Below, piece by piece: positions 1 to 64,000 of a DNA stretch of 64,000 bases; position 1 is the stretch's first letter; each line of letters starts with the position of its first letter. The DNA comes from Cytophagales bacterium (lineage in GTDB: Bacteria > Bacteroidota > Bacteroidia > Cytophagales > Cyclobacteriaceae), in contig JAFLBR010000003.1 of NCBI GenBank assembly GCA_017303795.1, forward strand, positions 124,001 through 188,000. Reading direction: 5' to 3'. A program made the translations under genes and the position numbers. Under the pieces are notes generated by a model. It did no database searches. It was not told the DNA's origin and saw only the letters and a list, made by a program, of their open reading frames with translations.

Positions 1-258
1 GCCTTGGATAATTTTGGTGCGTTCATCTTCTTTAGCAACAACCAACATGCTAATAAAGGGTATTCGTATAAAGCCAATGCGCAAAGTCTCCAATATGCCC
101 CCTACACTCGTAAATAATACCCATACTCCAACCTCAGCAGGAGGAAGCATGCGCACCAGAAAATAGATACTGGCAAAGCCCAATAAAACTACAGCAGCTT
201 GATTTATCAGAGAGTACACTCCATGATTTATCCAACGGGATGAATTACTTGTTGTCAA
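1..258 (-). CDS. Wzx-like polysaccharide flippase, N-terminal part (runs off the left edge)
   Basis: An open frame of 86 codons is read leftwards from a TTG at 256-258; an in-frame TAA lies at 262-264, so this TTG is the only plausible start before an internal GTG or ATG. The peptide begins TTSNSSRWINHGVYSLIN and then shows two hydrophobic segments (around LLGFASIYFLV and VWVLFTSVGGIL) separated by a short polar turn with PPAEVG. This is the usual start of oligosaccharide flippases of the MATE/Wzx fold, which move undecaprenyl-linked repeat units across the inner membrane. It lies downstream of the Wzc-like gene on the same strand, 134 bases away, which fits an exopolysaccharide locus continuing beyond the window. 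The family call rests on the N-terminus only. Confidence 0.6.
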   Translation of the reverse strand, partial: MTTSNSSRWINHGVYSLINQAAVVLLGFASIYFLVRMLPPAEVGVWVLFTSVGGILETLRIGFIRIPFISMLVVAKEDERTKIIQG

Positions 259-392
259 AAATTAATTGATTTTAAGTAAAGAAACCACCGGTTGGGGTAC
301 CTCACTATTAATGATAGAGAAATCATTCTGATGATATTACTAAAGCTATAAAAAGAAGGGCCGTACTTTTGTGTTTTGATTTCTACTAGTTG

Positions 393-2603
393 TTAAGATT
401 TATAATCCTTCGGATCAATTTTATTCAGCACACAGCCACCAAACTTAATACCTAGTGATTTAACGTATTGAATAGATTCACGATCTTGCTGAGCTACAGT
501 TGACTGAGCTGAGAAAATGGTGATCACTTTATCCACATATTGAACAAGCTCTTTGGTATCAGCATAATCATTTAAGGCGCCACCCTCTAAAATGATGTAA
601 TCAAAATTTGCTTTAAAACCTTCAATCAGGTTTGCGAAATTTCTTCCACTTAATATTTCAGCGGGTGAGGCGATACCACCGCCAGCATTTGTTACTACAA
701 ACACGTTTTTATAGATGGTTGGCGTAATCAACTCATATGCCATTTCTTTGTCCTCAGATTCAACATCTGCTTTTCCCTGCTTGGATGAAGTTAGAAGCCC
801 TGCAACCAGTTGCCGGTCTTCAATTGATTTAACTTTTGATCCTTTCGGTAATATCTGCGAGAGTACGTTGTTTCTAAAGTTAGTATCAACAATTAGCACG
901 CGCTTGTTAACTAAACTTAAAATATAAGATAGCGCCATAATGGTAAAAGTCTTGCCTTCATTTTTACGAAGGCTGGTTACTAAAAACACCTGCGAGTTTA
1001 ATGAAACTACCTCATGCCTTATTTTTCGTAAAATCGACTTAAACAATTCCCCGCTTTCATTTCCGGTTTGATTAAAGATTTGAGGAATATTAAAATTGTT
1101 GATGTTTAAACGAATGATGGAGCCTATCAAGGGTAAGTTAACAATCGAACTAAACTTATCAACCGAACGAAGTGATTGATCTAAAAATTCGAATAGCGCA
1201 ATGATAAAAATACAAATGGAGAAACTGCTGAATCCTGCCAGGCCAACAATTATTAGTCGTTTGCTGGATAGCGGATCGTGCGGTGGAAACGCTGCTGAAG
1301 TTTGTCTTAAAGTATTTGAAGCCAATAACCGGTTTTTTGCTTCATTAAATTTTGCCACGGCTGCCAGATATTCTTCCGAGGCCAGATCCACATCCTTTTG
1401 AATAGCTTCGAGCTTTGCTTCTTTAGAAGCATACCCCGAAAAACTGTATTGTAAACTGGTAATCTTGGCTTCAACGGTAATTAGGTTAGTGCGGGCAACC
1501 TGATACTCTACCTCTAAATCGTTAAGCTTGTCTTGAATCTCAGCCTTTGTTAAGGTAGGGGTGGCTGGGCTAGAACCCGTTCCTGCAGTTTGAATCCTCA
1601 GTTGCTCGCGTAAAAAACTGATGGAGTCTTTTAATGCATTGTCTTGTTGGCCCCCGGTTATATACCGATCATTTAAATTGTTAATGGTGTTGCGTAGCTC
1701 TATAATCTTCTGATTATCCAACACGCTGGTTGTGCCTGCTATTCCATTTAGCTGCCGGTTTAAATTTCCTCTGGTAAGTTCAACACGTTGAAGCGAACTT
1801 CGAATCTCATCGCGTTGTTTTTCAAGATCAGATAGTTGAACAAGTTTATTCTCGCCTTCCTTTTCAACATTAAAGAGGTTATTCCCGGTTTTGAACAATC
1901 GCTGGGTTTCCATCTTATCATCCAGATCACTTTTCTTTTGAATGACAAGGTTGTTGAGAAAATCAACTGATTCACCGGCACGCTCTGTTGTTAAGGATTT
2001 ACTTAGCCGGATAAACTCTTCGCAAAAAGCATTGGCTGCCAAGGCCGATAAGTGTGGGCTATCTGAAACATAATCTACCTGAATAAAATCAGTGTTCGGA
2101 ATGCGGTATATGGTCAGGTTTGCGCGCACAACCAGGTAATCATAATTGTAGGCCATTAAGAACTTTCTGATAACTGGATAGCCCGGTGATGAGGTGGACA
2201 GCGGCTTCAATTCGTTCAGCATTCCCGTAACCAGGTCTTTTACATACTTAATTTCTTCCGAATCCGTTTGAAGTTTCTCTGGATCTGGTTGGTGAAAAGG
2301 TTCCTCCTTACCTTCTAATTCGTGAAGCAATAATCTATACTGAACAAAGTTAGTTGGCGCCCCGGCATTCATGGAACTCAAAAGATTATTGAATTTTATA
2401 TCTGCATCTCTGGGGTTAAACCATTCCTCCTTTAAATGAACCTGATCGTTCATGGTAAAGCCGGTTGATAGTTGAGTAGAGGCCCTGTATTTTTGAACCT
2501 GATTGAGTGTAAATAAAAAAGCAGCACCACTGGCAAGAATTGGCGTGATAATCCACAGCCATTTCTTTCTCCAAATAACCTTTAATAAAAACAGGATATC
2601 CAT
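393..2603 (-). CDS. Wzc/GumC-like polysaccharide co-polymerase with degenerate tyrosine-kinase domain
   Basis: The 736-residue protein has the Wzz/BY-kinase plan: a short cytoplasmic start, a membrane segment at about 17-34, a long periplasmic region with coiled-coil stretches (about 200-430), a proline motif (FPPHDP) before a second membrane segment near 450-470, and a P-loop domain from about 540. Such proteins control chain length and export of exopolysaccharide. Walker A is partly kept (NEGKT, K551). The A' motif reads VDTNFR, with Asn575 where family members have Asp, and the Walker B position reads IILEGG with Glu673 instead of Asp. The C-terminus ends NKIDPKDYKS and lacks the tyrosine cluster of active BY-kinases. 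I infer a structural or regulatory rather than catalytic kinase domain. The flippase gene follows on the same strand. Confidence 0.85.
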   Translation of the reverse strand: MDILFLLKVIWRKKWLWIITPILASGAAFLFTLNQVQKYRASTQLSTGFTMNDQVHLKEEWFNPRDADIKFNNLLSSMNAGAPTNFVQYRLLLHELEGKEEPFHQPDPEKLQTDSEEIKYVKDLVTGMLNELKPLSTSSPGYPVIRKFLMAYNYDYLVVRANLTIYRIPNTDFIQVDYVSDSPHLSALAANAFCEEFIRLSKSLTTERAGESVDFLNNLVIQKKSDLDDKMETQRLFKTGNNLFNVEKEGENKLVQLSDLEKQRDEIRSSLQRVELTRGNLNRQLNGIAGTTSVLDNQKIIELRNTINNLNDRYITGGQQDNALKDSISFLREQLRIQTAGTGSSPATPTLTKAEIQDKLNDLEVEYQVARTNLITVEAKITSLQYSFSGYASKEAKLEAIQKDVDLASEEYLAAVAKFNEAKNRLLASNTLRQTSAAFPPHDPLSSKRLIIVGLAGFSSFSICIFIIALFEFLDQSLRSVDKFSSIVNLPLIGSIIRLNINNFNIPQIFNQTGNESGELFKSILRKIRHEVVSLNSQVFLVTSLRKNEGKTFTIMALSYILSLVNKRVLIVDTNFRNNVLSQILPKGSKVKSIEDRQLVAGLLTSSKQGKADVESEDKEMAYELITPTIYKNVFVVTNAGGGIASPAEILSGRNFANLIEGFKANFDYIILEGGALNDYADTKELVQYVDKVITIFSAQSTVAQQDRESIQYVKSLGIKFGGCVLNKIDPKDYKS

Positions 2604-2629
2604 ATTTTAGCCAATAAGTTAGTCTATTA

Positions 2630-2637
2630 CAAAAGTA
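2630..2637 (-). promoter_or_regulatory. Bacteroidota -7 box (TACTTTTG) for the Wzc-like gene
   Basis: On the minus strand the sequence reads TACTTTTG, a full match to the TAnnTTTG -7 element of the Bacteroidota primary sigma factor. It ends 27 bases before the start codon at 2603, giving a leader of about 20 bases. I see no good TTG at the -33 distance, so the call rests on one box. Confidence 0.45.
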
Positions 2638-2886
2638 CCACAATTTATGCTATTAAATAGCCCTTAATCAGGGCCTGCGTTCATCTTCCATCCTAATTAC
2701 GGAAACGATTGAAAAGTAGTTTTAAAGAATCTGGAGGGAATGATTTTAATTTCTTTAGGCTTACGATCAAATCCATTAAATTTGAAAATTAATTCAACCC
2801 TAAATGCCGCCAGCAGCGAAAAGGAACCCTCTAAATCACAATTAATTTCTTAAAGCTTCTAACTCCTCCGTACAAATATCTAACTC

Positions 2887-4752
2887 ATGAAAATCCTTGG
2901 TATCTCAGCATTCTATCACGACTCCGCAGCAGCCATAATTGAAGATGGCGAAATCATAGCCGCAGCCCAGGAGGAACGCTTTACCCGCAAAAAGCATGAC
3001 CCCGGCTTTCCTACCCATGCTGTAAAGTTTTGTCTGGAGTATGCCGGCACATCGTTAGATAAAATTGATGCCATTGCGTTTTACGATAAGCCGCTCCTTA
3101 AGTTTGAGCGCCTTTTGGAAACCTATTATGCCTTCGCCCCAAAAGGGTTATCCTCATTCATTACCGCTATACCGGTTTGGTTAAGAGAAAAGATGTTTCT
3201 TAAGCGGCTTATTATGGAAGAACTTGTTAAAATTGACGCCAAACTTGACAAGAAGAAAATCAAGCTCCTTTTCCCTGAACATCACCTATCGCATGCTGCC
3301 AGTGCCTACTATTCATCTCCCTTTCAGGAATCGGCCATATTAACGGTTGATGGTGTGGGCGAATGGGCTACAGCTTCCATCTGCCACGGCACCGGAAAAG
3401 ATGTTAAAATTCTGAAGGAGCTTAAGTTTCCGCATTCGTTAGGATTATTATACTCAGCATTCACCTATTTTCTTGGATTTAAAGTAAACTCTGGCGAGTA
3501 CAAATTAATGGGTTTAGCGCCCTATGGTGTGCCCGATAGTGATGACGTGAATCGTTATGTAGCTATCATCAAAGAAAAACTTATCTCCCTTAAGGAAGAT
3601 GGTTCTGTTTGGTTAGATCAGGAATATTTTAATTACTCCACCGGCTTACGCATGGTGCATGAGGATAAATGGGAGAAGCTCTTTGGCTTTAAAGCCCGTA
3701 AGCCCGAAGACGAACTTCAGGCGCATCATTGCAACCTTGGGCTTGCCATTCAAAAAATTACCGAGGAATCTGTGATTTTAATGGGGAAGGAAGCGCAGCG
3801 TCTTACTGGTTCAAAACATTTGTGTCTGGCAGGGGGTGTGGCGTTAAATTGTGTGGCGAATGGTAAATTGTTAAATACTCAAATATTTGAAAATGTTTTC
3901 ATTCAGCCTGCTGCCGGTGATGCCGGTGGTGCGTTAGGAGCTGCTCAGGCTGCTTACCACATTCATTTTGGTCAGGATAGAAAAGTATCTTCGGCAATGG
4001 ATTCCATGAAGGGTTCTTATCTGGGGCCTGAATATTCAGATTTTGATGTAGAAAAAGTAATTCGGAAGTATCAGGGCAAAGCGCAGCATTTTACCGATTA
4101 CAATCAACTTACAGAGTATGTTGCAAAAAAGATTTCGGAAGATAATGTAGTGGGTTGGATGCAAGGCCGAATGGAGTTTGGCCCGCGCGCATTGGGTGGC
4201 CGTACTATTTTGGGCGATCCGAGAAGTTCTGAGATGCAACGAAAACTTAATGTAAAAATTAAGTACCGCGAATCGTTCAGACCATTTGCGCCATCAGTCC
4301 TGGCTGAGGACTGCTCTTCCTATTTCGAACACAATACTACTTCTCCTTATATGCTATTGGTTCAGCCTGTTGTAAAAAGCAGAAGAAAGCCATTACCAGA
4401 AGGTTATAATACCATGTCGTTAAAGGATAAGCTTTATCACTTACGATCGGACATGCCCGCTATAACGCATATCGATTTCTCTGCCCGGATTCAAACCGTA
4501 CACAAAGAGACAAATCCACGGTATTATCAGCTCATTGAATCGTTTAAGAAATTAACAGGCTATGGCGTATTGGTAAACACCAGTTTCAATGTGAGGGGCG
4601 AACCTATTATCTGTACACCCGAAGATGCCTACCGATGCTTTATGCGTACGGAGATGGATTTTCTAGTGGTTGGCAACTACGTTTTTGATAAAAAAACGCA
4701 GCCAGACTGGCAAGAAAAAGACAATTGGAAAGAAGAATTTACCTTGGATTAA
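2887..4752 (+). CDS. NodU/CmcH-type carbamoyltransferase
   Basis: The 621-residue protein starts MKILGISAFYHDSAAAIIED, the typical opening of O-carbamoyltransferases that move a carbamoyl group from carbamoyl phosphate to a hydroxyl via carbamoyl-adenylate. The N-terminal Kae1-like domain has the metal-binding histidines in EHHLSHAASAYY (H132, H133, H136) and the ASKHA-type motif TVDGVGEW. The C-terminal YrdC-like lobe includes GRRALGGRTILG-like (here GPRALGGRTILGDPR) and VLVNTSFNVRGEPI. Length is normal for the family. It is the first gene of a plus-strand run with DUF5989, SxtJ, UbiA-type and HAD genes. The acceptor cannot be read from the sequence; with polysaccharide genes next door, a sugar or prenyl-linked sugar is a reasonable guess. 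Confidence 0.9.
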   Translation: MKILGISAFYHDSAAAIIEDGEIIAAAQEERFTRKKHDPGFPTHAVKFCLEYAGTSLDKIDAIAFYDKPLLKFERLLETYYAFAPKGLSSFITAIPVWLREKMFLKRLIMEELVKIDAKLDKKKIKLLFPEHHLSHAASAYYSSPFQESAILTVDGVGEWATASICHGTGKDVKILKELKFPHSLGLLYSAFTYFLGFKVNSGEYKLMGLAPYGVPDSDDVNRYVAIIKEKLISLKEDGSVWLDQEYFNYSTGLRMVHEDKWEKLFGFKARKPEDELQAHHCNLGLAIQKITEESVILMGKEAQRLTGSKHLCLAGGVALNCVANGKLLNTQIFENVFIQPAAGDAGGALGAAQAAYHIHFGQDRKVSSAMDSMKGSYLGPEYSDFDVEKVIRKYQGKAQHFTDYNQLTEYVAKKISEDNVVGWMQGRMEFGPRALGGRTILGDPRSSEMQRKLNVKIKYRESFRPFAPSVLAEDCSSYFEHNTTSPYMLLVQPVVKSRRKPLPEGYNTMSLKDKLYHLRSDMPAITHIDFSARIQTVHKETNPRYYQLIESFKKLTGYGVLVNTSFNVRGEPIICTPEDAYRCFMRTEMDFLVVGNYVFDKKTQPDWQEKDNWKEEFTLD

Positions 4753-4785
4753 AGTATCTTTGAGGCCTCGAAAACTATAGATAAC

Positions 4786-4935
4786 ATGGAATTTCTTAAG
4801 GACATCCTGAAGTTTATGTCAGCCCGGAAAAAGTGGTGGTTAACCCCCGTTATCTTGCTGCTGATATTCATTGGTATCTTGTTGGTGATCGGTGGAGGCT
4901 CGGCAGTGGCTCCGTTCATTTATACCCTCTTCTAA
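4786..4935 (+). CDS. DUF5989-family membrane micro-protein (49 aa)
   Basis: A short frame of 49 codons plus stop, starting MEFLKDILKFMSARKKWW. It has a cytoplasmic-looking basic start, the motif RKKWWLTP, one hydrophobic segment (about residues 20-36, rich in L/I/V) and a C-terminus GGGSAVAPFIYTLF. This is the form of the DUF5989 family, tiny single-pass proteins commonly found beside NodU-type carbamoyltransferases. It sits 33 bases after the carbamoyltransferase and 9 bases before the SxtJ-like gene, all in one direction. Function is unknown; constant company suggests that it anchors or assists the carbamoyltransferase at the membrane (inference). Confidence 0.85.
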   Translation: MEFLKDILKFMSARKKWWLTPVILLLIFIGILLVIGGGSAVAPFIYTLF

Positions 4936-4944
4936 ACTAGTACC

Positions 4945-5328
4945 GTGCAAAATCAAGACAGATATAAAAGTATTCTGGTAATTGTTACCGGATTTCTGGT
5001 AATAGCCTGGGTTCTATTTGTAAAAGAATATACCAACGCTTCTACAATTCTTGCTAAGGTAGCTGTAGGTATAGGTTTAATCTCTGTATTTATTCCTATT
5101 GCCGCAAAGGGAATAGAATGGGTTTGGTTGAAACTTGCGCACATACTTGGATGGATTAACTCAAAAATACTGTTGGGGGCTATCTTTTTCTTTTTTCTTT
5201 TACCCATTGCCATCATATCTCGTTTATTCACTAAAGATCCACTGAAATTAAAGGGTCGCGAGCTGAAAAGTTTATTTACAGATCGTAATCATCAATACAC
5301 GAAAGAAGATCTAGAAAATATCTGGTAA
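4945..5328 (+). CDS. SxtJ-family membrane protein
   Basis: A 127-residue protein from a GTG at 4945, nine bases after the DUF5989 stop. It shows three hydrophobic segments (about residues 9-26, 33-52 and 71-92), a tryptophan-rich stretch between the second and third (IEWVWLKLAHILGWIN), and a charged tail with KDPLKLKG and a final DLENIW. This matches the SxtJ family, named after an unknown gene next to the carbamoyltransferase of saxitoxin clusters. No saxitoxin-type biosynthetic genes are present here, so only the carbamoylation sub-module is shared. Its role is unknown; position and co-occurrence suggest a membrane partner of the carbamoyltransferase. Confidence 0.75.
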   Translation: MQNQDRYKSILVIVTGFLVIAWVLFVKEYTNASTILAKVAVGIGLISVFIPIAAKGIEWVWLKLAHILGWINSKILLGAIFFFFLLPIAIISRLFTKDPLKLKGRELKSLFTDRNHQYTKEDLENIW

Positions 5329-5334
5329 TCAATT

Positions 5335-6201
5335 ATGCGGCCTATTATAAAATTGATACGGCCTAAGCATTGGATTAAAAATCTTTTTTTACTGATCCCG
5401 GTTTTTTTTGCGGGAAGTCTTTTCCAAATTGAGCGTATCGAAATTTTAGGGTTAGGCATGATTGCCTTCTGCCTGATTGCTTCAGCTGTTTACATTATAA
5501 ATGATCTCAAAGACATTGAAGTTGATCGCATCCATCCTTTAAAAAGAGATAGACCGTTGGCTTCAGGAGCTGTAAGTAAATCAAAAGCAACTCTACTGCT
5601 TTTTACTTTTATACTGTTTGGTTTATCGCTCTCATACTGGCTCAACCCAATATTTTTCTACCTGGTTTGTGTATACCTAGCCTTAAATGTTGCTTACTCA
5701 TTCGGACTTAAAAATATCTCCATCGTAGACTTGTTTATTGTTTCGCTCGGTTTTTTAATACGTATCTATAGTGGCGGAATTTTAGCTGGCGTTGAGGTGT
5801 CGCATTGGCTTGCCATTATGATACTTTTGCTTTCGCTCTTTCTGGTGTTAGCAAAAAGACGTGACGATATAGTGCTTCAGGCAAAATCGCAGGCTGTAAT
5901 TCGAAAAACCTCATCCAGCTATAATCTGGAATTTATTAACGCATGCCTTACCATTTTCGCTGCCGTTATTGTTGTATCATACATCATGTATACCGTTTCG
6001 CCTGAGGTGGTTGATCGCTTTAATAGCCCCTATCTCTTTGCCACTACCCCATTCGTTATTGCTGGAATTATGCGATACCTGCAAATAACAATTGTTGAAA
6101 TGAATAGCGGATCACCAACCAGCATTTTGGTGAAAGACAAATTTATACTCACCACCATAATTCTCTGGATAATTTCATTCTATCTTATCATCTATAACTA
6201 A
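5335..6201 (+). CDS. UbiA-family prenyltransferase, like decaprenyl-phosphate phosphoribosyltransferase
   Basis: The 288-residue protein has eight or nine membrane segments and the UbiA Asp-rich motif NDLKDIEVDRIHP near residues 57-69, followed by KRDRPLASG. A start with IRPKHWIKNLFLLIPVFFAG and the NDxxDxxxDRxHPxKxxRP form are features I associate with phosphoribosyl-decaprenyl-phosphate synthases (Rv3806c type) rather than menaquinone or heme prenyltransferases. Such enzymes join 5-phosphoribosyl diphosphate to a polyprenyl phosphate in the inner membrane. It lies 6 bases after the SxtJ-like gene and is followed one base later by a HAD phosphatase that could remove the 5-phosphate. The lipid substrate here is unproven. 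Confidence 0.75.
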   Translation: MRPIIKLIRPKHWIKNLFLLIPVFFAGSLFQIERIEILGLGMIAFCLIASAVYIINDLKDIEVDRIHPLKRDRPLASGAVSKSKATLLLFTFILFGLSLSYWLNPIFFYLVCVYLALNVAYSFGLKNISIVDLFIVSLGFLIRIYSGGILAGVEVSHWLAIMILLLSLFLVLAKRRDDIVLQAKSQAVIRKTSSSYNLEFINACLTIFAAVIVVSYIMYTVSPEVVDRFNSPYLFATTPFVIAGIMRYLQITIVEMNSGSPTSILVKDKFILTTIILWIISFYLIIYN

Positions 6202-6202
6202 G

Positions 6203-6799
6203 GTGAACCATCTAGTTCTTTTCGATTTTGACGGCACCATTACCAATAGAGATTCGTTAAAAGATTTTCTGTTCTTCTACCATGGTTGGGCAAAAGTCTG
6301 TTTGGGTTTTATTGTGCTATCGCCCATACTGGCGCTCTTTGTGGTTAGGGTTATCTCTAACCATTCGGCTAAGCAAATTTTACTACGGTATTTTTTTGGA
6401 AGGGAACCTTTAGTTGTATTTAATGCCCGATGCAAGGACTTCGCTACTCAACACATTCCAAAAATTATTAGGACCGAAGCCTTGAAGCAGATTAACCAAC
6501 ATTTATCCAATCAAGAAACTGTGGTGGTCGTATCAGCATCGCCCGAAAATTGGGTTAAACCCTGGTGCGATAGCTTGAGTTTACTTTGTATAGCCACGAG
6601 GTTGGAAGCGAAGGATAACAGAATTACCGGTAACTATTCTGGCAATAATTGTTACGGGCCTGAGAAAGTAAGAAGAATTAAAGAGAAGTTTAATCTATCC
6701 GAATTCAAATCAATTGTGGCTTACGGAGACTCACGCGGTGATCGGGAAATGCTTGAACTAGCGGATATCAAGAATTATAAACCATTTCAATCTACTTAA
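6203..6799 (+). CDS. HAD-IB family phosphatase (phosphoserine-phosphatase-like)
   Basis: A 198-residue protein from a GTG one base after the UbiA-type stop codon. HAD motif I is LFDFDGTITNRDS (nucleophile Asp in DFDGT), motif II is VVSASPENWVKPW, the lysine motif is in GPEKVRRI, and motif IV is YGDSRGDREML. A hydrophobic stretch at about residues 33-50 (LGFIVLSPILALFVV) could dip into the membrane. The tight spacing with the prenyltransferase suggests that it acts on the same lipid, for example on a phosphoribosyl-polyprenyl phosphate. In some bacteria a HAD and a UbiA-type domain are fused, which supports the pairing. The stop overlaps the convergent PD40 gene by 8 bases. Confidence 0.85.
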   Translation: MNHLVLFDFDGTITNRDSLKDFLFFYHGWAKVCLGFIVLSPILALFVVRVISNHSAKQILLRYFFGREPLVVFNARCKDFATQHIPKIIRTEALKQINQHLSNQETVVVVSASPENWVKPWCDSLSLLCIATRLEAKDNRITGNYSGNNCYGPEKVRRIKEKFNLSEFKSIVAYGDSRGDREMLELADIKNYKPFQST

Positions 6800-8015
6800 A
6801 GAGTAGAATTTCAATCACCCCACCCTGCTTACTTAATTCTGGTTTAATTCGATGTGAAGAGATGGATACTTTTGTATCATCCAGTCCGACCAATCGCATA
6901 CTTCGGATAATTTCTGCAGTGCGTGCTATGGTAACTATATTATCTTCTTCTTCCCTAACCCATAAAAGAATCTTAATATCTTTTTTAGCTAGAATCCGAT
7001 TCGTTATAAACCAAATAATCTCGTTCTGATCACTTGAAAGTGTTGAGTTGCCTTTACTGAAATCTAAACGCATGGATAAGCGCTTAGGGTAAATCTCATT
7101 AAGCTCTTCTACAGTAAGAAATTTTGATCCAGTTGGTAATACATTAATAGAGTAAGAAACATTCACTTTAAAAATGTTGCTTTTATCCTCATTACCTCGT
7201 GCATAGTAGGCTATGGTATCTCCATAAATGGAGAAATAAGAATCAAAACCCTTTGTATTAATAGTATTACCCAGATTTTTTGGTACCGACCAAATATCCC
7301 ATGTTCCATATAATCGCTCACTCACCAATACATCACCATCGCCAAAACCACCATGTCCGTTACTAGTAAAAAAAAGCTTTGACTTATCGATTGAAAGAAA
7401 AGGAGAAATTTCAAATCCTTTTGTGTTTACTGTAGGGCCAAGATTTCGGGGCTCGGTCCAATTGCCAGCCGAATCCTTTAGGCTGATATACAAATCTTCT
7501 TCGCCAAGTGTATCCTTACCCTTCATCGAAATCAGGATTACATCAAACTGCGGGTTTACATAGAAGCCAACAAAATCATCGCGGTTTATCCCTGGAATAG
7601 GAATGAACTCAGGGTGGCCCCACTGCCCGTTTATAAGTTTTGAAAAGGCAACACCACTTTTGTTGCTGTAACCATTTAACAAATACACCACGTTCTGCTC
7701 GGCATTAATGCCCACCACAGCGTTAGAGCGTTTGTTATTCCAAACGTTATCCATCCGTGAAGCTTGCATCCATTGGCCTTGATCATCCTTTTTACTCATC
7801 CAAATATCGGTACCCGCAAACTTGCCCCCTGTATTGGCATCATGAAATGCTCGAATAAAGTAAAGCGTGTTTCCATCAGGCGAAAGCATAGGCGCTAATT
7901 CTTCATCGCTTGAATTGATTACACTGCTTAACTCAATCGGGGTATTAAAAACCAATTCCTGTGCGTGTGCCAATCCGCTACAACCTAATACTATACCTAA
8001 GATGATCTTGCGCAT
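6792..8015 (-). CDS. PD40 beta-propeller protein with degenerate OmpA-like C-terminus
   Basis: The 407-residue protein has a signal peptide (cleavage likely after GLAHAQ) and several PD40/TolB-like propeller motifs such as LSPDGNTLYFIRAF, ISPFLSIDKSKLFFTSNG and IYGDTIAYYAR. The C-terminal 100 residues (LDFSKGNSTLSSDQNEIIW onward) have the spacing of an OmpA-like peptidoglycan-binding domain but without its usual signature, so binding is uncertain. It follows the PorP/SprF gene with one base between and is the last gene of the giant-adhesin operon. Proteins of this kind often accompany SprF and may tie the outer-membrane partner to the cell wall (inference). Confidence 0.75.
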   Translation of the reverse strand: MRKIILGIVLGCSGLAHAQELVFNTPIELSSVINSSDEELAPMLSPDGNTLYFIRAFHDANTGGKFAGTDIWMSKKDDQGQWMQASRMDNVWNNKRSNAVVGINAEQNVVYLLNGYSNKSGVAFSKLINGQWGHPEFIPIPGINRDDFVGFYVNPQFDVILISMKGKDTLGEEDLYISLKDSAGNWTEPRNLGPTVNTKGFEISPFLSIDKSKLFFTSNGHGGFGDGDVLVSERLYGTWDIWSVPKNLGNTINTKGFDSYFSIYGDTIAYYARGNEDKSNIFKVNVSYSINVLPTGSKFLTVEELNEIYPKRLSMRLDFSKGNSTLSSDQNEIIWFITNRILAKKDIKILLWVREEEDNIVTIARTAEIIRSMRLVGLDDTKVSISSHRIKPELSKQGGVIEILLFK

Positions 8016-8016
8016 G

Positions 8017-9027
8017 TTACCAGAAACTAGGTTTTAATTTATACTTATTAAATAACGTAAGGCCCAGTACAATCTCATGCGTGTTAGCATTAAAATTATT
8101 AAGCGAGGACGTATAAACATCATAAGAATAACCGATAGATAAATACGTAGTTGATAAGCCTAACAACAAGGACATTTTAGAATCAGGTCCCAGGCCAGCA
8201 CCTACAAACAGAAGGTCTTTGTACCGCATACGCATGGTGGCCGACCATTGCAAGTCGTACCCATCAGCATAAATGGCTGTTACCGCAGGCGATAATGACC
8301 ATTCTGAACTCACCGAAAAAAAAGCCCCAGTCTGAATTCTGTAACGCATACCATCATTCAAGTCAAATAAAAACTCACCGTTTAATCTTTCAGCAACCAG
8401 GTTATTGGTAGAAACTCCAAAGTAAAACCGATTAGAATACAGCAAGGCCCCAAAATCAACAGTTACCGTATTTTGTGTTCCCTGATTGGCATCTCTGAGC
8501 GAGATATAAAACGCATCGTTCACATCATCGCGCACGGTTAACCCAGTAAAGTCAATTCGTTGATTCATATGACCAACTTTTGTACCTAATGAAAAACTTA
8601 GCTTGTTTGACACGGGCAAATGGTATGCAAAATTTATAGATTCTGTAATCGATTTATATGGCCCTACGGTTCGCTGCGAAATCATACCGCCTAACCCCAT
8701 TCGCCTTCTGAATTTTTTATCTGTTTGAACTTCATCAAACAATGTGGGGTTTGAAATTCGAAAAGAATTGTTTTTACGCCCAGAACGATTGGCATTGCCA
8801 AGGGCCGTGTAAGCACTGAGGTATCCATTGTTATTTTTAATCCCAAAATTATTCCACCCTTCGCGAATGCCACTTCTCAAATCCATGTATTCGTTCATCC
8901 CGGTAAAGCCAGGATTAATAGCAGGTAAATTGAGATAGTATTGAGTAAAATCATTCTCCTGGGCAAATGCCCCATAACCTGCAAGGATAAGTGCAATCGT
9001 GCAATAAATTCGTTTCATTCTCTTCAT
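8017..9027 (-). CDS. PorP/SprF family outer-membrane protein (T9SS partner)
   Basis: The 336-residue protein begins with a signal peptide (cleavage after AGYGAFAQ) and continues NDFTQYYLNLPAINPGFTG, the family opening in which Q-Y and NPA/NPG turns are well kept. The rest alternates as in a 14-strand-type beta-barrel. SprF is needed for surface display of the adhesin SprB in Flavobacterium; paralogues sit beside individual CHU_C-tailed cargo proteins. Here the gene overlaps the stop of the 3433-residue protein by ATGA (9024-9027), so the two are probably translationally coupled. I infer that this barrel anchors or displays that specific adhesin. An alternative start lies three codons in. Confidence 0.9.
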   Translation of the reverse strand: MKRMKRIYCTIALILAGYGAFAQENDFTQYYLNLPAINPGFTGMNEYMDLRSGIREGWNNFGIKNNNGYLSAYTALGNANRSGRKNNSFRISNPTLFDEVQTDKKFRRRMGLGGMISQRTVGPYKSITESINFAYHLPVSNKLSFSLGTKVGHMNQRIDFTGLTVRDDVNDAFYISLRDANQGTQNTVTVDFGALLYSNRFYFGVSTNNLVAERLNGEFLFDLNDGMRYRIQTGAFFSVSSEWSLSPAVTAIYADGYDLQWSATMRMRYKDLLFVGAGLGPDSKMSLLLGLSTTYLSIGYSYDVYTSSLNNFNANTHEIVLGLTLFNKYKLKPSFW

Positions 9028-12000
9028 CGCAGTATCGTTACAATGCCTTGATATTTACGTTTACCCCCATTTAGATACAGGGTATAGAAATAGGGCCCCG
9101 GAGGAAGTTCCTTACCATTCATCTTTCCATCCCAGGTACAATCATTGGTTTTGCATTCAAAAACCCGCGCGCCATTCCGATCAAAAATTGCAAGTTCTAC
9201 CTGCGAATAGAAATCCAGATTTAAAAAATCCCATTCATCATTTACGCCATCAGCATTTGGGGTAAATGCATCAACAATACCCACCTCGGGAAAAATCTCA
9301 GTAATGGTTACAATACGACTCATCGCATTACTTACATCCACACTATCTTTTACGGTGAATACAATTCGCTTATCTGAAATCTCGGCATCGCCTGATACCG
9401 GGCTTCTAAAGGAAACTTTTGTTAGTGCCGTCTGGTAATTGGCTCGGGTATCCTTACCGGATAAATCCAACACACCGGTTTCTGAATTATAGGCAACAGT
9501 AATGAGTTGACTAATTCCTGTTTCAACAGCAAGCACATCGCCTCGGGTAAAATTCTCTGAAATGTTTACGCGTGCGGAGAATAAAAAATTATCATCTACA
9601 TCGTTAATCACAATTGCGTTTGTGATTTGTACGGCCGGATCGCCCAAGCTATATAGTATTGCTGTGGTTTCAATATTAGTCAATACAGGAGCATCGTTTA
9701 CTTTATTAATCTTAATGGATGCAGTCGCATCTTGAGTCGCCAAAAATGTTCCTTCAAAAGCATTCCATTTAAAGGAGTCATTACCATTAAAGTTTGATGT
9801 TGGCGTATAAATAAAATTCTGTAACTGACCTCCACTAACCGCAATCTCCGCTCCTACTGTTACGGCTGTTCCATTCCATGTAAGTGAACCATTTAATGGA
9901 AGTGATATTACTTTTATATATACAATTGGGCTTCCCGAAAAACTCTCAAAATTATCACCAAAGGTGTTGTAGGTAAAAGTTAAAGGCTGATCTTCCAACG
10001 TTTCAATTTCAAAGTTTGTAAGTGTAGGCGGAAAATTAGGTGTTACCGTAAGCGTGCCTTGCTGGTAGGTGAAGCTATAGTTGTTATCAATACCACCACT
10101 AACAGTAATCGGGTACCCGCCTACTGCAGATGCCTGTGTAGCTGTAGTTGCCGCAACTGGAGCCGTATCAATTACTGTTGCATTCTCAGTATTTACAAAG
10201 CCAGTATAAGTAATGGTAAATTCTGGGTTGGGTGTTCCGAATAAACGCGATTGATTATTAGCCGTTGCTGTAAGAGTTGCTTTTGTTACAGACAAGGCCC
10301 CGGCCACATACGAAAAGTTGTAGTTGTTATCTACACCACCTGCTACGGTGATGGGATATGATCCAACATTAGAAGTTGCATTAGCTGCTGTATTAGCTAC
10401 CGGTTTTGTATCTAAAACAGTTTCATTCTCGCCATTTACAAAACCTGCATACGTAATTGTTAAAGTTGGATTAGTTGCACCATAACTACGGGTGCGATTG
10501 TTTGCCGTAACCACGATTGGCACTTTGTTAACCGTTAACGATACCTGTGTTCCAGAAACAGAATTGTAATTAGCCGTGTTAGTTGGCACAAAGTCAACAG
10601 ATAGAGTCTGTGTTCCGGCATCCAGAATTGTTCCTGCAATTGGTGAATACGTAAAAGTTCCCGCAACACTTGCCGTAGCATTGAGTTGCGTAGCCCCTAA
10701 AGCTGTTCCATAGGAAATAATAGCTGGATTTGACCATGTAATCAAAGGAGTAGCTTTATTCACCGTTATCAAAACAGTTACACCTGTTACCGGATTAAAA
10801 TTGTTGGTGTTGGATGGAGCAAAGCTTACAGACAATACCTGATTAGCACCGGCATTTAATATTGTACCACTGGCAGGTGTGTATGTAAAAGTTCCGGTAG
10901 TATTAGCCGAGGCATTTAACTGAGTAGCACCAAGTGCTGTTCCATAAACAATTGCCGCTGGCGCATTCCACGTAATAACCGGAGTGGCCTTGTTAACTGT
11001 CAGCTGAACGGTAGTTACAGGCACCGAATTAAAATTAGAGGCATCCGCAGGCGTAAAACTAACTGACAAGGTTTGATTGTCTCCTGCATTTAGTATCGTT
11101 CCGGAAGCTGGTGAATACACAAACGATCCGGCTGTAGTAGCCGATGCATTTAATTGCGCTGTGCCTAGCGGAGTTCCAAAGGTGATAGCGGCCGGAGCTG
11201 GCCAGGTAATAACTGGTGTTGCTTTATTTACCAATATCTGAACGGTGGTATTATTAACACTATTATAATTAGCCGTGTTAGTAGGTGTAAAGTTCACAGA
11301 GAGCGTTTGATTGCCAGCATTAAGAATTGCACCAGTTGATGGTGAATATGTGAAAGCGCCCGGCACATTAGCTGTAGCATTAAGTTGCGTTGCCGACAGA
11401 GGAGTGCCATACGTTATAGCCGCAGGATTATTCCATGTAACAATCGGTGTTGCCTTGTTTACCGTTATAGTTACCGTAGTACCATTAACCGAACTGTAAT
11501 TAGTTTGATCGGTAGGTGTAAAGTCAACCGTTAAAATCTGATTTGTACCTGCGTTGAGTATTGTACCCGCAACTGGTGTGTACACAAATGTACCCGGCAC
11601 ATTTGCTGTTGCATTTAATTGTGTTGCACTTAACGCAGTTCCAAAAACAATGGCAGCTGGATTATTCCAGGTTACGATCGGTGCGGTTTTTCCAACTTCG
11701 AGTACACCACTTACATACATAAATGAGTAATTACCATCCGAACCACCAGCTACATTGATTGGATAATTACCAATTGGGCTGGCTGCAATAGCTGTGGTGG
11801 TGGCAGTAGGCAACACATCAATTACAGAACTATTTTCACCGTTTACAAAACCAGCATAATTAATTACAAAAACAGGATTTGCTGTTCCATAAGGTCGGCT
11901 GGTATTGGCTGCCGTTGCTGTAAGAACCGTTTTTCCAATAGTAAGTGTGCCTGCTGTATAACTGAAGTTGTAATTGTTATCAACACCACCCGAGGCTGTA

Positions 12001-15000
12001 ATGGGATAAGTACCTACCGAGCTTGTTACTGTAGCAGCCGTAGAGGCACCGGGGGTGGTATCCAGATCGCTAACATCATCTCCGTTAAGGAAACCACTAT
12101 AATTAATTACGAAAGTCGGGTTAATAGCTCCGTATGTGCGTGTGGCATTTGCAGCTGAAGCACTAAGCGTAGCTTTGTTAATGGTAAGACTTCCTGCAAC
12201 TAGATTAAGATTATAATTATTATCCGATCCGCCCGATAACGTGATAGTATATGTCCCAACATTACTCGCAACGGTTGCCGAAGTAGCAGCGGTGGGTGGC
12301 ACATCAATTACCGCAGATGTTTCGCTATTAACAAATCCGGTATACACGAATGTAAGGGCCGGGTTCAAACTGCCATACGTTCGGGCTTGATTATTGGCCG
12401 TTACTGTTAAGTTGGTTTTGTTAATTGTAAGGGTACCCGCCTGAAGTACTATTGCATAATTCAAAGCGGCACCTCCACTTAAGGTGATTGGATAGGCACC
12501 TACTGCACTTGTGGTGTTAGCTGTTGTAGAGATAGTTGGTTGTGTTATGGAAGCTGCATTGTCGCCATTTAAAAATCCTGTATAGCTAATGGTAAGTGTT
12601 GGGTTCACTTGCCCATACGTTTTCGATTTGTCATCCGCGCGTGCAGTCAATGGAGCACTATTAACGGTAAGTGTTCCATTCTGTAAGGTAAAGTTGTAGT
12701 TAGTTGATATCCCACCACTTAATTGAATAGCATAATTGCCAACATTACTTGTTATCGCTGCTGAGGTGGAAATACCAGGGGGGGTAATGTCTGCTTCGGT
12801 ATCACCATTCACAAAACCAGTATAGCCAATAGTAAGTACTGGATTAGCTACACCATATAATCTCGTTTTATTATCTGCTCTTGCTATAAGTGGTGCTTTT
12901 GTTATAGATAAAGAACCATTTATATAATTGAATGCATAGTTATTATCCTGGCCTCCGGCAGGAACAATAGGAAATGCACTTCCGGCACTGCTTCCTGCGA
13001 TAGCAGAACTGGATGCCGTTGGTGGCGTATCAATCACCGCATCATTCTCGCCATTTACAAAACCCGCATAGGTTACAGCAAATGCCGGATTAGCAGCACC
13101 ATAAATCCTGCTGGTACTTGTTGCAATTACAGCCAAGGTCGCCTTGTTTACAGTAATGGTAACATTCGCACTTACTGAGTTGAAGTTAATTGCATCGGTA
13201 GGAATAAAGTTTACAGATAATGTCTGGTTGGTTCCTGCATTTAATAAAGTACCGGCTGCCGGAGTGTACACAAAAGTGCCCGGCACATTGGCAGTTGCAT
13301 TTAGTTGTGTTGTTCCAAGTGTAGTTCCATAGGTTATGGCGGCTGGGTTATTCCAAGTTACTACTGGGTTATCTTTATTGTTTACCTGAATTTGTACTTG
13401 CGTACTGGGTACGGAGTTATAATTAGTTGCATCCGTTGGGGTAAAACTCACCGTAAGTGTGTAAGTACCCACCGTGGCAAAAGAAGACCCAGCAGCTGGA
13501 GAATAACTAAAGGTACCCGGTACATTAGCCGTGGCGTTTAATTGAGTGCTGGTTAGAGATTCATTTATTTTTATAGGTAAGGGTGTTGACCAATTTACTA
13601 CAGGAGTTGCCTTGTTAACGGTTATCAACACGGTTGTACCTGTTACCGCATTATAATTGATCGCATCGGTTGGGGTGAAGTTTACAGTAAGCGTTTGGTT
13701 AACTCCCGTATTGAGAACTGTTCCGGCTGCTGGCGTGTAAACTAATGATCCAGGCACATTGGCTGAAGCATTAAGTTGAGTAGAACTTAATGGAGTTCCG
13801 TAAATGATAGGAGCTGGGTTTGCCCATGTGATAACCGGTGTAGCTTTATTAACTGTTATTAATCGCTGTACATTCGAAACAGGATTATAGTTAGCCATAT
13901 CAGTAGGCGTAAAGTTTACGGATAGTACCTGATTTGGTCCAGCATTTAATAAGGTACCAATTGTTGGAGTGTAGACAAATGTTCCGGCCACCGGGGCTGA
14001 TGCATTTAATTGTGTAGCACTAAGCGCAGTTCCATAGGTGATAGCCGCTGGGTTGTTCCAGGTTATAACTGGTGTTGCTCTGCCTACTGTAATTAAAACT
14101 GTTGTACCGTTAACCGGATTATAATTATTGATATCAGTAGGTGTAAAGTTTACCGACAAAGATTGATTAGTGCCCGCGTTTAAAACTGTTCCTGCGGCAG
14201 GAGTATATACAAAACTTCCTGCCACTGATGCAGTAGCATTAAGCTGCGTGGCGGATAAGGCTGTGCCATACGTAATGTTAGCAGGGTTATTCCATGTAAC
14301 TGTTGGTGTTGCTTTGTTTACCGTTATCAACACGCTGGTTCCATTAACCGTGTTATAATTTATGGCATCGGTTGGAGTAAAATTTACTGATAAGGTTTGA
14401 TTGGTACCTGCATTAAGAACAGTACCCAGACCAGGTGCATAAACAAAACTTCCAGGTACAGTGGCTGTTGCATTTAATTGTGTGGCGCTAAGCGGAGTTC
14501 CATAAGTAATAGCAGCTGGATTACTCCAGGTAACTGATGGCGTAGCTTTGTTAACCGTAATCTGAGTAGTAAATCCATTTACCGAATTATAATTTAAAGC
14601 ATCGGTTGGTGTAAAATTTACCGATAGCGTTTGATTAACACCAGCATTAAGTACTACTCCACTTGCTGGCGAATAAACAAAAGTACCGGCCACGTTCGCG
14701 GAAGCATTTAGTTGTGTTGCACTGAGGGAAGTTCCATAGGTAATCGCATTGGGTGCAGGCCAGGTAAGAACTGGTGTAGCTCTGTTAACTGTGATCTGTA
14801 CCGTGGTACCAGTTACGGATTCATAATTTATTCCATCGCTGGGTGTAAAGTTTACCGTTAGTGTTTGATTAGCACCAGCATTGAGCAAAGTACCCGCGGT
14901 AGGGTTATATACAAAATTTCCTGGCACTGACGCGGTAGCATTCAATTGAGTTGCACTTAATGCTGTACCGTAAGTGATGGCAGCAGGATTATTCCACGTA

Positions 15001-18000
15001 ATAGTGGGAGTTGCTTTGGTGATCGTTAATGTTCCGCTTACATAAGCAAACGTGTAGTTGTTATCATTACCACCTACTGCATTAATAGGATACACCCCTA
15101 CATTACTGCTGATGATCGCGGTTGTACTCGCTGTAGGCAGCACATCCAGTACAGTAGAAGTTTCAGAATTAACAAATCCGGAATAGGTGATGGTAAATGT
15201 TGGGTTAGCCACTCCATAAATCCGGGTAGCATTCGCCACTGTAGCGGTAACGGTAGCTTTGTCGATGGTGAGTGTACCTGATGTATAGGTAAAAGTGTAA
15301 TTATTATCCAATCCGCCTGCCACCGCAATTGGATAGGTACCAACTGCACTGGTTACAGTTGCTGCCGTACTGGCAGTAGGCGGTGTATCTAATACACTGG
15401 AATTTTCGCTGTTTACAAAGCCGGTATAACTAACTACAAATGCTGGATTAGCTGCACCGTAAACACGATTAGCATTCTGAGCGGTTGCAACCAACGTTGC
15501 CTTATTGATGGTAAGTGTACCGTTTACTAATACCAGATCATAATTATTATCAGTCCCTCCGGTTAAGGTTATAGCATAGCTTCCAACTGCCGAAGTATTA
15601 ACGGCAACTGTAGCGGCAGTTGGTTGTTCATTAATTACGGATGCATTGTCACCATTCACAAAACCAGTATAGGTAATAGTAAGTGTTGGGTTGGCCGCAC
15701 CGTACGTACGAGTTTGGTTGTTGGCCGTAGCCGTAAGTGTTGCTTTATTTACAGTAATCAATACCGTTGTGCCCGAAACAGAGTTGTAGTTGGTAGCATC
15801 TGTTGGGTTAAAGTTTACAGATAACACTTGATTTACTCCAACATTTAACACGGTACCAGCGGATGGTGTATATACAAATGATCCGGCAACTGAAGCCGTA
15901 GCATTAAGCTGAGTTGCTCCTAAAGCAGTACCATAGATTATAGCCGATGGATTATTCCACGTTACAGTAGGCGTTGCTTTGATAATCGTTAACGTTCCAC
16001 TTATATATGTAAAATTGTAGTTCGCATCGGTACCACCACTAACGGTTATCGGGTATGTTCCCACATTGCTGCCTGTGGTTGCAGCAGTACCTGCTACCGG
16101 AAGCACATCAAGTGCACTTGAGTTTTCTCCATTAACAAAACCGGTGTAATTAATAGTAAAGCTTGGATTTGCAACTCCAAACACACGGCTCGCATTAGCG
16201 GCAGTTGCTGTAATGGTAACTTTGGTGATGGTAAGTGTACCATTTACGTAGGTCAAATTATAGTTATTATCCAATCCGCCCGATACCGAAATCGGGTAAG
16301 TGCCAACATCAGAAGTTAATGTAGCAGCGGAAGTTGCCTCCGGTGCAGTATCCAGTACTGTTGCGTTTTCTCCATTCTGAAAACCAGTATAGCTAATGGT
16401 GAATGTTGGATTGGCCGATCCATACGGCCGGTTTGTATTAACAGCTGTGGCTGTTAATGTTGCTTTCGTAATCGTAAGCGTTCCCGATACAGGTGCAATT
16501 TCATAGTTCCCATCCGAGCCCCCCGTTACCTGAATGGGATAACCGCCTACTGGCGAGGTAGCAATTGCTGTTGTGCTTGTGGTAGGTTGAACATCCAACA
16601 CAGAAACGGTTTCTCCATTTGCAAAACCGGTGTAGGTAATGGTTAAGGTGGGATTAGCTACACCGTAAGTCCTCGTTTGGTTATTAGCTGTAGCCACTAC
16701 AGTTGCTTTCGTAATGGTGAGTGTTCCGGCCACATAAGTAAAATCGTAATTACCTGATATACCACCACCAACAGTAATAGGATAAGTTCCAACATTAGTA
16801 GCGAGCCCAGCTACAGTAGCACCCGTTGGCGCAGTTGTTAGATTGGCAGGAGTCTCGCTGTTTACGAAACCAGTATAATTTAGAGTGAGTGTAGGATTCA
16901 CTTCACCATAATGCCTGCTCTGATTATTGGCAGTTACTGTAAGCAAAGCCTTAGTAATCGTTAACGATCCGTTAACCAATGTAAGGTTGTAATTATTATC
17001 CAACCCTCCCGTTAGGGTTATCGGGTAGATGGCAGGTACCGATGCCGCATTGGCGGCTGTATTAATAGTCGGTTGTGTGTCAAGGTCTGCCGATGTGTTA
17101 CCATTTACAAAACCAGTGTACTGAATAGTTAGTGTTGGATTTGCAGCTCCATATGAACGGCTTTTGTTTTCTGCTGTGGCGGTAAGGGCAGCTTTGGTAA
17201 TGGAGAGTGTTCCCGCTACAAGTGTTATGGTGTAGTTATTATCTACTCCTCCGGTTAACGTAATGGGGTAAGCACCTACATCCGATAAAGTAGTTGCAAC
17301 CGTTCCGGCTGTCGGCTGACTATCAATTACGGTAGAAGTCTCGCTGTTTAGAAAACCGGTATAAGCAATGGTAAGCGCTGGATTTGCTGCACCAAATACT
17401 CTACTCTTATTTTCGGCAGTAGCTGTAAGCGAAGCTTTATTAACCGTAATTTGAACTTGGGTTCCTAAAACGGAATTATAATTCACGGCATCAGTTGGAA
17501 CAAAGTTAACAGACAAATTCTGGTTAATACCGGCATTCAATAACGTTCCAATTGGTTGCATGTAGGTAAATGTTCCGGCAACTCCGGTTGAAGCATTCAG
17601 TTGGATAGCACTCAATAAAGTACCGTAAGTAATTGCTGCGGGATCATTCCACGTAATTACTGGAGTTGCTTTGGTAATGGTAAGCGTTCCGTTTACATAA
17701 GTGAAAGAGTAATTATTATCAATCCCGCCTGTTGGGGTAATGGGGTACGTAGTAACTGGGCTGGACAGTAAGGCCGTTGTAGTGGCCGTGGGCGGAGTGT
17801 CAATATCCAGTTCATCATCACCATTTACAAAACCTGTATAAGAGATTGTAAAAGTCGGGTTTGCTGTTTGATAAACACGTAATTGATTATTGGCTGTTGC
17901 AGTTAACGAAGCCTTGGTAATAGAAAGCGTTCCGGCAACAAGTGTTATGGTGTAGTTATTATCTGTTCCTCCGGTTAACGTAATGGAGTAAGCGCCTACA

Positions 18001-19325
18001 TCTGATAGGACGGTTGCAATAGTCCCGGCCGTTGGTGCGCTATCAATTACTGCTGCCGTTTCACTGTTAACAAAACCGGTATAGGCAATAGTAAGTGCCG
18101 GATTTGCAGCACCATAAACCCGACTCTTATTTTCGGCAGTAGCTGTAAGCGAAGCTTTGTTAACTGTAATTTGAGCTGTTGTCCCTAAAACAGAATTGTA
18201 ATTCACGGCATCTGTTGGAACAAAATCGACAGACAAATTCTGGCTGGCACCGGCATTGAGTAAGGTGCCAACTGCTGGTGTATAAGTAAATGTTCCGGCA
18301 ACTCCAGTTGAAGCATTCAATTGAGTAGCGCTTAACAAAGTACCGTAAGTAATTGCTGCGGGATCATTCCACGTAATTACAGGCGTTGCTTTGTTAATAG
18401 TAAGCGTTCCGTTTACATAAGTGAAAGAATAATTATTATCAACCCCGCCTGTTGGTGTAATGGGGTATGTAGTAACGGGACTGGACAGAATTGCTGTTGT
18501 CGAGGCCGTGGGCGGAGTGTCAATGTCCAGCCCATCATCACCATTTACAAAACCTGCATAAGAGATTGTAAAAGTTGGATTTGCTGTTTGATAAACACGC
18601 GACTGGTTGTTGGCTGTGGCCGTAAGCATGGCCTTATTCACAACCAAGGTCTGGGGAACAGCCGTTGCCGCATTGTAAACTCCGTCACCTGCTTGCGAAG
18701 CGGTGATTTCTGCTGACCCGGCCCCAACAATTGTTACCGTGTTACCGCTTATAATAGCAACCAGCGGATTATTGCTAATATAACTTAAAGCCAATCCAGA
18801 AGAAGCCGTTGCTGAAAGCGTAAAACTACTATTTCCGTAAGTACGGGATGTTAACGCACCAAACGTTATGGTTTGATTTAGTTTAACCCCGTTACCGGTT
18901 AGATTTATTATAAATGTTCCGCCCCCATCGTCAGATTGAATTTCAATTGCAGCGGTCCTGGCATCACTTGCTGATGGCGCAAAAGTTATTGTAAAAGAAG
19001 TTGATCCAGATGCAGGTACGGCAGCAAGTAAACCAGATGTATTAAGTGTATAATCTGAAGCATGCGTTCCTGTTACTGAAACCTGACTAATATTCAGGTC
19101 TTCAGGAGTTCCAATATTTTCAATGGTGATGGTTAAAGGAGCCGAAGCCGACAACAAGTTTACGTTTCCAAAGTCGTGCAAATCGCCCGAAGTAATTGGA
19201 GAACCACCAATACTAACCTGAATTTGAGGTGCCAGCCCATCATGAATTGTCAAAGAACTCGCTTTTAGCGGATTCAAAATCAGGGCAAGAAATGCCCCAA
19301 GAACTAAATTTCTTAAATTCTTCAT
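9024..19325 (-). CDS. Giant secreted MBG/Ig-like repeat adhesin with T9SS type B sorting domain
   Basis: A single intact frame of 3433 residues. Order: signal peptide (1 to about 22); an ASH/choice-of-anchor-D-like domain (about 33-147); one BIg2-like domain (about 148-232); 36 tandem modules (233-3097); a linker with a tandem-95-type motif (NFNGNDSFKWNA, about 3178-3190) and a cadherin-like section; and a CHU_C sorting domain (about 3350-3433, IVDAFTPNADGVNDEW). Twenty modules are MBG type, about 81 residues with RxYGxxNP...YTGFVNGE...DNNY...GTLTI; sixteen are about 78 residues with TWNNPAAITYGTxLSATQLNA...VNFTPTDxxNYN. Such proteins are exported by T9SS and displayed on the outer surface. 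Downstream PorP/SprF and PD40 genes form its operon. An adhesive role is inferred from architecture; a ligand cannot be named. Confidence 0.92.
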   Translation of the reverse strand: MKNLRNLVLGAFLALILNPLKASSLTIHDGLAPQIQVSIGGSPITSGDLHDFGNVNLLSASAPLTITIENIGTPEDLNISQVSVTGTHASDYTLNTSGLLAAVPASGSTSFTITFAPSASDARTAAIEIQSDDGGGTFIINLTGNGVKLNQTITFGALTSRTYGNSSFTLSATASSGLALSYISNNPLVAIISGNTVTIVGAGSAEITASQAGDGVYNAATAVPQTLVVNKAMLTATANNQSRVYQTANPTFTISYAGFVNGDDGLDIDTPPTASTTAILSSPVTTYPITPTGGVDNNYSFTYVNGTLTINKATPVITWNDPAAITYGTLLSATQLNASTGVAGTFTYTPAVGTLLNAGASQNLSVDFVPTDAVNYNSVLGTTAQITVNKASLTATAENKSRVYGAANPALTIAYTGFVNSETAAVIDSAPTAGTIATVLSDVGAYSITLTGGTDNNYTITLVAGTLSITKASLTATANNQLRVYQTANPTFTISYTGFVNGDDELDIDTPPTATTTALLSSPVTTYPITPTGGIDNNYSFTYVNGTLTITKATPVITWNDPAAITYGTLLSAIQLNASTGVAGTFTYMQPIGTLLNAGINQNLSVNFVPTDAVNYNSVLGTQVQITVNKASLTATAENKSRVFGAANPALTIAYTGFLNSETSTVIDSQPTAGTVATTLSDVGAYPITLTGGVDNNYTITLVAGTLSITKAALTATAENKSRSYGAANPTLTIQYTGFVNGNTSADLDTQPTINTAANAASVPAIYPITLTGGLDNNYNLTLVNGSLTITKALLTVTANNQSRHYGEVNPTLTLNYTGFVNSETPANLTTAPTGATVAGLATNVGTYPITVGGGISGNYDFTYVAGTLTITKATVVATANNQTRTYGVANPTLTITYTGFANGETVSVLDVQPTTSTTAIATSPVGGYPIQVTGGSDGNYEIAPVSGTLTITKATLTATAVNTNRPYGSANPTFTISYTGFQNGENATVLDTAPEATSAATLTSDVGTYPISVSGGLDNNYNLTYVNGTLTITKVTITATAANASRVFGVANPSFTINYTGFVNGENSSALDVLPVAGTAATTGSNVGTYPITVSGGTDANYNFTYISGTLTIIKATPTVTWNNPSAIIYGTALGATQLNATASVAGSFVYTPSAGTVLNVGVNQVLSVNFNPTDATNYNSVSGTTVLITVNKATLTATANNQTRTYGAANPTLTITYTGFVNGDNASVINEQPTAATVAVNTSAVGSYAITLTGGTDNNYDLVLVNGTLTINKATLVATAQNANRVYGAANPAFVVSYTGFVNSENSSVLDTPPTASTAATVTSAVGTYPIAVAGGLDNNYTFTYTSGTLTIDKATVTATVANATRIYGVANPTFTITYSGFVNSETSTVLDVLPTASTTAIISSNVGVYPINAVGGNDNNYTFAYVSGTLTITKATPTITWNNPAAITYGTALSATQLNATASVPGNFVYNPTAGTLLNAGANQTLTVNFTPSDGINYESVTGTTVQITVNRATPVLTWPAPNAITYGTSLSATQLNASANVAGTFVYSPASGVVLNAGVNQTLSVNFTPTDALNYNSVNGFTTQITVNKATPSVTWSNPAAITYGTPLSATQLNATATVPGSFVYAPGLGTVLNAGTNQTLSVNFTPTDAINYNTVNGTSVLITVNKATPTVTWNNPANITYGTALSATQLNATASVAGSFVYTPAAGTVLNAGTNQSLSVNFTPTDINNYNPVNGTTVLITVGRATPVITWNNPAAITYGTALSATQLNASAPVAGTFVYTPTIGTLLNAGPNQVLSVNFTPTDMANYNPVSNVQRLITVNKATPVITWANPAPIIYGTPLSSTQLNASANVPGSLVYTPAAGTVLNTGVNQTLTVNFTPTDAINYNAVTGTTVLITVNKATPVVNWSTPLPIKINESLTSTQLNATANVPGTFSYSPAAGSSFATVGTYTLTVSFTPTDATNYNSVPSTQVQIQVNNKDNPVVTWNNPAAITYGTTLGTTQLNATANVPGTFVYTPAAGTLLNAGTNQTLSVNFIPTDAINFNSVSANVTITVNKATLAVIATSTSRIYGAANPAFAVTYAGFVNGENDAVIDTPPTASSSAIAGSSAGSAFPIVPAGGQDNNYAFNYINGSLSITKAPLIARADNKTRLYGVANPVLTIGYTGFVNGDTEADITPPGISTSAAITSNVGNYAIQLSGGISTNYNFTLQNGTLTVNSAPLTARADDKSKTYGQVNPTLTISYTGFLNGDNAASITQPTISTTANTTSAVGAYPITLSGGAALNYAIVLQAGTLTINKTNLTVTANNQARTYGSLNPALTFVYTGFVNSETSAVIDVPPTAATSATVASNVGTYTITLSGGSDNNYNLNLVAGSLTINKATLSASAANATRTYGAINPTFVINYSGFLNGDDVSDLDTTPGASTAATVTSSVGTYPITASGGVDNNYNFSYTAGTLTIGKTVLTATAANTSRPYGTANPVFVINYAGFVNGENSSVIDVLPTATTTAIAASPIGNYPINVAGGSDGNYSFMYVSGVLEVGKTAPIVTWNNPAAIVFGTALSATQLNATANVPGTFVYTPVAGTILNAGTNQILTVDFTPTDQTNYSSVNGTTVTITVNKATPIVTWNNPAAITYGTPLSATQLNATANVPGAFTYSPSTGAILNAGNQTLSVNFTPTNTANYNSVNNTTVQILVNKATPVITWPAPAAITFGTPLGTAQLNASATTAGSFVYSPASGTILNAGDNQTLSVSFTPADASNFNSVPVTTVQLTVNKATPVITWNAPAAIVYGTALGATQLNASANTTGTFTYTPASGTILNAGANQVLSVSFAPSNTNNFNPVTGVTVLITVNKATPLITWSNPAIISYGTALGATQLNATASVAGTFTYSPIAGTILDAGTQTLSVDFVPTNTANYNSVSGTQVSLTVNKVPIVVTANNRTRSYGATNPTLTITYAGFVNGENETVLDTKPVANTAANATSNVGSYPITVAGGVDNNYNFSYVAGALSVTKATLTATANNQSRLFGTPNPEFTITYTGFVNTENATVIDTAPVAATTATQASAVGGYPITVSGGIDNNYSFTYQQGTLTVTPNFPPTLTNFEIETLEDQPLTFTYNTFGDNFESFSGSPIVYIKVISLPLNGSLTWNGTAVTVGAEIAVSGGQLQNFIYTPTSNFNGNDSFKWNAFEGTFLATQDATASIKINKVNDAPVLTNIETTAILYSLGDPAVQITNAIVINDVDDNFLFSARVNISENFTRGDVLAVETGISQLITVAYNSETGVLDLSGKDTRANYQTALTKVSFRSPVSGDAEISDKRIVFTVKDSVDVSNAMSRIVTITEIFPEVGIVDAFTPNADGVNDEWDFLNLDFYSQVELAIFDRNGARVFECKTNDCTWDGKMNGKELPPGPYFYTLYLNGGKRKYQGIVTILR
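10035..18629 (-). repeat. 36 tandem protein modules inside the giant adhesin gene
   Basis: I counted the modules by eye in the translation: MBG and Ig-like units alternate in blocks. Order from the N-terminus (M = MBG, I = Ig-like): M I M M I M M M M M M I M M M I, then seven further I, then six M, five I, two M. Unit lengths are about 81 and 78 codons. Neighbouring modules are diverged except for the first six, which are near-copies. Confidence 0.9.
17190..18629 (-). repeat. 720-bp direct tandem duplication (modules 1-3 and 4-6)
   Basis: Residues 233-472 (M-I-M) and 473-712 (M-I-M) are the same 240-residue block twice, and the DNA keeps the register exactly: for example the sequences at 17221 and 17941, and at 17641 and 18361, match closely at an offset of 720 bases. 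It is the most recent-looking amplification in the array and a likely site for length change by recombination or for mis-assembly. Confidence 0.85.
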
Positions 19326-19359
19326 TAATTAAAGCCAAAATAGACAGATCTGAGCCTCT

Positions 19360-19424
19360 TGGTTCTGAAACCATCCGAGATGTAAGATTTCCCGAAGATT
19401 GACCTTTGATAAGCCTCAGAACCA
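19360..19424 (-). repeat. 9-bp inverted repeat in the adhesin leader
   Basis: TGGTTCTGA at 19360-19368 and TCAGAACCA at 19416-19424 are perfect complements with 47 bases between. Both lie between the proposed -7 box and the start codon at 19325, so they could fold in the mRNA leader. The loop is long and the stem short, so significance is modest. Confidence 0.35.
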
Positions 19425-19425
19425 T

Positions 19426-19433
19426 CAAAGGTA
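19426..19433 (-). promoter_or_regulatory. Bacteroidota -7 box (TACCTTTG) upstream of the adhesin operon
   Basis: The minus strand reads TACCTTTG, a full TAnnTTTG match, about 100 bases before the adhesin start at 19325. No convincing -33 TTG is seen at 19-21 bases upstream. If used, it gives a leader of about 95 bases that contains the inverted repeat noted separately. Confidence 0.4.
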
Positions 19434-19511
19434 ACACAAAGAACCGGAGTTTATCCGTAATCAAAATTAAATGTAACTCGTAGATTAGCACCTTAATTCC
19501 CTTCAAAAACT

Positions 19512-20687
19512 GTGATTCTCATTATTTTTTACCTCTTCTGGATAAGCCTGGCCCTTGTAGTTTACACTTATGTAGGATATGGAGTCATAATCTACATTCT
19601 CAGCCGCTTTTGGGGCAAACACAAAACTCCCCCAATCCCAACAGAAAATGAGCTGCCTGAAATCACACTTTTGGTTGCTGCTTACAACGAAGAAAAGTAC
19701 ATCACTCAAAAAATAGAAAATTCATTAAGCCTGGATTACCCCGCAGCTAAGCTTCACCTGTGGATTGTGGCTGATGGATCAACCGATAGCACCATAGAAC
19801 TTTGCAAAAAATATCCGGCAGTAACGGTGCTTTACTCCCCAGATCGCAAAGGAAAAATTCATGCCGTTAACCGGGTAATGCCTGAGATAAAAACTTCCAT
19901 TGTAATTTTTTCGGATGCCAATACTGATTTAAATAACGAGGCTTTGAAAAATATTGTGCGTCATTTTACAGACGCAAAAGTGGGTGGCGTTGCCGGAGAA
20001 AAACGAATTGTGGCACTTGCTCAAGACAATGCTTCGGGTTCGGGCGAAGGACTTTATTGGAAATATGAGTCGGCTCTAAAAACAATGGACTCGAAGTTTA
20101 CTACTGCTATTGGGGCTGCGGGTGAGTTGTTTGCCGTGCGAACTGAGCTTTATTTCAATCCACACGCCGATACCATTATTGAAGACTTTGTTACTTCTAT
20201 GAAAATTGTTGCAGCTGGTTATCGGTTTGTGTATGAACCCGATGCATACGCGATTGAAACGGCATCGGCCAGCATTAAAGATGAATGGAAACGAAAAGTA
20301 AGAATTTCTGCGGGTGGCATTCAGGCTATTATCCGGTTACCCGAGTTGCTGAATATTTTTAAGTATGGTTGGGTTAGCTGGCAATATGTTTCGCACCGGG
20401 CCATGCGTTGGTCGGTAGCACCATTAGCATTGCTGTTTCTTTTGATTACCAACATAATATTATTGCCCAATTCAATTCTATACGTGCTGGCCTTTGTTGC
20501 ACAAAGTGCATTCTATCTTCTCGCTTTTGTCGGGCATCTTTTCCGCGAAAAGAAAATCGCCATCAAAGGTTTTTTTGTGCCTTATTACTTTACGATGATG
20601 AACCTATCGGTGTATGCTGGTGCTGTGCGACTTCTTCGCAAAACGCAATCAGTAGTATGGGAAAAATCGGCACGGGCCGAAAAATAA
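19512..20687 (+). CDS. Membrane-bound family 2 glycosyltransferase
   Basis: A 391-residue protein from a GTG at 19512 (no nearby in-frame ATG). It has an N-terminal membrane segment (residues 2-22), a GT2 catalytic domain and two or three C-terminal membrane segments (about 305-360). Motifs seen: VAAYNEEKYI and VADGSTDST for nucleotide binding, SDANTD as the DxD metal site, EDFVTSMKI as the acceptor-side ED, and RKVRISAGG where processive enzymes have QxxRW. It probably polymerises or transfers sugars at the inner membrane, like poly-GlcNAc or hyaluronan-type synthases, but the altered last motif leaves processivity open. It faces the adhesin gene divergently and ends at a shared terminator. 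Confidence 0.85.
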   Translation: MILIIFYLFWISLALVVYTYVGYGVIIYILSRFWGKHKTPPIPTENELPEITLLVAAYNEEKYITQKIENSLSLDYPAAKLHLWIVADGSTDSTIELCKKYPAVTVLYSPDRKGKIHAVNRVMPEIKTSIVIFSDANTDLNNEALKNIVRHFTDAKVGGVAGEKRIVALAQDNASGSGEGLYWKYESALKTMDSKFTTAIGAAGELFAVRTELYFNPHADTIIEDFVTSMKIVAAGYRFVYEPDAYAIETASASIKDEWKRKVRISAGGIQAIIRLPELLNIFKYGWVSWQYVSHRAMRWSVAPLALLFLLITNIILLPNSILYVLAFVAQSAFYLLAFVGHLFREKKIAIKGFFVPYYFTMMNLSVYAGAVRLLRKTQSVVWEKSARAEK

Positions 20688-20729
20688 AAAGGCTGCGTGT
20701 TGTACGCAGCCTCAGAATTTCATTTTTGT
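20686..20729. terminator. Bidirectional intrinsic terminator
   Basis: GGCTGCGT (20691-20698) pairs perfectly with ACGCAGCC (20704-20711) around a five-base loop. An A-rich stretch precedes it (U-tract for the minus strand) and a T-rich stretch ending CATTTTTG follows. It lies between the convergent glycosyltransferase and FKBP genes and can serve both. Confidence 0.8.
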
Positions 20730-20736
20730 AAAGCAT

Positions 20737-21648
20737 CTAATCTACGATCTCCACTAATTCAATCTCGTATAGCAGGTTAGAATTAGCAGGAACTAAAACC
20801 CCACCAGCGCCTCTTACTTCCTGATTACCAAAACCCAATACCGAAGGAACATAGAAGGTGGCTTTTGTTCCGGCCTTCATCTTAGTTAATCCAGCCTGAA
20901 GAGCATAAATGTAATTTATTACGCGACTATCAAAGGTAGTTGTAGGGCCATTACTTCCTGTAAAGAATGTTGTACCGGTTGCTAAAACTTTACCAGTATA
21001 ATTGATCTTAACCTTATCGTAAAGAGTGGCAGTAGGTCCGGTGGCCTCTTGTGTGATTACATACCGGAGACCTGTAGAGTCTTTAATTACGTTTTCTATA
21101 TCATTAGTTTCAATGTATTGATCAAGGGCCAGAGTATCAGCTTTAAGTTGGTTTGCCTCTGATGGTGGCTTGGTAACACTAATCAACTCTACTTCAAACT
21201 CTAAATTAGAGTTTGGTGGAATACCTTGACTGCCTGTCTCCCCGTAAGCATAGCTTGAGGGTATAAAAACTTTGGCTTTACTACCGGGGGTCATGAGCGA
21301 AAGTCCCACCTTCATTCCGGGTATTAATTGCTGTATATTGATAATAAGTGGTGAGGTACTCTGCTGAACAGGCGTGGTACTTCCTAAAATTGAAACCTTG
21401 TAATTAAATCGTACTTCGCTGGTATTCTTTGGCGGAAATCCAGAACCTGCCTCAGTAATAAGAAAATAAACTCCACTTGCATCCTTTAAAGCTGGGATTC
21501 CATTACTTCTAACATAAAGCCCAATAGCAGTTGTGTCTTTAATCAACTGTTCTTCAAAATCATTATTAGGTTGTTCACTATTCAAACAAGAAGTAAACAA
21601 GACTGACCCAACCATCACCAATGCCAACGCACTAAAAAATCCACGCAT
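20737..21648 (-). CDS. Tandem FKBP-type peptidyl-prolyl isomerase lipoprotein
   Basis: A 303-residue protein with a lipoprotein signal (lipobox LFTSC, Cys at about 20). Two FKBP-type domains follow: about 60-160, with NYKVSI, PGMKVGLSLMTPGSKAKVFIP and IPPNSNLEFEVELI; and about 205-303, with KINYTGKVLATG, KMKAGTKATFYVPS and VPANSNLLYEIELVEI. These are folding catalysts of the periplasm or outer membrane. The first domain lacks the usual G-T-x-F-D loop (it has LGSTTPVQQ), so it may be a chaperone-like rather than catalytic copy. T9SS-rich Bacteroidota often carry such lipoproteins, but no functional link to neighbours is visible. Confidence 0.88.
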   Translation of the reverse strand: MRGFFSALALVMVGSVLFTSCLNSEQPNNDFEEQLIKDTTAIGLYVRSNGIPALKDASGVYFLITEAGSGFPPKNTSEVRFNYKVSILGSTTPVQQSTSPLIINIQQLIPGMKVGLSLMTPGSKAKVFIPSSYAYGETGSQGIPPNSNLEFEVELISVTKPPSEANQLKADTLALDQYIETNDIENVIKDSTGLRYVITQEATGPTATLYDKVKINYTGKVLATGTTFFTGSNGPTTTFDSRVINYIYALQAGLTKMKAGTKATFYVPSVLGFGNQEVRGAGGVLVPANSNLLYEIELVEIVD

Positions 21649-21771
21649 AATTTGTTTTTTTTAATTTAACGGACAAAACAACTAAAAATTTCACGGATCG
21701 CGAAAAGCGAACCCAGTATATCGGCTAAGACACCGATAAACCGCGATGGGTTGGAACTTGTATCGGTAAAT

Positions 21772-22680
21772 TCAGGGTGTGCGTGTATCACCTTCAATGG
21801 TTCGAGTTATTTCTGAAACTACCGCATCTAACTTTTCGGTTGAATCCTGAACCATTGCGCTCATTTGTTTTAAATCATCAACAGAGTTGGTGCTTTTCAT
21901 CAAACCAACTAATCCCAGAATACTGGCAACCGGTGCCCGTAATTTGTGCGCATTAATAAATGCTGCTTCTTCCAGCGCTTTATTTTTCGTTTCAAGTTCA
22001 GCGGTACGTTCATGCACAATCTTTTCAAGATTTTCGTTTATGTCTTTTATCTGATCGGCCTGCATGCGAATAGCTTCATTGCTTATACGCAAAGCCAAAC
22101 GCGCTCTGGTTTCGCGAACCACCAACCGGTAGCGTGTATTGATAAGCACCACCGTAAAAATTCCAACTGCCATCAACAACAATCCGCCATGAATAAAAAA
22201 GTAATCGGGTGTAACCAGTTTGTTGCTGCTCAGAAAAAATCCGGTAGCCACTGCCGATACGCCAATCATGAGCACCGAATAATACCAGCGCCATAACACA
22301 AACATAGCTGCGCCAATTAAAAGCGCCATGTAATTTAAGTTCTGACCCAGCACATTGTCAGCATCGATCACAGCATACACATAAGCATTTTGCACCGAAA
22401 TTAACGAGAAGGGTATCAGTGCCACCACAAACGAGGGTAACTTAAATCGGTTTCGTAATAATAACGCGCTAAGTGTAAGGGCCGACACCACTACGCGGAT
22501 AACCAATAACGTTTGCCAGTGATTGGCGATGTTAAAGTAATCGGTAATGGCGAAGATAGGATCAAGCACAATAGCAACCCACGCCACGGTTACATGAAAC
22601 CGCGTGGAGGTACGCTCCAACTCTGGAGCTAACTTATCGTCTGTAACCTGGCCTAAAAAATCAAACTTGTTAGTCGGCAT
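21772..22680 (-). CDS. Membrane HisKA-only histidine-kinase-like protein, no ATPase domain
   Basis: A 302-residue protein. Residues about 30-190 contain about six hydrophobic segments. A coiled coil follows (about 205-240, DQIKDINENLEKIVHERTAE) and then a HisKA dimerisation/phospho-acceptor segment with INAHKLRAPVASILGLVGL (His at about 244). The protein ends about 60 residues later with TIEGDTRTP; the HATPase_c domain (N, G1, G2 boxes) is absent, and the 123 bases downstream contain no remnant that I can recognise. The His box is intact. It could be phosphorylated in trans by another kinase, act as a dominant partner, or signal through dimerisation only. It is transcribed away from the patatin gene. 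Confidence 0.75.
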   Translation of the reverse strand: MPTNKFDFLGQVTDDKLAPELERTSTRFHVTVAWVAIVLDPIFAITDYFNIANHWQTLLVIRVVVSALTLSALLLRNRFKLPSFVVALIPFSLISVQNAYVYAVIDADNVLGQNLNYMALLIGAAMFVLWRWYYSVLMIGVSAVATGFFLSSNKLVTPDYFFIHGGLLLMAVGIFTVVLINTRYRLVVRETRARLALRISNEAIRMQADQIKDINENLEKIVHERTAELETKNKALEEAAFINAHKLRAPVASILGLVGLMKSTNSVDDLKQMSAMVQDSTEKLDAVVSEITRTIEGDTRTP

Positions 22681-22717
22681 TCGCGCAAAATAAATTCCTT
22701 TTTGAGATTGGCAGAAT

Positions 22718-22725
22718 TATATTTG
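22718..22725 (+). promoter_or_regulatory. Possible -7 box (TATATTTG) for the patatin gene
   Basis: TATATTTG is a full TAnnTTTG match ending 15 bases before the ATG at 22741. A TTTG at 22701-22704 is only 13 bases upstream, shorter than usual. If real, it supports the 22741 start over the upstream TTG and ATG. Confidence 0.35.
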
Positions 22726-22740
22726 ATGATTGGCAAGACA

Positions 22741-23616
22741 ATGAAAAATGTTCGGTTGGTTTTAGGAAGTGGTGGTGCCCGCGGCATGGCCCACATTGGT
22801 GTAATTGAAGAGTTGGAAAAGAAAGGCTACGCCATTCAGGAAATTGTAGGCTGCTCGATGGGTGCCGTAGTAGGTGGTATTTATTGTGCCGGTTATCTAC
22901 AAGAATACAAACATTGGTTAATCAAGCTTTCGCGGATGGATGTTTTTCGTTTGCTTGACTTTACCATTTCAGCCCAGGGTTTTGTGAAAGGCGAGCGCGT
23001 ATTCAAAGCCATTGAAGAGTTTATTGGCGACCATCAGATAGAACATTTTAAAACTCCGTTTACAGCAGTGGCTGCTGATCTGAATGAACAAAAAGAAGTA
23101 CTTTACAAAAGCGGCAGTTTATTCAGAGCCTTACGAGCATCCATCGCCATACCCACTGTGTTTACGCCCGTGCGCGATGGAAAATTAAAATTAGTTGATG
23201 GCGGTGTGCTCAATCCGCTTCCGCTGAATCTGCTAAACAGACAACCCGATGATTTTGTAGTTGCCGTTAATATTAACGCCAACATTCCGGCAACGCCATC
23301 GCAAATAGTAGAAGCTGAAATCGAAAACAAAGAACGTGCTGCGTATTTGAGAATGATCGATTCTATCCGGGCTTCGTTACCCAAATTTGAAAACAATACC
23401 GATGCTGCCGATAAGCTGGGCTTGTTCGATTTACTCAACAAATCGTACGACATGACGCAGGATCGATTAACGGAGTTGATGATTGAAATGCATAAACCTG
23501 ATCTGGTAGTTAACGTTTCGCGTAATGCGTGTGGTGTGTTTGAATTTTATCGGGCCAACGAAATTATAGAAGCAGGTCGCAAAGCATTTCATGAGGCTTA
23601 TAATCAAAAGCCATAA
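22741..23616 (+). CDS. Patatin-like phospholipase
   Basis: Starting at the ATG at 22741 the protein begins MKNVRLVLGSGGARGMAHIG, the normal opening of bacterial patatins with the oxyanion-hole GGARG. The nucleophile elbow is GCSMGA (GxSxG) and the catalytic Asp is in LVDGGVLNPLPLN (DGG). The fold therefore has the Ser-Asp dyad of acyl hydrolases (phospholipase A/lysophospholipase type). Length, 291 residues, is typical for the short single-domain form with no barrel. No signal peptide is seen, so it should act in the cytoplasm or at the inner membrane. Upstream in-frame starts at 22726 (ATG) and 22702 (TTG) are possible but less typical. Confidence 0.88.
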   Translation: MKNVRLVLGSGGARGMAHIGVIEELEKKGYAIQEIVGCSMGAVVGGIYCAGYLQEYKHWLIKLSRMDVFRLLDFTISAQGFVKGERVFKAIEEFIGDHQIEHFKTPFTAVAADLNEQKEVLYKSGSLFRALRASIAIPTVFTPVRDGKLKLVDGGVLNPLPLNLLNRQPDDFVVAVNINANIPATPSQIVEAEIENKERAAYLRMIDSIRASLPKFENNTDAADKLGLFDLLNKSYDMTQDRLTELMIEMHKPDLVVNVSRNACGVFEFYRANEIIEAGRKAFHEAYNQKP

Positions 23617-23625
23617 TTATTTCGC

Positions 23626-23633
23626 TACCTTTG
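23626..23633 (+). promoter_or_regulatory. -7 box (TACCTTTG) for the DEAD-box helicase
   Basis: A full TAnnTTTG match starting ten bases after the patatin stop. Start of transcription would be near 23640, leaving a leader of about 130 bases before the ATG at 23772. A -33 TTG at the usual distance is not evident. Confidence 0.5.
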
Positions 23634-23639
23634 CGCATC

Positions 23640-23771
23640 ACTCCTCCAAATTCACGTAGAAAAGCCATTTCTGCGTAGCCGCAAAGTCGGAAATGAGCCA
23701 AGAGGCGTCTAAAAATTTAGAAACCATTTTTTTATTTACCGCGCAGTTTTGCTGCGCTTCAATCACAAACC
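23640..23771 (+). promoter_or_regulatory. Long structured 5' leader of the DEAD-box helicase
   Basis: Within the leader I see two stems. CATTTC (23666-23671) pairs with GAAATG (23690-23695), enclosing TGCG/CGCA (23672-23675 with 23680-23683). GCGCAG (23741-23746) pairs with CTGCGC (23752-23757) around a TTTTG loop, 14 bases before the start codon. A short dyad CTAAA/TTTAG lies between, followed by a run of seven T. The layout suggests RNA-level control, for example cold or self-regulation by the helicase; this is inference. Confidence 0.5.
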
Positions 23772-25112
23772 ATGTTCGAAAAATTAAATCTCATTGAACC
23801 TATTCTTAAAGCGTTGCAAGCGGAAGGTTATGTAAAACCAACGCCCATTCAAGAGCAAGCCATACCGGTTTTGTTACAACGTAAAGACTTGCTGGGTTGC
23901 GCCCAGACCGGCACCGGAAAAACTGCGGCCTTCTCTATACCTATGCTGCAATTGCTGCATCAGGACGAACTTTATAAAAAAGAACCCGCAGGCATTAAAG
24001 CATTAGTACTTACACCCACCCGCGAACTTGCTATTCAAATTGGTGAAAGCATTCAGGCGTATGGAAAATTATTGCGCATTAAACACACCGTAATTTTTGG
24101 CGGTGTTTCGCAAAAAGCACAAACCGATGCACTGCGTGCCGGAGTAGATATTTTAGTTGCAACACCTGGCCGTTTACTCGACTTGATGGATCAGCGCTAT
24201 GTAAAACTGGATCGCCTAAAAATGTTTGTGTTGGATGAAGCCGACCGTATGTTAGATATGGGTTTTATCCACGATGTAAAAAAAATCATCGCGCGGATTC
24301 CTGCTAAACGCCAAACCATTTTCTTTTCGGCAACTATGCCACCGGAAATTTCGGCCTTAGCAAATACCATTTTAACTAACCCTGTGCGCGTAGAGGTAAC
24401 GCCTGTTTCATCTACTGCAAACACGGTCAAGCAAGAAATTTATTTTGTTGATAAAGGAAACAAGCGCCACTTGCTGCTGCATTTATTAAATACAGAAAAC
24501 ATCAATACGGCTCTGGTTTTTACACGTACTAAACATGGAGCCGATCGTGTAGCGAAAGACCTGAACAAAGCGGGCATCAGAGCCGAAGCTATTCACGGTA
24601 ATAAATCGCAAAATGCACGGCAACGCGCACTCAGCAATTTCAAAGAACAGAAAACACGCGTATTGGTTGCCACCGATATTGCCGCCCGCGGTATTGATAT
24701 TGATGAACTCTCGCACGTAATTAATTTTGAGTTACCGAATGTACCCGAAACTTATGTGCACCGTATTGGACGCACTGGCCGGGCCGGTGCTACCGGTAGT
24801 TCCATTTCGTTTTGTGATGCTGAAGAAAAAGCCTATCTCAAAGACATACAGAAGTTGATTGGTAAATCGGTGCCGGTTGCAACCGATAATCCATTCCCGA
24901 TGAATGGCAATCATGTTGTGGCACCACCACAAGGTAACAATCGACCAGTGCAGCGACCTCAGCAAAGGCAACAACAGCAACACCAACAACCGCGTAGAGA
25001 TTTTAAACGCAAACAATCTTCTAACACGGCACCTAAAAAATCCAATTCGGGTAATGCTTCGCGCAAACCCAGTCGCGATTGGTTAAGCATGCCTGGCGAA
25101 AAGAATTATTAG
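23772..25112 (+). CDS. DEAD-box ATP-dependent RNA helicase, RhlE-like
   Basis: A 446-residue protein with the complete helicase motif set: Q motif [10 protein letters not shown], motif I AQTGTGKT, Ia PTRELA, Ib [39 protein letters not shown] and [10 protein letters not shown]. The tail from about residue 385 is rich in Q, R, N and P with [11 protein letters not shown], a basic low-complexity RNA-binding extension common in cold-adapted RhlE proteins. It unwinds RNA duplexes in ribosome assembly or mRNA decay. It is preceded by a long structured leader and followed by a pair of palindromes. Confidence 0.93.
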
Positions 25113-25118
25113 ACCGCT

Positions 25119-25163
25119 AAGGTTGACAACCTTTTAACTTTTCAGAAAAAGGTTGTCAACCTT
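25119..25163. repeat. Pair of AAGGTTGnCAACCTT palindromes forming a 17-bp hairpin
   Basis: The first copy, at 25119-25133, has central A; the second, at 25149-25163, has central T. Each is a near-perfect palindrome on its own, and together (25119-25135 with 25147-25163) they make a perfect 17-bp stem with an 11-base loop. No T-run follows, so it is not a typical terminator. It lies between the helicase stop and the phosphoesterase start. Confidence 0.75.
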
Positions 25164-25179
25164 TGGCTAATTTTCGGAA

Positions 25180-25683
25180 ATGAAAATTGGCCTCATCAGC
25201 GACACGCACAGTTACCTCGATCCAAAAGTATTTACCTACTTTAAAGCGTGCGATGAAGTGTGGCACGCTGGCGATATTGGCGATGCCGCAGTTGCAAACG
25301 AACTCGAAAAATTCAAGCCACTGCGGGCCGTGTTTGGCAACATCGATGACAAAGTCATGCAAGCACGCTACCCGGAAGACCATTGGTTTACCTGTGAAGG
25401 ACTAACCTTCTGGGTGACACACATAGGTGGCGCACCACCCAACTACAATCCACGGATTAAAAAACTACTGAAAGAAAAAACACCCGATGTATTTATCTGT
25501 GGCCACTCGCACATTCTTCGGGTAAAGAAAGATCCGGCCTATAACATGCTTTACATCAATCCAGGTGCAGCCGGCAATCATGGATTTCACAGCATAAAAA
25601 CCCTGATTCGGTTCGAGATCAACACCAAAATAATCAGTAAGCTGGAAGTTATTGAGTTGGGGAAGCGGGGAGCTCTTGGTTAA
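25180..25683 (+). CDS. YfcE/MJ0936-type metallophosphoesterase
   Basis: A 167-residue single-domain calcineurin-like phosphoesterase. Metal-site motifs: GLISDTHSY (DxH), HAGDIGD (GD), FGNID (GN-D in place of GNHD), the His in THIGG, and the final ICGHSH. This is the set of the small YfcE family, which hydrolyses phosphodiesters such as 2',3'-cNMP or related compounds in vitro; the natural substrate is unknown. There is no signal peptide, so it is cytoplasmic. It stands alone, preceded by the palindrome pair at 25119-25163. Confidence 0.88.
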   Translation: MKIGLISDTHSYLDPKVFTYFKACDEVWHAGDIGDAAVANELEKFKPLRAVFGNIDDKVMQARYPEDHWFTCEGLTFWVTHIGGAPPNYNPRIKKLLKEKTPDVFICGHSHILRVKKDPAYNMLYINPGAAGNHGFHSIKTLIRFEINTKIISKLEVIELGKRGALG

Positions 25684-25709
25684 AGTCGTCAAGTCGCTAA
25701 CCAAGTTGG

Positions 25710-26045
25710 TTAGGCTATTTTTAAAATGCAATTCTGTTTATCGATTGTACCAAAAGCTATAAGCTCCTCTTTATTTTTAAGAATCAACTCCAGAATATAA
25801 TCCGATGATCTGTTCCCACAGATTAAATGAACTACTTTGGGTGGACAACCATTTACAAGACTGCGTTCATCGAAGTCGTTGTCTTTGGTAAGAATTACAA
25901 AATTTCCCATAAGAGCATACTCCCAAACGGCAAGGTCGTCAGCAGCAACACCGACTGTATTTCGCACGTGTTCAGAATCAGGAAACGTTGTAAGAATCCT
26001 GGAAAGGAGTTTATGAGAAAGGTTATTATCAATTAAAAACTTCAA
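25710..26045 (-). CDS. DUF5615 PIN-like protein (probable toxin)
   Basis: A 111-residue protein starting MKFLIDNNLSHKLL with the family's early acidic residue (D6) and the later cluster ILTKDNDFDE. DUF5615 proteins have a PIN/Mut7-C-like fold and nearly always follow a DUF433 gene, as here with a 4-base ATGA overlap (26042-26045). The pair is regarded as a toxin-antitoxin-like module with a putative RNase toxin. All expected acidic residues seem to be present, so I take it to be intact. Activity is inferred, not shown. Confidence 0.85.
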   Translation of the reverse strand: MKFLIDNNLSHKLLSRILTTFPDSEHVRNTVGVAADDLAVWEYALMGNFVILTKDNDFDERSLVNGCPPKVVHLICGNRSSDYILELILKNKEELIAFGTIDKQNCILKIA

Positions 26046-26272
26046 GCCGATTGAAGCAAACGTGTGTGTTTTTCTGCGTCAGCCGCATAGCTAAGGCAAG
26101 CTTGAATATCCTCGGCTGTTAGATCAGGGAAATCCTCCAGAATTTGTTCTGTGGTTGTGCCTGAAGCAAGGTAACTCAATACATCATAAACCGTAATCCT
26201 CATGCCTCTGATGCAAGGTTTTCCACCACGCTTTCCGGGCTCAAGGGTAATAATCGGGTTCTGTAAATTCAT
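26042..26272 (-). CDS. DUF433 antitoxin-like protein
   Basis: From the ATG at 26272 the protein has 76 residues and begins MNLQNPIITLEPGKRGGKPC, close to the usual DUF433 opening with GKPCIRGMRITV. DUF433 is a short winged-helix/AbrB-like DNA-binding family that accompanies DUF5615. A longer frame back to a TTG at 26293 exists, but the family N-terminus favours the ATG. It overlaps the toxin start by ATGA, so the antitoxin is translated first, as in classical modules. Confidence 0.85.
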   Translation of the reverse strand: MNLQNPIITLEPGKRGGKPCIRGMRITVYDVLSYLASGTTTEQILEDFPDLTAEDIQACLSYAADAEKHTRLLQSA

Positions 26273-26280
26273 AACAGCAT

Positions 26281-26288
26281 TAAAGGTA
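26281..26288 (-). promoter_or_regulatory. Possible promoter of the DUF433-DUF5615 pair
   Basis: The minus strand reads TACCTTTA (one base from TAnnTTTG) with a TTTTTG about 17 bases upstream. The predicted transcript would begin within a few bases of the ATG at 26272, so it would be nearly leaderless. Confidence 0.3.
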
Positions 26289-26355
26289 GCCAATCAGCAC
26301 AAAAACAAAAAGCCAATGAACATCGTCCATTGGCTTCGTATATCATTCCGAAAAA

Positions 26356-26511
26356 TTACTTGGCTTTCTTAGCCTTAAATTCTTCTTTGATTTTTTCAAT
26401 ATCAACAGCTTTAGCCACTGGCTTAAAGTTCTGATTCTTCAAATCGGTTCTTCTGCGGGCTGCTTTAGCCTTATCCTTACGGTTTTTTCTCTTTAAGCGG
26501 GTTACTGACAT
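26356..26511 (-). CDS. Small lysine/arginine-rich conserved-type protein (51 aa)
   Basis: An unlisted short frame: it begins MSVTRLKRKNRKDKAKAARR and ends EEFKAKKAK. About 40 percent of residues are Lys or Arg, so it is strongly basic and probably binds nucleic acid or the ribosome. A clear AAAGGAG lies just before the ATG, unusual among genes here, and a full TATTTTTG -7 box lies upstream; both support real expression. I recall similar short basic hypothetical proteins in Cytophagales but cannot name a family. No function is proposed. Confidence 0.7.
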   Translation of the reverse strand: MSVTRLKRKNRKDKAKAARRRTDLKNQNFKPVAKAVDIEKIKEEFKAKKAK

Positions 26512-26536
26512 GACTCCTTTGATTTTAAACAGGCCG

Positions 26537-26544
26537 CAAAAATA
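26537..26544 (-). promoter_or_regulatory. -7 box (TATTTTTG) for the small basic protein
   Basis: Full TAnnTTTG match on the minus strand, 25 bases upstream of the ATG at 26511, followed by the AAAGGAG ribosome-binding sequence. The -33 element is not obvious. Confidence 0.5.
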
Positions 26545-26563
26545 AACAGGTTTTGTAATTTAT

Positions 26564-26673
26564 TGCCACAGATTCACAGATTATTTCGAATTAAGCCAAA
26601 AAATCCAGTAAATCAAGATTAATAACCAGTTTATAGGGTATTCGCCTCACACCCAATCTGTGAATCTGTGGCA
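26564..26673. repeat. 19-bp perfect inverted repeat around a 72-base spacer
   Basis: TGCCACAGATTCACAGATT at 26564-26582 is exactly complementary to the sequence at 26655-26673. Each arm contains a repeated ACAGATT/CACAGATT core. It ends 26 bases before the hisS start. The form fits a small non-coding mobile or REP-like element; the spacer (26583-26654) has no frame worth calling. Confidence 0.75.
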
Positions 26674-26699
26674 GATGCTTAAATTGCCCTGTTTTTATT

Positions 26700-28391
26700 A
26701 TGGACAAGCCCACATTACCAAAAGGTACCCGCGACTTTGGCCCGGCACAAATGGCCAAACGGCAGTTTATTTTCAATACCATCCGCACGGTTTTTCAGAA
26801 ATACGGCTTCCAGCCGCTTGAAACCCCTGCCATGGAAAACCTGAGTACCCTTACGGGGAAGTATGGGGAAGAAGGGGATCAGTTGTTGTTTAAAGTGCTT
26901 GATTCGGGTGATTATTTCGAAAAAATGATATCCCGAATAAAAGATGCGCTATTCGATTTTCTCAAGTATATCATAAAAGATCACTTTACCACAGCATCTG
27001 ATCCAAACGATAGATCCGCTCAAAAGATTAAAGATGTATTAATTAAATTCCATCAAAGAGAGGCTTGGATTTCATCTCGCTATCTTTCAGGCTATCAAAA
27101 AGAAATTTTCAAAACATTTATTGAAGAGGATTTAGAGTTTCTTTCAATCAGCTTAAGTGAATTTCTAAATAGAGCAAGTTTGTATAAAGAAAATTTTGAT
27201 TCAAATTTTGATCACCATTTTCGCCAGTTCAGAGATAATGATTTTAACAATAGAGTGCTACCAAAGGCTCTGAAGTTTATTACCTCCAAGGTGATTACAT
27301 CGGAATCATCCGAAAAAGGTCTTCGCTACGATCTCACCGTTCCATTCGCACGCTATGTGGTAATGAACCGGCATGAAATCACTTTCCCATTTAAGCGTTA
27401 CCAGATACAACCGGTGTGGCGGGCCGATCGTCCGCAGAAAGGTCGATACCGTGAGTTCTATCAATGCGATGCCGATGTGGTGGGAACCGATTCATTGATC
27501 TGCGAAGCTGAAATCATTTTAATGATTAAAGAAGTTTTTAAAGGTTTGGGCATTACGGATTATAGCATCAAACTAAATCACCGTGCTATCCTTTCCGGCT
27601 TGGCCGAAATCTGTAAAGGCGGAAATGAAACTTCGTTGTTTGTAGCCATCGATAAGCTGGATAAAATCGGTGAAGAAAAAGTAAAGGAAGAATTGCGCAG
27701 TCGTGGGTTTGCCGATGAGAGTCTTACCAAAGTGTTTAACATCTTAAACTTCAAGGGTAATACATCTGAAAAGCTTCAATTCATCACACAAAAATTTGCC
27801 AATAGCGAAGCCGGCAAAAAAGGCATCAGCGATTTAACACAAGTACTTCAATTGCTTAAAGACTATAACGCTACTGAAGATCATGTAGAGTTCGACATCG
27901 CACTAGCGCGGGGCTTGAGTTATTACACGGGCTGCATCTTCGAAGTAAAAATTAATAAGGTAGCCATTGGTAGTGTGAGCGGTGGTGGGCGTTACGATAA
28001 CCTTACGGGAGGATTTGGTTTGCCGAATGTTTCAGGCGTTGGATTTTCATTTGGGGTTGATCGGTTATACGATTCGATGGAAGAACTGAAACTGTTTCCG
28101 CAGAAAACGCAGATCAGCAGCAAAGTATTGATCGCGCACTTCGATGCCGAAAGTAAAAAATACGGATTGGGTGTTTTACAGCAACTGCGTGCACAGGGCA
28201 TTGCCTCAGAAATTTATCCGGATGCTGTTAAGATTCAAAAGCAATTAGACTACGCCAACAAAAAACTGATTCCGTATGTAATTGTAATTGGCTCGGAAGA
28301 AGTAAAGAGTGGTTTGCTGGCATTTAAGAATATGAAAGCAGGCGAGCAGCAGAAGTTGAGTGTTGGTGAGATTATTAACCTGATTAAATAG
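26700..28391 (+). CDS. hisS: Histidyl-tRNA synthetase with an unusual internal insertion
   Basis: A 563-residue class II synthetase that charges tRNA-His. Family landmarks: PKGTRDFGP at the start, motif 1 in the region ETPAMENL, KGLRYDLTVPFARYVVMNR, motif 2 QPVWRADRPQKGRYREFYQCD, the His-binding ARGLSYYTGCIFEV, motif 3 GVGFSFGVDRLYD, and the C-terminal anticodon-binding domain. Ordinary enzymes have about 450 residues. Here about 115 extra residues (about 73-190, bases about 26916-27270) lie between LLFKVLDSGD and SEKGLRYDL, where relatives have only a short link. The insert is helical-looking and AT-rich, and I count five AGA among its eight arginine codons, whereas the flanks that I read use CGN. 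All catalytic motifs are intact, so the enzyme should work. Confidence 0.93.
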   Translation: MDKPTLPKGTRDFGPAQMAKRQFIFNTIRTVFQKYGFQPLETPAMENLSTLTGKYGEEGDQLLFKVLDSGDYFEKMISRIKDALFDFLKYIIKDHFTTASDPNDRSAQKIKDVLIKFHQREAWISSRYLSGYQKEIFKTFIEEDLEFLSISLSEFLNRASLYKENFDSNFDHHFRQFRDNDFNNRVLPKALKFITSKVITSESSEKGLRYDLTVPFARYVVMNRHEITFPFKRYQIQPVWRADRPQKGRYREFYQCDADVVGTDSLICEAEIILMIKEVFKGLGITDYSIKLNHRAILSGLAEICKGGNETSLFVAIDKLDKIGEEKVKEELRSRGFADESLTKVFNILNFKGNTSEKLQFITQKFANSEAGKKGISDLTQVLQLLKDYNATEDHVEFDIALARGLSYYTGCIFEVKINKVAIGSVSGGGRYDNLTGGFGLPNVSGVGFSFGVDRLYDSMEELKLFPQKTQISSKVLIAHFDAESKKYGLGVLQQLRAQGIASEIYPDAVKIQKQLDYANKKLIPYVIVIGSEEVKSGLLAFKNMKAGEQQKLSVGEIINLIK

Positions 28392-28421
28392 TAATGAATT
28401 TAATTGACAATCATCAATTGA

Positions 28422-28448
28422 CAATTGACAAAAAGTCCTTGTCAATTG
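28422..28448. repeat. 10-bp hairpin in AATTGACA-rich spacer after hisS
   Basis: CAATTGACAA (28422-28431) pairs perfectly with TTGTCAATTG (28439-28448). The 85-base gap between hisS and hutH also carries further copies of AATTGACA and GTCAAC. No clean T-run follows, so termination is uncertain; it may be a dispersed palindromic repeat. Confidence 0.6.
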
Positions 28449-28476
28449 CCTATTTGTCAACTGTCAACTAGTACGG

Positions 28477-29979
28477 ATGGAGCAAACGCACACCATATCA
28501 AACTCTCCCCTCACCCTGCACAATCTTGATCAGGTTTTGCGCAGTAATCTAAGTCTTGCACTTTCACCAGAATCGCGTAAGCAAATCATAAAATGCCGCG
28601 AGTATCTCGATCAGAAATTAGCTTCATCCTCCACTCCTATTTATGGTATTAACACGGGCTTCGGTTCGTTGTACAATAAAAATATTCCAAAAGATCAGCT
28701 CGAAAAACTGCAAGAGAATCTGGTGAAGTCGCACGCATGCGGCACTGGTCCCGAAGTTCCGCCAGAGATTGTGATGCTGATGTTGTTTCTGAAAATTCAA
28801 TCGCTATCATACGGTTACTCAGGTGTACAACTAGAAACCGTAAATCGGTTAATCGACATGTATAATAACCGGGTGTGGCCACGCGTATATGAAATGGGCT
28901 CGCTGGGTGCATCGGGAGATCTGGCTCCATTAGCGCATCTATCGCTCACGCTGATTGGTTCGGGCGAAGTGCATTACGATGGTGCCATCTATACTGGCGA
29001 AGCACTTCTAAAAAAATTGAGTTGGGATAAAATTCACTTCAAAGCAAAAGAAGGCTTAGCCTTGCTGAACGGCACGCAGTTTATGAGTGCATACGGCACG
29101 TGGAGTTTGCTGCATGCGCATCGGGTATTAAAACTGGCTAATCTTATTGGCGCACTTTCGTTAGATGCATTTGATGGCCGGTTAGAACCTTTCGATGAAG
29201 CCGTACATAAAATTCGTCCGCATGCCGGGCAAGTGCATGTGGCGGCATCCGTAAAGGAAATTTTAAAAGGAAGTGCCATTGCTTCGCAAGCTAAAAAGCA
29301 TGTGCAAGATCCTTATTCTTTCCGCTGCATTCCGCAAGTGCATGGCGCCAGTTATGATGCCATTCAGTTTGTAACACAAAGTTTTCTAACCGAAATAAAT
29401 TCGGTAAGCGATAACCCTAACATTTTTGCCGATGCGGATAAAATTATTTCAGCCGGTAATTTTCATGGGCAGCCGTTAGCCTTGCCGTTAGACTTTCTGG
29501 CCATTGCCTTGGCCGAATTGGGAAATATTTCGGAGCGCAGAACCTATCAATTAATTTCGGGGGCGCGCGATTTGCCGCATTACCTTGTAGCCGATCCAGG
29601 TATTAACTCCGGTTTGATGATACCACAATACACGGCCGCATCGCTGGTAAGCCAGAATAAACAACTATGCACTCCGGCATCAGTCGATTCTATTGTGTCG
29701 AGTAACGGACAAGAAGATCACGTAAGTATGGGTGCCAATGCAGCTACAAAAGTTTATCGTGTGGTGAATAATTTATATTCCATTCTGGCTATTGAATTGA
29801 TTACCGCAGCACAGGCGTTGCATTTCAGGCGACCGTTAACGTCATCGGCCGAACTGGAAGCGTTTGTGAATACTTTCAGGAAGGTTGTTCCGTTTATAGA
29901 AACAGATCGGGAGTTACACGTGGATATGGTAGCTGCCGAGAGTTTTTTAAAAACCTATTCGTTGAAATTTCCAGTTTAG
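28477..29979 (+). CDS. hutH: Histidine ammonia-lyase
   Basis: A 500-residue aromatic ammonia-lyase. The self-cyclising Ala-Ser-Gly that forms the MIO cofactor is in GSLGASGDLAPLAHL (about residues 142-156). The N-terminal active-site loop YGINTGFGSL and the later SVSDNPNIF and QEDHVSMGANAA are all present. HutH turns histidine into urocanate and ammonia, the first step of histidine use. No hutU, hutI or hutG is adjacent, so the rest of the pathway must lie elsewhere. A tyrosine or phenylalanine lyase of the same family is a less likely alternative. It follows hisS by 85 bases. Confidence 0.9.
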   Translation: MEQTHTISNSPLTLHNLDQVLRSNLSLALSPESRKQIIKCREYLDQKLASSSTPIYGINTGFGSLYNKNIPKDQLEKLQENLVKSHACGTGPEVPPEIVMLMLFLKIQSLSYGYSGVQLETVNRLIDMYNNRVWPRVYEMGSLGASGDLAPLAHLSLTLIGSGEVHYDGAIYTGEALLKKLSWDKIHFKAKEGLALLNGTQFMSAYGTWSLLHAHRVLKLANLIGALSLDAFDGRLEPFDEAVHKIRPHAGQVHVAASVKEILKGSAIASQAKKHVQDPYSFRCIPQVHGASYDAIQFVTQSFLTEINSVSDNPNIFADADKIISAGNFHGQPLALPLDFLAIALAELGNISERRTYQLISGARDLPHYLVADPGINSGLMIPQYTAASLVSQNKQLCTPASVDSIVSSNGQEDHVSMGANAATKVYRVVNNLYSILAIELITAAQALHFRRPLTSSAELEAFVNTFRKVVPFIETDRELHVDMVAAESFLKTYSLKFPV

Positions 29980-29994
29980 TTTGAATTATAAATT

Positions 29995-31914
29995 GTGAAG
30001 AAGGGCTCGTTTATCGGATTGATTTTTTTGCTGAGTGCATTAAGTGCGCATGCACAATATACGAGTCGGCTGGGCCGGTTTAGTGTAGATGAAGTGAAGG
30101 GCTGTGCTCCGTTTACCGTTACAATTCTCAATACAAATTTACTTAGCCCGCCTCCAAGTCCTCAACAATGTACTGCGGGCTTCCCCTGCCTGATGACGCC
30201 CGGTGATAGTGGCCCAACGCAACAAAATCAGTTTACACTTACCTATACACAACCCGGTACTTATACTCTTTCAGTGTTGTATCAAAACATTGGGGCCGAT
30301 GATATTCAGATTACGGTTGACCCAAACGTGCAACCTGAGTTTGAAATTTATACGTGTTCCGGTTTTCAAACATCCATTAAGATTACGGATAAGACTTACG
30401 ATCAATATTTCATCGACTTCAATAACGATGGCACGATTGAATCCGCTATTCCCAACAGTAACAACCAAACGGCATCGCATAATTACGGTGGTGCGGGAAC
30501 ATTCAACATCAGTGTAAGGGGTCGCGATATTAATTCAGCTAACAACTGCGCAGCTAAAATCCAGTCGTTTACTGCACTGCCGGTTTTGCCCACACCACAA
30601 ATCAATACCCTTACGGCACTCAACAGTACATCCTTGCAACTAGTTTTTACACCACAACCTAATATTCAATACCGGTTGGAGATTGGTGTAAACAGTGGCA
30701 CCGTCTTTCAACAGTTTCAAACGCTGTATGGCGTTAGTACAGTAACCATACCCAACCTGCAAACCGATAATAACTTTTATTGCTTCCGCTTAAGTTCGTT
30801 CGATCCTTGCACCAATACGCATACGTACTCGGCACCGGTTTGTAGTCATAACTTTGACTTAAGTATTGAAAACGGAAACAACCGGCTTACCTGGACCACG
30901 GCCTCGGTAGCTGTAGTCAGTACCGAAATTGTTCGCAATAGTACTTCTTACACTATCATACCGGGTTCACCTAATCAGCTTAACGATGTGGATGTGGAGT
31001 GCAAAACCAATTATTGTTATCAGGTAATCAATCGATATGCTGGTGGCGGGCGCAGCATCTCGCTTCAAAAATGTGGCAATGCATTTACTACCGTTACGCC
31101 AACTGCGGTGAATAATGTAAGTGCGCTGGTGGCTTCGCCCGGAGTGCAGTTAACCTGGCAACAAGATCCGGCTTTTACAGTAGCTCAACATTCCATTTCA
31201 CAAGGAAAACCCGGCTCAGGCTTTTCAGTAATAGGTCAAACTCCGGTGCAGAATTTTGCTGATCCGGATTACACAACTGAATCAGGCAATTGTTATCGCA
31301 TCAACTACACCGATTTATGCGACAACACCAGCAATCAAGGCATTCTGGTTTGCCCGATTCGTCTTTCTGCCTCGATTGATAATGAAAATGTAATTACCGT
31401 GCGCTGGAGCGGATTTAAAGGCTGGCAAAGTGGTGTTGCCAATTATCAATTGCAGAAGTTTGATAAGAGCGGTGGTTTAATGGCAACACTTAATCTGGGT
31501 GCCGATACCGTTTGGGTAGATGATCAACCCGATGATGTGAATCAGGTGTTACAATATTTTATCACCGCACAACCAATTCAGGCAGGTTTATCCAATTCTG
31601 TTTCCAACCGATTAGTTGTAACCCGCGAAGCAAACTTGTTTTACCCAACAGCCTTTACACCCGATGGTGTTGGGCCGGTAGAAAACGAAACGTTTACGGT
31701 GCGGGGTCATTACATTACGCGGCTCGAATTAAAAGTTTTCGATCGGTGGGGGTCAATGGTTTATTTTAATGATAAGAATGAACCGTGGGATGGAACCAAC
31801 AACGGACGCCCGTTACCTGAAGGAACATACGTATGGAATGCGCGGATAGTTGATTTTGCGGGGCGCACGTTTACACGAGGCAGCACGGTGGTTATCCTGA
31901 AAAAAAAGAACTAA
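29995..31914 (+). CDS. Secreted protein with T9SS type B (CHU_C) sorting domain
   Basis: A 639-residue protein from a GTG at 29995, 15 bases after hutH. The signal peptide (MKKGSFIGLIFLLSALSAHA) is followed by a PKD-like domain (KGCAPFTVTILN to about residue 110), several fibronectin-III-like segments (about 200-530) with paired cysteines, and the CHU_C domain (FYPTAFTPDGVGPVENETF to TVVILKKKN). It should be exported across the outer membrane by T9SS and attached at the surface. I do not recognise an enzyme domain. It has no PorP/SprF partner beside it, unlike the giant adhesin. Confidence 0.85.
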   Translation: MKKGSFIGLIFLLSALSAHAQYTSRLGRFSVDEVKGCAPFTVTILNTNLLSPPPSPQQCTAGFPCLMTPGDSGPTQQNQFTLTYTQPGTYTLSVLYQNIGADDIQITVDPNVQPEFEIYTCSGFQTSIKITDKTYDQYFIDFNNDGTIESAIPNSNNQTASHNYGGAGTFNISVRGRDINSANNCAAKIQSFTALPVLPTPQINTLTALNSTSLQLVFTPQPNIQYRLEIGVNSGTVFQQFQTLYGVSTVTIPNLQTDNNFYCFRLSSFDPCTNTHTYSAPVCSHNFDLSIENGNNRLTWTTASVAVVSTEIVRNSTSYTIIPGSPNQLNDVDVECKTNYCYQVINRYAGGGRSISLQKCGNAFTTVTPTAVNNVSALVASPGVQLTWQQDPAFTVAQHSISQGKPGSGFSVIGQTPVQNFADPDYTTESGNCYRINYTDLCDNTSNQGILVCPIRLSASIDNENVITVRWSGFKGWQSGVANYQLQKFDKSGGLMATLNLGADTVWVDDQPDDVNQVLQYFITAQPIQAGLSNSVSNRLVVTREANLFYPTAFTPDGVGPVENETFTVRGHYITRLELKVFDRWGSMVYFNDKNEPWDGTNNGRPLPEGTYVWNARIVDFAGRTFTRGSTVVILKKKN

Positions 31915-31929
31915 GCCACAGGTTTCGTT

Positions 31930-31937
31930 TATCTTTG
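31930..31937 (+). promoter_or_regulatory. -7 box (TATCTTTG) upstream of ybaB
   Basis: Full TAnnTTTG match 26 bases before the ATG at 31964. No clear -33 TTG at the standard distance. Confidence 0.45.
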
Positions 31938-31963
31938 TCAATCAAAACTAAAATTCCAGCAGC

Positions 31964-32299
31964 ATGTTCGACATGATGAAAATGATGGGCCGCATGAAAG
32001 AGGTGCAGGCTAAAATCAAAGAAGCACAAGATAACCTGGTGAAAGTACAAGCCACGGGCGAATCGGGCGGAGGAATGGTAAAGGCAACTGTTAACGGCAA
32101 AAAGCAACTCATTTCATTAGATATTGATGCGGCCATTCTGAAAGCCGATGACAAAATTCTGGTTCAGGATCTGGTAGTAGCTGCGGTAAACAAAGCTGCC
32201 GAAGAAGCTGAGGTATTAGCTAAAGAAGAATTAAAGAAAGCTACCGAAGGCTTGTTGCCCAATATTCCGGGTATGGATTTAAGCAGCCTGATGGGATGA
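31964..32299 (+). CDS. ybaB: YbaB/EbfC nucleoid-associated protein
   Basis: A 111-residue protein with the typical opening MFDMMKMMGRMKEVQAKIKE, the central GGGMVKATVNGKKQLISLDID strand-turn region and a C-terminal helix ending in a Gly/Pro-rich tail (IPGMDLSSLMG). It forms a dimeric tweezer that binds DNA. In many bacteria it lies next to dnaX-recR; here the following gene is a glycosyltransferase overlapping by ATGA (32296-32299). Confidence 0.92.
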   Translation: MFDMMKMMGRMKEVQAKIKEAQDNLVKVQATGESGGGMVKATVNGKKQLISLDIDAAILKADDKILVQDLVVAAVNKAAEEAEVLAKEELKKATEGLLPNIPGMDLSSLMG

Positions 32300-33306
32300 T
32301 TGAAACAGCCGTTGTTATTCTGAACTACAACGGAAAACATTTCCTGCAACAGTTTTTGCCAGGCGTAATTGCCCATAGCGGTACGGCAAAAATTATCGTG
32401 GCCGATAATGCCTCAACCGATGACTCCGTAAGTTTTCTGAAAGCAAATTTTTCCAACCATGTTGAAATTATTCTGCTGGACTCCAACCGCGGTTATTGTG
32501 GTGGTTACAACGCAGCACTAAAGCAAGTTGAAGCAACCTACTATGTGTTGCTTAATTCGGATGTAGAAGTAACACCCGGTTGGATTGATCCGGTTATTAA
32601 TCTGTTCAGGCAAGATCAATCCATTGCGGCCGCACAACCTAAAATTCTTTCATACCAAACCCGCAATGAATTTGAATATGCCGGAGCAGGCGGAGGTTTT
32701 ATCGATAGTCTGGGGTATCCGTTTTGTCGCGGAAGAATTTTTAATTCGTTCGAAAAAGATAATGGCCAGTACAATGACACCCGGCAGATTTTCTGGGCCA
32801 CGGGTGCTTGTTTGTTTATCCGTGCTTCCGTTTTTCATCAGCACAATGGTTTTGATGAAGATTTTTTTGCCCACATGGAAGAGATTGATTTGTGCTGGCG
32901 CATTCAACAAACCGGAATGAAAATTTTCTATACCGGAAGCTCGCACGTATATCATGTTGGGGGTGGCACGCTGGCCAAATCGAACCCGCGAAAAACTTAT
33001 TTTAATTTTAGAAATGGCTTGAGCCTGCTTGTCAAAAACCTTCCCACTACTCAATTGTTCTGGAAAATTCCGCTTCGGCTTCTGTTGGATTGGGTAGCTG
33101 CTGCAAAGTTTTTAATAACCGGCTCTACGGCCGATGCCTGGGCAGTAGCTAAAGCTCACGGAAGCTTTATTAAAAACCTGGGACGAGATTATTCTAAACG
33201 ATCATTACCAAACCAGACTCCAATCGGAACGATCCACAAAGGGATGCTACTTATTGAGTATTACCTGAAGGGTAAACGCAAATTTTCAGATCTCCGGAAT
33301 CAATAA
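32296..33306 (+). CDS. Family 2 glycosyltransferase (rhamnosyltransferase-like)
   Basis: A 336-residue cytoplasmic or membrane-associated GT-A enzyme. Motifs: VVILNYNGKHFL, VADNASTDDS, LDSNRGYCGGYNAAL, LLNSDVEVTPGW (DxD-type site NSDVEV), and HMEEIDLCWRI for the acceptor side. This set is that of WbbL-like rhamnosyl or related hexosyl transferases that build surface glycans. The start overlaps ybaB by four bases, and the stop overlaps the convergent pspC gene. No other glycan gene is adjacent, so the product is unknown. Confidence 0.88.
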   Translation: MIETAVVILNYNGKHFLQQFLPGVIAHSGTAKIIVADNASTDDSVSFLKANFSNHVEIILLDSNRGYCGGYNAALKQVEATYYVLLNSDVEVTPGWIDPVINLFRQDQSIAAAQPKILSYQTRNEFEYAGAGGGFIDSLGYPFCRGRIFNSFEKDNGQYNDTRQIFWATGACLFIRASVFHQHNGFDEDFFAHMEEIDLCWRIQQTGMKIFYTGSSHVYHVGGGTLAKSNPRKTYFNFRNGLSLLVKNLPTTQLFWKIPLRLLLDWVAAAKFLITGSTADAWAVAKAHGSFIKNLGRDYSKRSLPNQTPIGTIHKGMLLIEYYLKGKRKFSDLRNQ

Positions 33307-33527
33307 TCCCAGATTGTGCTGCGCCTGCGCAAATGCCTGCGCATGTTCAGTACAAATGCAATCGATAGATACACAATAAGGGGCGACCCGAACGTGAGAA
33401 ATGAGGCATAAATAAAAAAAAGTCTGATGGAAGATGTGGCTATACCCATCTTATCGCCAAGCGCGGTACACACACCAAATGCCTGCTTCTCAAAAAAAAG
33501 TTGAATATCTTTTATCAATCCCACCAT
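33300..33527 (-). CDS. PspC-domain membrane protein
   Basis: From the ATG at 33527 the protein has 75 residues: MVGLIKDIQLFFEKQAFGVC, then LGDKMGIATSSIRLFFIYASF and a second hydrophobic stretch with the basic tail RRHLRRRSTIWDY. This is the single-domain PspC form usual in Bacteroidota, a membrane protein linked to envelope stress. The frame extends to an ATG at 33563, but the shorter start fits the family better. It converges on the glycosyltransferase with a 7-base overlap. Confidence 0.82.
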   Translation of the reverse strand: MVGLIKDIQLFFEKQAFGVCTALGDKMGIATSSIRLFFIYASFLTFGSPLIVYLSIAFVLNMRRHLRRRSTIWDY

Positions 33528-33666
33528 ACAAACATTTGCTAAAAAAAGCCTTTTACCATCCATTTACCTGAGTAAAAGCCGATTTACCGACTAATTGGAA
33601 TGCCTGCAAATATAACCCGTTAAAGTGCTGGAAATAAGGGCCAAGCTTGATATTTTTTTAGCTATT

Positions 33667-33699
33667 ATTGCACAAAAATAGGGGTTTGGGTTAACTTTG
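33667..33699 (+). promoter_or_regulatory. Bacteroidota promoter: TTG at -33 and TAACTTTG at -7
   Basis: TTG at 33668-33670 and TAACTTTG at 33692-33699 are 21 bases apart, close to the consensus layout. Transcription should start near 33706, giving a leader of about 27 bases to the ATG at 33733. This is the best promoter in the window and matches the optimised look of the gene. Confidence 0.65.
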
Positions 33700-33732
33700 C
33701 CCCTCGTTTACGGAAACCTTATAACAATAACT

Positions 33733-35505
33733 ATGAGAAAATTATTTTACGCATTCGTGATCATCGGGTCGCTAACCTTTACCGGTTGTACCCTGCCTAA
33801 AATGATCAAAGCTGCCAAAGAGCAAAAGTTAGAAGTAGCTCCTAACCCGCTTGAAGTTCACAAAGACACGGTAGTATTCGACATTACAGGAAATCTTCCC
33901 GTTAAAATGTTGAAGAAAGGAACAGTTTATACGCTTAATACTTTCTATAAGTATGGTGAAAACGAACTGGCCTTGGCTCCTGCCGAATTCCGTTCTGAAG
34001 ACTTCCCGAATAGCGCGACTGAAGAGGTTAAGGTTTCTAAAAATCAAATGTTCCCATATCAGGATGCCTATAAAGTAGGCACTGTAGAAGTTCAGGGTGT
34101 AGCTTCAAAAGGAACAAAATCTAAAACCACAGAACGTTTACCGGTAGCAACTGGTATTATCACAACCTCTAAACTTGTTCAAAATTCATATTACGCTGCT
34201 TTCGCAGAGCACGGTTACAACAATCAGGAAGAACTTATTCCGGTTGTAATCCCTGATTTCATTTTCGAAAGAGGAAAATCAGTTCTTCGTCCTACTGAAG
34301 TGAAGGCTGAAAAAGGAAAACAATTAGATGCTTTCATCGCTTCTAAAAACGTAACCCGCACTGTAACCATCACCGGTACTCACTCACCTGAAGGTGCTGA
34401 GCGCATCAATACTAAACTTTCTGAAGAGCGTGCTAAAGCGATTGAAAAATTCTATCGCGCACAAATGAAGAAGTACGATTACAAAGGTGCTGCTGATTCA
34501 ATCAAGTTTATCCTGAAGCCAATTGTTGACGATTGGTCAGAATTCAAAAACGCACTTGCTGGTTACGATAAAATTACATCGGACGAAAAATCAGAATACC
34601 TGAACATCATCAACGGTGGTGGTTCTTTCGAAGACCAAGAAAAGGCAATGAAGAAATTGAAGACTTATAACAAAGTTTTCAAAGATGTTTACCCTGGTTT
34701 GCGTTCAGCTAAAACTGAAATCCTTACTGTAAAAGACAAGAAGACAGATGCAGAAATTTCTGTATTGGCTAAGCAAATCACTTCAGGTCAGGCTGCTGCC
34801 GATGCGCTTTCTTTCGAAGAGTTGATGTATTCAGCAACCCTTACTCCTTCAGTAGAAGAGAAAGCTGCTATCTATGAAGCTGCTACCAAAAAAGGAAGCA
34901 ACTGGAATGCACACAATAACTTAGCTGCTGCTTACCTGCAATTGGCTATTCAAAATTCAGCTAATGCAAGTGGTTTGGTTGACAAAGCTGCCGCTCAGGT
35001 AGAAATCGCTGCTAAACTGCGCGAAACTCCTGAAGTACACGCTAACCTGGCTACCATCGCTTTATGGAAAGGCAATCCTTACAAAGCATATAGCCACGCT
35101 ACAAAAGCTTTGCGTGGAGCTAGCAACGATGTTACCCGTGGTGTTAACGGTGTAAAAGGTGCTTCTGAAATCTATATGGCAAATTATAGCGCGGCTGTTA
35201 GCTCAACTTCATCAGCTGTTGATACCGATGTGAACCTGTTTAACAAAGGTTTGGCGCAGTTACTGAACAAAGATTTCAGCAATGCAGCTTCATCATTTGC
35301 TGAATCAACTCGTAAAAACAGCAACTTAGCTATTGGTTATTACGGTGCTGCAGTTGCTGCTGCCCGTTCTGGCAATGGCGATGCAGTGGTTAGCAACCTG
35401 ACCAGTGCTGTACGCATTGACTCTGCTTTAAAAGACAAAGCACTTACAGACCTTGAGTTTGCCAAGTTTGCTACTACCGAAGCATTCCGCAATGCACTTA
35501 AGTAA
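33733..35505 (+). CDS. OmpA-domain and TPR lipoprotein, probably abundant
   Basis: From the ATG at 33733 the protein has 590 residues: signal with lipobox LTFTGC, an N-terminal beta-rich region, an OmpA-C-like domain (about 185-260; VIPDFIFERGKSVLRP and GTHSPEGAERINTKLSEERAKAI), and TPR-like helical repeats from about 380 to the end (NAHNNLAAAYLQLA, VHANLATIALWKGN). It should sit in the outer membrane and reach the peptidoglycan. Codons are restricted and regular, and a strong promoter and a perfect terminator flank the gene, so high expression is likely. The upstream TTG at 33697 overlaps the -7 box and is rejected as a start. Confidence 0.82.
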   Translation: MRKLFYAFVIIGSLTFTGCTLPKMIKAAKEQKLEVAPNPLEVHKDTVVFDITGNLPVKMLKKGTVYTLNTFYKYGENELALAPAEFRSEDFPNSATEEVKVSKNQMFPYQDAYKVGTVEVQGVASKGTKSKTTERLPVATGIITTSKLVQNSYYAAFAEHGYNNQEELIPVVIPDFIFERGKSVLRPTEVKAEKGKQLDAFIASKNVTRTVTITGTHSPEGAERINTKLSEERAKAIEKFYRAQMKKYDYKGAADSIKFILKPIVDDWSEFKNALAGYDKITSDEKSEYLNIINGGGSFEDQEKAMKKLKTYNKVFKDVYPGLRSAKTEILTVKDKKTDAEISVLAKQITSGQAAADALSFEELMYSATLTPSVEEKAAIYEAATKKGSNWNAHNNLAAAYLQLAIQNSANASGLVDKAAAQVEIAAKLRETPEVHANLATIALWKGNPYKAYSHATKALRGASNDVTRGVNGVKGASEIYMANYSAAVSSTSSAVDTDVNLFNKGLAQLLNKDFSNAASSFAESTRKNSNLAIGYYGAAVAAARSGNGDAVVSNLTSAVRIDSALKDKALTDLEFAKFATTEAFRNALK

Positions 35506-35528
35506 TCTTTAGATTACCCGTAAATAGA

Positions 35529-35556
35529 AAAACCCCGGCTCTCACCGGGGTTTTTT
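35529..35556 (+). terminator. Intrinsic terminator after the OmpA/TPR lipoprotein gene
   Basis: CCCCGG (35533-35538) pairs with CCGGGG (35545-35550) around a six-base loop, extended by A/T pairs and followed by six T. Confidence 0.9.
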
Positions 35557-35657
35557 GTTGGGGTTTTGATTGCCTTGTGTCTAAAAAAACAGACCATTCG
35601 TTTTAACCTGAACCTTTAGGTGCCTATTTTTACGGGCTTTCCAAACTAACGGCAGCT

Positions 35658-36635
35658 ATGAGAGAAATTCAATTCAGAGAAGCACTACGCGAAGCCATGA
35701 GCGAAGAAATGAGACGCGATGGCAGCATCTTTTTAATGGGCGAAGAAGTAGCCGAATACAATGGTGCTTACAAAGTGAGCCAGGGAATGCTGGATGAGTT
35801 TGGGCCAGACAGAGTAATTGATACCCCAATAGCTGAATTAGGTTTTGCAGGTATTGGAACCGGAGCAGCCATTAATGGCCTCCGCCCCATAATAGAATTC
35901 ATGACCTTCAATTTTTCGTTGGTTGCCATCGACCAGATTATAAATTCGGCTGCTAAAATTTTATCCATGTCGGGCGGGCAATACCACTGCCCTATTGTGT
36001 TTCGTGGGCCTACCGGTAATGCCGGACAGTTAGGTGCACAACACTCGCAGAATTTTGAGAACTGGTTTGCCAACACTCCCGGATTAAAAGTGGTAGTACC
36101 CTCTAATCCATATGATGCCAAAGGACTTTTAAAAACTTCTATTCGCGATAACGATCCGGTTATTTTTATGGAATCGGAAGTGATGTATGGTGAGAAAGGT
36201 GAAGTGCCTGCAGAAGAATATTTAATTCCGATTGGTGTTGCCGATGTAAAACGTGCCGGTACCGATGTAACCATCGTTTCGTTTGGTAAGATTATGAAAG
36301 TGGCGTTGGCTGCAGCTCAGGAATTGGAGAAAGAAGGAATCTCTGCAGAAGTAATTGACTTGCGTACCGTTCGGCCAATTGATTATGCTACTGTGGTGGA
36401 ATCCGTAAAGAAAACAAACCGGTTGGTAATTGTTGAAGAAGCGTGGCCTTTGTCATCCATCGCAACTGAAATTACCTACCATGTGCAGAAACACGCTTTC
36501 GATTATTTGGATGCACCTATTCACCGCATCAACAGTTTAGATGTACCACTGCCTTATGCACCTACTTTAATTCAGGCTATTTTGCCTAATGTAGAGCGTA
36601 CGGTAAAAGCAATAAAGGCTGTAATGTATCGATAA
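35658..36635 (+). CDS. pdhB: Pyruvate dehydrogenase E1 component, beta subunit
   Basis: A 325-residue protein with the E1-beta pattern: MREIQFREALREAMSEEMRR, LMGEEVAEYNGAYKVSQGML, DTPIAELGFAGIGTGAA, the YxxHxQ-like region FNFSLVAIDQIINSAAK, GPTGNAGQLGAQHSQ, and the C-terminal transketolase domain with IDLRTVRPID. It pairs with the alpha subunit in the first step of pyruvate (or branched-chain ketoacid) decarboxylation with thiamine diphosphate. The alpha subunit gene is not adjacent, which is common in Bacteroidota. Strict match to PdhB rather than BkdB is from recall. A TATTTTTA at about 35626 may be its -7 box. Confidence 0.9.
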   Translation: MREIQFREALREAMSEEMRRDGSIFLMGEEVAEYNGAYKVSQGMLDEFGPDRVIDTPIAELGFAGIGTGAAINGLRPIIEFMTFNFSLVAIDQIINSAAKILSMSGGQYHCPIVFRGPTGNAGQLGAQHSQNFENWFANTPGLKVVVPSNPYDAKGLLKTSIRDNDPVIFMESEVMYGEKGEVPAEEYLIPIGVADVKRAGTDVTIVSFGKIMKVALAAAQELEKEGISAEVIDLRTVRPIDYATVVESVKKTNRLVIVEEAWPLSSIATEITYHVQKHAFDYLDAPIHRINSLDVPLPYAPTLIQAILPNVERTVKAIKAVMYR

Positions 36636-36653
36636 AAATTTATTGACCTTCCT

Positions 36654-36690
36654 AAAAGCGTCTGGCCATAAAAGTCAGACGCTTTTTTTT
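36654..36690. terminator. Bidirectional intrinsic terminator between pdhB and the LLM oxidoreductase
   Basis: AAAAGCGTCTG (36654-36664) pairs with CAGACGCTTTT (36676-36686), 11 bp, followed by further T. The opposite gene ends at 36692, and the A-run gives a U-tract for that strand too. Confidence 0.88.
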
Positions 36691-36691
36691 A

Positions 36692-37699
36692 TTACACCGT
36701 TTTAAGATCAAATGCCTGCGCCAATAACTGATACGATCTTAAGCGATCAGCTTCCGTATCCGCAAAGGTGGCCACCACTATCTCATCTACATCAAATGAT
36801 GCTGCCAATAAGGTTAAGCGTGCCTTTACTTCATCAGGCGTACCAAAGATCATTCTTGCGCGGTTATATTGAATCCGCGCTTTTTCTTCAGGTGAGTACA
36901 CATTATTCTTTACACTCTCATACGAAGGCGCTTCATCATCCACTCTTCCACGCTCAATGCTTAACATGCGGTAATCCATTACAGCTTGCATCTCATCAAC
37001 CTTAACTCGTGAATCGGCACAAAACACAAACACACCTACACTGGCTTGTGGTTGAGCTAAGGTTGCTGAAGGTTTAAACTGTTTGCGATAAGCCTCAATG
37101 GCTTCCGGGCCACCGTTGGGATTTATAAACTTTGCATAAGAGAGCGCCAACCCAAAATGCGCTGCAATGTACGCACTCTCACCACTTGAAGTAAGCATCC
37201 ACAGTTGAGGGATTGTTTCAATTCGTGGAATCGCGCGCACTTTTTCATGAATAGTACCTGGTGTACTTTTATCTTCCAGGTAACCTTTCAGTTCATCAAT
37301 CTGCCGAATGTAGTCGCTGGGATTAAACCCATTAGCTGGATTTAATATAGAAGCGGTAAGTCGATCGCCACCGGGCGCACGGCCAATACCTAAATCAATT
37401 CTATTGGGATATAAGGCTTCGAGTAATCGAAAATTCTCGGCCACTTTTAACGCACTGTGATTGGGCAACATAATACCACCCGATCCAAACCTGATACGTT
37501 TAGTCTCAGCTGCGAGCCTTGCAATCAACACTTCGGGAGCGGCAGCAGCTAATGTTAAAAAATTATGGTGTTCCGAAATCCAGTAGCGCGTATAACCCCA
37601 TTCATCGGCCAAACGTGCCAGCTTTACACTTTCCTGTAATGCTTCAACTGCATTACTTCCCCTCCGAATAGGAGTTTGATCGAGTACACTTAATTTCAT
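36692..37699 (-). CDS. LLM-class flavin-dependent oxidoreductase
   Basis: A 335-residue bacterial-luciferase-like TIM barrel. Landmarks: SVLDQTPIRRGSNAVEAL, WISEHHNFLTLAAAAPEVLI, FGSGGIMLPNHSALKVAE, and LGIGRAPGGD. This subgroup (YhbW/MsnO8-like) uses reduced FMN; natural substrates are unknown. The protein is cytoplasmic. A flavin reductase gene lies 107 bases upstream on the same strand and could supply reduced flavin, although no shared promoter was traced. Confidence 0.9.
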   Translation of the reverse strand: MKLSVLDQTPIRRGSNAVEALQESVKLARLADEWGYTRYWISEHHNFLTLAAAAPEVLIARLAAETKRIRFGSGGIMLPNHSALKVAENFRLLEALYPNRIDLGIGRAPGGDRLTASILNPANGFNPSDYIRQIDELKGYLEDKSTPGTIHEKVRAIPRIETIPQLWMLTSSGESAYIAAHFGLALSYAKFINPNGGPEAIEAYRKQFKPSATLAQPQASVGVFVFCADSRVKVDEMQAVMDYRMLSIERGRVDDEAPSYESVKNNVYSPEEKARIQYNRARMIFGTPDEVKARLTLLAASFDVDEIVVATFADTEADRLRSYQLLAQAFDLKTV

Positions 37700-37806
37700 C
37701 TATCCTTTATTAGCTCGGTACAGCTAACAACAAACTTATTAAACAAGTGCCCTAAATGTTGAAACAATTGCTAATGCCTTGAGTGCGATTTCATTTCATT
37801 TGTACT

Positions 37807-38655
37807 TCACTGCAAAAGTAGTTGCCAGGCCTCTGTTATTTTGCCTTGTTTCAGGTAGTGTTGAGCCAATCGATGTAGCGATTCAGTGCCTTGATTGACG
37901 ATTTTTAATTCCTCTGTAGAAAGCTGGCGTTTAGCTGGAAGCTGATCCACATTAGCCAGCATACCCAGATCGTTTCCCGTAAGGATTTTACTGGTTCTGA
38001 TTTTTTCAGGTAATAAATCATAACCAATACCTATTTTCTCATTTGGTTTGGGCACTACAAACACACTCTCACCGGAAGCTCGGTTATAATAATTCTGACC
38101 CATGCGGGCTACGGTATCCAGCTTGTGCGGATCAATCATATTGTTTTCATCCAGCACACTGTCGTGAATATGCATTAACAATACTTCGCAGATTACAAGA
38201 TTGCCGGCTCCACCTTCTGTACCCAATGGAATAACCTGTTTCACTTTGCACTCAAACGAAACGGGCGACTCTCCTACGCGTGGTGGTTTTACTAAGTCTG
38301 ATTTTACTTCCGTGAACCCCGACTTCACAAATTCATTCACACCTTTGGCAAATTCACAACTGGCCAGTGAAGTCTGCTGCACCATATCGTAGTTTACGAT
38401 GTTTATCACCACTTCATCTACTTCAACCACATTCTCTAATGTATGCTTTATAGTATTATTCCGCACGCGCCTGGATGGTGAGAATACCAGAATGGGCGGA
38501 TTCATGCTGAACATGTTAAAGAAACTAAATGGACTAAGATTCACATTTCCTTCTGCATCTATAGAACTTACAAATGCAATGGGGCGTGGTGACACTGCAC
38601 TTTGCAGATAAGCCTGTAGTTTAGGAATGGGTAAGTCAGCAGGACGAATAATCAT
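37807..38655 (-). CDS. Flavin reductase family (flavoredoxin-like) protein
   Basis: A 282-residue protein with the split-barrel FMN-binding fold: IPKLQAYLQSAVSPRPIAFV, NLSPFSFFNMFSMNPPILVF, and NTIKHTLEN. The N-terminal 200 residues are the FMN-binding domain, and the rest is a family-specific tail. It overlaps the four-helix membrane protein by ATGA (38652-38655), which in turn overlaps fumarylacetoacetase, so the three form one operon. In several Bacteroidota this gene neighbours aromatic amino acid degradation; an electron-transfer role there is inferred. Confidence 0.85.
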   Translation of the reverse strand: MIIRPADLPIPKLQAYLQSAVSPRPIAFVSSIDAEGNVNLSPFSFFNMFSMNPPILVFSPSRRVRNNTIKHTLENVVEVDEVVINIVNYDMVQQTSLASCEFAKGVNEFVKSGFTEVKSDLVKPPRVGESPVSFECKVKQVIPLGTEGGAGNLVICEVLLMHIHDSVLDENNMIDPHKLDTVARMGQNYYNRASGESVFVVPKPNEKIGIGYDLLPEKIRTSKILTGNDLGMLANVDQLPAKRQLSTEELKIVNQGTESLHRLAQHYLKQGKITEAWQLLLQ

Positions 38656-39104
38656 AAGGCTTTATTAATTGGAGATTCCGGAAAGCGAGGCGTTTGCCTG
38701 ATCACTTTAACCAATCCCGAACCCGAAACAAAAATCAAAATCAGCGGCAGCAAGTATGCACCATACTTAAGTTTATGACCCGAGTGGCTGTAAGACCAAC
38801 TTTGAAAATCCAATGCAGTTTTAACTCCGATAAAAATAAAAAGCAAAAGTAAAACTGAGAGTATTATTTTAGCAGTGCGCTTAACAATAATTTCTTGGTA
38901 GCCAAGCCAAACAATTACTTGCGTGATGATCCACACAACAGCAACTACAATAGCCACGGTTAGCAATGCACGCGGAAACGTGCGCAGATAGTGGTACTTA
39001 TAAATTATGAAACCCAGCTTACCCAATAAATTTGGTTTGGCAATCAGATAAGCATCAATAATTGTTAATACAACAAGTACGATCCACCAGATTATGCGTT
39101 TCAT
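38652..39104 (-). CDS. Four-helix membrane protein of unknown function
   Basis: A 150-residue protein with hydrophobic segments at about 4-24, 43-67, 78-97 and 114-133, joined by short basic loops, and no signal cleavage site. I do not recognise a family. It overlaps both neighbours by 4 bases (fahA stop/start at 39101-39104, flavin reductase at 38652-38655). This tight coupling in a tyrosine-degradation operon is the only clue; transport or anchoring is possible but not supported by motif. Confidence 0.7.
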   Translation of the reverse strand: MKRIIWWIVLVVLTIIDAYLIAKPNLLGKLGFIIYKYHYLRTFPRALLTVAIVVAVVWIITQVIVWLGYQEIIVKRTAKIILSVLLLLFIFIGVKTALDFQSWSYSHSGHKLKYGAYLLPLILIFVSGSGLVKVIRQTPRFPESPINKAL

Positions 39105-40375
39105 AATGCAGGCAAAATTTTTCCTTCACACTTTCCAAAACCAATCCTAACTTTATTCTTCTCTGCAAAGCCTCTAATTATTACGGTATCACCATCTTCC
39201 AGAAACTTTCGGTTTGTACCATTGGCAAGATGCAACGGTCGCTGACCATTCCAGCTTAGCTCCAGCAACGAACCATACGAGCCGGGTGATGGACCACTGA
39301 TTGTTCCAGAGGCATACAAATCACCAACCTGCACGTTGCAACCATTAACCGTATGATGGGCCAACTGCTGATTTACATTCCAGTATAAATACTTAGCATT
39401 GGATCGACACACTGTAGTGGGTTCGCCCCCATCGGGTTGAATCAACACTTCCAGATTAATATCAAAATTCCTGGGGCCTTCCGTTACCAGATAAGGTAAC
39501 ACGTGTGGAAATTGCTCTGGCCCTTGCGCCCGAAAAGGTTCCAGCGCATCAAGCGTAACAATCCAGGGCGAAATAGTCGAACCGAAATTTTTTCCCAGGA
39601 ATGGGCCGAGTGGTACATACTCCCATTGTTGAATATCGCGCGCGCTCCAATCGTTAAACAATACAAAACCAAAAATGTATTCTTCGGCTTCGGTGGTTGT
39701 AATGTGTGTTCCCAAGGCGCTTTGCTTACCCGTTATAAAAGCCAGCTCCAACTCAAAATCTAATTTTTGCGATGGGCAGAATACCGGAAGCTCTGAATCG
39801 GGAAGTTTGATCTGGCCCTTTGGCCGATGCAGATTTGTTCCGGAAATAACAATAGATGACGCGCGACCATGATAGCCCACCGGCAAATGTTTCCAATTGG
39901 GAAGCAATGCATTTTTAGGATCGCGAAACATACTGCCCACATTGGTAGCGTGCTCTTCGCTGCTATAAAAATCAGTGTAATTAGGAATCTGCACGGGCAT
40001 CTGCATCTGCACTTCAGTCATAGGGATAAGGGCAATTTCGCGTGCGGCTATGTTATGCTGAAGTTCATCTACATCAATACGAAGTAGTTCAGAAATCCGG
40101 TTGCGCACTGCCCGTGTTGTTTTGCGACCGAGTGCTATAAAATCATTCAAATGCTTCTGATTAAAAATACCTGATGGCAAACCTAAACCATCTAAGTAGC
40201 CATTCTCATGCAGGTAGACGAGATCCAACACATGCTCGCCAATAGCGACACCGGCCACCGCACTGAGGTAGCGAGTTTTAAAAATCCCAAAAGGTAAATT
40301 TTGAATTGGGAAATCAGATCCGGCAGGAACGTGAACCCAACTCTTCAATTCCGGATTATTGGCAGTTATTTGCAT
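39101..40375 (-). CDS. fahA: Fumarylacetoacetase
   Basis: A 424-residue enzyme for the last step of tyrosine breakdown, hydrolysis of 4-fumarylacetoacetate to fumarate and acetoacetate. Landmarks: N-terminal SH3-like domain with LPFGIF, YTDFYSSEEHATNVGSMFR (metal Asp and catalytic His), KLDFELELAFITGK, FNDWSARDIQQWEYVPLGPF, and HTVNGCNVQVGDLYASGTI. Length is typical. It is the first gene of a minus-strand operon with the membrane protein and flavin reductase. Other tyrosine genes (hppD, hmgA) are not in this window. Confidence 0.93.
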   Translation of the reverse strand: MQITANNPELKSWVHVPAGSDFPIQNLPFGIFKTRYLSAVAGVAIGEHVLDLVYLHENGYLDGLGLPSGIFNQKHLNDFIALGRKTTRAVRNRISELLRIDVDELQHNIAAREIALIPMTEVQMQMPVQIPNYTDFYSSEEHATNVGSMFRDPKNALLPNWKHLPVGYHGRASSIVISGTNLHRPKGQIKLPDSELPVFCPSQKLDFELELAFITGKQSALGTHITTTEAEEYIFGFVLFNDWSARDIQQWEYVPLGPFLGKNFGSTISPWIVTLDALEPFRAQGPEQFPHVLPYLVTEGPRNFDINLEVLIQPDGGEPTTVCRSNAKYLYWNVNQQLAHHTVNGCNVQVGDLYASGTISGPSPGSYGSLLELSWNGQRPLHLANGTNRKFLEDGDTVIIRGFAEKNKVRIGFGKCEGKILPAL

Positions 40376-40447
40376 TTGTTTGGATTATGTTCGCAAAGCC
40401 GAAATTAATTTAAATTTTTTACTTTACTTGAACCGCACATCTGTTAC

Positions 40448-41836
40448 ATGAACAATCAATCGCCACACTTTTCTTTTCCAAAAGCATTCGAAACGCGAAT
40501 GGAAAATATACTGGATGCTGATTGGACCAAATTTGCACAAGCGCACACACAAGCGGCCCCGGTAAGTATTCGTGTAAATCCTAAAAAGAAATTTTCTCCA
40601 GAATTGCCGCATGTGCCCTGGAGTGATTTTGGGTTTTACTTACAAGAGCGACCCATATTTACGCTTGATCCCATTTTTCATGCCGGTGCTTATTATGTGC
40701 AAGAAGCCAGCTCGCTCTTTCTGGAACAGGCATTAAAACAAACTGTTGATCTGACGCAGCCGCTACGTGTATTGGATTTATGTGCCGCTCCCGGAGGCAA
40801 ATCCACGCACCTGCTTAGTTTATTATCGAACGATTCGTTACTAATCAGTAATGAAGTGATTCGTGCGCGGGCGCAGATCTTATGGGAGAATATTCAGAAG
40901 TGGGGACATCCAAATGTAATCGTAACCAATTCCGATCCTTCTGCCTTTCAGCAATTGAAAGGATACTTTGATGTTATTGTGGTGGATGCACCATGCTCTG
41001 GTGAAGGTTTATTTCGCAAAGATGCTGACGCTTGTAAAGAATGGTCGGAAGAGAACATAAACTTATGTGCCCAACGCCAGCGAAGAATTTTAAACGATGT
41101 ATGGCCCGCGTTGAAAGAAAACGGAGTATTGATTTACAGCACGTGTACGTATAATGCGAATGAGAACGAAGCAAATCTGAATGCGTTGGCCGATGAATAC
41201 AATGTAGAGTTTGTTTCGCTTAAGCTTAACCCGGAGTGGAATATCGAAACTATCTCTTCCAATAATGCAATCGGGTATCGGTTTTATCCGCATCGTGTAC
41301 AAGGTGAAGGTTTTTTTATTTCGGCTATGATTAAAAAAGAAAGTGCCGATCGCCTAAAGCTAAAGTCGAATTCAAAACTTAACACGCCATCAACTAAGAT
41401 AATCGAACGTCTTAAACCGTGGACATTAGCTTCGGAACAATTTCGTTGGATACAACAACAAGACTTGATTATTCAAATACCAGAATCACTGCTAAACGAA
41501 ATTGATTTTATCAGTAAACTCTTTTTCCCGCTGGGCAAGGGAACCGCTGTAGCCGAACTAAAGCACGATAAGTTAGTGCCAGAACATGCATTTGCGTTAT
41601 CGAACTTTATTAACACCGATTTTTTTCAAGCAACTGATCTTAACGAAAGTGAGGCCATCGCCTACTTAAGGAAAGATGTATTAGCCATTAGCGAAGGCTT
41701 AAAATGTTTTGGATTGGTTCGTTATAAAAATCAAAACTTGGGTTGGGTTAATCACCTGGGCAATCGCACCAACAACCTATATCCAGCAAACTGGCGGATA
41801 AGAATGTCAGCCGGAATTAACCCATCGCCTGAATAA
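40448..41836 (+). CDS. RsmB/RsmF-type rRNA cytosine-C5 methyltransferase
   Basis: A 462-residue protein with the NOL1/NOP2/Sun fold: SAM motif I LDLCAAPGGKSTHLL (about residue 115), motif IV VVDAPCSGEGLFRKD with its catalytic-cycle Cys, motif VI YSTCTYNANENE with the nucleophilic Cys, and a C-terminal PUA-like extension (about 300-460) as in RsmF. It probably methylates 16S rRNA C1407 or a nearby site. The stop overlaps the convergent MFS gene by 20 bases. It is divergent from fahA with a 72-base gap. Confidence 0.88.
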   Translation: MNNQSPHFSFPKAFETRMENILDADWTKFAQAHTQAAPVSIRVNPKKKFSPELPHVPWSDFGFYLQERPIFTLDPIFHAGAYYVQEASSLFLEQALKQTVDLTQPLRVLDLCAAPGGKSTHLLSLLSNDSLLISNEVIRARAQILWENIQKWGHPNVIVTNSDPSAFQQLKGYFDVIVVDAPCSGEGLFRKDADACKEWSEENINLCAQRQRRILNDVWPALKENGVLIYSTCTYNANENEANLNALADEYNVEFVSLKLNPEWNIETISSNNAIGYRFYPHRVQGEGFFISAMIKKESADRLKLKSNSKLNTPSTKIIERLKPWTLASEQFRWIQQQDLIIQIPESLLNEIDFISKLFFPLGKGTAVAELKHDKLVPEHAFALSNFINTDFFQATDLNESEAIAYLRKDVLAISEGLKCFGLVRYKNQNLGWVNHLGNRTNNLYPANWRIRMSAGINPSPE

Positions 41837-42950
41837 CTTCTACCATTGCATCGGGTAACTCTACACCGCTAAAGAATATCCCCACACAAAAAACCTTTTC
41901 GTAGTAGTTGGCTTTTTCAATAGCCAGCGGTAATGAACTGATGGACAACACTGTGAAGGATACAGTATAAATCAACAAAACCGGAAGTGTAAGCACGGCT
42001 GAACTTGTAAAGAACAAAAGTATCAACGCAATGGAGTTAACCAGAAAACTCCACCAGAAAGATTTATACGTACCAAGGCGACTAACATAGTTACTTACAG
42101 GCAATGAAAGCAGAGCTGTAACAAACAACACCAGCACGATTAACCATTTACCTTCCAGTTTAGTAATATCGCCTAGGTTAGCCTGCAATAGGTCAGGAAA
42201 ATAGTTGAATAGCACCGTGGTGGATAACCCCAGTGCAATTCCCATAATTAAAATATACAGGTAATTGGAGCGTTGGGTATCAAACTTAAATTCAGTACGT
42301 GGTCGTTGTTCTTTATTATTGAAAAGGCTTAACGAGTTTTTCCTTAACGCATAACCCGATACAAACACTACTACACCTCCCAACATAAACGTAATGGGTG
42401 CGCCCAGATAATCAATCAGATCAACTATAACCGGTTCTAACGAATAAATCAGATTACCTACAATAGTTAATATAGCCATGGCGCGCGGCAACTTATCTAC
42501 AGGTGTAAACAACTCTAATGTAGAAAGTGCAGGACTGGTGAAGATGCTCATCGAAATCAACCAGAGCACAATCAATACGGGTAAGATCCAGCGGAACACT
42601 TCACCCGGATTTCCTAATAATGTAAATGCGACAGCCATAAAAATCATGGCAGCAAAACTTATCCCCGATGAAATAATGGGAAGCCGATGGCCTTGTCCCT
42701 GTTTAAACCGAAACCGATCGCCAATACGGCCAGCAATAGGTGGAGTTAGTACCAACACAATACCTTGCACGGTAATCAACGCCAACGTAAATTCCGTGAA
42801 GTTAAACTGATTTAATAGTTTAGGTTGATAGCGGTGATAGGCAATCCAACCGATAACAATAGAACCATATAGAGCAGCAAGGCTCCATAACTGCTTCCAT
42901 TCTATCTGCTCTGACTTGATGTTTTCTATTGTTGCTGGGGCGCTGTTCAT
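41817..42950 (-). CDS. Major facilitator superfamily transporter
   Basis: A 377-residue protein with about 11 hydrophobic segments. The loop 2-3 motif is GRIGDRFRFKQGQGHRLPII, resembling GPH/SLC45-type carriers, with a central cytoplasmic loop rich in N, K and R (about 205-225). At 377 residues it is at the short end for the family. The substrate cannot be inferred. The tail overlaps rsmF convergently. Confidence 0.8.
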   Translation of the reverse strand: MNSAPATIENIKSEQIEWKQLWSLAALYGSIVIGWIAYHRYQPKLLNQFNFTEFTLALITVQGIVLVLTPPIAGRIGDRFRFKQGQGHRLPIISSGISFAAMIFMAVAFTLLGNPGEVFRWILPVLIVLWLISMSIFTSPALSTLELFTPVDKLPRAMAILTIVGNLIYSLEPVIVDLIDYLGAPITFMLGGVVVFVSGYALRKNSLSLFNNKEQRPRTEFKFDTQRSNYLYILIMGIALGLSTTVLFNYFPDLLQANLGDITKLEGKWLIVLVLFVTALLSLPVSNYVSRLGTYKSFWWSFLVNSIALILLFFTSSAVLTLPVLLIYTVSFTVLSISSLPLAIEKANYYEKVFCVGIFFSGVELPDAMVEVIQAMG

Positions 42951-43056
42951 ATCTTATTTTCTGAATTAGTTTCTAAACATACGAATAACACCCGTAGGTT
43001 GGATTTGTTGTTCTTTAAATGGCTAAACCACACTCTTACCACACGGCATTTTTCAT

Positions 43057-43064
43057 TATTTTTG
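43057..43064 (+). promoter_or_regulatory. -7 box (TATTTTTG) upstream of valS
   Basis: Full TAnnTTTG match 31 bases before the ATG at 43095. A transcript from here would begin after the upstream TTG at 42999, which supports the shorter valS start. Confidence 0.5.
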
Positions 43065-43094
43065 CCGACTTATCACCTCGTTTTTAGCGTTTTT

Positions 43095-45752
43095 ATGTCA
43101 CTTTCTACCAAGTATAACCCAGCCGAAGTTGAAGATAAATGGTACCAGTATTGGATGGAGGCTGGTTTTTTCAAAGCCGACTCAAGTTCTGGCAAAGAAC
43201 CATTCTGCATTGTAATCCCTCCACCCAATGTAACCGGAGTGTTGCACATGGGCCACATGCTCAATAATACCATTCAGGATGTACTCATCCGCAAAGCCCG
43301 CATGGAAGGCAAAGAAGCGTGTTGGGTTCCGGGTACCGATCATGCTTCGATTGCAACCGAAGCCAAAGTGGTGCAAATGCTGCGCGAAAAGGGTATTAAA
43401 AAATCGCAGCTTACGCGCGATGAGTTTTTGAAGTATGCGTGGGAATGGAAAGAGAAATATGGCGGCATTATTCTGGAACAACTTAAAAAATTGGGTGCTT
43501 CATGCGATTGGGACCGGACTTCGTTTACGATGGATCCCGATTATTACAAAGCAGTTATCCGGGTGTTTGTTGATTTGTATAACAAAGGCTACATCTATCG
43601 CGGCCAGCGCATGATTAACTGGGATGTAGAAGCGAAGACCACCGTATCGAACGAAGAAGTATTGTATAAAGAAGATGGTGAAAAATCCATGTTGTACTCC
43701 ATTCGCTATAAAGTGAAAGATACTGCAGACGATTGGATTACCATTGCTACCCAGCGTCCCGAAACAATTATGGGCGATGTAGCCATTGCCGTTAACCCAA
43801 CTGATGCACGCTATCAACATCTGATTGGAAAGAAAATACTGGTGCCGTTTATAAATCGGGAGATACCAGTTATTGCCGATGCATATGTAGATAAAGATTT
43901 TGGTACCGGTTGTTTAAAAGTTACTCCGGCTCACGATGTAAACGATTATGAAATTGGCTTACGCCACAACCTGCCGATTATCGATACCATTAATGATGAC
44001 GGTACCATCAATGAAAAGAGTGAACTACCGAAATTCTTTGGCAAAGATCGGTTTGTTGTTCGCAAAGAAATTGTAAAAGACTTACGTGAAGCCGGCCACC
44101 TGGTTAAAGAAGAAGAATTTATAACGCGCATTGGTCGCTCAGAAAGAACCAATACTGTAATTGAACCCAAACTTTCATTACAGTGGTTCATTAAGATGAA
44201 AGAGATTTCGAAGCGTGCTTATGATGCCGTAGAGGAAGACGAAATTAAATTACATCCGGCCAAGTTTAAAAACACCTATCGCCATTGGATGGAAAACGTA
44301 CGCGATTGGTGCATCTCACGCCAGTTATGGTGGGGCCATCGCATACCGGCCTGGCATGATGCAGATGGAAACTTTGTAGTTGCAGAAACTGAAGAAGAAG
44401 CATACAAACTTTACACTTCAAAATTTAAAATTTCAAATCCGAAATTGACCCAAGATTCCGATGTGTTAGATACCTGGGCATCTAGCTGGCTATGGCCGAT
44501 TGAAGTTTTTGATGGCTTCAAAAACGAATTCTTTGACAGTACTACCGGAAAAATTATTCCCGGTAAAAATAAAGATCTGGATTTCTTCTATCCAACCAAC
44601 GTGTTGGTAACAGCACCAGAGATTCTATTTTTCTGGGTTGCCCGAATGATTATTGCGGGTTACGAGTACATGGACAAAAAACCATTTGAACATGTTTACT
44701 TAACCGGTATTGTGCGCGATAAGCAAGGACGCAAAATGTCTAAGTCATTGGGTAACTCACCCGACCCATTGGAGTTAATAGCCACGCATGGTGCCGATGC
44801 CGTACGCACGGGCATGTTGTTTAGCTCACCTGCGGGTAACGATTTATTATACGATGAAAAATTAGTAGAACAAGGAAGAAACTTCGCCAACAAAATCTGG
44901 AATGCGTTCCGGTTAGTAAAAGGTTGGGAGGTTAATCAATCATTGCCACAACCGCAGGAGTGTACTATTGCCATTGAATGGTTCGAATCGAAGTTTAACC
45001 AATCGCTGGTAGAGATCAACGATCACCTCAGCAAGTTCCGCATGTCCGATGCGTTACAAGCAGTTTACAAACTAATCTGGGATGATTTCTGTGCGTGGTA
45101 TCTGGAAATGATAAAACCAGAATACAGTAAACCGATTGATAGTGCTACTTACTCAAAAACCGTTTCGCTATTCGAATCAGTATTGAAAGTATTGCATCCT
45201 TTTATGCCATTCATTACCGAAGAACTTTGGAGCGAACTTGCTTCGCGCAAAGCGAAAGAAAATATTATTGTAGCAAGCTGGCCGCAGGTTGGTTCAATTG
45301 ATGTTACGGTCATCTCCGAAGCAGCCGTTGCTTTTGATTTAATTGCGCAAGTACGCAACCTACGCAACTCAAAAGGTTTATCGCCCAAAGAAGCCATTAC
45401 CTTGTATTGCAGCAAAACTGATATTCAGAAATTCTGGTCAATTGCGAAGAAGCTGGCTAACCTGAATGATTTAATGAGTGGCTCAGAAAAACCTGCAGGC
45501 ACATCGCTGCTGGTTGGCACCACTGAATACATTGCGGTGCTGGAAGGAAAAGTTGATGCCGCTAAAGAAAAAGAAACCATCCTTAAAGACCTTGAGTATC
45601 AGAAAGGCTTTTTGGCATCGGTAAATAAAAAGTTAGAAAACGAACGCTTTGTATCAAGCGCCCCCCCACAGGTTATTGATGCCGAGCGTAAGAAAAAAAC
45701 TGATGCCGAGGCAAAGATAAAATCGTATGAAGATGCGTTGCGTAAACTTTGA
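43095..45752 (+). CDS. valS: Valyl-tRNA synthetase
   Basis: From the ATG at 43095 the protein has 885 residues and begins MSLSTKYNPAEVEDKWYQYW, the usual ValRS start. Class I motifs are HMGH within NVTGVLHMGHMLN and KMSKS within GRKMSKSLGN. The editing domain (about 200-340, with TATQRPETIMGD-like ATQRPETIMGD and TPAHDVNDYEIG), an anticodon-binding helical domain, and a C-terminal coiled coil (about 815-885) are all present. The enzyme charges tRNA-Val. The frame extends 32 codons further to a TTG at 42999, rejected because of the promoter position and the family start. Confidence 0.95.
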   Translation: MSLSTKYNPAEVEDKWYQYWMEAGFFKADSSSGKEPFCIVIPPPNVTGVLHMGHMLNNTIQDVLIRKARMEGKEACWVPGTDHASIATEAKVVQMLREKGIKKSQLTRDEFLKYAWEWKEKYGGIILEQLKKLGASCDWDRTSFTMDPDYYKAVIRVFVDLYNKGYIYRGQRMINWDVEAKTTVSNEEVLYKEDGEKSMLYSIRYKVKDTADDWITIATQRPETIMGDVAIAVNPTDARYQHLIGKKILVPFINREIPVIADAYVDKDFGTGCLKVTPAHDVNDYEIGLRHNLPIIDTINDDGTINEKSELPKFFGKDRFVVRKEIVKDLREAGHLVKEEEFITRIGRSERTNTVIEPKLSLQWFIKMKEISKRAYDAVEEDEIKLHPAKFKNTYRHWMENVRDWCISRQLWWGHRIPAWHDADGNFVVAETEEEAYKLYTSKFKISNPKLTQDSDVLDTWASSWLWPIEVFDGFKNEFFDSTTGKIIPGKNKDLDFFYPTNVLVTAPEILFFWVARMIIAGYEYMDKKPFEHVYLTGIVRDKQGRKMSKSLGNSPDPLELIATHGADAVRTGMLFSSPAGNDLLYDEKLVEQGRNFANKIWNAFRLVKGWEVNQSLPQPQECTIAIEWFESKFNQSLVEINDHLSKFRMSDALQAVYKLIWDDFCAWYLEMIKPEYSKPIDSATYSKTVSLFESVLKVLHPFMPFITEELWSELASRKAKENIIVASWPQVGSIDVTVISEAAVAFDLIAQVRNLRNSKGLSPKEAITLYCSKTDIQKFWSIAKKLANLNDLMSGSEKPAGTSLLVGTTEYIAVLEGKVDAAKEKETILKDLEYQKGFLASVNKKLENERFVSSAPPQVIDAERKKKTDAEAKIKSYEDALRKL

Positions 45753-45913
45753 TTTTATGAAACCAATAAGGTTTTAGATAATGTACTGATAAATGGTCGG
45801 TGACTTTGTTAGAATAAATCATAAGACTTATCCAATCAGCCGAAGCAGAAAGCAAGCACTGATGGAGAGCAAGTTGCAAAAGCAATAAGACTGATGCTTA
45901 TACGAAAAAAGAG

Positions 45914-45950
45914 GGCTGATCATTTTTAAGGTCAGCCTACTTTTTTTTGG
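45914..45950 (+). terminator. Intrinsic terminator downstream of valS
   Basis: GGCTGATC (45914-45921) pairs with GGTCAGCC (45930-45937), eight pairs with one G-U, and eight T follow after TAC. It is about 160 bases after the valS stop. Confidence 0.75.
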
Positions 45951-46030
45951 TAAGCTGTATGGGTCAAAAAAAACTCACTCTCCTGCCGTCATGCAAGGTT
46001 TTTCGTTGGATAGGTACACGTACTTTTAAA

Positions 46031-46072
46031 GTTACCGGTTTCCAGTTACTAGATACCGGTAACCGGAAACCG
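46031..46072. repeat. Compound ACCGGT palindrome cluster
   Basis: GTTACCGGT (46031-46039) is complementary to ACCGGTAAC (46055-46063), and CGGTTTCC (46036-46043) to GGAAACCG (46065-46072). Alternative stems share bases, so two mutually exclusive hairpins are possible. It lies ten bases from the pyk stop and may end pyk transcription or be a dispersed repeat. Confidence 0.65.
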
Positions 46073-46081
46073 ATAACTAAT

Positions 46082-47509
46082 TTAACTTACCACATGCACC
46101 TTAATCATGTTAGACCGGCCACGCTCCTGGATAGGCATGCTCGCTAAAATAATAAAGATGTCGCCTGACTGTACGTGGCCATCGCGCTTCAGAATTTTTT
46201 CTACATCAGAAATGGTTTCATCCGTACTGCTGGCTTTATCGTAATGATAGGCCCGTGTAGCCCATACTAAGTTCATGGAATTAAGTATAGAATCGTTGCT
46301 GGTAAAGGCAAAGATGTTGGCATTAGGCCGGTGCGATGAGGCCTTGAAAGCTGCATAGCCTAACTGTGTCATCCCAACAATAGCTTTAGCGTTTACGTCC
46401 TTAGCCAATTTACACGCAGTAAGAATCAGACTGTCGTTAAAGAAATTAGGTGAATCCGGATCAACATCGCGATAGCGGAAATAAATATTTCCCTGCTTTT
46501 CTACCGAACCAATTGTGCGCACCATACTTCTGATAACTTCCACCGGATATTTACCGGCAGCCGTTTCTGCTGAAAGCATAAGAGCATCGGCACCATCCAT
46601 TACGGCATTGGCTACGTCATTGGTTTCGGCACGCGTAGGGCGCGGATTTTCAATCATGCTCTCCATCATCTGTGTGGCCACAATTACTGGCTTAGAGGCA
46701 CGATTACATTTTTCAACCAACATCTTCTGCACCATCGGTACTTCTTCCATCCAGATTTCTACACCCAAATCGCCACGGGCAACCATTACCGCATCAGTAG
46801 CTGCAATTATATCATCAATATTTTCAAGTGCTTCCGGCTTCTCAATCTTGGCCACAATGCGTGTGGTCGATTTATGTTCGTTAATAATCTCGCGCAATGC
46901 TTCAATGTCTTTGGCTTTGCGCACAAACGACAAGGCCACCCAATCCACTCTGTTCTTCAATCCAAACTTTAAATCTTCCAAATCTTTCTCGGTAAGCGAT
47001 GGTGCGGATACTTTAGAAAACGGCAGGTTTATTCCTTTGCGGGATTTCAACGGGCCACCATATATTACTGTACATGTAACTTCTACTCCACGCACATCTT
47101 TTACACGCAACTCAATCTTACCATCGTCAATCAAAATCATGTCGCCAACTTTCACATCGTTGGGCAAACCTTCATACGAGGTACTCACCAGGTCTTTATT
47201 TCCCAGAACTTCTTTGGTGGTAATGGTAATGGTTTCACCGGCTTTTATTTCAACACCGGGTTCCATTTCGTTTACACGGATTTTGGGGCCTTGCAAATCT
47301 TGCAGAATAGCAATGTGAGTACCCATTTCGGAATTTATTTCGCGGATGTAGTTAACCACCTTCTGGTGATCTTCATGTTTACCATGCGAAAAGTTGAGTC
47401 TGAACACATCCACACCTTCCCGGGCAAGGGCTTTCAGCATTTCCTTGTTGTTTGAGGCCGGGCCTATGGTTGCTACAATCTTGGTTTTGTTGTACGAAAC
47501 ACGTTCCAT
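46082..47509 (-). CDS. pyk: Pyruvate kinase
   Basis: A 475-residue enzyme that makes pyruvate and ATP from phosphoenolpyruvate and ADP. Landmarks: KIVATIGPASNNKEML, VFRLNFSHG, the K+/Mg2+-site signature IVAKIEKPEALENID, VARGDLGVEI, and ATQMMESMIENPRPTRAE. The C-terminal domain is present and ends NMIKVHVVS. It follows the IPExxxVDY gene by 19 bases, an arrangement common in Bacteroidota. Confidence 0.95.
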   Translation of the reverse strand: MERVSYNKTKIVATIGPASNNKEMLKALAREGVDVFRLNFSHGKHEDHQKVVNYIREINSEMGTHIAILQDLQGPKIRVNEMEPGVEIKAGETITITTKEVLGNKDLVSTSYEGLPNDVKVGDMILIDDGKIELRVKDVRGVEVTCTVIYGGPLKSRKGINLPFSKVSAPSLTEKDLEDLKFGLKNRVDWVALSFVRKAKDIEALREIINEHKSTTRIVAKIEKPEALENIDDIIAATDAVMVARGDLGVEIWMEEVPMVQKMLVEKCNRASKPVIVATQMMESMIENPRPTRAETNDVANAVMDGADALMLSAETAAGKYPVEVIRSMVRTIGSVEKQGNIYFRYRDVDPDSPNFFNDSLILTACKLAKDVNAKAIVGMTQLGYAAFKASSHRPNANIFAFTSNDSILNSMNLVWATRAYHYDKASSTDETISDVEKILKRDGHVQSGDIFIILASMPIQERGRSNMIKVHVVS

Positions 47510-47528
47510 GTAAAAAGTGGTGAGTGGG

Positions 47529-47951
47529 TTAGAAAATAAAATTGTCCTTCGATTTTAAGGATGCCAAAGGTATAAAAGCAGTTAGTTCGATGGAAGGAAT
47601 ATTTTTTAAGAGTTCCTGCAAACGTTTGCTGGCCATGTGTGCCTCGCCTTGGGTAAGCAAGATGTAATCATAATGTTGAAATTCGGGTACTAATAAATTT
47701 TTAATAAGTTCGGGTTCGTTGGGCTTATTCTTAAACAGTTTCAGCACATTAACCTCGTTTTCAAAGGCATAATACCCATAACTGGCATATGCCTCTTTAT
47801 TTAACATCACTGTTAAATCGGGCTGGCGCGTAAGCCGGCTGCCCAGAATATGATTTACTTCCCAAGCCAACTTATAACCTTTGGCAGATGAAATTATGCC
47901 GATTAACTCAAAATCGAATGAATATTCCATTTCGAGCCGCTTTTTCTTCAT
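47529..47951 (-). CDS. IPExxxVDY-family protein
   Basis: From the ATG at 47951 the protein has 140 residues, beginning MKKKRLEMEYSFDFELIGI. The diagnostic motif appears as VPEFQHYDYILL near residue 85, where the name-giving form is IPE-xxx-VDY. This is a Bacteroidota-specific family of unknown function, typically placed between rnc/fabF/acpP and pyk, as here. The frame extends 20 codons upstream to a GTG/TTG-type start at 48011, which lacks family support. It is divergent from acpP. Confidence 0.85.
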   Translation of the reverse strand: MKKKRLEMEYSFDFELIGIISSAKGYKLAWEVNHILGSRLTRQPDLTVMLNKEAYASYGYYAFENEVNVLKLFKNKPNEPELIKNLLVPEFQHYDYILLTQGEAHMASKRLQELLKNIPSIELTAFIPLASLKSKDNFIF

Positions 47952-47992
47952 TTTTGCCACAGTAATCGCAATAGCATCGCTAGTTTTAAATG

Positions 47993-48024
47993 TTTGACAA
48001 TATTGCACCAAATCTCTTTATTTG
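47993..48024 (+). promoter_or_regulatory. Promoter of acpP-fabF-rnc (TTTG ... TTTATTTG)
   Basis: TTTG at 47993-47996 and TTTATTTG at 48017-48024 (one base off TAnnTTTG) are 20 bases apart. The transcript would start near 48031, 28 bases before the acpP ATG. Confidence 0.5.
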
Positions 48025-48058
48025 CACAGATTTTTGAATCCTCTAAACCTTTAAAAAC

Positions 48059-48298
48059 ATGTCTGAAATCGCACAAAAAGTAAAACAGATCATTATCGAC
48101 AAACTTGGCGTGGAAGAATCTGAAGTTACTCCTGAAGCAAGTTTCACTAACGACCTAGGAGCTGACTCGCTGGACACCGTAGAACTTATTATGGAGTTCG
48201 AAAAAGAATTTAACATTTCCATTCCTGACGACCAGGCCGAAAACATTGCCACCGTAGGCCAGGCGATTTCTTACCTCGAAGAGAACGTTAAGAAATAA
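48059..48298 (+). CDS. acpP: Acyl carrier protein
   Basis: A 79-residue acidic helical protein. The phosphopantetheine-carrying serine is Ser37 in [10 protein letters not shown]. It carries growing fatty acyl chains for type II fatty acid synthesis. It is the first gene of acpP-fabF-rnc, with 38 bases to fabF. Length and sequence are typical. Confidence 0.97.
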
Positions 48299-48336
48299 TA
48301 GGTTTTGTCAGTTCTTTTGCTCCACTAACGGATTGT

Positions 48337-49587
48337 ATGACATTTAAAAGAGTAGTAATTACAGGTGCAGGCGCATTAACTCCAATCGGAAACAACCTTC
48401 AGCAATACTGGGAAGGTTTAAAAGCCGGAAAAAGTGGTGCTGCCCCCATTACAAGATTTAATGCTTCTCTTTTTAAAACCAAGTTTGCCTGCGAAGTAAA
48501 AGGCTTCAACATTGAAGACTTTATGGATCGCAAAGAAGGCCGCAAACTTGACCCGTTTGCACAATACGCCATGGTGGTGGCTGACGAAGCTATAGCAGAT
48601 GCCAACCTTCCGTTGTCTGAACTTAACCCTGACCGTGTTGGGGTTATCTGGGGTTCAGGTATCGGAGGGTTGTTTACTTTTCAGGAAGAAGTAAAATCTT
48701 TTGCCAAAGGCGATGGCACTCCCCGCTTCAATCCATTCTTCATTCCAAAAATGATTGCCGACTTAAGTGCCGGCCACATTTCTATTAAGTATGGTTTCCG
48801 CGGCCCCAACTTCGTAACCGTTTCGGCCTGCGCCTCCTCTACCAACGCTATTTACGATGCCTTTACCTATTTAAGGTTAGGTAAAGCCGACATTATAGTA
48901 ACAGGTGGATCAGAAGCAGCCGTATGCGAAGCCGGTGTAGGTGGTTTCAATGCCATGAAAGCTTTGTCGGAAAGAAACGATTCTCCTGAAACAGCTTCGC
49001 GCCCTTATGATAAAGACCGCGATGGTTTTGTATTGGGCGAGGGCGCAGGAGCTTTGATTCTGGAAGAATACGAACACGCGAAAAAACGCGGTGCCAAAAT
49101 TTATGCAGAAGTAATAGGCGGTGGCCTTTCGGCCGATGCTTACCACATTACTGCACCACATCCTGAAGGAGCCGGCATTATTAAGGTAATGGAAAATGCC
49201 TTGAGCGAAGCAGGAATTAAACCTGAAGAAGTAGATTACATTAACACACACGGAACCTCCACTCCGTTAGGTGACATAGGAGAAATTAAAGCCATACAGG
49301 CAGTGTTTGGTGAGCAGGCCTATAAGATGAACATCAGTTCAACCAAATCCATGACGGGCCACTTGTTGGGTGCAGCCGGAGCCATTGAAGCACTGGCGTG
49401 TATTCTAGCCCTTAATGAAGGTGTAGTTGCACCAACCATCAATCACTTTACCGATGATGATGGCCTTGACTCACGCCTCAACCTCACGTTTAACAAAGCG
49501 CAAAAGCGCGAAGTTAAAATCGCGTTGAGCAATACATTTGGCTTTGGTGGCCACAATGCCTCTATCATTCTGAAAAAGGCTGAGTAA
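48337..49587 (+). CDS. fabF: Beta-ketoacyl-ACP synthase II
   Basis: A 416-residue thiolase-fold enzyme that elongates acyl-ACP with malonyl-ACP. The active-site Cys165 is in VSACASSTNA; the catalytic histidines are in NTHGTSTPLGD and KSMTGHLLGAAGA; the C-terminal FGFGGHNAS loop is kept. It follows acpP and precedes rnc by 8 bases, the conserved Bacteroidota order. Confidence 0.97.
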   Translation: MTFKRVVITGAGALTPIGNNLQQYWEGLKAGKSGAAPITRFNASLFKTKFACEVKGFNIEDFMDRKEGRKLDPFAQYAMVVADEAIADANLPLSELNPDRVGVIWGSGIGGLFTFQEEVKSFAKGDGTPRFNPFFIPKMIADLSAGHISIKYGFRGPNFVTVSACASSTNAIYDAFTYLRLGKADIIVTGGSEAAVCEAGVGGFNAMKALSERNDSPETASRPYDKDRDGFVLGEGAGALILEEYEHAKKRGAKIYAEVIGGGLSADAYHITAPHPEGAGIIKVMENALSEAGIKPEEVDYINTHGTSTPLGDIGEIKAIQAVFGEQAYKMNISSTKSMTGHLLGAAGAIEALACILALNEGVVAPTINHFTDDDGLDSRLNLTFNKAQKREVKIALSNTFGFGGHNASIILKKAE

Positions 49588-49595
49588 GAATCACC

Positions 49596-50312
49596 GTGTG
49601 GAACTTACTCTCCTTATCCAAATCCAACTCAAAAGAAGATAAGAAGTTAGTTACGGCAATTAAAACCATTGCCGGGTTTGCGCCTGGCAATCTGGCTTTG
49701 TATAAACTTGCCACACTCCACAGTTCGCGTAGTAAAGAAAAAAATGGCTTTCGCGAGTCGAACGAAAGATTAGAATATTTAGGCGATGCCATTTTAGGTG
49801 CGGCTGTAGCCGATTACCTGTTTAAAAAATATCCATTTAAAGACGAAGGTTTTCTTACCGAAATCCGGTCGCGCATTGTTAACCGCGAATCGTTAAACAA
49901 CTTAGCCAAAAAGGTTGGCGTTGCTTCCATTGTACAATTCGATAGCAAAAACGCTCAACTTCAAAAAGTAATTCTGGGCAACACACTCGAAGCACTGGTT
50001 GGTGCCATTTATCTGGATAAAGGTTACCTGCGCACCAAAAAATTTGTAATCGATAAACTTATTCAGCCTTACTTCGATCTTGAAGTAGTGGTAAACTCAA
50101 ACTCAAACCATAAAAGTAAAGTTATAGAGTGGGCGCAACGACAAGGGAAAGAAATCAGGTTTGATGTAGAAGAAATAAAGAAAGGCCGCTCGCGCGAATT
50201 CTCCGCACAAGTATTTTTGGGCGATGAAGCATTCGGCCAGGGCTTTGGCTTAACCAAGAAAAAAGCTGAGCAAGATGCCGCAGAAAAGACTTGTTTGCTG
50301 CTGAATATCTAA
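49596..50312 (+). CDS. rnc: Ribonuclease III
   Basis: A 238-residue dsRNA endonuclease from a GTG at 49596. The signature ERLEYLGDAILGAAVADYLF (about residues 50-69) holds the metal-binding acidic residues, with the second Glu/Asp pair in NTLEALVGAIYLD. A C-terminal dsRNA-binding domain (about 165-238) ends in KKKAEQDAAEKTCLLL. It processes rRNA and structured mRNAs. It is the last gene of the acpP operon. Confidence 0.95.
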   Translation: MWNLLSLSKSNSKEDKKLVTAIKTIAGFAPGNLALYKLATLHSSRSKEKNGFRESNERLEYLGDAILGAAVADYLFKKYPFKDEGFLTEIRSRIVNRESLNNLAKKVGVASIVQFDSKNAQLQKVILGNTLEALVGAIYLDKGYLRTKKFVIDKLIQPYFDLEVVVNSNSNHKSKVIEWAQRQGKEIRFDVEEIKKGRSREFSAQVFLGDEAFGQGFGLTKKKAEQDAAEKTCLLLNI

Positions 50313-50415
50313 CTCGTCAGTTTATCGCTAATCATTTCTGCTCTAAATACATCTGGTAAATACCCTCAGGAACCAATATCTTTGAAGGAGTTGTTATCTG
50401 GTTAATTTACCTTGA

Positions 50416-50685
50416 ATGAGCCTCAATACCAATCTGATTAATCGCACTTCTTTATTTTGGGAGATAAACCCAAACAGGATTGCCCGCGTGCTAGAGGAAA
50501 ATGACGACTGGGTAATTGTAAGAGTTTTTGAATACGGCACTATCGAAGATATAGCAGAGGTTATTCGTGTGTATGGCAAGGCAAAGGTTATAGAAGTTTT
50601 GCGTCAGGAAAAGCTGAAGCCTATAGCTGCTTCTATGGCCTATTTGTTCCTCAATATAGATCGTTACGGAAGGCACACATTATGA
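50416..50685 (+). CDS. DUF6922 protein (antitoxin-like partner)
   Basis: An 89-residue protein beginning MSLNTNLINRTSLFWEINP, with the WEINPNRI opening and a later helix pair (FEYGTIEDIAEVIRVYGKAKVI) typical of DUF6922. Such proteins precede AbiEii/AbiGii nucleotidyltransferases and are regarded as their antitoxin or cofactor. Here it overlaps that gene by ATGA (50682-50685). The family call is from recall of form and neighbourhood. Confidence 0.78.
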   Translation: MSLNTNLINRTSLFWEINPNRIARVLEENDDWVIVRVFEYGTIEDIAEVIRVYGKAKVIEVLRQEKLKPIAASMAYLFLNIDRYGRHTL

Positions 50686-51317
50686 TTCATACCGAGACCG
50701 TAAGCCAACAGTTATTGGAAGTCGCTCAACAACTATCCTCAGTTCCAGAGCTTAGTGCTTTCAGGTTAGTTGGAGGAACAGCTATCGCTCTTCATCTGGG
50801 CCATAGAAAGTCTATCGATATAGATTTTTTTACCAACGAAAGAACCAACAAAAAAGAAATCACGGCAGTACTTCGATCGATATTCCCTCATACTGAATTC
50901 TTTCTTACCCAACACAGTATAACTTTTGAAGTTATTGGTATTCGGATAGAATTATTTGATGATTGGTCAACACCATTCTTAGAAAAACCAATCCTTGAAA
51001 ATGGGATAAGATTAGCTTCACTAAACGATCTGGCTGCATTTAAACTGGATGCCATAATTGAAAGGCGAGAAAAGAAAGATTATATCGACCTACATGTAAT
51101 CTTTAAGGCACAGGGGGCACTTCAAGTGCTACAGAAATTTAAATCTTATAATCCGCATGTCTCAGTAAAATCTGTGCTCTTTGCATTAGAAGAAGTTCAT
51201 ACCGCAAGAAGCAATAAATCTGTTATGCCTGAAATGTTGATTGATGCATCATGGCCTGAAATTGAAAAATCGATGATTAATGCGGCACGTGAATTTCTAT
51301 CAATCTCCACCTCATAA
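50682..51317 (+). CDS. AbiEii/AbiGii-type nucleotidyltransferase toxin
   Basis: A 211-residue protein with the nucleotidyltransferase motif FRLVGGTAIALHLGHRKSID followed by IDFF (the catalytic DxD pair in SIDIDFF) and a later KLDAIIERREKKDYIDL region with Lys and Asp typical of the family. AbiEii proteins act as type IV toxins or phage-abortive factors by modifying tRNA or similar targets. It follows DUF6922 with a 4-base overlap. The short form lacks the long C-terminal part of AbiEii proper but is a common variant. Confidence 0.85.
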   Translation: MIHTETVSQQLLEVAQQLSSVPELSAFRLVGGTAIALHLGHRKSIDIDFFTNERTNKKEITAVLRSIFPHTEFFLTQHSITFEVIGIRIELFDDWSTPFLEKPILENGIRLASLNDLAAFKLDAIIERREKKDYIDLHVIFKAQGALQVLQKFKSYNPHVSVKSVLFALEEVHTARSNKSVMPEMLIDASWPEIEKSMINAAREFLSISTS

Positions 51318-51337
51318 AAAAATTGGGATAGCTTAGC

Positions 51338-53197
51338 ATGATGAACACAACCAGAATTGCCGGTGCTACTGTAAATCAAACTCCTCTCGATTGGCTTGGA
51401 AACAAAACCCATATTATTGATGCCATTGAAGCCGCAAAGCAGGAACAAGTAAAATTACTTTGCTTTCCGGAGTTGAGCATTACTGCGTATGGCTGCGAAG
51501 ATTTATTCTTAAGCGATTGGTTAAGTGAAAAAGCCTGGCAAATACTGTTGGAAATTATTCCACATACGCAAGGTATTGCTGTTTGCGTTGGCTTACCCTT
51601 GCGCATAGAGGGTATCACCTACAATGGTGCTTGTGTAATTCACAATCAAAAAATTCTAGGCATTGCGTTAAAACAAAACCTCGCGCGCGATGGTGTACAT
51701 TATGAACCTCGTTGGTTCGATGCCTGGAAACCCAACACCGTACTTGAACTTACAAGAGACAACTTTACATTTCCGGTTGGTGATTTAGTTTTTGAACTGG
51801 AGGGAATAAAGTTTGGATTTGAAATCTGCGAAGACGCCTGGCGCAAAGGAAAACGGCCTGGTTATCGATTAGCACAGCGTGGTGTTAACCTGATCTTAAA
51901 CCCAAGTGCCAGCCATTTTGCTATGGGCAAAAGTCAGTTGCGCGAACAAGAGGTGGTAAAAGATGGATCGCGCATGTTTAACTGCGCATATCTATTTGTA
52001 AACCTGTTGGGTAATGAAGCCGGGCGAATGATTTACGATGGCGACATTATTTTCGGTTTGAAGGGTGAGGTCATTCATCTGAACAATCGCTTGTCGTTAA
52101 AACCATTTAACTTGGTTTGGTGCGATGTTAATTTTAGCAACCTCGATGCTACTGAAAGACATCCACTAACCGATAGTAAACTCAAGAACGAAGAATTTAT
52201 CAAAGCTACTTCGCTTGCGTTGTTCGATTACCTGCGCAAAAGTAAAGCAAAGGGTTATGCGTTAAGTTTAAGTGGCGGAGCTGATTCTTCTTTGTGCGCC
52301 ATTCTGGTTGCTGAAATGGTAAGGCGTGGTATACAGGAATTAGGTGCCGAAAAATTCTGCGAAGCTGTAAACATTCCGCTATCCAAATCACTAAAAGAAA
52401 TTACGGGTAAACTCCTTACCTGTGCTTATCAGGGAACAAAAAATTCATCGGAAGCAACGTTTACCTCATCGCAAAAGCTTGCGCAATCAATCGGGGCCAC
52501 CTTCCATCACTGGACAATTGATGATGAAGTTGAATCGTACGAAAGTAAAATTGAAAAAGTATTAGGCCGACCACTTACGTGGGAACAAGACGATATTGCG
52601 CGGCAAAACATCCAGGCAAGAAGTCGCTCGCCAATTATCTGGATGTTAGCCAACCTTAAACAAGCTGTACTATTAACCACATCTAACCGCAGCGAAGGCG
52701 ATGTGGGCTATGCTACTATGGATGGCGACACCAGTGGCAGTCTGGCACCCATTGCCGGTATTGATAAGCCTTTTATTCTGCAATGGTTAAAGTGGGCTGA
52801 AAAAAAATTAGGCTACACCGGCCTGAGTTATGTAAACAACCTTACCCCTACTGCCGAACTGCGGCCAAGCGAACGCGCGCAGACTGATGAAAAAGATTTA
52901 ATGCCCTACCCGATCTTATTAGAGATTGAACGGCTCGCCATTAACGACAGGTTGTCACCGGCTGAAGTTTATCTACGGTTAAAGGCTATACCTCTGCCCG
53001 GTAATCCGGATGCAGCGTTATTAAAAACCTACGTTCAGAAATTCTTCCGGCTTTGGGCTGCCAACCAATGGAAACGTGAAAGGCTCGCGCCCTCTTTCCA
53101 CCTGGACGAGTGGAATGTAGATCCACGCAGTTGGTGCCGCTTTCCTATTCTTTCCGCTGGGTTTAAGTTTGAACTGGAGGCACTTGAAAGTCTTTGA
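51338..53197 (+). CDS. nadE: Glutamine-dependent NAD+ synthetase
   Basis: A 619-residue two-domain enzyme. The N-terminal nitrilase-type glutaminase (about 1-270) has the Glu-Lys-Cys triad in CFPELSI, LKQNLARDG and FEICEDAWR. The synthetase domain has the P-loop SLSGGADSSLCAIL (about 308-321) and TTSNRSEGDVGYATMDGD. It amidates deamido-NAD to NAD+. Two adjacent ATG codons make the exact start uncertain by one residue. The 21-base gap from the AbiEii gene does not imply a functional link. Confidence 0.94.
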   Translation: MMNTTRIAGATVNQTPLDWLGNKTHIIDAIEAAKQEQVKLLCFPELSITAYGCEDLFLSDWLSEKAWQILLEIIPHTQGIAVCVGLPLRIEGITYNGACVIHNQKILGIALKQNLARDGVHYEPRWFDAWKPNTVLELTRDNFTFPVGDLVFELEGIKFGFEICEDAWRKGKRPGYRLAQRGVNLILNPSASHFAMGKSQLREQEVVKDGSRMFNCAYLFVNLLGNEAGRMIYDGDIIFGLKGEVIHLNNRLSLKPFNLVWCDVNFSNLDATERHPLTDSKLKNEEFIKATSLALFDYLRKSKAKGYALSLSGGADSSLCAILVAEMVRRGIQELGAEKFCEAVNIPLSKSLKEITGKLLTCAYQGTKNSSEATFTSSQKLAQSIGATFHHWTIDDEVESYESKIEKVLGRPLTWEQDDIARQNIQARSRSPIIWMLANLKQAVLLTTSNRSEGDVGYATMDGDTSGSLAPIAGIDKPFILQWLKWAEKKLGYTGLSYVNNLTPTAELRPSERAQTDEKDLMPYPILLEIERLAINDRLSPAEVYLRLKAIPLPGNPDAALLKTYVQKFFRLWAANQWKRERLAPSFHLDEWNVDPRSWCRFPILSAGFKFELEALESL

Positions 53198-53200
53198 AGC

Positions 53201-53249
53201 TAAACCTTTCAAGGTTTAATTCAGGCACAAAAAGACCTCGAAGGTTTTG
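53201..53249. repeat. AAACCTT/AAGGTTT palindromes between nadE and lgt
   Basis: TAAACCTT (53201-53208) and AAGGTTTA (53211-53218) form a perfect 8-bp dyad with a two-base centre; a related imperfect dyad with ACCTCGAAGGT follows at about 53235-53245. The motif resembles the AAGGTT palindromes at 25119-25163, suggesting a dispersed repeat family. Confidence 0.55.
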
Positions 53250-53261
53250 GTAATTTGCCCT

Positions 53262-53269
53262 TATATTTG
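53262..53269 (+). promoter_or_regulatory. -7 box (TATATTTG) for lgt
   Basis: Full TAnnTTTG match about 40 bases before the ATG at 53310. A TTTG at 53246-53249 is closer than usual for -33. Confidence 0.45.
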
Positions 53270-53309
53270 CCTATTAAGCCACAGTTAAAATGGCAAAAAT
53301 TAATAGACT

Positions 53310-54428
53310 ATGAGCCTGTTTAGTTACGTGATCTGGAATGCAAGTCCCGAAATTTTTTCACTTGGTTGGTTTTCGCTGCGTTGGTACGGATTGTTGTTCG
53401 CAGCAGGTTTCTTGTTGAGCCAACAAGTATTGTATTATATCTTCCGTAAGGAAGGCAAACCAGAAAGCGATGTGGATTCGCTTACCATTTACATGGTAAT
53501 AGCAACCATTTTAGGTGCACGTTTGGGTCATGTTATCTTTTATCAACCTGAATTATTTCTGAGCGATCCGCTTAGCATTATACTTCCGTTCGAGTTTTCA
53601 CCGTTCCGCTTTACGGGCTTGCAAGGTTTGGCCAGCCACGGTGGTGCATTTGGAATTTTGTTTGCGCTGTGGTTGTACAGCCGCAAGAAAAAACCTGGAC
53701 AAAGTTATTTGCAGGTATTAGATAGAATTGTAATTGTAGTTGCTATTACCGGTGCATTAATCCGCTTTGGTAATTTTTTCAATTCCGAAATCATTGGTAA
53801 GCCTTCCAACAATCCGTTAAGTGTAGTTTTTGTAAACCGGGTTACCGAAAGCATTGAAGGCAAGAAAGACAGCCCAGTTCAATATGTAAAAGTTGAGCGT
53901 AACAATGAACTACCAGAAGGTGCGCATGGTCGTGTGCCTGTTTTTATTTATGTAGTGTTCAAACCGGGAGTTGACCAATCTAAAGCAAAAGCATATTTGG
54001 AGAGTGATGTGCAATACTTTATCAACTATTACGATGAGTATATTGATAACCAAGGCTCTGTAATAAAATATAAAGCTGATATAGATGGTGATGGAAACTA
54101 CATTGCACGAATTAGCACCTTCGGTATTGCCCGGCACCCGGCACAGTTATACGAAGCGGTATCGTGTGTGGTGTTATTCCTGATCTTATTCCTGATCTGG
54201 AAACGCAAAAAGGAAAATACACCCACCGGTTTAATCTTTGGCGTGTTCATGGTTATACTTTGGAGTTTGCGCTTTGCATACGAGTTTCTGAAAGAAGATC
54301 AGGTTGCCTTTGAGGAAGGTATGACTCTTAACATGGGCCAGATTCTGAGTATCCCCTTATTCATTGCCGGTGTTATCATATTAATCTGGGCATTGCGGAA
54401 CAAACCAGCCGGAAAAATCAACGCTTAA
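53310..54428 (+). CDS. lgt: Prolipoprotein diacylglyceryl transferase
   Basis: A 372-residue inner-membrane enzyme that adds diacylglycerol to the lipobox Cys. Landmarks: WYGLLFAAGFL, GARLGHVIFY, GLASHGGAFG, the signature LIRFGNFFNSEIIG, and RHPAQLYEA. About 90 residues between GKPSNNPLS and RHPAQ (about 173-265) form an extra soluble loop absent from the E. coli enzyme, which is commoner in Bacteroidota. Its substrates here include the FKBP, OmpA/TPR and SusD lipoproteins. Confidence 0.92.
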   Translation: MSLFSYVIWNASPEIFSLGWFSLRWYGLLFAAGFLLSQQVLYYIFRKEGKPESDVDSLTIYMVIATILGARLGHVIFYQPELFLSDPLSIILPFEFSPFRFTGLQGLASHGGAFGILFALWLYSRKKKPGQSYLQVLDRIVIVVAITGALIRFGNFFNSEIIGKPSNNPLSVVFVNRVTESIEGKKDSPVQYVKVERNNELPEGAHGRVPVFIYVVFKPGVDQSKAKAYLESDVQYFINYYDEYIDNQGSVIKYKADIDGDGNYIARISTFGIARHPAQLYEAVSCVVLFLILFLIWKRKKENTPTGLIFGVFMVILWSLRFAYEFLKEDQVAFEEGMTLNMGQILSIPLFIAGVIILIWALRNKPAGKINA

Positions 54429-54452
54429 TCAAATAGCCGAAAGTGGCAGCAC

Positions 54453-55868
54453 ATGTGGGCGGTGATAGTTGGTTTGTTAAGTTTTTCGGGGCAACCAATT
54501 GCCGCTGATACCTTACGACCATTAACTGACACTACCAATCGGGTTGTAACCGTTAATCGTATTCTGATTATTGGTAATAAAGTAACCCGCGAATCCATTA
54601 TTTCGCGCGAGTTAGATGTGAAGTCGGGCGATACCATCAGCATGCGCAGGCTTATTAAATTGGTGGAGCAAGATCAGCGCAAGATTTATAACCTACGTTT
54701 ATTCAATAAGGTAGAAGTTAGATGGCTACGCATTACTCAACATCAGGTTGATTTATTGGTTGATGTAAACGAACGCTGGTACACCTTTCCCGTTCCTATT
54801 TTTGAACTTTCAGATAGAAACTTTAACGAGTGGTGGCAAAACTACAATCACGAGTTAAGGCGGGTGAATTTTGGTTTGCATATGTATCAGTACAACTTTA
54901 GAGGGCGAAATGAAACCTTACGCTTAACAACTCAATTTGGCTTTACCAGGCGCTTTGAATTGAGTTACCGAATACCCTACATCGATCAAAAACAAAAGCA
55001 CGGTTTAATTTTCGATTTGAGTTATACCGAGCCGCGAAACCTTGCCTACTTTACCGATGATCATAAACTTGTTTTCAGGCGCGATGAAAAGAAACTCAGA
55101 ACCACATTCCTGAAAGGTTTATCTTACACCTTCCGGAAAAATTTCTACCAGACGCATATTTTTCAATACCAACATATTAATAGCACTGTCTCTGATTCCA
55201 TTTTGTTTTTTAACCCTAACTTCTTTGTAGAAAGTAACCGGCAGCAGAACTACAGTGTTTTGCGATATTTCTTCAATTCTGATCACCGCGATGTAATGGC
55301 CTATCCTTTAAAAGGGTTTCAGTTTACAACCATGATAGCCAAAAGCGGACTCGGCTCTGGAAATGTTAACCTGTGGGAAATCAATGCCACCTATTCGCGC
55401 TTTGCTGATCTGGGCCATAACTATTATTTGTCTAACTACACAGCGGGGTATGCCAGTTCTCCCAACAACCAACCTTATTCGTTATACGGGGCTTTAGGAT
55501 ACAAACGACTTCTGGTTAAAGGTTATGAAGTGTATGTAATTGAAGGGCCACTTTATTTTCTGAACAAAACTACCTTCCGCAAAAAAATCTTCTCGCGCAC
55601 CTGGGAGATTGACGGTTTAGGAATTGAACAGTTCCAATATTTTCCGTTAGCCATTTATTTGAAAAGCTACCTGGATATTGGTTATGTAGAAAACTATCCC
55701 TACTACCAACAACAGAATTTAAATACACGACTATCAAATCGATTATTGGCAGGAGCCGGAGCAGGCCTTGACATTGTTACCGCCTACGATGCGGTGATCA
55801 GATTAGAGTACACTTTTACACGCGAAAAAACGCAAGGCTTCTTTCTGCACATGCGCAAGGAGTTTTAA
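54453..55868 (+). CDS. Outer-membrane protein with one POTRA domain and a beta-barrel (BamA/TamA-like)
   Basis: A 471-residue protein with a signal peptide (LLSFSGQPIAAD), a single POTRA-like domain (about 33-110: VNRILIIGNKVTRESIISRE, GDTISMRRL, LFNKVEVRW, VNERWYTFPVP), and an Omp85/ShlB-type barrel to the C-terminus, ending in a strand with terminal Phe (FFLHMRKEF). A single POTRA and small size set it apart from BamA (five POTRAs). It could assist membrane-protein assembly or act as a patatin-type barrel without its passenger. It follows lgt by 24 bases. Confidence 0.75.
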   Translation: MWAVIVGLLSFSGQPIAADTLRPLTDTTNRVVTVNRILIIGNKVTRESIISRELDVKSGDTISMRRLIKLVEQDQRKIYNLRLFNKVEVRWLRITQHQVDLLVDVNERWYTFPVPIFELSDRNFNEWWQNYNHELRRVNFGLHMYQYNFRGRNETLRLTTQFGFTRRFELSYRIPYIDQKQKHGLIFDLSYTEPRNLAYFTDDHKLVFRRDEKKLRTTFLKGLSYTFRKNFYQTHIFQYQHINSTVSDSILFFNPNFFVESNRQQNYSVLRYFFNSDHRDVMAYPLKGFQFTTMIAKSGLGSGNVNLWEINATYSRFADLGHNYYLSNYTAGYASSPNNQPYSLYGALGYKRLLVKGYEVYVIEGPLYFLNKTTFRKKIFSRTWEIDGLGIEQFQYFPLAIYLKSYLDIGYVENYPYYQQQNLNTRLSNRLLAGAGAGLDIVTAYDAVIRLEYTFTREKTQGFFLHMRKEF

Positions 55869-55872
55869 TCAA

Positions 55873-57693
55873 TTACTTTGCAATCAAGTCCATTATCTTT
55901 TTAAAGATTTCTGTATTTTGATAAACTCCGGTAAACATAGAGGAGCCAGGACCATAGGCAAATAGAGGAACGGGTATTGGTGTATGATCATTGGTACTAA
56001 AACTACCTAAAACACTTCTTTGTTGGATGTTTCCACTCAGTAATGAAAGCCCGCCCGTTTCATGGTCGGCCGTTACGATCAATAACGTTTCCCGATTACT
56101 ATCTACAAATTTCAATGCCTCACCAATCACCTGATCAAAATCCAATACTTCGGTTACCACGTATTCCATATCATTGCTGTGCCCGCCCCAATCAATCTGG
56201 GCTGCCTCAAGCATGATAAAGAAAGGTGCGGGGCTTGATGTAAATACCGAAATGGTTTTCTTTAATGAACGCGTCAGAAAATCACCGCGACCTTCCCGTT
56301 TTTGTTTGATGACAGCATCATCCAGCATGACAAATTTTTGATCCTTCACTTTCTCGATTTGGTCAAACTGCGTGTACACACCGTATCCCAAACGAGTTAA
56401 TTCAGTCTTTAAATCTCTATTGTCTTTTCTTTTCGTGAATGCGGCTACTCCGCCACCAATTAAAATATCATTTTTGGTGTTCAGGAAATCAAGCGCAATA
56501 GCTTCACTCCAGCTTCGCTCCGGTTGGTGGGCATAAAATGCAGCCGGGGTGGCATCCGTTATATCTCCATTGGAAATAATACCGGTCTTGAAGTTTTGCG
56601 CTTTCACCAAATCGGTGATAGATTCCAGACGCTTGCCCACCGAGTCTACACCTACAAAACGATTTTTAGTTTTTGAACCGCTAGCCATGGCGGTGGCACC
56701 GGCTGCCGAATCTGTGATGTAACTATCCGTTGCTGCCGTAAGTGAAAATCCAATGTCTTTAATACCAAACAGACTAAGCTTACCACCATTTGCTGTGTAG
56801 CCACTAAACAATTGTGCTAACCCGGTTCCATCACCTATCAATAAAATAATATTTTTTGGTTTAGCCGTGCGGTTATGAGAATGCAAAGGCGTATAAACAA
56901 CATGTGGTGCCTTATTGGTGTATGATCGTTTTGGCAATGTTTCAATAAAGGGAGTTAGCTCATCTACATGATCAGTACCGATGATATCAACCTCAAGTTC
57001 CATCAACTGGAGCCAGACATTGGCAAAATCAGGTGCGCCCCAAAATCTGAATTTCTTTCCAGCGGCATGAACATCTTTAATGATCAATGAGATTTTCTTG
57101 TGCTCGTCTTGTGGTAAGACACCCTTTCCGTTCCACTTCGAATAGTTAGAAAACGAGTCACTGATCAATCGTACACGTTTTAATTGATCGGGTGAATATC
57201 TAACACCCGGACGGCCATCAAAATTTATAAAGTTTGGGAATTGATTCCACGTACCTGGATCCGGGACATTACCGCTAATCACAAAGCTAAGTTGCTGTGC
57301 TGCTATTAAATCCGGATACCCTTGTAAAAGTTTAACTAATGCAATCAAGGTATTACTTCCCTCCGACTTCAAATCGATCATGAGGGTTAATGCAAGTTGC
57401 TTATTCGCATAGGCGTAGCCTCCATTGGCATTTACCTTCGCTCGTAAAGGTCTCAGGTAAAGACTATCGAGTGTATTTTTTGAGTTTAACTCTGCACGGG
57501 TATGGGCTACGAGCAACTTACCTTTCTCCAGAAAAATATCAGCTTCGATATGGCCTACTTGATTTCGATAGGCATTAAAAAACGGAATGGGTTGAACATA
57601 GTCGTTATGCGCAAATATCGTTGAGGATGAGTGGGGCTGCCCAAACGCATGGATAGCCCATATAAGTTGAATAAAAAAAAGGATGACTTTCAT
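55873..57693 (-). CDS. Fusion of a GP-PDE-like domain and alkaline phosphatase
   Basis: A 606-residue secreted protein (signal ends near IHAFGQ). The N-terminal domain (about 25-255) resembles AIM6/PLC-like phosphodiesterases: FAHNDY (His-Asn), HIEADIFL (Glu-x-Asp), LLVAHTRAEL (second His) and LMIDLKSEG. The C-terminal domain (about 275-606) is a complete alkaline phosphatase: LIGDGTG, the nucleophile Ser in TDSAAGATAMASG, GDITDATPAAF, LEAAQIDWGGHSND, TADHETGG and a last His in NDHTPIP. Together they could release alcohol and then phosphate from glycerophosphodiesters. It overlaps the acid-phosphatase gene by ATGA (57690-57693). Confidence 0.85.
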   Translation of the reverse strand: MKVILFFIQLIWAIHAFGQPHSSSTIFAHNDYVQPIPFFNAYRNQVGHIEADIFLEKGKLLVAHTRAELNSKNTLDSLYLRPLRAKVNANGGYAYANKQLALTLMIDLKSEGSNTLIALVKLLQGYPDLIAAQQLSFVISGNVPDPGTWNQFPNFINFDGRPGVRYSPDQLKRVRLISDSFSNYSKWNGKGVLPQDEHKKISLIIKDVHAAGKKFRFWGAPDFANVWLQLMELEVDIIGTDHVDELTPFIETLPKRSYTNKAPHVVYTPLHSHNRTAKPKNIILLIGDGTGLAQLFSGYTANGGKLSLFGIKDIGFSLTAATDSYITDSAAGATAMASGSKTKNRFVGVDSVGKRLESITDLVKAQNFKTGIISNGDITDATPAAFYAHQPERSWSEAIALDFLNTKNDILIGGGVAAFTKRKDNRDLKTELTRLGYGVYTQFDQIEKVKDQKFVMLDDAVIKQKREGRGDFLTRSLKKTISVFTSSPAPFFIMLEAAQIDWGGHSNDMEYVVTEVLDFDQVIGEALKFVDSNRETLLIVTADHETGGLSLLSGNIQQRSVLGSFSTNDHTPIPVPLFAYGPGSSMFTGVYQNTEIFKKIMDLIAK

Positions 57694-58622
57694 TTCTTTA
57701 GTGTTGTTGCGTAAATCACTTTACCAGAATAGTCTATTACTTGTACCAACATTTGATCAGGCTGCACTGAAAACAACATAAAACCATATTGCGAGGCCAC
57801 AAATTTACTAATCGGTAGCATCCGTACAGGAGTTACTTCAGAGGCAGCTCCCGAAACAAAATGATGCGTACCAAATTTAGTTAGGTGATGTTGAAGACTA
57901 TGTTCATGACCGGCCAGGTAAGCATCTACTTTATACTTTTCAAACAATGGCTGAAGCGATTGCCGGATGGATCGCGTGTCGTGATTTTCTGTTCTACTGC
58001 CACCGGTGTACATCGGGTGATGCCCTACCACAAGCTTCCATTTAACCGTGGGGGGCGCATTGCGTAGTGTTTCCTCCAACCATTTTTTTTGGGCAGTGCT
58101 ATCCTGGTCATGTACATGATGACCTTCACCTTTATAGTAACCTTTTATGAGCGGACATGTGTCAACAAAAGCAAGTAAGATTTGAGCACCATCTCCCACG
58201 TTTATCAATTTGGAGTAATAACGCGCGGGCATCTGCCACCTGCGACTGATTTTTGAGTAAGCTACTTGTGCATCGGGATTACCCCCATAGTCATGATTGC
58301 CCAGGACTGGATACCAATCCCATTGCAATGAAAAATCTGTATAGATATCCTCAAATGAGTATCGCCACAACGGATCAAACTCGCTGGCCACACCACGGGG
58401 ATAAAAGTTATCACCTGTAGCAACAATAAAATCAACGCTTGCTGCCGATGCTACTTTTCCCATCTGCTCCGCTACCAGCTTCTGATGATCTTCTCCGTTT
58501 CGACCCCAATCGCCCATCACGATAAAGTTTACTGCCGATGGATCGATCTTGATTTTTTCTTGTGCCCTGCTCTCAATCGCGCAAAACAATACGAGTGTGA
58601 TGTAAATTTTAAATCGTATCAT
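57690..58622 (-). CDS. Secreted purple-acid-phosphatase-like metallophosphatase (ACP5 type)
   Basis: From the ATG at 58622 the protein has 310 residues and a signal peptide (cleavage near ESRAQ). Motifs of the tartrate-resistant acid phosphatase family: VMGDWGRNG, ATGDNFYPRGV, VLGNHDYGG, VVGHHPMYTGG and LAGHEHSLQHH. It binds two metals and cleaves phosphomonoesters. The TTG at 58637 is an unlikely alternative start. It overlaps the fusion gene and follows the PI-PLC gene by about 44 bases in the same direction. Confidence 0.88.
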   Translation of the reverse strand: MIRFKIYITLVLFCAIESRAQEKIKIDPSAVNFIVMGDWGRNGEDHQKLVAEQMGKVASAASVDFIVATGDNFYPRGVASEFDPLWRYSFEDIYTDFSLQWDWYPVLGNHDYGGNPDAQVAYSKISRRWQMPARYYSKLINVGDGAQILLAFVDTCPLIKGYYKGEGHHVHDQDSTAQKKWLEETLRNAPPTVKWKLVVGHHPMYTGGSRTENHDTRSIRQSLQPLFEKYKVDAYLAGHEHSLQHHLTKFGTHHFVSGAASEVTPVRMLPISKFVASQYGFMLFSVQPDQMLVQVIDYSGKVIYATTLKK

Positions 58623-58666
58623 GTTAAAATTAGTCAACTATAAAATAGAATTATTAGTAAAGTGTT

Positions 58667-59761
58667 TCACTTCAAGTCGCATGCCGATGGTTTACTGAGC
58701 ACGGGATTGCATTGGCTGTATTTACCCTCGAAAGTAATTTCAAAGTCTTTGTTTGGACTCAATGACTTTTGATAATAGTCGGTTGTGATTACCTGTGCTC
58801 CGGACCGAATAGCCGCCTCAAACCTGCTCTTGTCTCCGGTTCGTGCCTCGCGGGTGTCTGAATCAGAACGGGTGCGAACCATAAATCCCATCTTTACCCG
58901 GTCAACAATATCTTTCTCCTGCTTCACAGGATTATTCATGATGAAGAAAGCAGCATGCGGATTTTCTGGATCAGTGTTGGAAAACATAGGTCTTGCATAG
59001 TCTTCATCTCCTTTCAGATATAATTCTGTTAACGCTTTTTCCGCATCCAGTACAAAGAGTATTTTTCCTCTCGCCTTGGCAAGATCAGGCCAGCCTTGAT
59101 TCAGAATTGCCTGACGTAGCGTTTTTGCTTTTCCTTTTACCTGGCTGGGGGTAATCAATTCATCAGTTTTAAAAATTTCAAAAATCTCTTTATCTAATGC
59201 GTATAATACTTTTTCATCAAAGGGGATGACCTCAGCATAACCGGGTTTTTCAAGTCCTGAACTCTTTGGATTGATGGTAATGACAATGGGTAAATGATCG
59301 CTATGTGCTCTTGACCAATCTCTGATATCCGACAGACATGCTATGAACGTAGAACAATGCGTTCGGAAATCTATATCCGGTATGTGCAAAACTTTAAAAC
59401 CCGGATCTTTCATGATCTCTGCATTGTAAGGCTTCGATTCCAGCCCTTGCGCTTTCAGCATCTCAATCCCTTTAGGCTTTGAGAACCGACCACCATCCGG
59501 GTCGTAGAGCACATCTATCTCCAGACTTCTCAGCCCTAAGTCTAATTGTTGTGTAATGGGAATGTGTGTATAATCTAATCCAATAGCTTCCGGGCGTTCG
59601 GATAGGATAATGTCTAGCAACGGTTTTTCAATTCCAATTTTGTAACTGTTATGACTACCGATCACCTGAGTCTGGTTCATCTTGAGGTTTTGTCCATTGA
59701 GTGAAGTAAATGATTGGCAAACGACTAGGGTAAGAATAAGGTGTTTAAATAAGTGATTCAT
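58667..59761 (-). CDS. Ca2+-dependent phosphoinositide-specific phospholipase C-like enzyme
   Basis: A 364-residue secreted protein (signal ends near SLNGQ). It matches the PI-PLC-C1-like family: QVIGSHNSYKIG with catalytic His, LDLGLRSLEIDVLYDPDGG (Glu/Asp metal site), VLHIPDIDFRTHC with second His, and VITINPKS. It should cleave phosphatidylinositol-type lipids or related phosphodiesters to diacylglycerol and inositol phosphate. It is the first enzyme gene after susD, separated by a hairpin. Exact substrate preference is not readable. Confidence 0.85.
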   Translation of the reverse strand: MNHLFKHLILTLVVCQSFTSLNGQNLKMNQTQVIGSHNSYKIGIEKPLLDIILSERPEAIGLDYTHIPITQQLDLGLRSLEIDVLYDPDGGRFSKPKGIEMLKAQGLESKPYNAEIMKDPGFKVLHIPDIDFRTHCSTFIACLSDIRDWSRAHSDHLPIVITINPKSSGLEKPGYAEVIPFDEKVLYALDKEIFEIFKTDELITPSQVKGKAKTLRQAILNQGWPDLAKARGKILFVLDAEKALTELYLKGDEDYARPMFSNTDPENPHAAFFIMNNPVKQEKDIVDRVKMGFMVRTRSDSDTREARTGDKSRFEAAIRSGAQVITTDYYQKSLSPNKDFEITFEGKYSQCNPVLSKPSACDLK

Positions 59762-59822
59762 AATGATCCGTTAGAGAAAACTCAATAGCCTGAAAAATTT
59801 TTATGTGTTTGCGTAACGAGAA

Positions 59823-59855
59823 AAAGGTCGAAAGCTAAAGTTGCTTTCGACCTTT
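59823..59855 (-). terminator. Hairpin with U-tract between susD and the PLC gene (attenuator-like)
   Basis: AAAGGTCGAAAGC (59823-59835) pairs perfectly, 13 bp, with GCTTTCGACCTTT (59843-59855). On the minus strand it is followed by TTTTTC, a plausible U-tract. It stands between susD and the downstream enzymes in one operon, so it may lower enzyme expression relative to SusCD or be bypassed by an internal promoter, none of which I could find. Confidence 0.75.
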
Positions 59856-59890
59856 CATATTTTTTACTTTGATGATCAACCAACCTGCAA

Positions 59891-61636
59891 TTAATACCCA
59901 GGGTTCTGCGATAAAAAACCGGGTAAGTTAGAAGCACCATCAATTGCTTTTTGCGGAATAGGGAACAGCCTTTTGTTTACATCGTTACCCGTTTTGCCAG
60001 TCCAACTGCCCTCGTATTTACCAAAACGTATTTGATAATTTCTTCGCAAGCCCTCCCAGTAGAGCTCAAAACCAGATTCACGAAATAAAATATCGAGGCT
60101 TAATGAGGTAAGGGCTGCAGGAGTTTGCGCAGGTCGGGCATTTCTGGAAGTTCTGAGTGTATTTATATCTGCCAACGCTCCGGCATTGTCACCACTTCTC
60201 AACTTGGCTTCCGCACGCATAAGATAAATTTCTCCCAAGCGAATCAAAACAAGATCTACACTGCTATAATTACAACAATCGGGGGCGGTACGGCTAAACT
60301 GATATTTTGAAAACCGGTGACCTGTGTGGTGTAAACTGCCCTGATCAGTAAAATCAACTTGCATGATGTGATCGACATAAGTTCGGTTTGCACCGCTGGT
60401 TCGTGCATTGATAACAGGATAAATCCGGACTTTACCATCAGCACATTTTAATATGTTACCTGCTGCGTCTTTTCTGGGGCCCCATATTGTACCGCGCAGT
60501 ATTCCTCTGTTTATCTCGAAGCTATTTGCATCCACACAGTAATAATGCTCAGAATCGTTGGCCGGTGTAATACCGGTAAGATCCTCAAGATTTTCCGGCA
60601 CAATTGTATTTTCCTGAAAGAAGCGGGCATCCGCTTCTGCAGGATCTACGTTACCGTAAGCATTCACCCAGGTTTGGTAAAAATCGGGAGTTAAAGCTGC
60701 CGCATCTGTACCGCGCGTATTGGGCCACTCAGGTCTCGGTACTAAATCACCTGATATCGACCAATAAGCCCAACGGCTATGTTCAGTTTGAAGCACACCC
60801 CGTTGGTCAAGCGAGAATATGATTTCTGGATTTGTGTTGTTATTATCATTGAATAACGCAAAGTATTCAGGAGACAACGAATAAGGACCTGAGATAATCT
60901 CGTTTGTATATTGAATAACCTTCTGCATATCTTCTGCCTTAAAATCCGGAGTTCCGTAAGGATTTCTATAAACAGCCGCATTCAAATATAGCCTTGCCAA
61001 CAACGCTTTAACTGCATTTCTTGAAAACCTACCCGGGCCTTTATTGGTATTAATTACATTAACAACCGATAGAAGATCACTCTCCAAATAATCAATTGCT
61101 GCTTGTCCTCTTAAAATCTCTGATCGCGCAGCCCCACTTGATTTCTTAAAAAGAAGACCCCAATTATCCAACAACTGCATGTTAAGATATGCCTTCATCG
61201 CTATCATTTCGTAAAGTGCACCCTGTGCTTCTGCATCACCTGATTCAGCTTCAGGTTTCAATCTTTCCTCTGCTGCTACCGCTCTCGATAAAGTTAGTGT
61301 TAAGTCTGTCCAGGTGTCTCCTACCAATGCGTTTCCAGGGGTGGTAAGATGTTGATGAACCGCAATAAACTTTCCACCGTCAAACCAATCCCTTCCTCCA
61401 CGGTAAGGAAGAATGGCTTCATCGGAGGCTATTTCCTGAAGCCCAAAATTACGAGTATGCAACCATACGTTACGCAGAAGACCATATACAGGCGCAATGG
61501 AGCCACTTACCGTTTCTGCCTGACCCGTTCCTGTTAATGACTCATCCAGTATATCTTCTTCCAGGTTAGTGCAACTTAGAAAAGCCAATAAAAAGGCAAA
61601 GATTGGAAATGTCTTTCGATACATTATATTTTTCAT
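59891..61636 (-). CDS. SusD/RagB-family outer-membrane lipoprotein
   Basis: A 581-residue lipoprotein (lipobox FLSC, Cys about 22). It has the TPR-rich helical SusD fold: KAYLNMQLLDNWGLLF, VKALLARLYLNAAVY, LIRLGEIYLMRAEAKLRSGD, DINTLRTSR, and the C-terminal RESGFELYWEGLRRNYQIRFG. SusD proteins form the lid over a SusC transporter and bind its ligand. It follows the SusC gene by 41 bases. The ligand is unknown; the downstream enzymes point to phosphorylated compounds. Confidence 0.93.
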   Translation of the reverse strand: MKNIMYRKTFPIFAFLLAFLSCTNLEEDILDESLTGTGQAETVSGSIAPVYGLLRNVWLHTRNFGLQEIASDEAILPYRGGRDWFDGGKFIAVHQHLTTPGNALVGDTWTDLTLTLSRAVAAEERLKPEAESGDAEAQGALYEMIAMKAYLNMQLLDNWGLLFKKSSGAARSEILRGQAAIDYLESDLLSVVNVINTNKGPGRFSRNAVKALLARLYLNAAVYRNPYGTPDFKAEDMQKVIQYTNEIISGPYSLSPEYFALFNDNNNTNPEIIFSLDQRGVLQTEHSRWAYWSISGDLVPRPEWPNTRGTDAAALTPDFYQTWVNAYGNVDPAEADARFFQENTIVPENLEDLTGITPANDSEHYYCVDANSFEINRGILRGTIWGPRKDAAGNILKCADGKVRIYPVINARTSGANRTYVDHIMQVDFTDQGSLHHTGHRFSKYQFSRTAPDCCNYSSVDLVLIRLGEIYLMRAEAKLRSGDNAGALADINTLRTSRNARPAQTPAALTSLSLDILFRESGFELYWEGLRRNYQIRFGKYEGSWTGKTGNDVNKRLFPIPQKAIDGASNLPGFLSQNPGY

Positions 61637-61677
61637 AGTTCTGTTATGTTTTGTTAAAAGAGTTGTTTGCCTTGTTC

Positions 61678-64000
61678 TTAGAATGTTACATTAAGACTAA
61701 ACAAAAACGTTCTTGCTCTTGGATAGGTAAAACGATCGATACCAAAGGTTTGGATTTCACCTACTGTTGATCCCGTATTTACTTCCGGATCATATCCCGA
61801 ATAATCCGTTATCGTAAACAAGTTTTGACCCGTCATCGAAAGACGAATGTTTTGCACGGCATTACCCAAGCCTATCTTGTTAGATCTCAAGTTATACCCA
61901 AGGGTAGCATTATTCAATCTCAGGAAGGAGCCGTTTTCCAAATAACGGGTAGATACGGTGTTGGAATTACTTGCCGACTCATTGGGAAACTGTGTGGCAA
62001 AATCGGTTGTATTATTCGATCTTGTCAATTGTGCCTTACTAAATAACGTCATCGTGCTATGATTATAAATCTGGTTTCCGGCAACACCATTAAAGTTGAA
62101 CCCTAAGTCAAAATCCTTATACCGAAAGTTCATGTTAAAGGCATAGATAAAATCAGGAATCGAATTACCAACAACTCTGCGGTCATTGTCTAACACAGCT
62201 CCATCTCCGTTGGTATCCTTAAATTGGTTAAGTCCGTCAGCACCAATTCCATCGAATTCAAGCATATAAAAGGCGCCTATTGCTTCATTATTAATATAGC
62301 CATTGATGGTTGCGCCTGTTTGACCTGAGCCGGAGGCCGCCCCTGTGGTGAGAACACTAAAGGGTGAATCCGTCACCTTATTTCTAATATAGGTTACATT
62401 ACCACCAATGCTATAAGAGAAATTACGTTGTGAATTACCTTTATAATTTAGCGATAGCTCCACACCATTATTCTGGATAATCATATCATTGATATTGGTC
62501 CAAAATCTGTCAGTTGGCTGCACTGGGTCTGCTGGCTGTACCTCCAGCAATATGTTCGTTGAACGCTTATTAAAATAATCCAAGGTACCGGTCAACCGAT
62601 AATCAAGAAGTGCAAAATCAATTCCGATATCGGTCTGTGTGGATACTTCCCATTGTAGGTTAGGGTTTGCCAAACGAGTAAACGTAATCCCAAAAGGATA
62701 ACCATCAATCGAAGTAGCCATAGGATCAATAGGGTACGTGTTGAGGCTTGAGCCGCCTGTCACCAATCTGGATTCTGAAAAGCTTGCTTGTGTAATCTTA
62801 GCGGGTATTTCCTGGTTACCGGTCTGTCCCCAACTCGCCCGTATCTTCAGGTTTTGAAAAAAGGAGTTAGACATAAATTTTTCGTTGATAATATTCCAAC
62901 CTAGTGCAACCGAAGGAAAGTATCCGTATTTGTTATTGTCTCCAAATTTTGAAGATCCATCTGCCCGAAGTGTAGCCGTAATCAGGTATTTATCTGAAAA
63001 CCCATAGTTCAATCGACCGAAGAAAGATTGTAGCTCATTTTTCTCGGCATTGGAAACTACCGTGGTGGGGAAAGTAGTACTACTTGTCTGATCCTGATAC
63101 CTTGGATCAATATTGTTATTGGCAAAACCCAGAAAATTAACTGCTCTGGCTTCATCTAAAAAATCCTGATAAGAGTGCCCTGCTAATAACACAACCGAGT
63201 GAATATCCTTTTTCCAATTATAGGTAAGTGTATTCTCGACTAGTTCATTTGTATTTGCAGTGATCGTATTTGTTAAAGATCCATTTGAGATATTCGCCTC
63301 GTTTACAATCTCCGGAAACGGCTTGAATTGAACGTCCCGGTTGGTAGTGGAATAATCAACACCAAGATTCAATTTATAAACAAGACCTTTCACTATTTCT
63401 AACGAAGGTGAAATGGAAGCCAGAATACGGTTGTTGATGGCCAAATCACTGTATAGCTCATTCCTCTTGAGGGGATTCAGTGCGTTGATGTTCAGCAAAG
63501 TAGGCGCACCATCTGTATATGCTGGTATCGTAGGATTTAAACTGAGCATATCACTTATGGTTGGATTTATCTGTGGACGCAAATTTTCGGTGCGGGATGC
63601 AGTCAGGTTGTACTCTATATTCAACTTATCATTCAGCGCCTTTTGGGTTATATTCAATTTTCCGGAATACCGCTGAAGGTTGCTATTCTTTAAGATTCCT
63701 TCTTGATCCTGTAATCCTAAAGAAGCGAAATAGGAAAACTTGTCTGAAGCTCCACTCAAAGAAAAATTGGCATTTGTCGAAACACCCGTTTGGGTTAATT
63801 CATCCTGCCAATCCGTATTTCCATCAAAGTCTTCCAGAAGACCACCCTCGGCCACTACCTGACTGCGGAACTCATCGGCACTGAACACAGGTATCTTTCT
63901 GGACATAGTAGACACCGCTGTAGCGATGGAAAAATTCATCTCCGTTTTTCCAGACTTTCCTTTTTTAGTTGTTATTACCACCACTCCATTAGATGCCCTT
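61678..64000 (-). CDS. SusC/RagA-family TonB-dependent transporter (N-terminus beyond the right edge)
   Basis: The frame stays open to the edge; the last codons before the internal GTG at 63984 read RASNG, so the plug-domain signature ASNGVVVITTKKGK is complete and the start lies outside. About 770 residues are present of a usual 1000; missing are the signal peptide, carboxypeptidase-like domain and TonB box. The barrel is intact (EVSTQTDIGIDFALLDYRLTG, RADGSSKFGDNNKYGYFPSVALGW) and ends ARTFLFSLNVTF. It imports a ligand across the outer membrane with TonB energy, paired with the SusD below it. Confidence 0.92.
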   Translation of the reverse strand, partial: RASNGVVVITTKKGKSGKTEMNFSIATAVSTMSRKIPVFSADEFRSQVVAEGGLLEDFDGNTDWQDELTQTGVSTNANFSLSGASDKFSYFASLGLQDQEGILKNSNLQRYSGKLNITQKALNDKLNIEYNLTASRTENLRPQINPTISDMLSLNPTIPAYTDGAPTLLNINALNPLKRNELYSDLAINNRILASISPSLEIVKGLVYKLNLGVDYSTTNRDVQFKPFPEIVNEANISNGSLTNTITANTNELVENTLTYNWKKDIHSVVLLAGHSYQDFLDEARAVNFLGFANNNIDPRYQDQTSSTTFPTTVVSNAEKNELQSFFGRLNYGFSDKYLITATLRADGSSKFGDNNKYGYFPSVALGWNIINEKFMSNSFFQNLKIRASWGQTGNQEIPAKITQASFSESRLVTGGSSLNTYPIDPMATSIDGYPFGITFTRLANPNLQWEVSTQTDIGIDFALLDYRLTGTLDYFNKRSTNILLEVQPADPVQPTDRFWTNINDMIIQNNGVELSLNYKGNSQRNFSYSIGGNVTYIRNKVTDSPFSVLTTGAASGSGQTGATINGYINNEAIGAFYMLEFDGIGADGLNQFKDTNGDGAVLDNDRRVVGNSIPDFIYAFNMNFRYKDFDLGFNFNGVAGNQIYNHSTMTLFSKAQLTRSNNTTDFATQFPNESASNSNTVSTRYLENGSFLRLNNATLGYNLRSNKIGLGNAVQNIRLSMTGQNLFTITDYSGYDPEVNTGSTVGEIQTFGIDRFTYPRARTFLFSLNVTF

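Follow-up and report, generated by a model that had tools for sequence, protein, structure and literature searches.

Genes and features of the locus

The window, a 64 000-nucleotide stretch of DNA from a Cytophagales bacterium, carries near its right end the following features, listed here in the direction of reading:

61678..64000, minus strand: susC-like TonB-dependent transporter gene (TIGR04056, 500.5 bits, cut-off 368)
59891..61636, minus strand: susD-like lipoprotein gene, 581 aa (PF07980, 60.9 bits)
59815..59857, minus strand: hairpin plus T tract, terminator-like, in the gap from susD to the PI-PLC gene (-22.6 kcal/mol, z -6.8)
58667..59761, minus strand: PI-PLC-C1, Ca2+-dependent type phosphoinositide phospholipase C, 364 aa (PF16670, 384 bits)
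57690..58622, minus strand: TRAP/uteroferrin-like purple acid phosphatase (PF00149)
56868..57693, minus strand: N-terminal GDPD/PLC-fold domain of a fusion protein, residues 1-275 (assigned by fold)
55873..56867, minus strand: C-terminal PhoA-type alkaline phosphatase domain of the fusion (PF00245)

All five genes (susC, susD and those of PI-PLC, purple acid phosphatase and fusion) proved real and intact in sequence and profile checks, in agreement with the first-pass annotation, which had seen susCD and three phospho-hydrolases on one strand. From the first in-frame start inside the window SusC has 768 aa; the susC start lies 740 bp past the window edge, and the full gene (L001:7679-10741) encodes 1020 aa with plug (PF07715), barrel (PF00593) and PF13715 domains. 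SusD carries a lipobox-like FLSC.

The PI-PLC belongs to PI-PLC-C1, with 384 bits against a PF16670 cut-off of 29.9; it matches PDB entries 5fyo and 3h4w, and residues H37, E81, D83 and H126, which we take to be catalytic, are invariant in 22 sequences. In the PDB the phosphatase best matches purple acid phosphatases from mammals (E 8.6e-37); it is of TRAP type, its closest solved relatives being TRAP/uteroferrin, and D43, D76, Y79, N114, H207, H244 and H246, presumably the seven metal-ligand positions, are conserved in 13 sequences. The C-terminal domain of the fusion is a PhoA-type alkaline phosphatase both by PF00245 (above cut-off) and by fold. The N-terminal domain stays under the Pfam cut-offs (PF13653, 19.2 versus 27; PF03009, 14.4 versus 23.6), and a PDB sequence search with this domain by itself gave no credible match; it nevertheless has a PLC/GDPD superfamily fold and GDPD-like conserved residues, outside the Pfam GDPD families. 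The structural model of the fusion as a whole is of moderate quality only (pLDDT 73.8). Its Foldseek matches include beta-glucanase and sphingomyelinase D-type enzymes at similar scores, therefore fold alone leaves the substrate unfixed. In all, the locus holds two sites of the diesterase and two of the monoesterase kind, their key residues conserved.

The SusCD architecture is common to this locus and to Sus-like polysaccharide utilisation loci; in the latter, however, glycoside hydrolases are expected, and neither glycoside hydrolase nor polysaccharide lyase genes accompany susCD in the locus and its scanned flanks, as the first-pass annotation had said of glycoside hydrolases in the locus itself. 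That annotation would have given up the link between transporter and enzymes had SusC lain in an ordinary polysaccharide locus past the right edge; such a locus was looked for over the next 9 kb and was not found. One could still suppose that the enzymes strip phosphate from SusCD-imported glycans (phosphomannan, glycan phosphodiesters), as relatives of the phosphatase adjoin GH92, GH28, NAGLU or GH88 genes and one relative SusCD adjoins fucosidases. We regard this as improbable; no glycoside hydrolase was seen in the scanned locus or flanks, where the nearest carbohydrate-related match is a CBM9-like domain ∼6 kb beyond susC.

Transcription units and location of the enzymes

The first-pass annotation had described one joined operon, with degradation taking place outside the cell; neither part found support. 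The strong terminator between susD and the PI-PLC gene led us to reject a single operon of five genes as the default, and susCD is probably transcribed apart from the enzyme trio. A comparable hairpin was present in 12 of 13 gaps between susD and a phosphoenzyme gene (the window's included) versus 19 of 322 other same-strand gaps. As 7 of 11 gaps after SusD genes preceding other genes carry one too, the hairpin is a common trait of susD gene ends and bears no special message about phosphate. As to location, the leaders of the three enzymes show neither a recognisable lipobox nor a T9SS tail, and the enzymes therefore look periplasmic; the two enzymes of a described Flavobacterium system (PUSI, see below) are termed periplasmic in PMC8115612.

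Gene neighbourhoods in related genomes

SusD relatives with 75–81% identity were found in 10 other genomes of the family, and in nine of these a phospho-hydrolase gene stands beside susCD: a PI-PLC gene immediately downstream of susD in the same orientation (six genomes), a PI-PLC gene nearby on the opposite strand (two) or the gene of another metallophosphatase on the opposite strand (one). At 64–67% identity a reference phospho-hydrolase was a neighbour in one of eight family genomes (one of the eight sits on a contig of 3.9 kb; the domain scan covered part of the neighbours), and at 47–51% in 9 of 15; of the matches at 43–44% and lower two were covered, both in PI-PLC loci (L037, L039). Neighbours in these counts were labelled by BLAST against a small reference set and by selected Pfam scans, so that an unlabelled gene could be a phospho-hydrolase. 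Relatives having SusCD without the enzymes had been named beforehand as evidence against the link; they do occur at 64–67% identity, and the objection thus applies in part. The SusD clade as a clean marker of phosphate use was rejected on the figures for the three identity bands. Sister SusCD clades have other neighbours, namely genes of FecR, DUF302, amidohydrolase or fucosidase. On the SusD tree the phospho label requires 7 changes versus a shuffled mean of 12.2, in a sample that is not a fair one, nine rows having been brought in via phosphatase homology (seven Flavobacteriales, L182, L212) and L091 via PI-PLC homology. In the three genomes of the same genus that were compared neither the PI-PLC nor the window's SusD was present.

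Seen from the PI-PLC, SusC and SusD genes lie at most three genes away in 12 of 32 other family loci and in 5 of 20 loci of the class survey (20 neighbourhoods fetched out of 31 near-full-length PI-PLC matches besides the window's), against a rough chance rate of ∼6% (42 plug genes per 4.87 Mb, 7 kb span). The remaining 20 family and 15 class loci have no SusC–SusD pair within three genes; inspection by eye found the pair wholly absent in 12 of the 20 class loci (L087, L092, L094-L103). PI-PLC and the SusD lineage (≥44% identity) occur together in 19 family genomes versus 7.6 expected (Fisher p 6e-7, uncorrected for descent). No co-occurrence was seen across family genomes between PI-PLC and the TRAP-like phosphatase (3 versus 5.6 expected).

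The phosphatase was followed in two sets having several genomes in common: 20 neighbourhoods out of 44 distinct non-window matches, and a larger set of 80 loci, the best matches to the phosphatase, weighted to Pedobacter. A SusD gene lies one or two genes upstream of it in 15 of 20 and 62 of 80 loci, respectively, and the SusCD pairs preceding the same phosphatase span ∼30% to 60% SusC identity; a PI-PLC gene was within five genes in only one of the 80. Different SusCD lineages in other families precede the same enzymes. The survey suggests repeated recruitment of SusCD transporters to the side of phospho-hydrolases. The exact five-gene order, for which the first-pass annotation had proposed a search of Bacteroidota genomes, was in none of the other loci examined.

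These counts bear on the supposition that the adjacency is accidental, an everyday nutrient SusCD pair with a terminator of its own merely preceding an unrelated phosphatase operon. The strength of that terminator, the sister clades lacking such enzymes and the abundance of TonB-dependent receptors (42 plug-domain matches in the window genome by profile count) speak for it; however, a phospho-hydrolase adjoins in nine of the ten other genomes with this SusD clade, and the phosphatase comes after many different SusCD lineages, so we give chance adjacency little credence.

Phosphate regulation and PstS

A Pho-box-like motif before susC had been proposed as a check. The window susC promoter has a match of 8/10; since scores of at least 8 are found upstream of 220 of 532 other genes, this is at background. 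Alignment of 11 susC upstream regions suggested 11-bp direct repeats, YTAAC-N6-YTAAC, as a candidate Pho box. This motif scores 10/10 in 4 of the 11 susC orthologues and at least 9 in seven (counts that are circular, the motif having been first seen in the same alignment), and at least 9 in 39 of 532 other genes. Among the PF12849 genes scored, 2 of 10 have the repeat at 10/10 (L105, L108) and the remaining eight stand at 7 or 8. One of the 11 scored PhoX genes attains 9, two further PhoX loci having too little upstream sequence for scoring. The triple repeat was absent from the window genome and gave 6 matches over four genomes versus 3 with a reversed control.

The window genome has no PF12849 PstS match; plant-associated strains with phosphate utilisation systems (see below) lack a Pst system, according to PMC8115612. 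PstS is present in G025 and G034, both having the same SusCD clade and PI-PLC, and in G034 genes of PstS and an ABC ATPase adjoin the homologous SusCD–PI-PLC genes; SusCD–PI-PLC loci and PstS are thus compatible in one genome.

Comparison with phosphate utilisation systems

The first-pass annotation knew of no described locus with such a set of genes. Loci of this kind have in fact been described: the ‘phosphate utilisation systems’ (PUS) of Flavobacterium, induced by Pi starvation (Lidbury et al. 2020, PMC8115612). PUSI of F. johnsoniae consists of PusCD1, a PI-PLC and a PF00149 enzyme (Fjoh_4168/9, Fjoh_4172/4173), is induced by Pi depletion and is free of CAZymes; PUSII consists of PusCD2 (Fjoh_3250/1) and PhoA1 (Fjoh_3249) with PF00245 and PF13653. 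In the table of that paper Fjoh_4172 and Fjoh_4173 seem to have each other's Pfam numbers. Among the papers listed in the open literature searched (subscription papers and preprints lay outside the search) the term PusCD was counted only in PMC8115612 and PMC8812569.

The window locus likewise has a SusCD-like pair co-localised with phosphodiesterases and phosphomonoesterases in a CAZyme-free cluster. By the description in PMC8115612, it has in common with PUSI that SusCD is joined by PI-PLC (PF16670) and a phosphoesterase (PF00149), whereas the GDPD/alkaline-phosphatase fusion is its addition; the fusion resembles PhoA1 of PUSII (its PF13653 match being below cut-off, though backed by the fold), whereas the PI-PLC after susD is the window's own feature. 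Five other Flavobacterium species and two Flavobacteriales records have SusC (58–60% identical), SusD (63–64%) and phosphatase (58–61%) together, and six of these seven loci have the fusion (41–55%); from gene content we infer that they are PUSII. The predicted products of the window locus would thus unite the enzyme sets of PUSI and PUSII, in a locus of a kind already described but with a new mix.

We consider it likely that the locus is a phosphate utilisation system, in which phospho-hydrolases accompany a SusCD pair for uptake. This reading is favoured because the enzyme families and active-site residues fit; because nine of ten same-clade genomes have an adjoining phospho-hydrolase; because PI-PLC and the SusD lineage co-occur (19 versus 7.6 expected); because divergent SusCD pairs precede the same phosphatase (15/20, 62/80); because Pi depletion induces PUSI and PUSII, its published counterparts (PMC8115612); because the window genome is without PF12849 and in G034 PstS and ABC ATPase genes adjoin the homologous SusCD–PI-PLC; and because the window genome encodes myo-inositol oxygenase with an adjoining sodium symporter, as well as uronate isomerase. 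The terminator after susD weakens the operon argument. Also against the reading stand the background-level Pho-box score and the missing triple repeat, the other neighbours of sister SusCD clades, the many PI-PLC loci with no SusC–SusD pair close by, PstS in G025 and G034, the five-gene order seen in no other locus examined, the lack of co-occurrence of PI-PLC and phosphatase, and the same-genus genomes without PI-PLC or this SusD. The first-pass interpretation is partly supported: the claim that SusCD serves phosphoester compounds by the same-clade genomes and by the other SusCD lineages before the same enzymes, and the inositol part by the oxygenase beside relatives' loci; extracellular degradation and the single operon are not supported.

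In such a system SusD would most likely bind a small organic phosphodiester at the cell surface, for instance the head group of a lipid after deacylation (glycerophosphoinositol or some other glycerophosphodiester), which SusC would import with TonB energy. Sequence and fold establish the enzyme families, and their substrates are predicted. In the periplasm PI-PLC or the GDPD domain could cut the diester to a monoester, from which the purple acid phosphatase or the alkaline phosphatase would then free phosphate and the alcohol, two diesterases being paired with two monoesterases. The alcohol may be myo-inositol, to be taken up by the sodium symporter and passed to myo-inositol oxygenase, both encoded elsewhere in the genome. 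The PUS idea, described in Flavobacterium, would thereby extend to a Cytophagales-like genome, uniting enzymes of two separate Flavobacterium systems.

Link to inositol

Inositol-phosphate head groups are a plausible substrate of the window locus, judging by gene content, and the first-pass suggestion of inositol is strengthened by the oxygenase found beside relatives' SusCD–phosphatase loci. In the larger set of best matches 41 of 80 loci have myo-inositol oxygenase no more than five genes from the TRAP-like phosphatase (identified by PF05153 in L168 and in the other loci by similarity to the L168 protein). Most of these loci belong to Pedobacter and Chitinophagaceae, and oxygenase–SusC–SusD–phosphatase is the usual order; NAGLU or GH92 relatives are near the phosphatase in 36 of 80. 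The Pedobacter and Chitinophagaceae loci resemble the window in having the same phosphatase directly after susD, but their SusCD is of another lineage, myo-inositol oxygenase and often NAGLU, GH28 or GH92 are present, and PI-PLC is not near. In G084 a SusCD of the window's lineage, accompanied by the GDPD domain, comes after genes for a LacI regulator, the oxygenase and a sodium symporter; in G090 symporter and oxygenase come three and four genes after SusC–SusD–PI-PLC. Oxygenase matches are found in 54 of 148 family genomes (6 of the 54 fragmentary or weak), and PI-PLC and oxygenase co-occur in 20 of the 148 versus 12.0 expected (p 0.002, uncorrected for descent).

The importer and phosphatase might accordingly supply both carbon and phosphorus from inositol-phosphate head groups, in a route whose last step is myo-inositol oxygenase; glycosyl-inositol-phosphate lipids, GPI-like anchors or phosphatidylinositol would be the sources. 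The neighbourhoods and co-occurrence just given argue for this possibility, to which we assign somewhat less than even chances; on the other hand, in the window's genome the oxygenase and its adjoining symporter are on another contig (C1) than the locus, the 80-locus set holds best matches weighted to Pedobacter, and in the smaller set the oxygenase is near the phosphatase in only 3 of 20 loci, all f42.

One could speculate further, and more doubtfully, that SusCD and the TRAP-like phosphatase form a module, spread across Bacteroidota, for feeding on the inositol-phosphate head groups of glycosyl-inositol-phosphorylceramide, GPI-like anchors and phosphatidylinositol. The inositol freed by the phosphatase would be burnt via myo-inositol oxygenase and glucuronate rather than by the bacterial iol pathway. 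In the Pedobacter version NAGLU, GH92 and a protein without a Pfam match, which we take to be an acetyltransferase, would strip glycans first, as in lysosomal heparan breakdown; the window locus would be a lipid-cutting variant with PI-PLC and GDPD/ALP. If true, this would be a little-noticed route from plant or fungal inositol lipids to carbon and phosphorus. No title or abstract listed in the open literature searched (subscription papers and preprints lay outside the search) joined SusCD with myo-inositol oxygenase. Set against the 54 of 148 family genomes with an oxygenase match, canonical inositol clusters are reported for 3% of 2,227 Bacteroidetes species but for 49% of 55 Spirosomaceae (PMC9430895).

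Gene content of the locus and known systems

At the right end of the window, on contig C18 (JAFLBR010000003.1) of a 4.87 Mb genome, we saw the five genes reported in the first-pass annotation, all intact and on a single strand:

55873-64000, minus strand: susC, susD, PI-PLC (PF16670), a TRAP-like metallophosphatase (the phosphatase) and a two-domain GDPD-fold/alkaline phosphatase (the fusion)

SusC (1020 aa; plug, barrel and carboxypeptidase-regulatory domains) is encoded by a gene extending 740 bp beyond the window edge. A polysaccharide locus past this edge would have made the association a chance adjacency; gene and domain scans of the next 9 kb found none. This stretch carries a MORN-repeat gene on the susC strand, followed, in both orientations, by unrelated genes (helix-hairpin-helix, head-GIN domain, oxidoreductase and DUF5916/CBM9-like proteins). 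The fusion gene lies tail to tail with a gene for a POTRA-domain protein.

The annotation knew of no such locus; the type is already described, while its composition is new. In Lidbury et al. (PMC8115612), SusCD clusters induced by Pi depletion are named phosphate utilisation systems: PUSI has PI-PLC and a CpdA-like enzyme, both termed periplasmic, and PUSII has PhoA with PF13653; PusD is described as polyphyletic, and the proposed substrates are phosphodiesters, with lipid head groups and nucleic acids as the likeliest. The window locus is of this kind and merges the enzyme sets of PUSI and PUSII, in a Cytophagales-like genome, the likeness of its SusCD to PusCD1 or PusCD2 being one of gene content.

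Conservation of the linkage

PI-PLC matches were present in 33 of 148 family genomes (32 over the cut-off); both PI-PLC and the window's SusD were absent from all three same-genus genomes. SusD relatives of 75-81% identity occurred in 10 other family genomes, all with PI-PLC somewhere. It was near susCD in eight (six immediately downstream of susD in the same orientation, two on the opposite strand); in G146 the gene next to susD encodes a different metallophosphatase and runs on the opposite strand, while in G123 no phospho-hydrolase of the reference set stands beside susCD. At 64-67% identity only one of eight SusD had a phospho-hydrolase beside it, the others neighbouring FecR regulators, DUF302, amidohydrolase, ureidoglycolate lyase or genes outside the scan; at 47-51% it was 9 of 15, counting PI-PLC, the phosphatase, the fusion or its domain, or another metallophosphatase. 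By these counts, the objection that relatives keep SusCD without the enzymes applies little at 75-81% and largely at 64-67%; the link is strong within the window's own clade but loose across the lineage as a whole.

None of the other loci examined reproduced this exact order of five genes. In f42, another family of the class, SusC-SusD-PI-PLC occurred in four loci (identities of 33-34% for SusC, and of 25-37% for SusD against the window's or a further reference SusD), with the phosphatase next in one (L085). Counted strictly, 12 of 32 family loci and 5 of 20 class loci had both SusC and SusD no more than three genes away from PI-PLC.

One genome, G146, has a tandem pair of PI-PLC genes (L062) and a third on another contig. 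In L061 (3468-18250, genome G042; similar order in L053 and L054) SusCD occurs with PI-PLC, PhoX, metallophosphatase, class-III aminotransferase, HAD hydrolase, DUF5690 and FAD oxidoreductase. Such a locus may serve both phosphodiesters and aminophosphonates.

The phosphatase as a SusCD companion

At E 1e-50, and with the window's genome counted, relatives of the phosphatase occurred in 25 of the 148 family genomes and in 19 of 395 genomes of the class. In 15 of 20 loci examined and in 62 of 80 named loci (the best 80 of at least 551 relatives), a SusD gene on the same strand preceded the phosphatase, either directly or with one gene between them; the two sets overlap in several genomes. The phosphatase also accompanied SusC-SusD in five Flavobacterium species and two further Flavobacteriales records; all but one of these seven carried the fusion too, which in L227 precedes the rest. 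These loci resemble the published PUSII, and by gene content look like PUSII plus the phosphatase.

In Flavobacterium geliluteum the SusCD-phosphatase-fusion locus has directly upstream of it (L194:250-3975) a gene for a large regulator that combines propeller repeats, Y_Y_Y and an AraC-type HTH, a position that suggests local ligand sensing. The contig of L212, with Bacteroidota-type SusCD, a FecR-like gene and the phosphatase, is titled Thalassovita sp. MAG, an alphaproteobacterial name, and is probably misbinned.

Terminator-like hairpin and possible phosphate regulation

In the 129 bp susD-PI-PLC gap a hairpin of 14 pairs runs into a stretch of T's (-22.6 kcal/mol, equalled in none of 200 shuffles). 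Among loci L001-L181, such hairpins, of varying sequence, were present in 12 of the 13 gaps between susD and a phosphoenzyme gene (50-330 bp long), against 19 of 322 other same-strand gaps; they also followed SusD before other genes (7 of 11 gaps), and were not seen in most Flavobacteriales loci inspected. We take the hairpin to mark where susCD transcription commonly stops, the enzymes probably being expressed at a lower level or separately. The proposed operon degrading phospholipid head groups outside the cell is supported in part: the gene set is confirmed, but the hairpin probably splits susCD from the enzymes.

A search for a Pho-box-like motif before the window's susC gave nothing convincing; 11-bp repeats of this kind precede susC in several relatives and 2 of 10 PF12849 genes. 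The window's genome had no PF12849 (PstS) or PhoX match. Among 20 genomes searched, PF12849 occurred in 14 (10 over the cut-off) and PhoX in 15; as some of these carry the window's SusCD clade, the absence is not a rule. In G034, PstS and ABC ATPase genes adjoin the homologous locus.

Possible link to myo-inositol oxygenase

In Pedobacter and Chitinophagaceae the phosphatase often follows SusCD, with myo-inositol oxygenase (PF05153) ahead. Among the best 80 of at least 551 relatives, the oxygenase was within five genes of the phosphatase in 41 loci, and NAGLU or GH92 relatives were near it in 36. In G084 a SusC-SusD pair of the window's lineage is preceded by LacI, the oxygenase and a sodium symporter and accompanied by the GDPD domain; G090 has SusC-SusD-PI-PLC with symporter and oxygenase three and four genes on. 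The window's genome encodes a uronate isomerase, and its oxygenase lies beside a symporter that shares 77% identity with the one in G084, on a separate contig from the locus, with no SusCD within the stretch read. PI-PLC and oxygenase co-occurred in 20 family genomes versus 12.0 expected (18 versus 10.4 without weak matches), both figures ignoring shared descent. Use of inositol phosphate through the oxygenase may be entertained, tentatively, from these gene neighbourhoods; no description of it was found among the literature titles and abstracts listed.

A repeated cluster (L211:1662-17235, Pedobacter sp. Leaf194; many of L190-L256) comprises LacI, the oxygenase, SusC, SusD, the phosphatase, a 415-aa protein without Pfam match (presumably acetyltransferase-like), NAGLU, GH28 and GH92, and looks like a putative glycosyl-inositol-phosphate utilisation locus; in L211, a domain scan of the divergently oriented neighbour identified a LacI-type regulator.

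Other genes in the window

53310-54428: prolipoprotein diacylglyceryl transferase, 372 aa, with an insertion of ~100 residues, since residues 13-360 align to a 240-position profile
50682-51317: AbiEii-like nucleotidyl transferase gene (PF08843)
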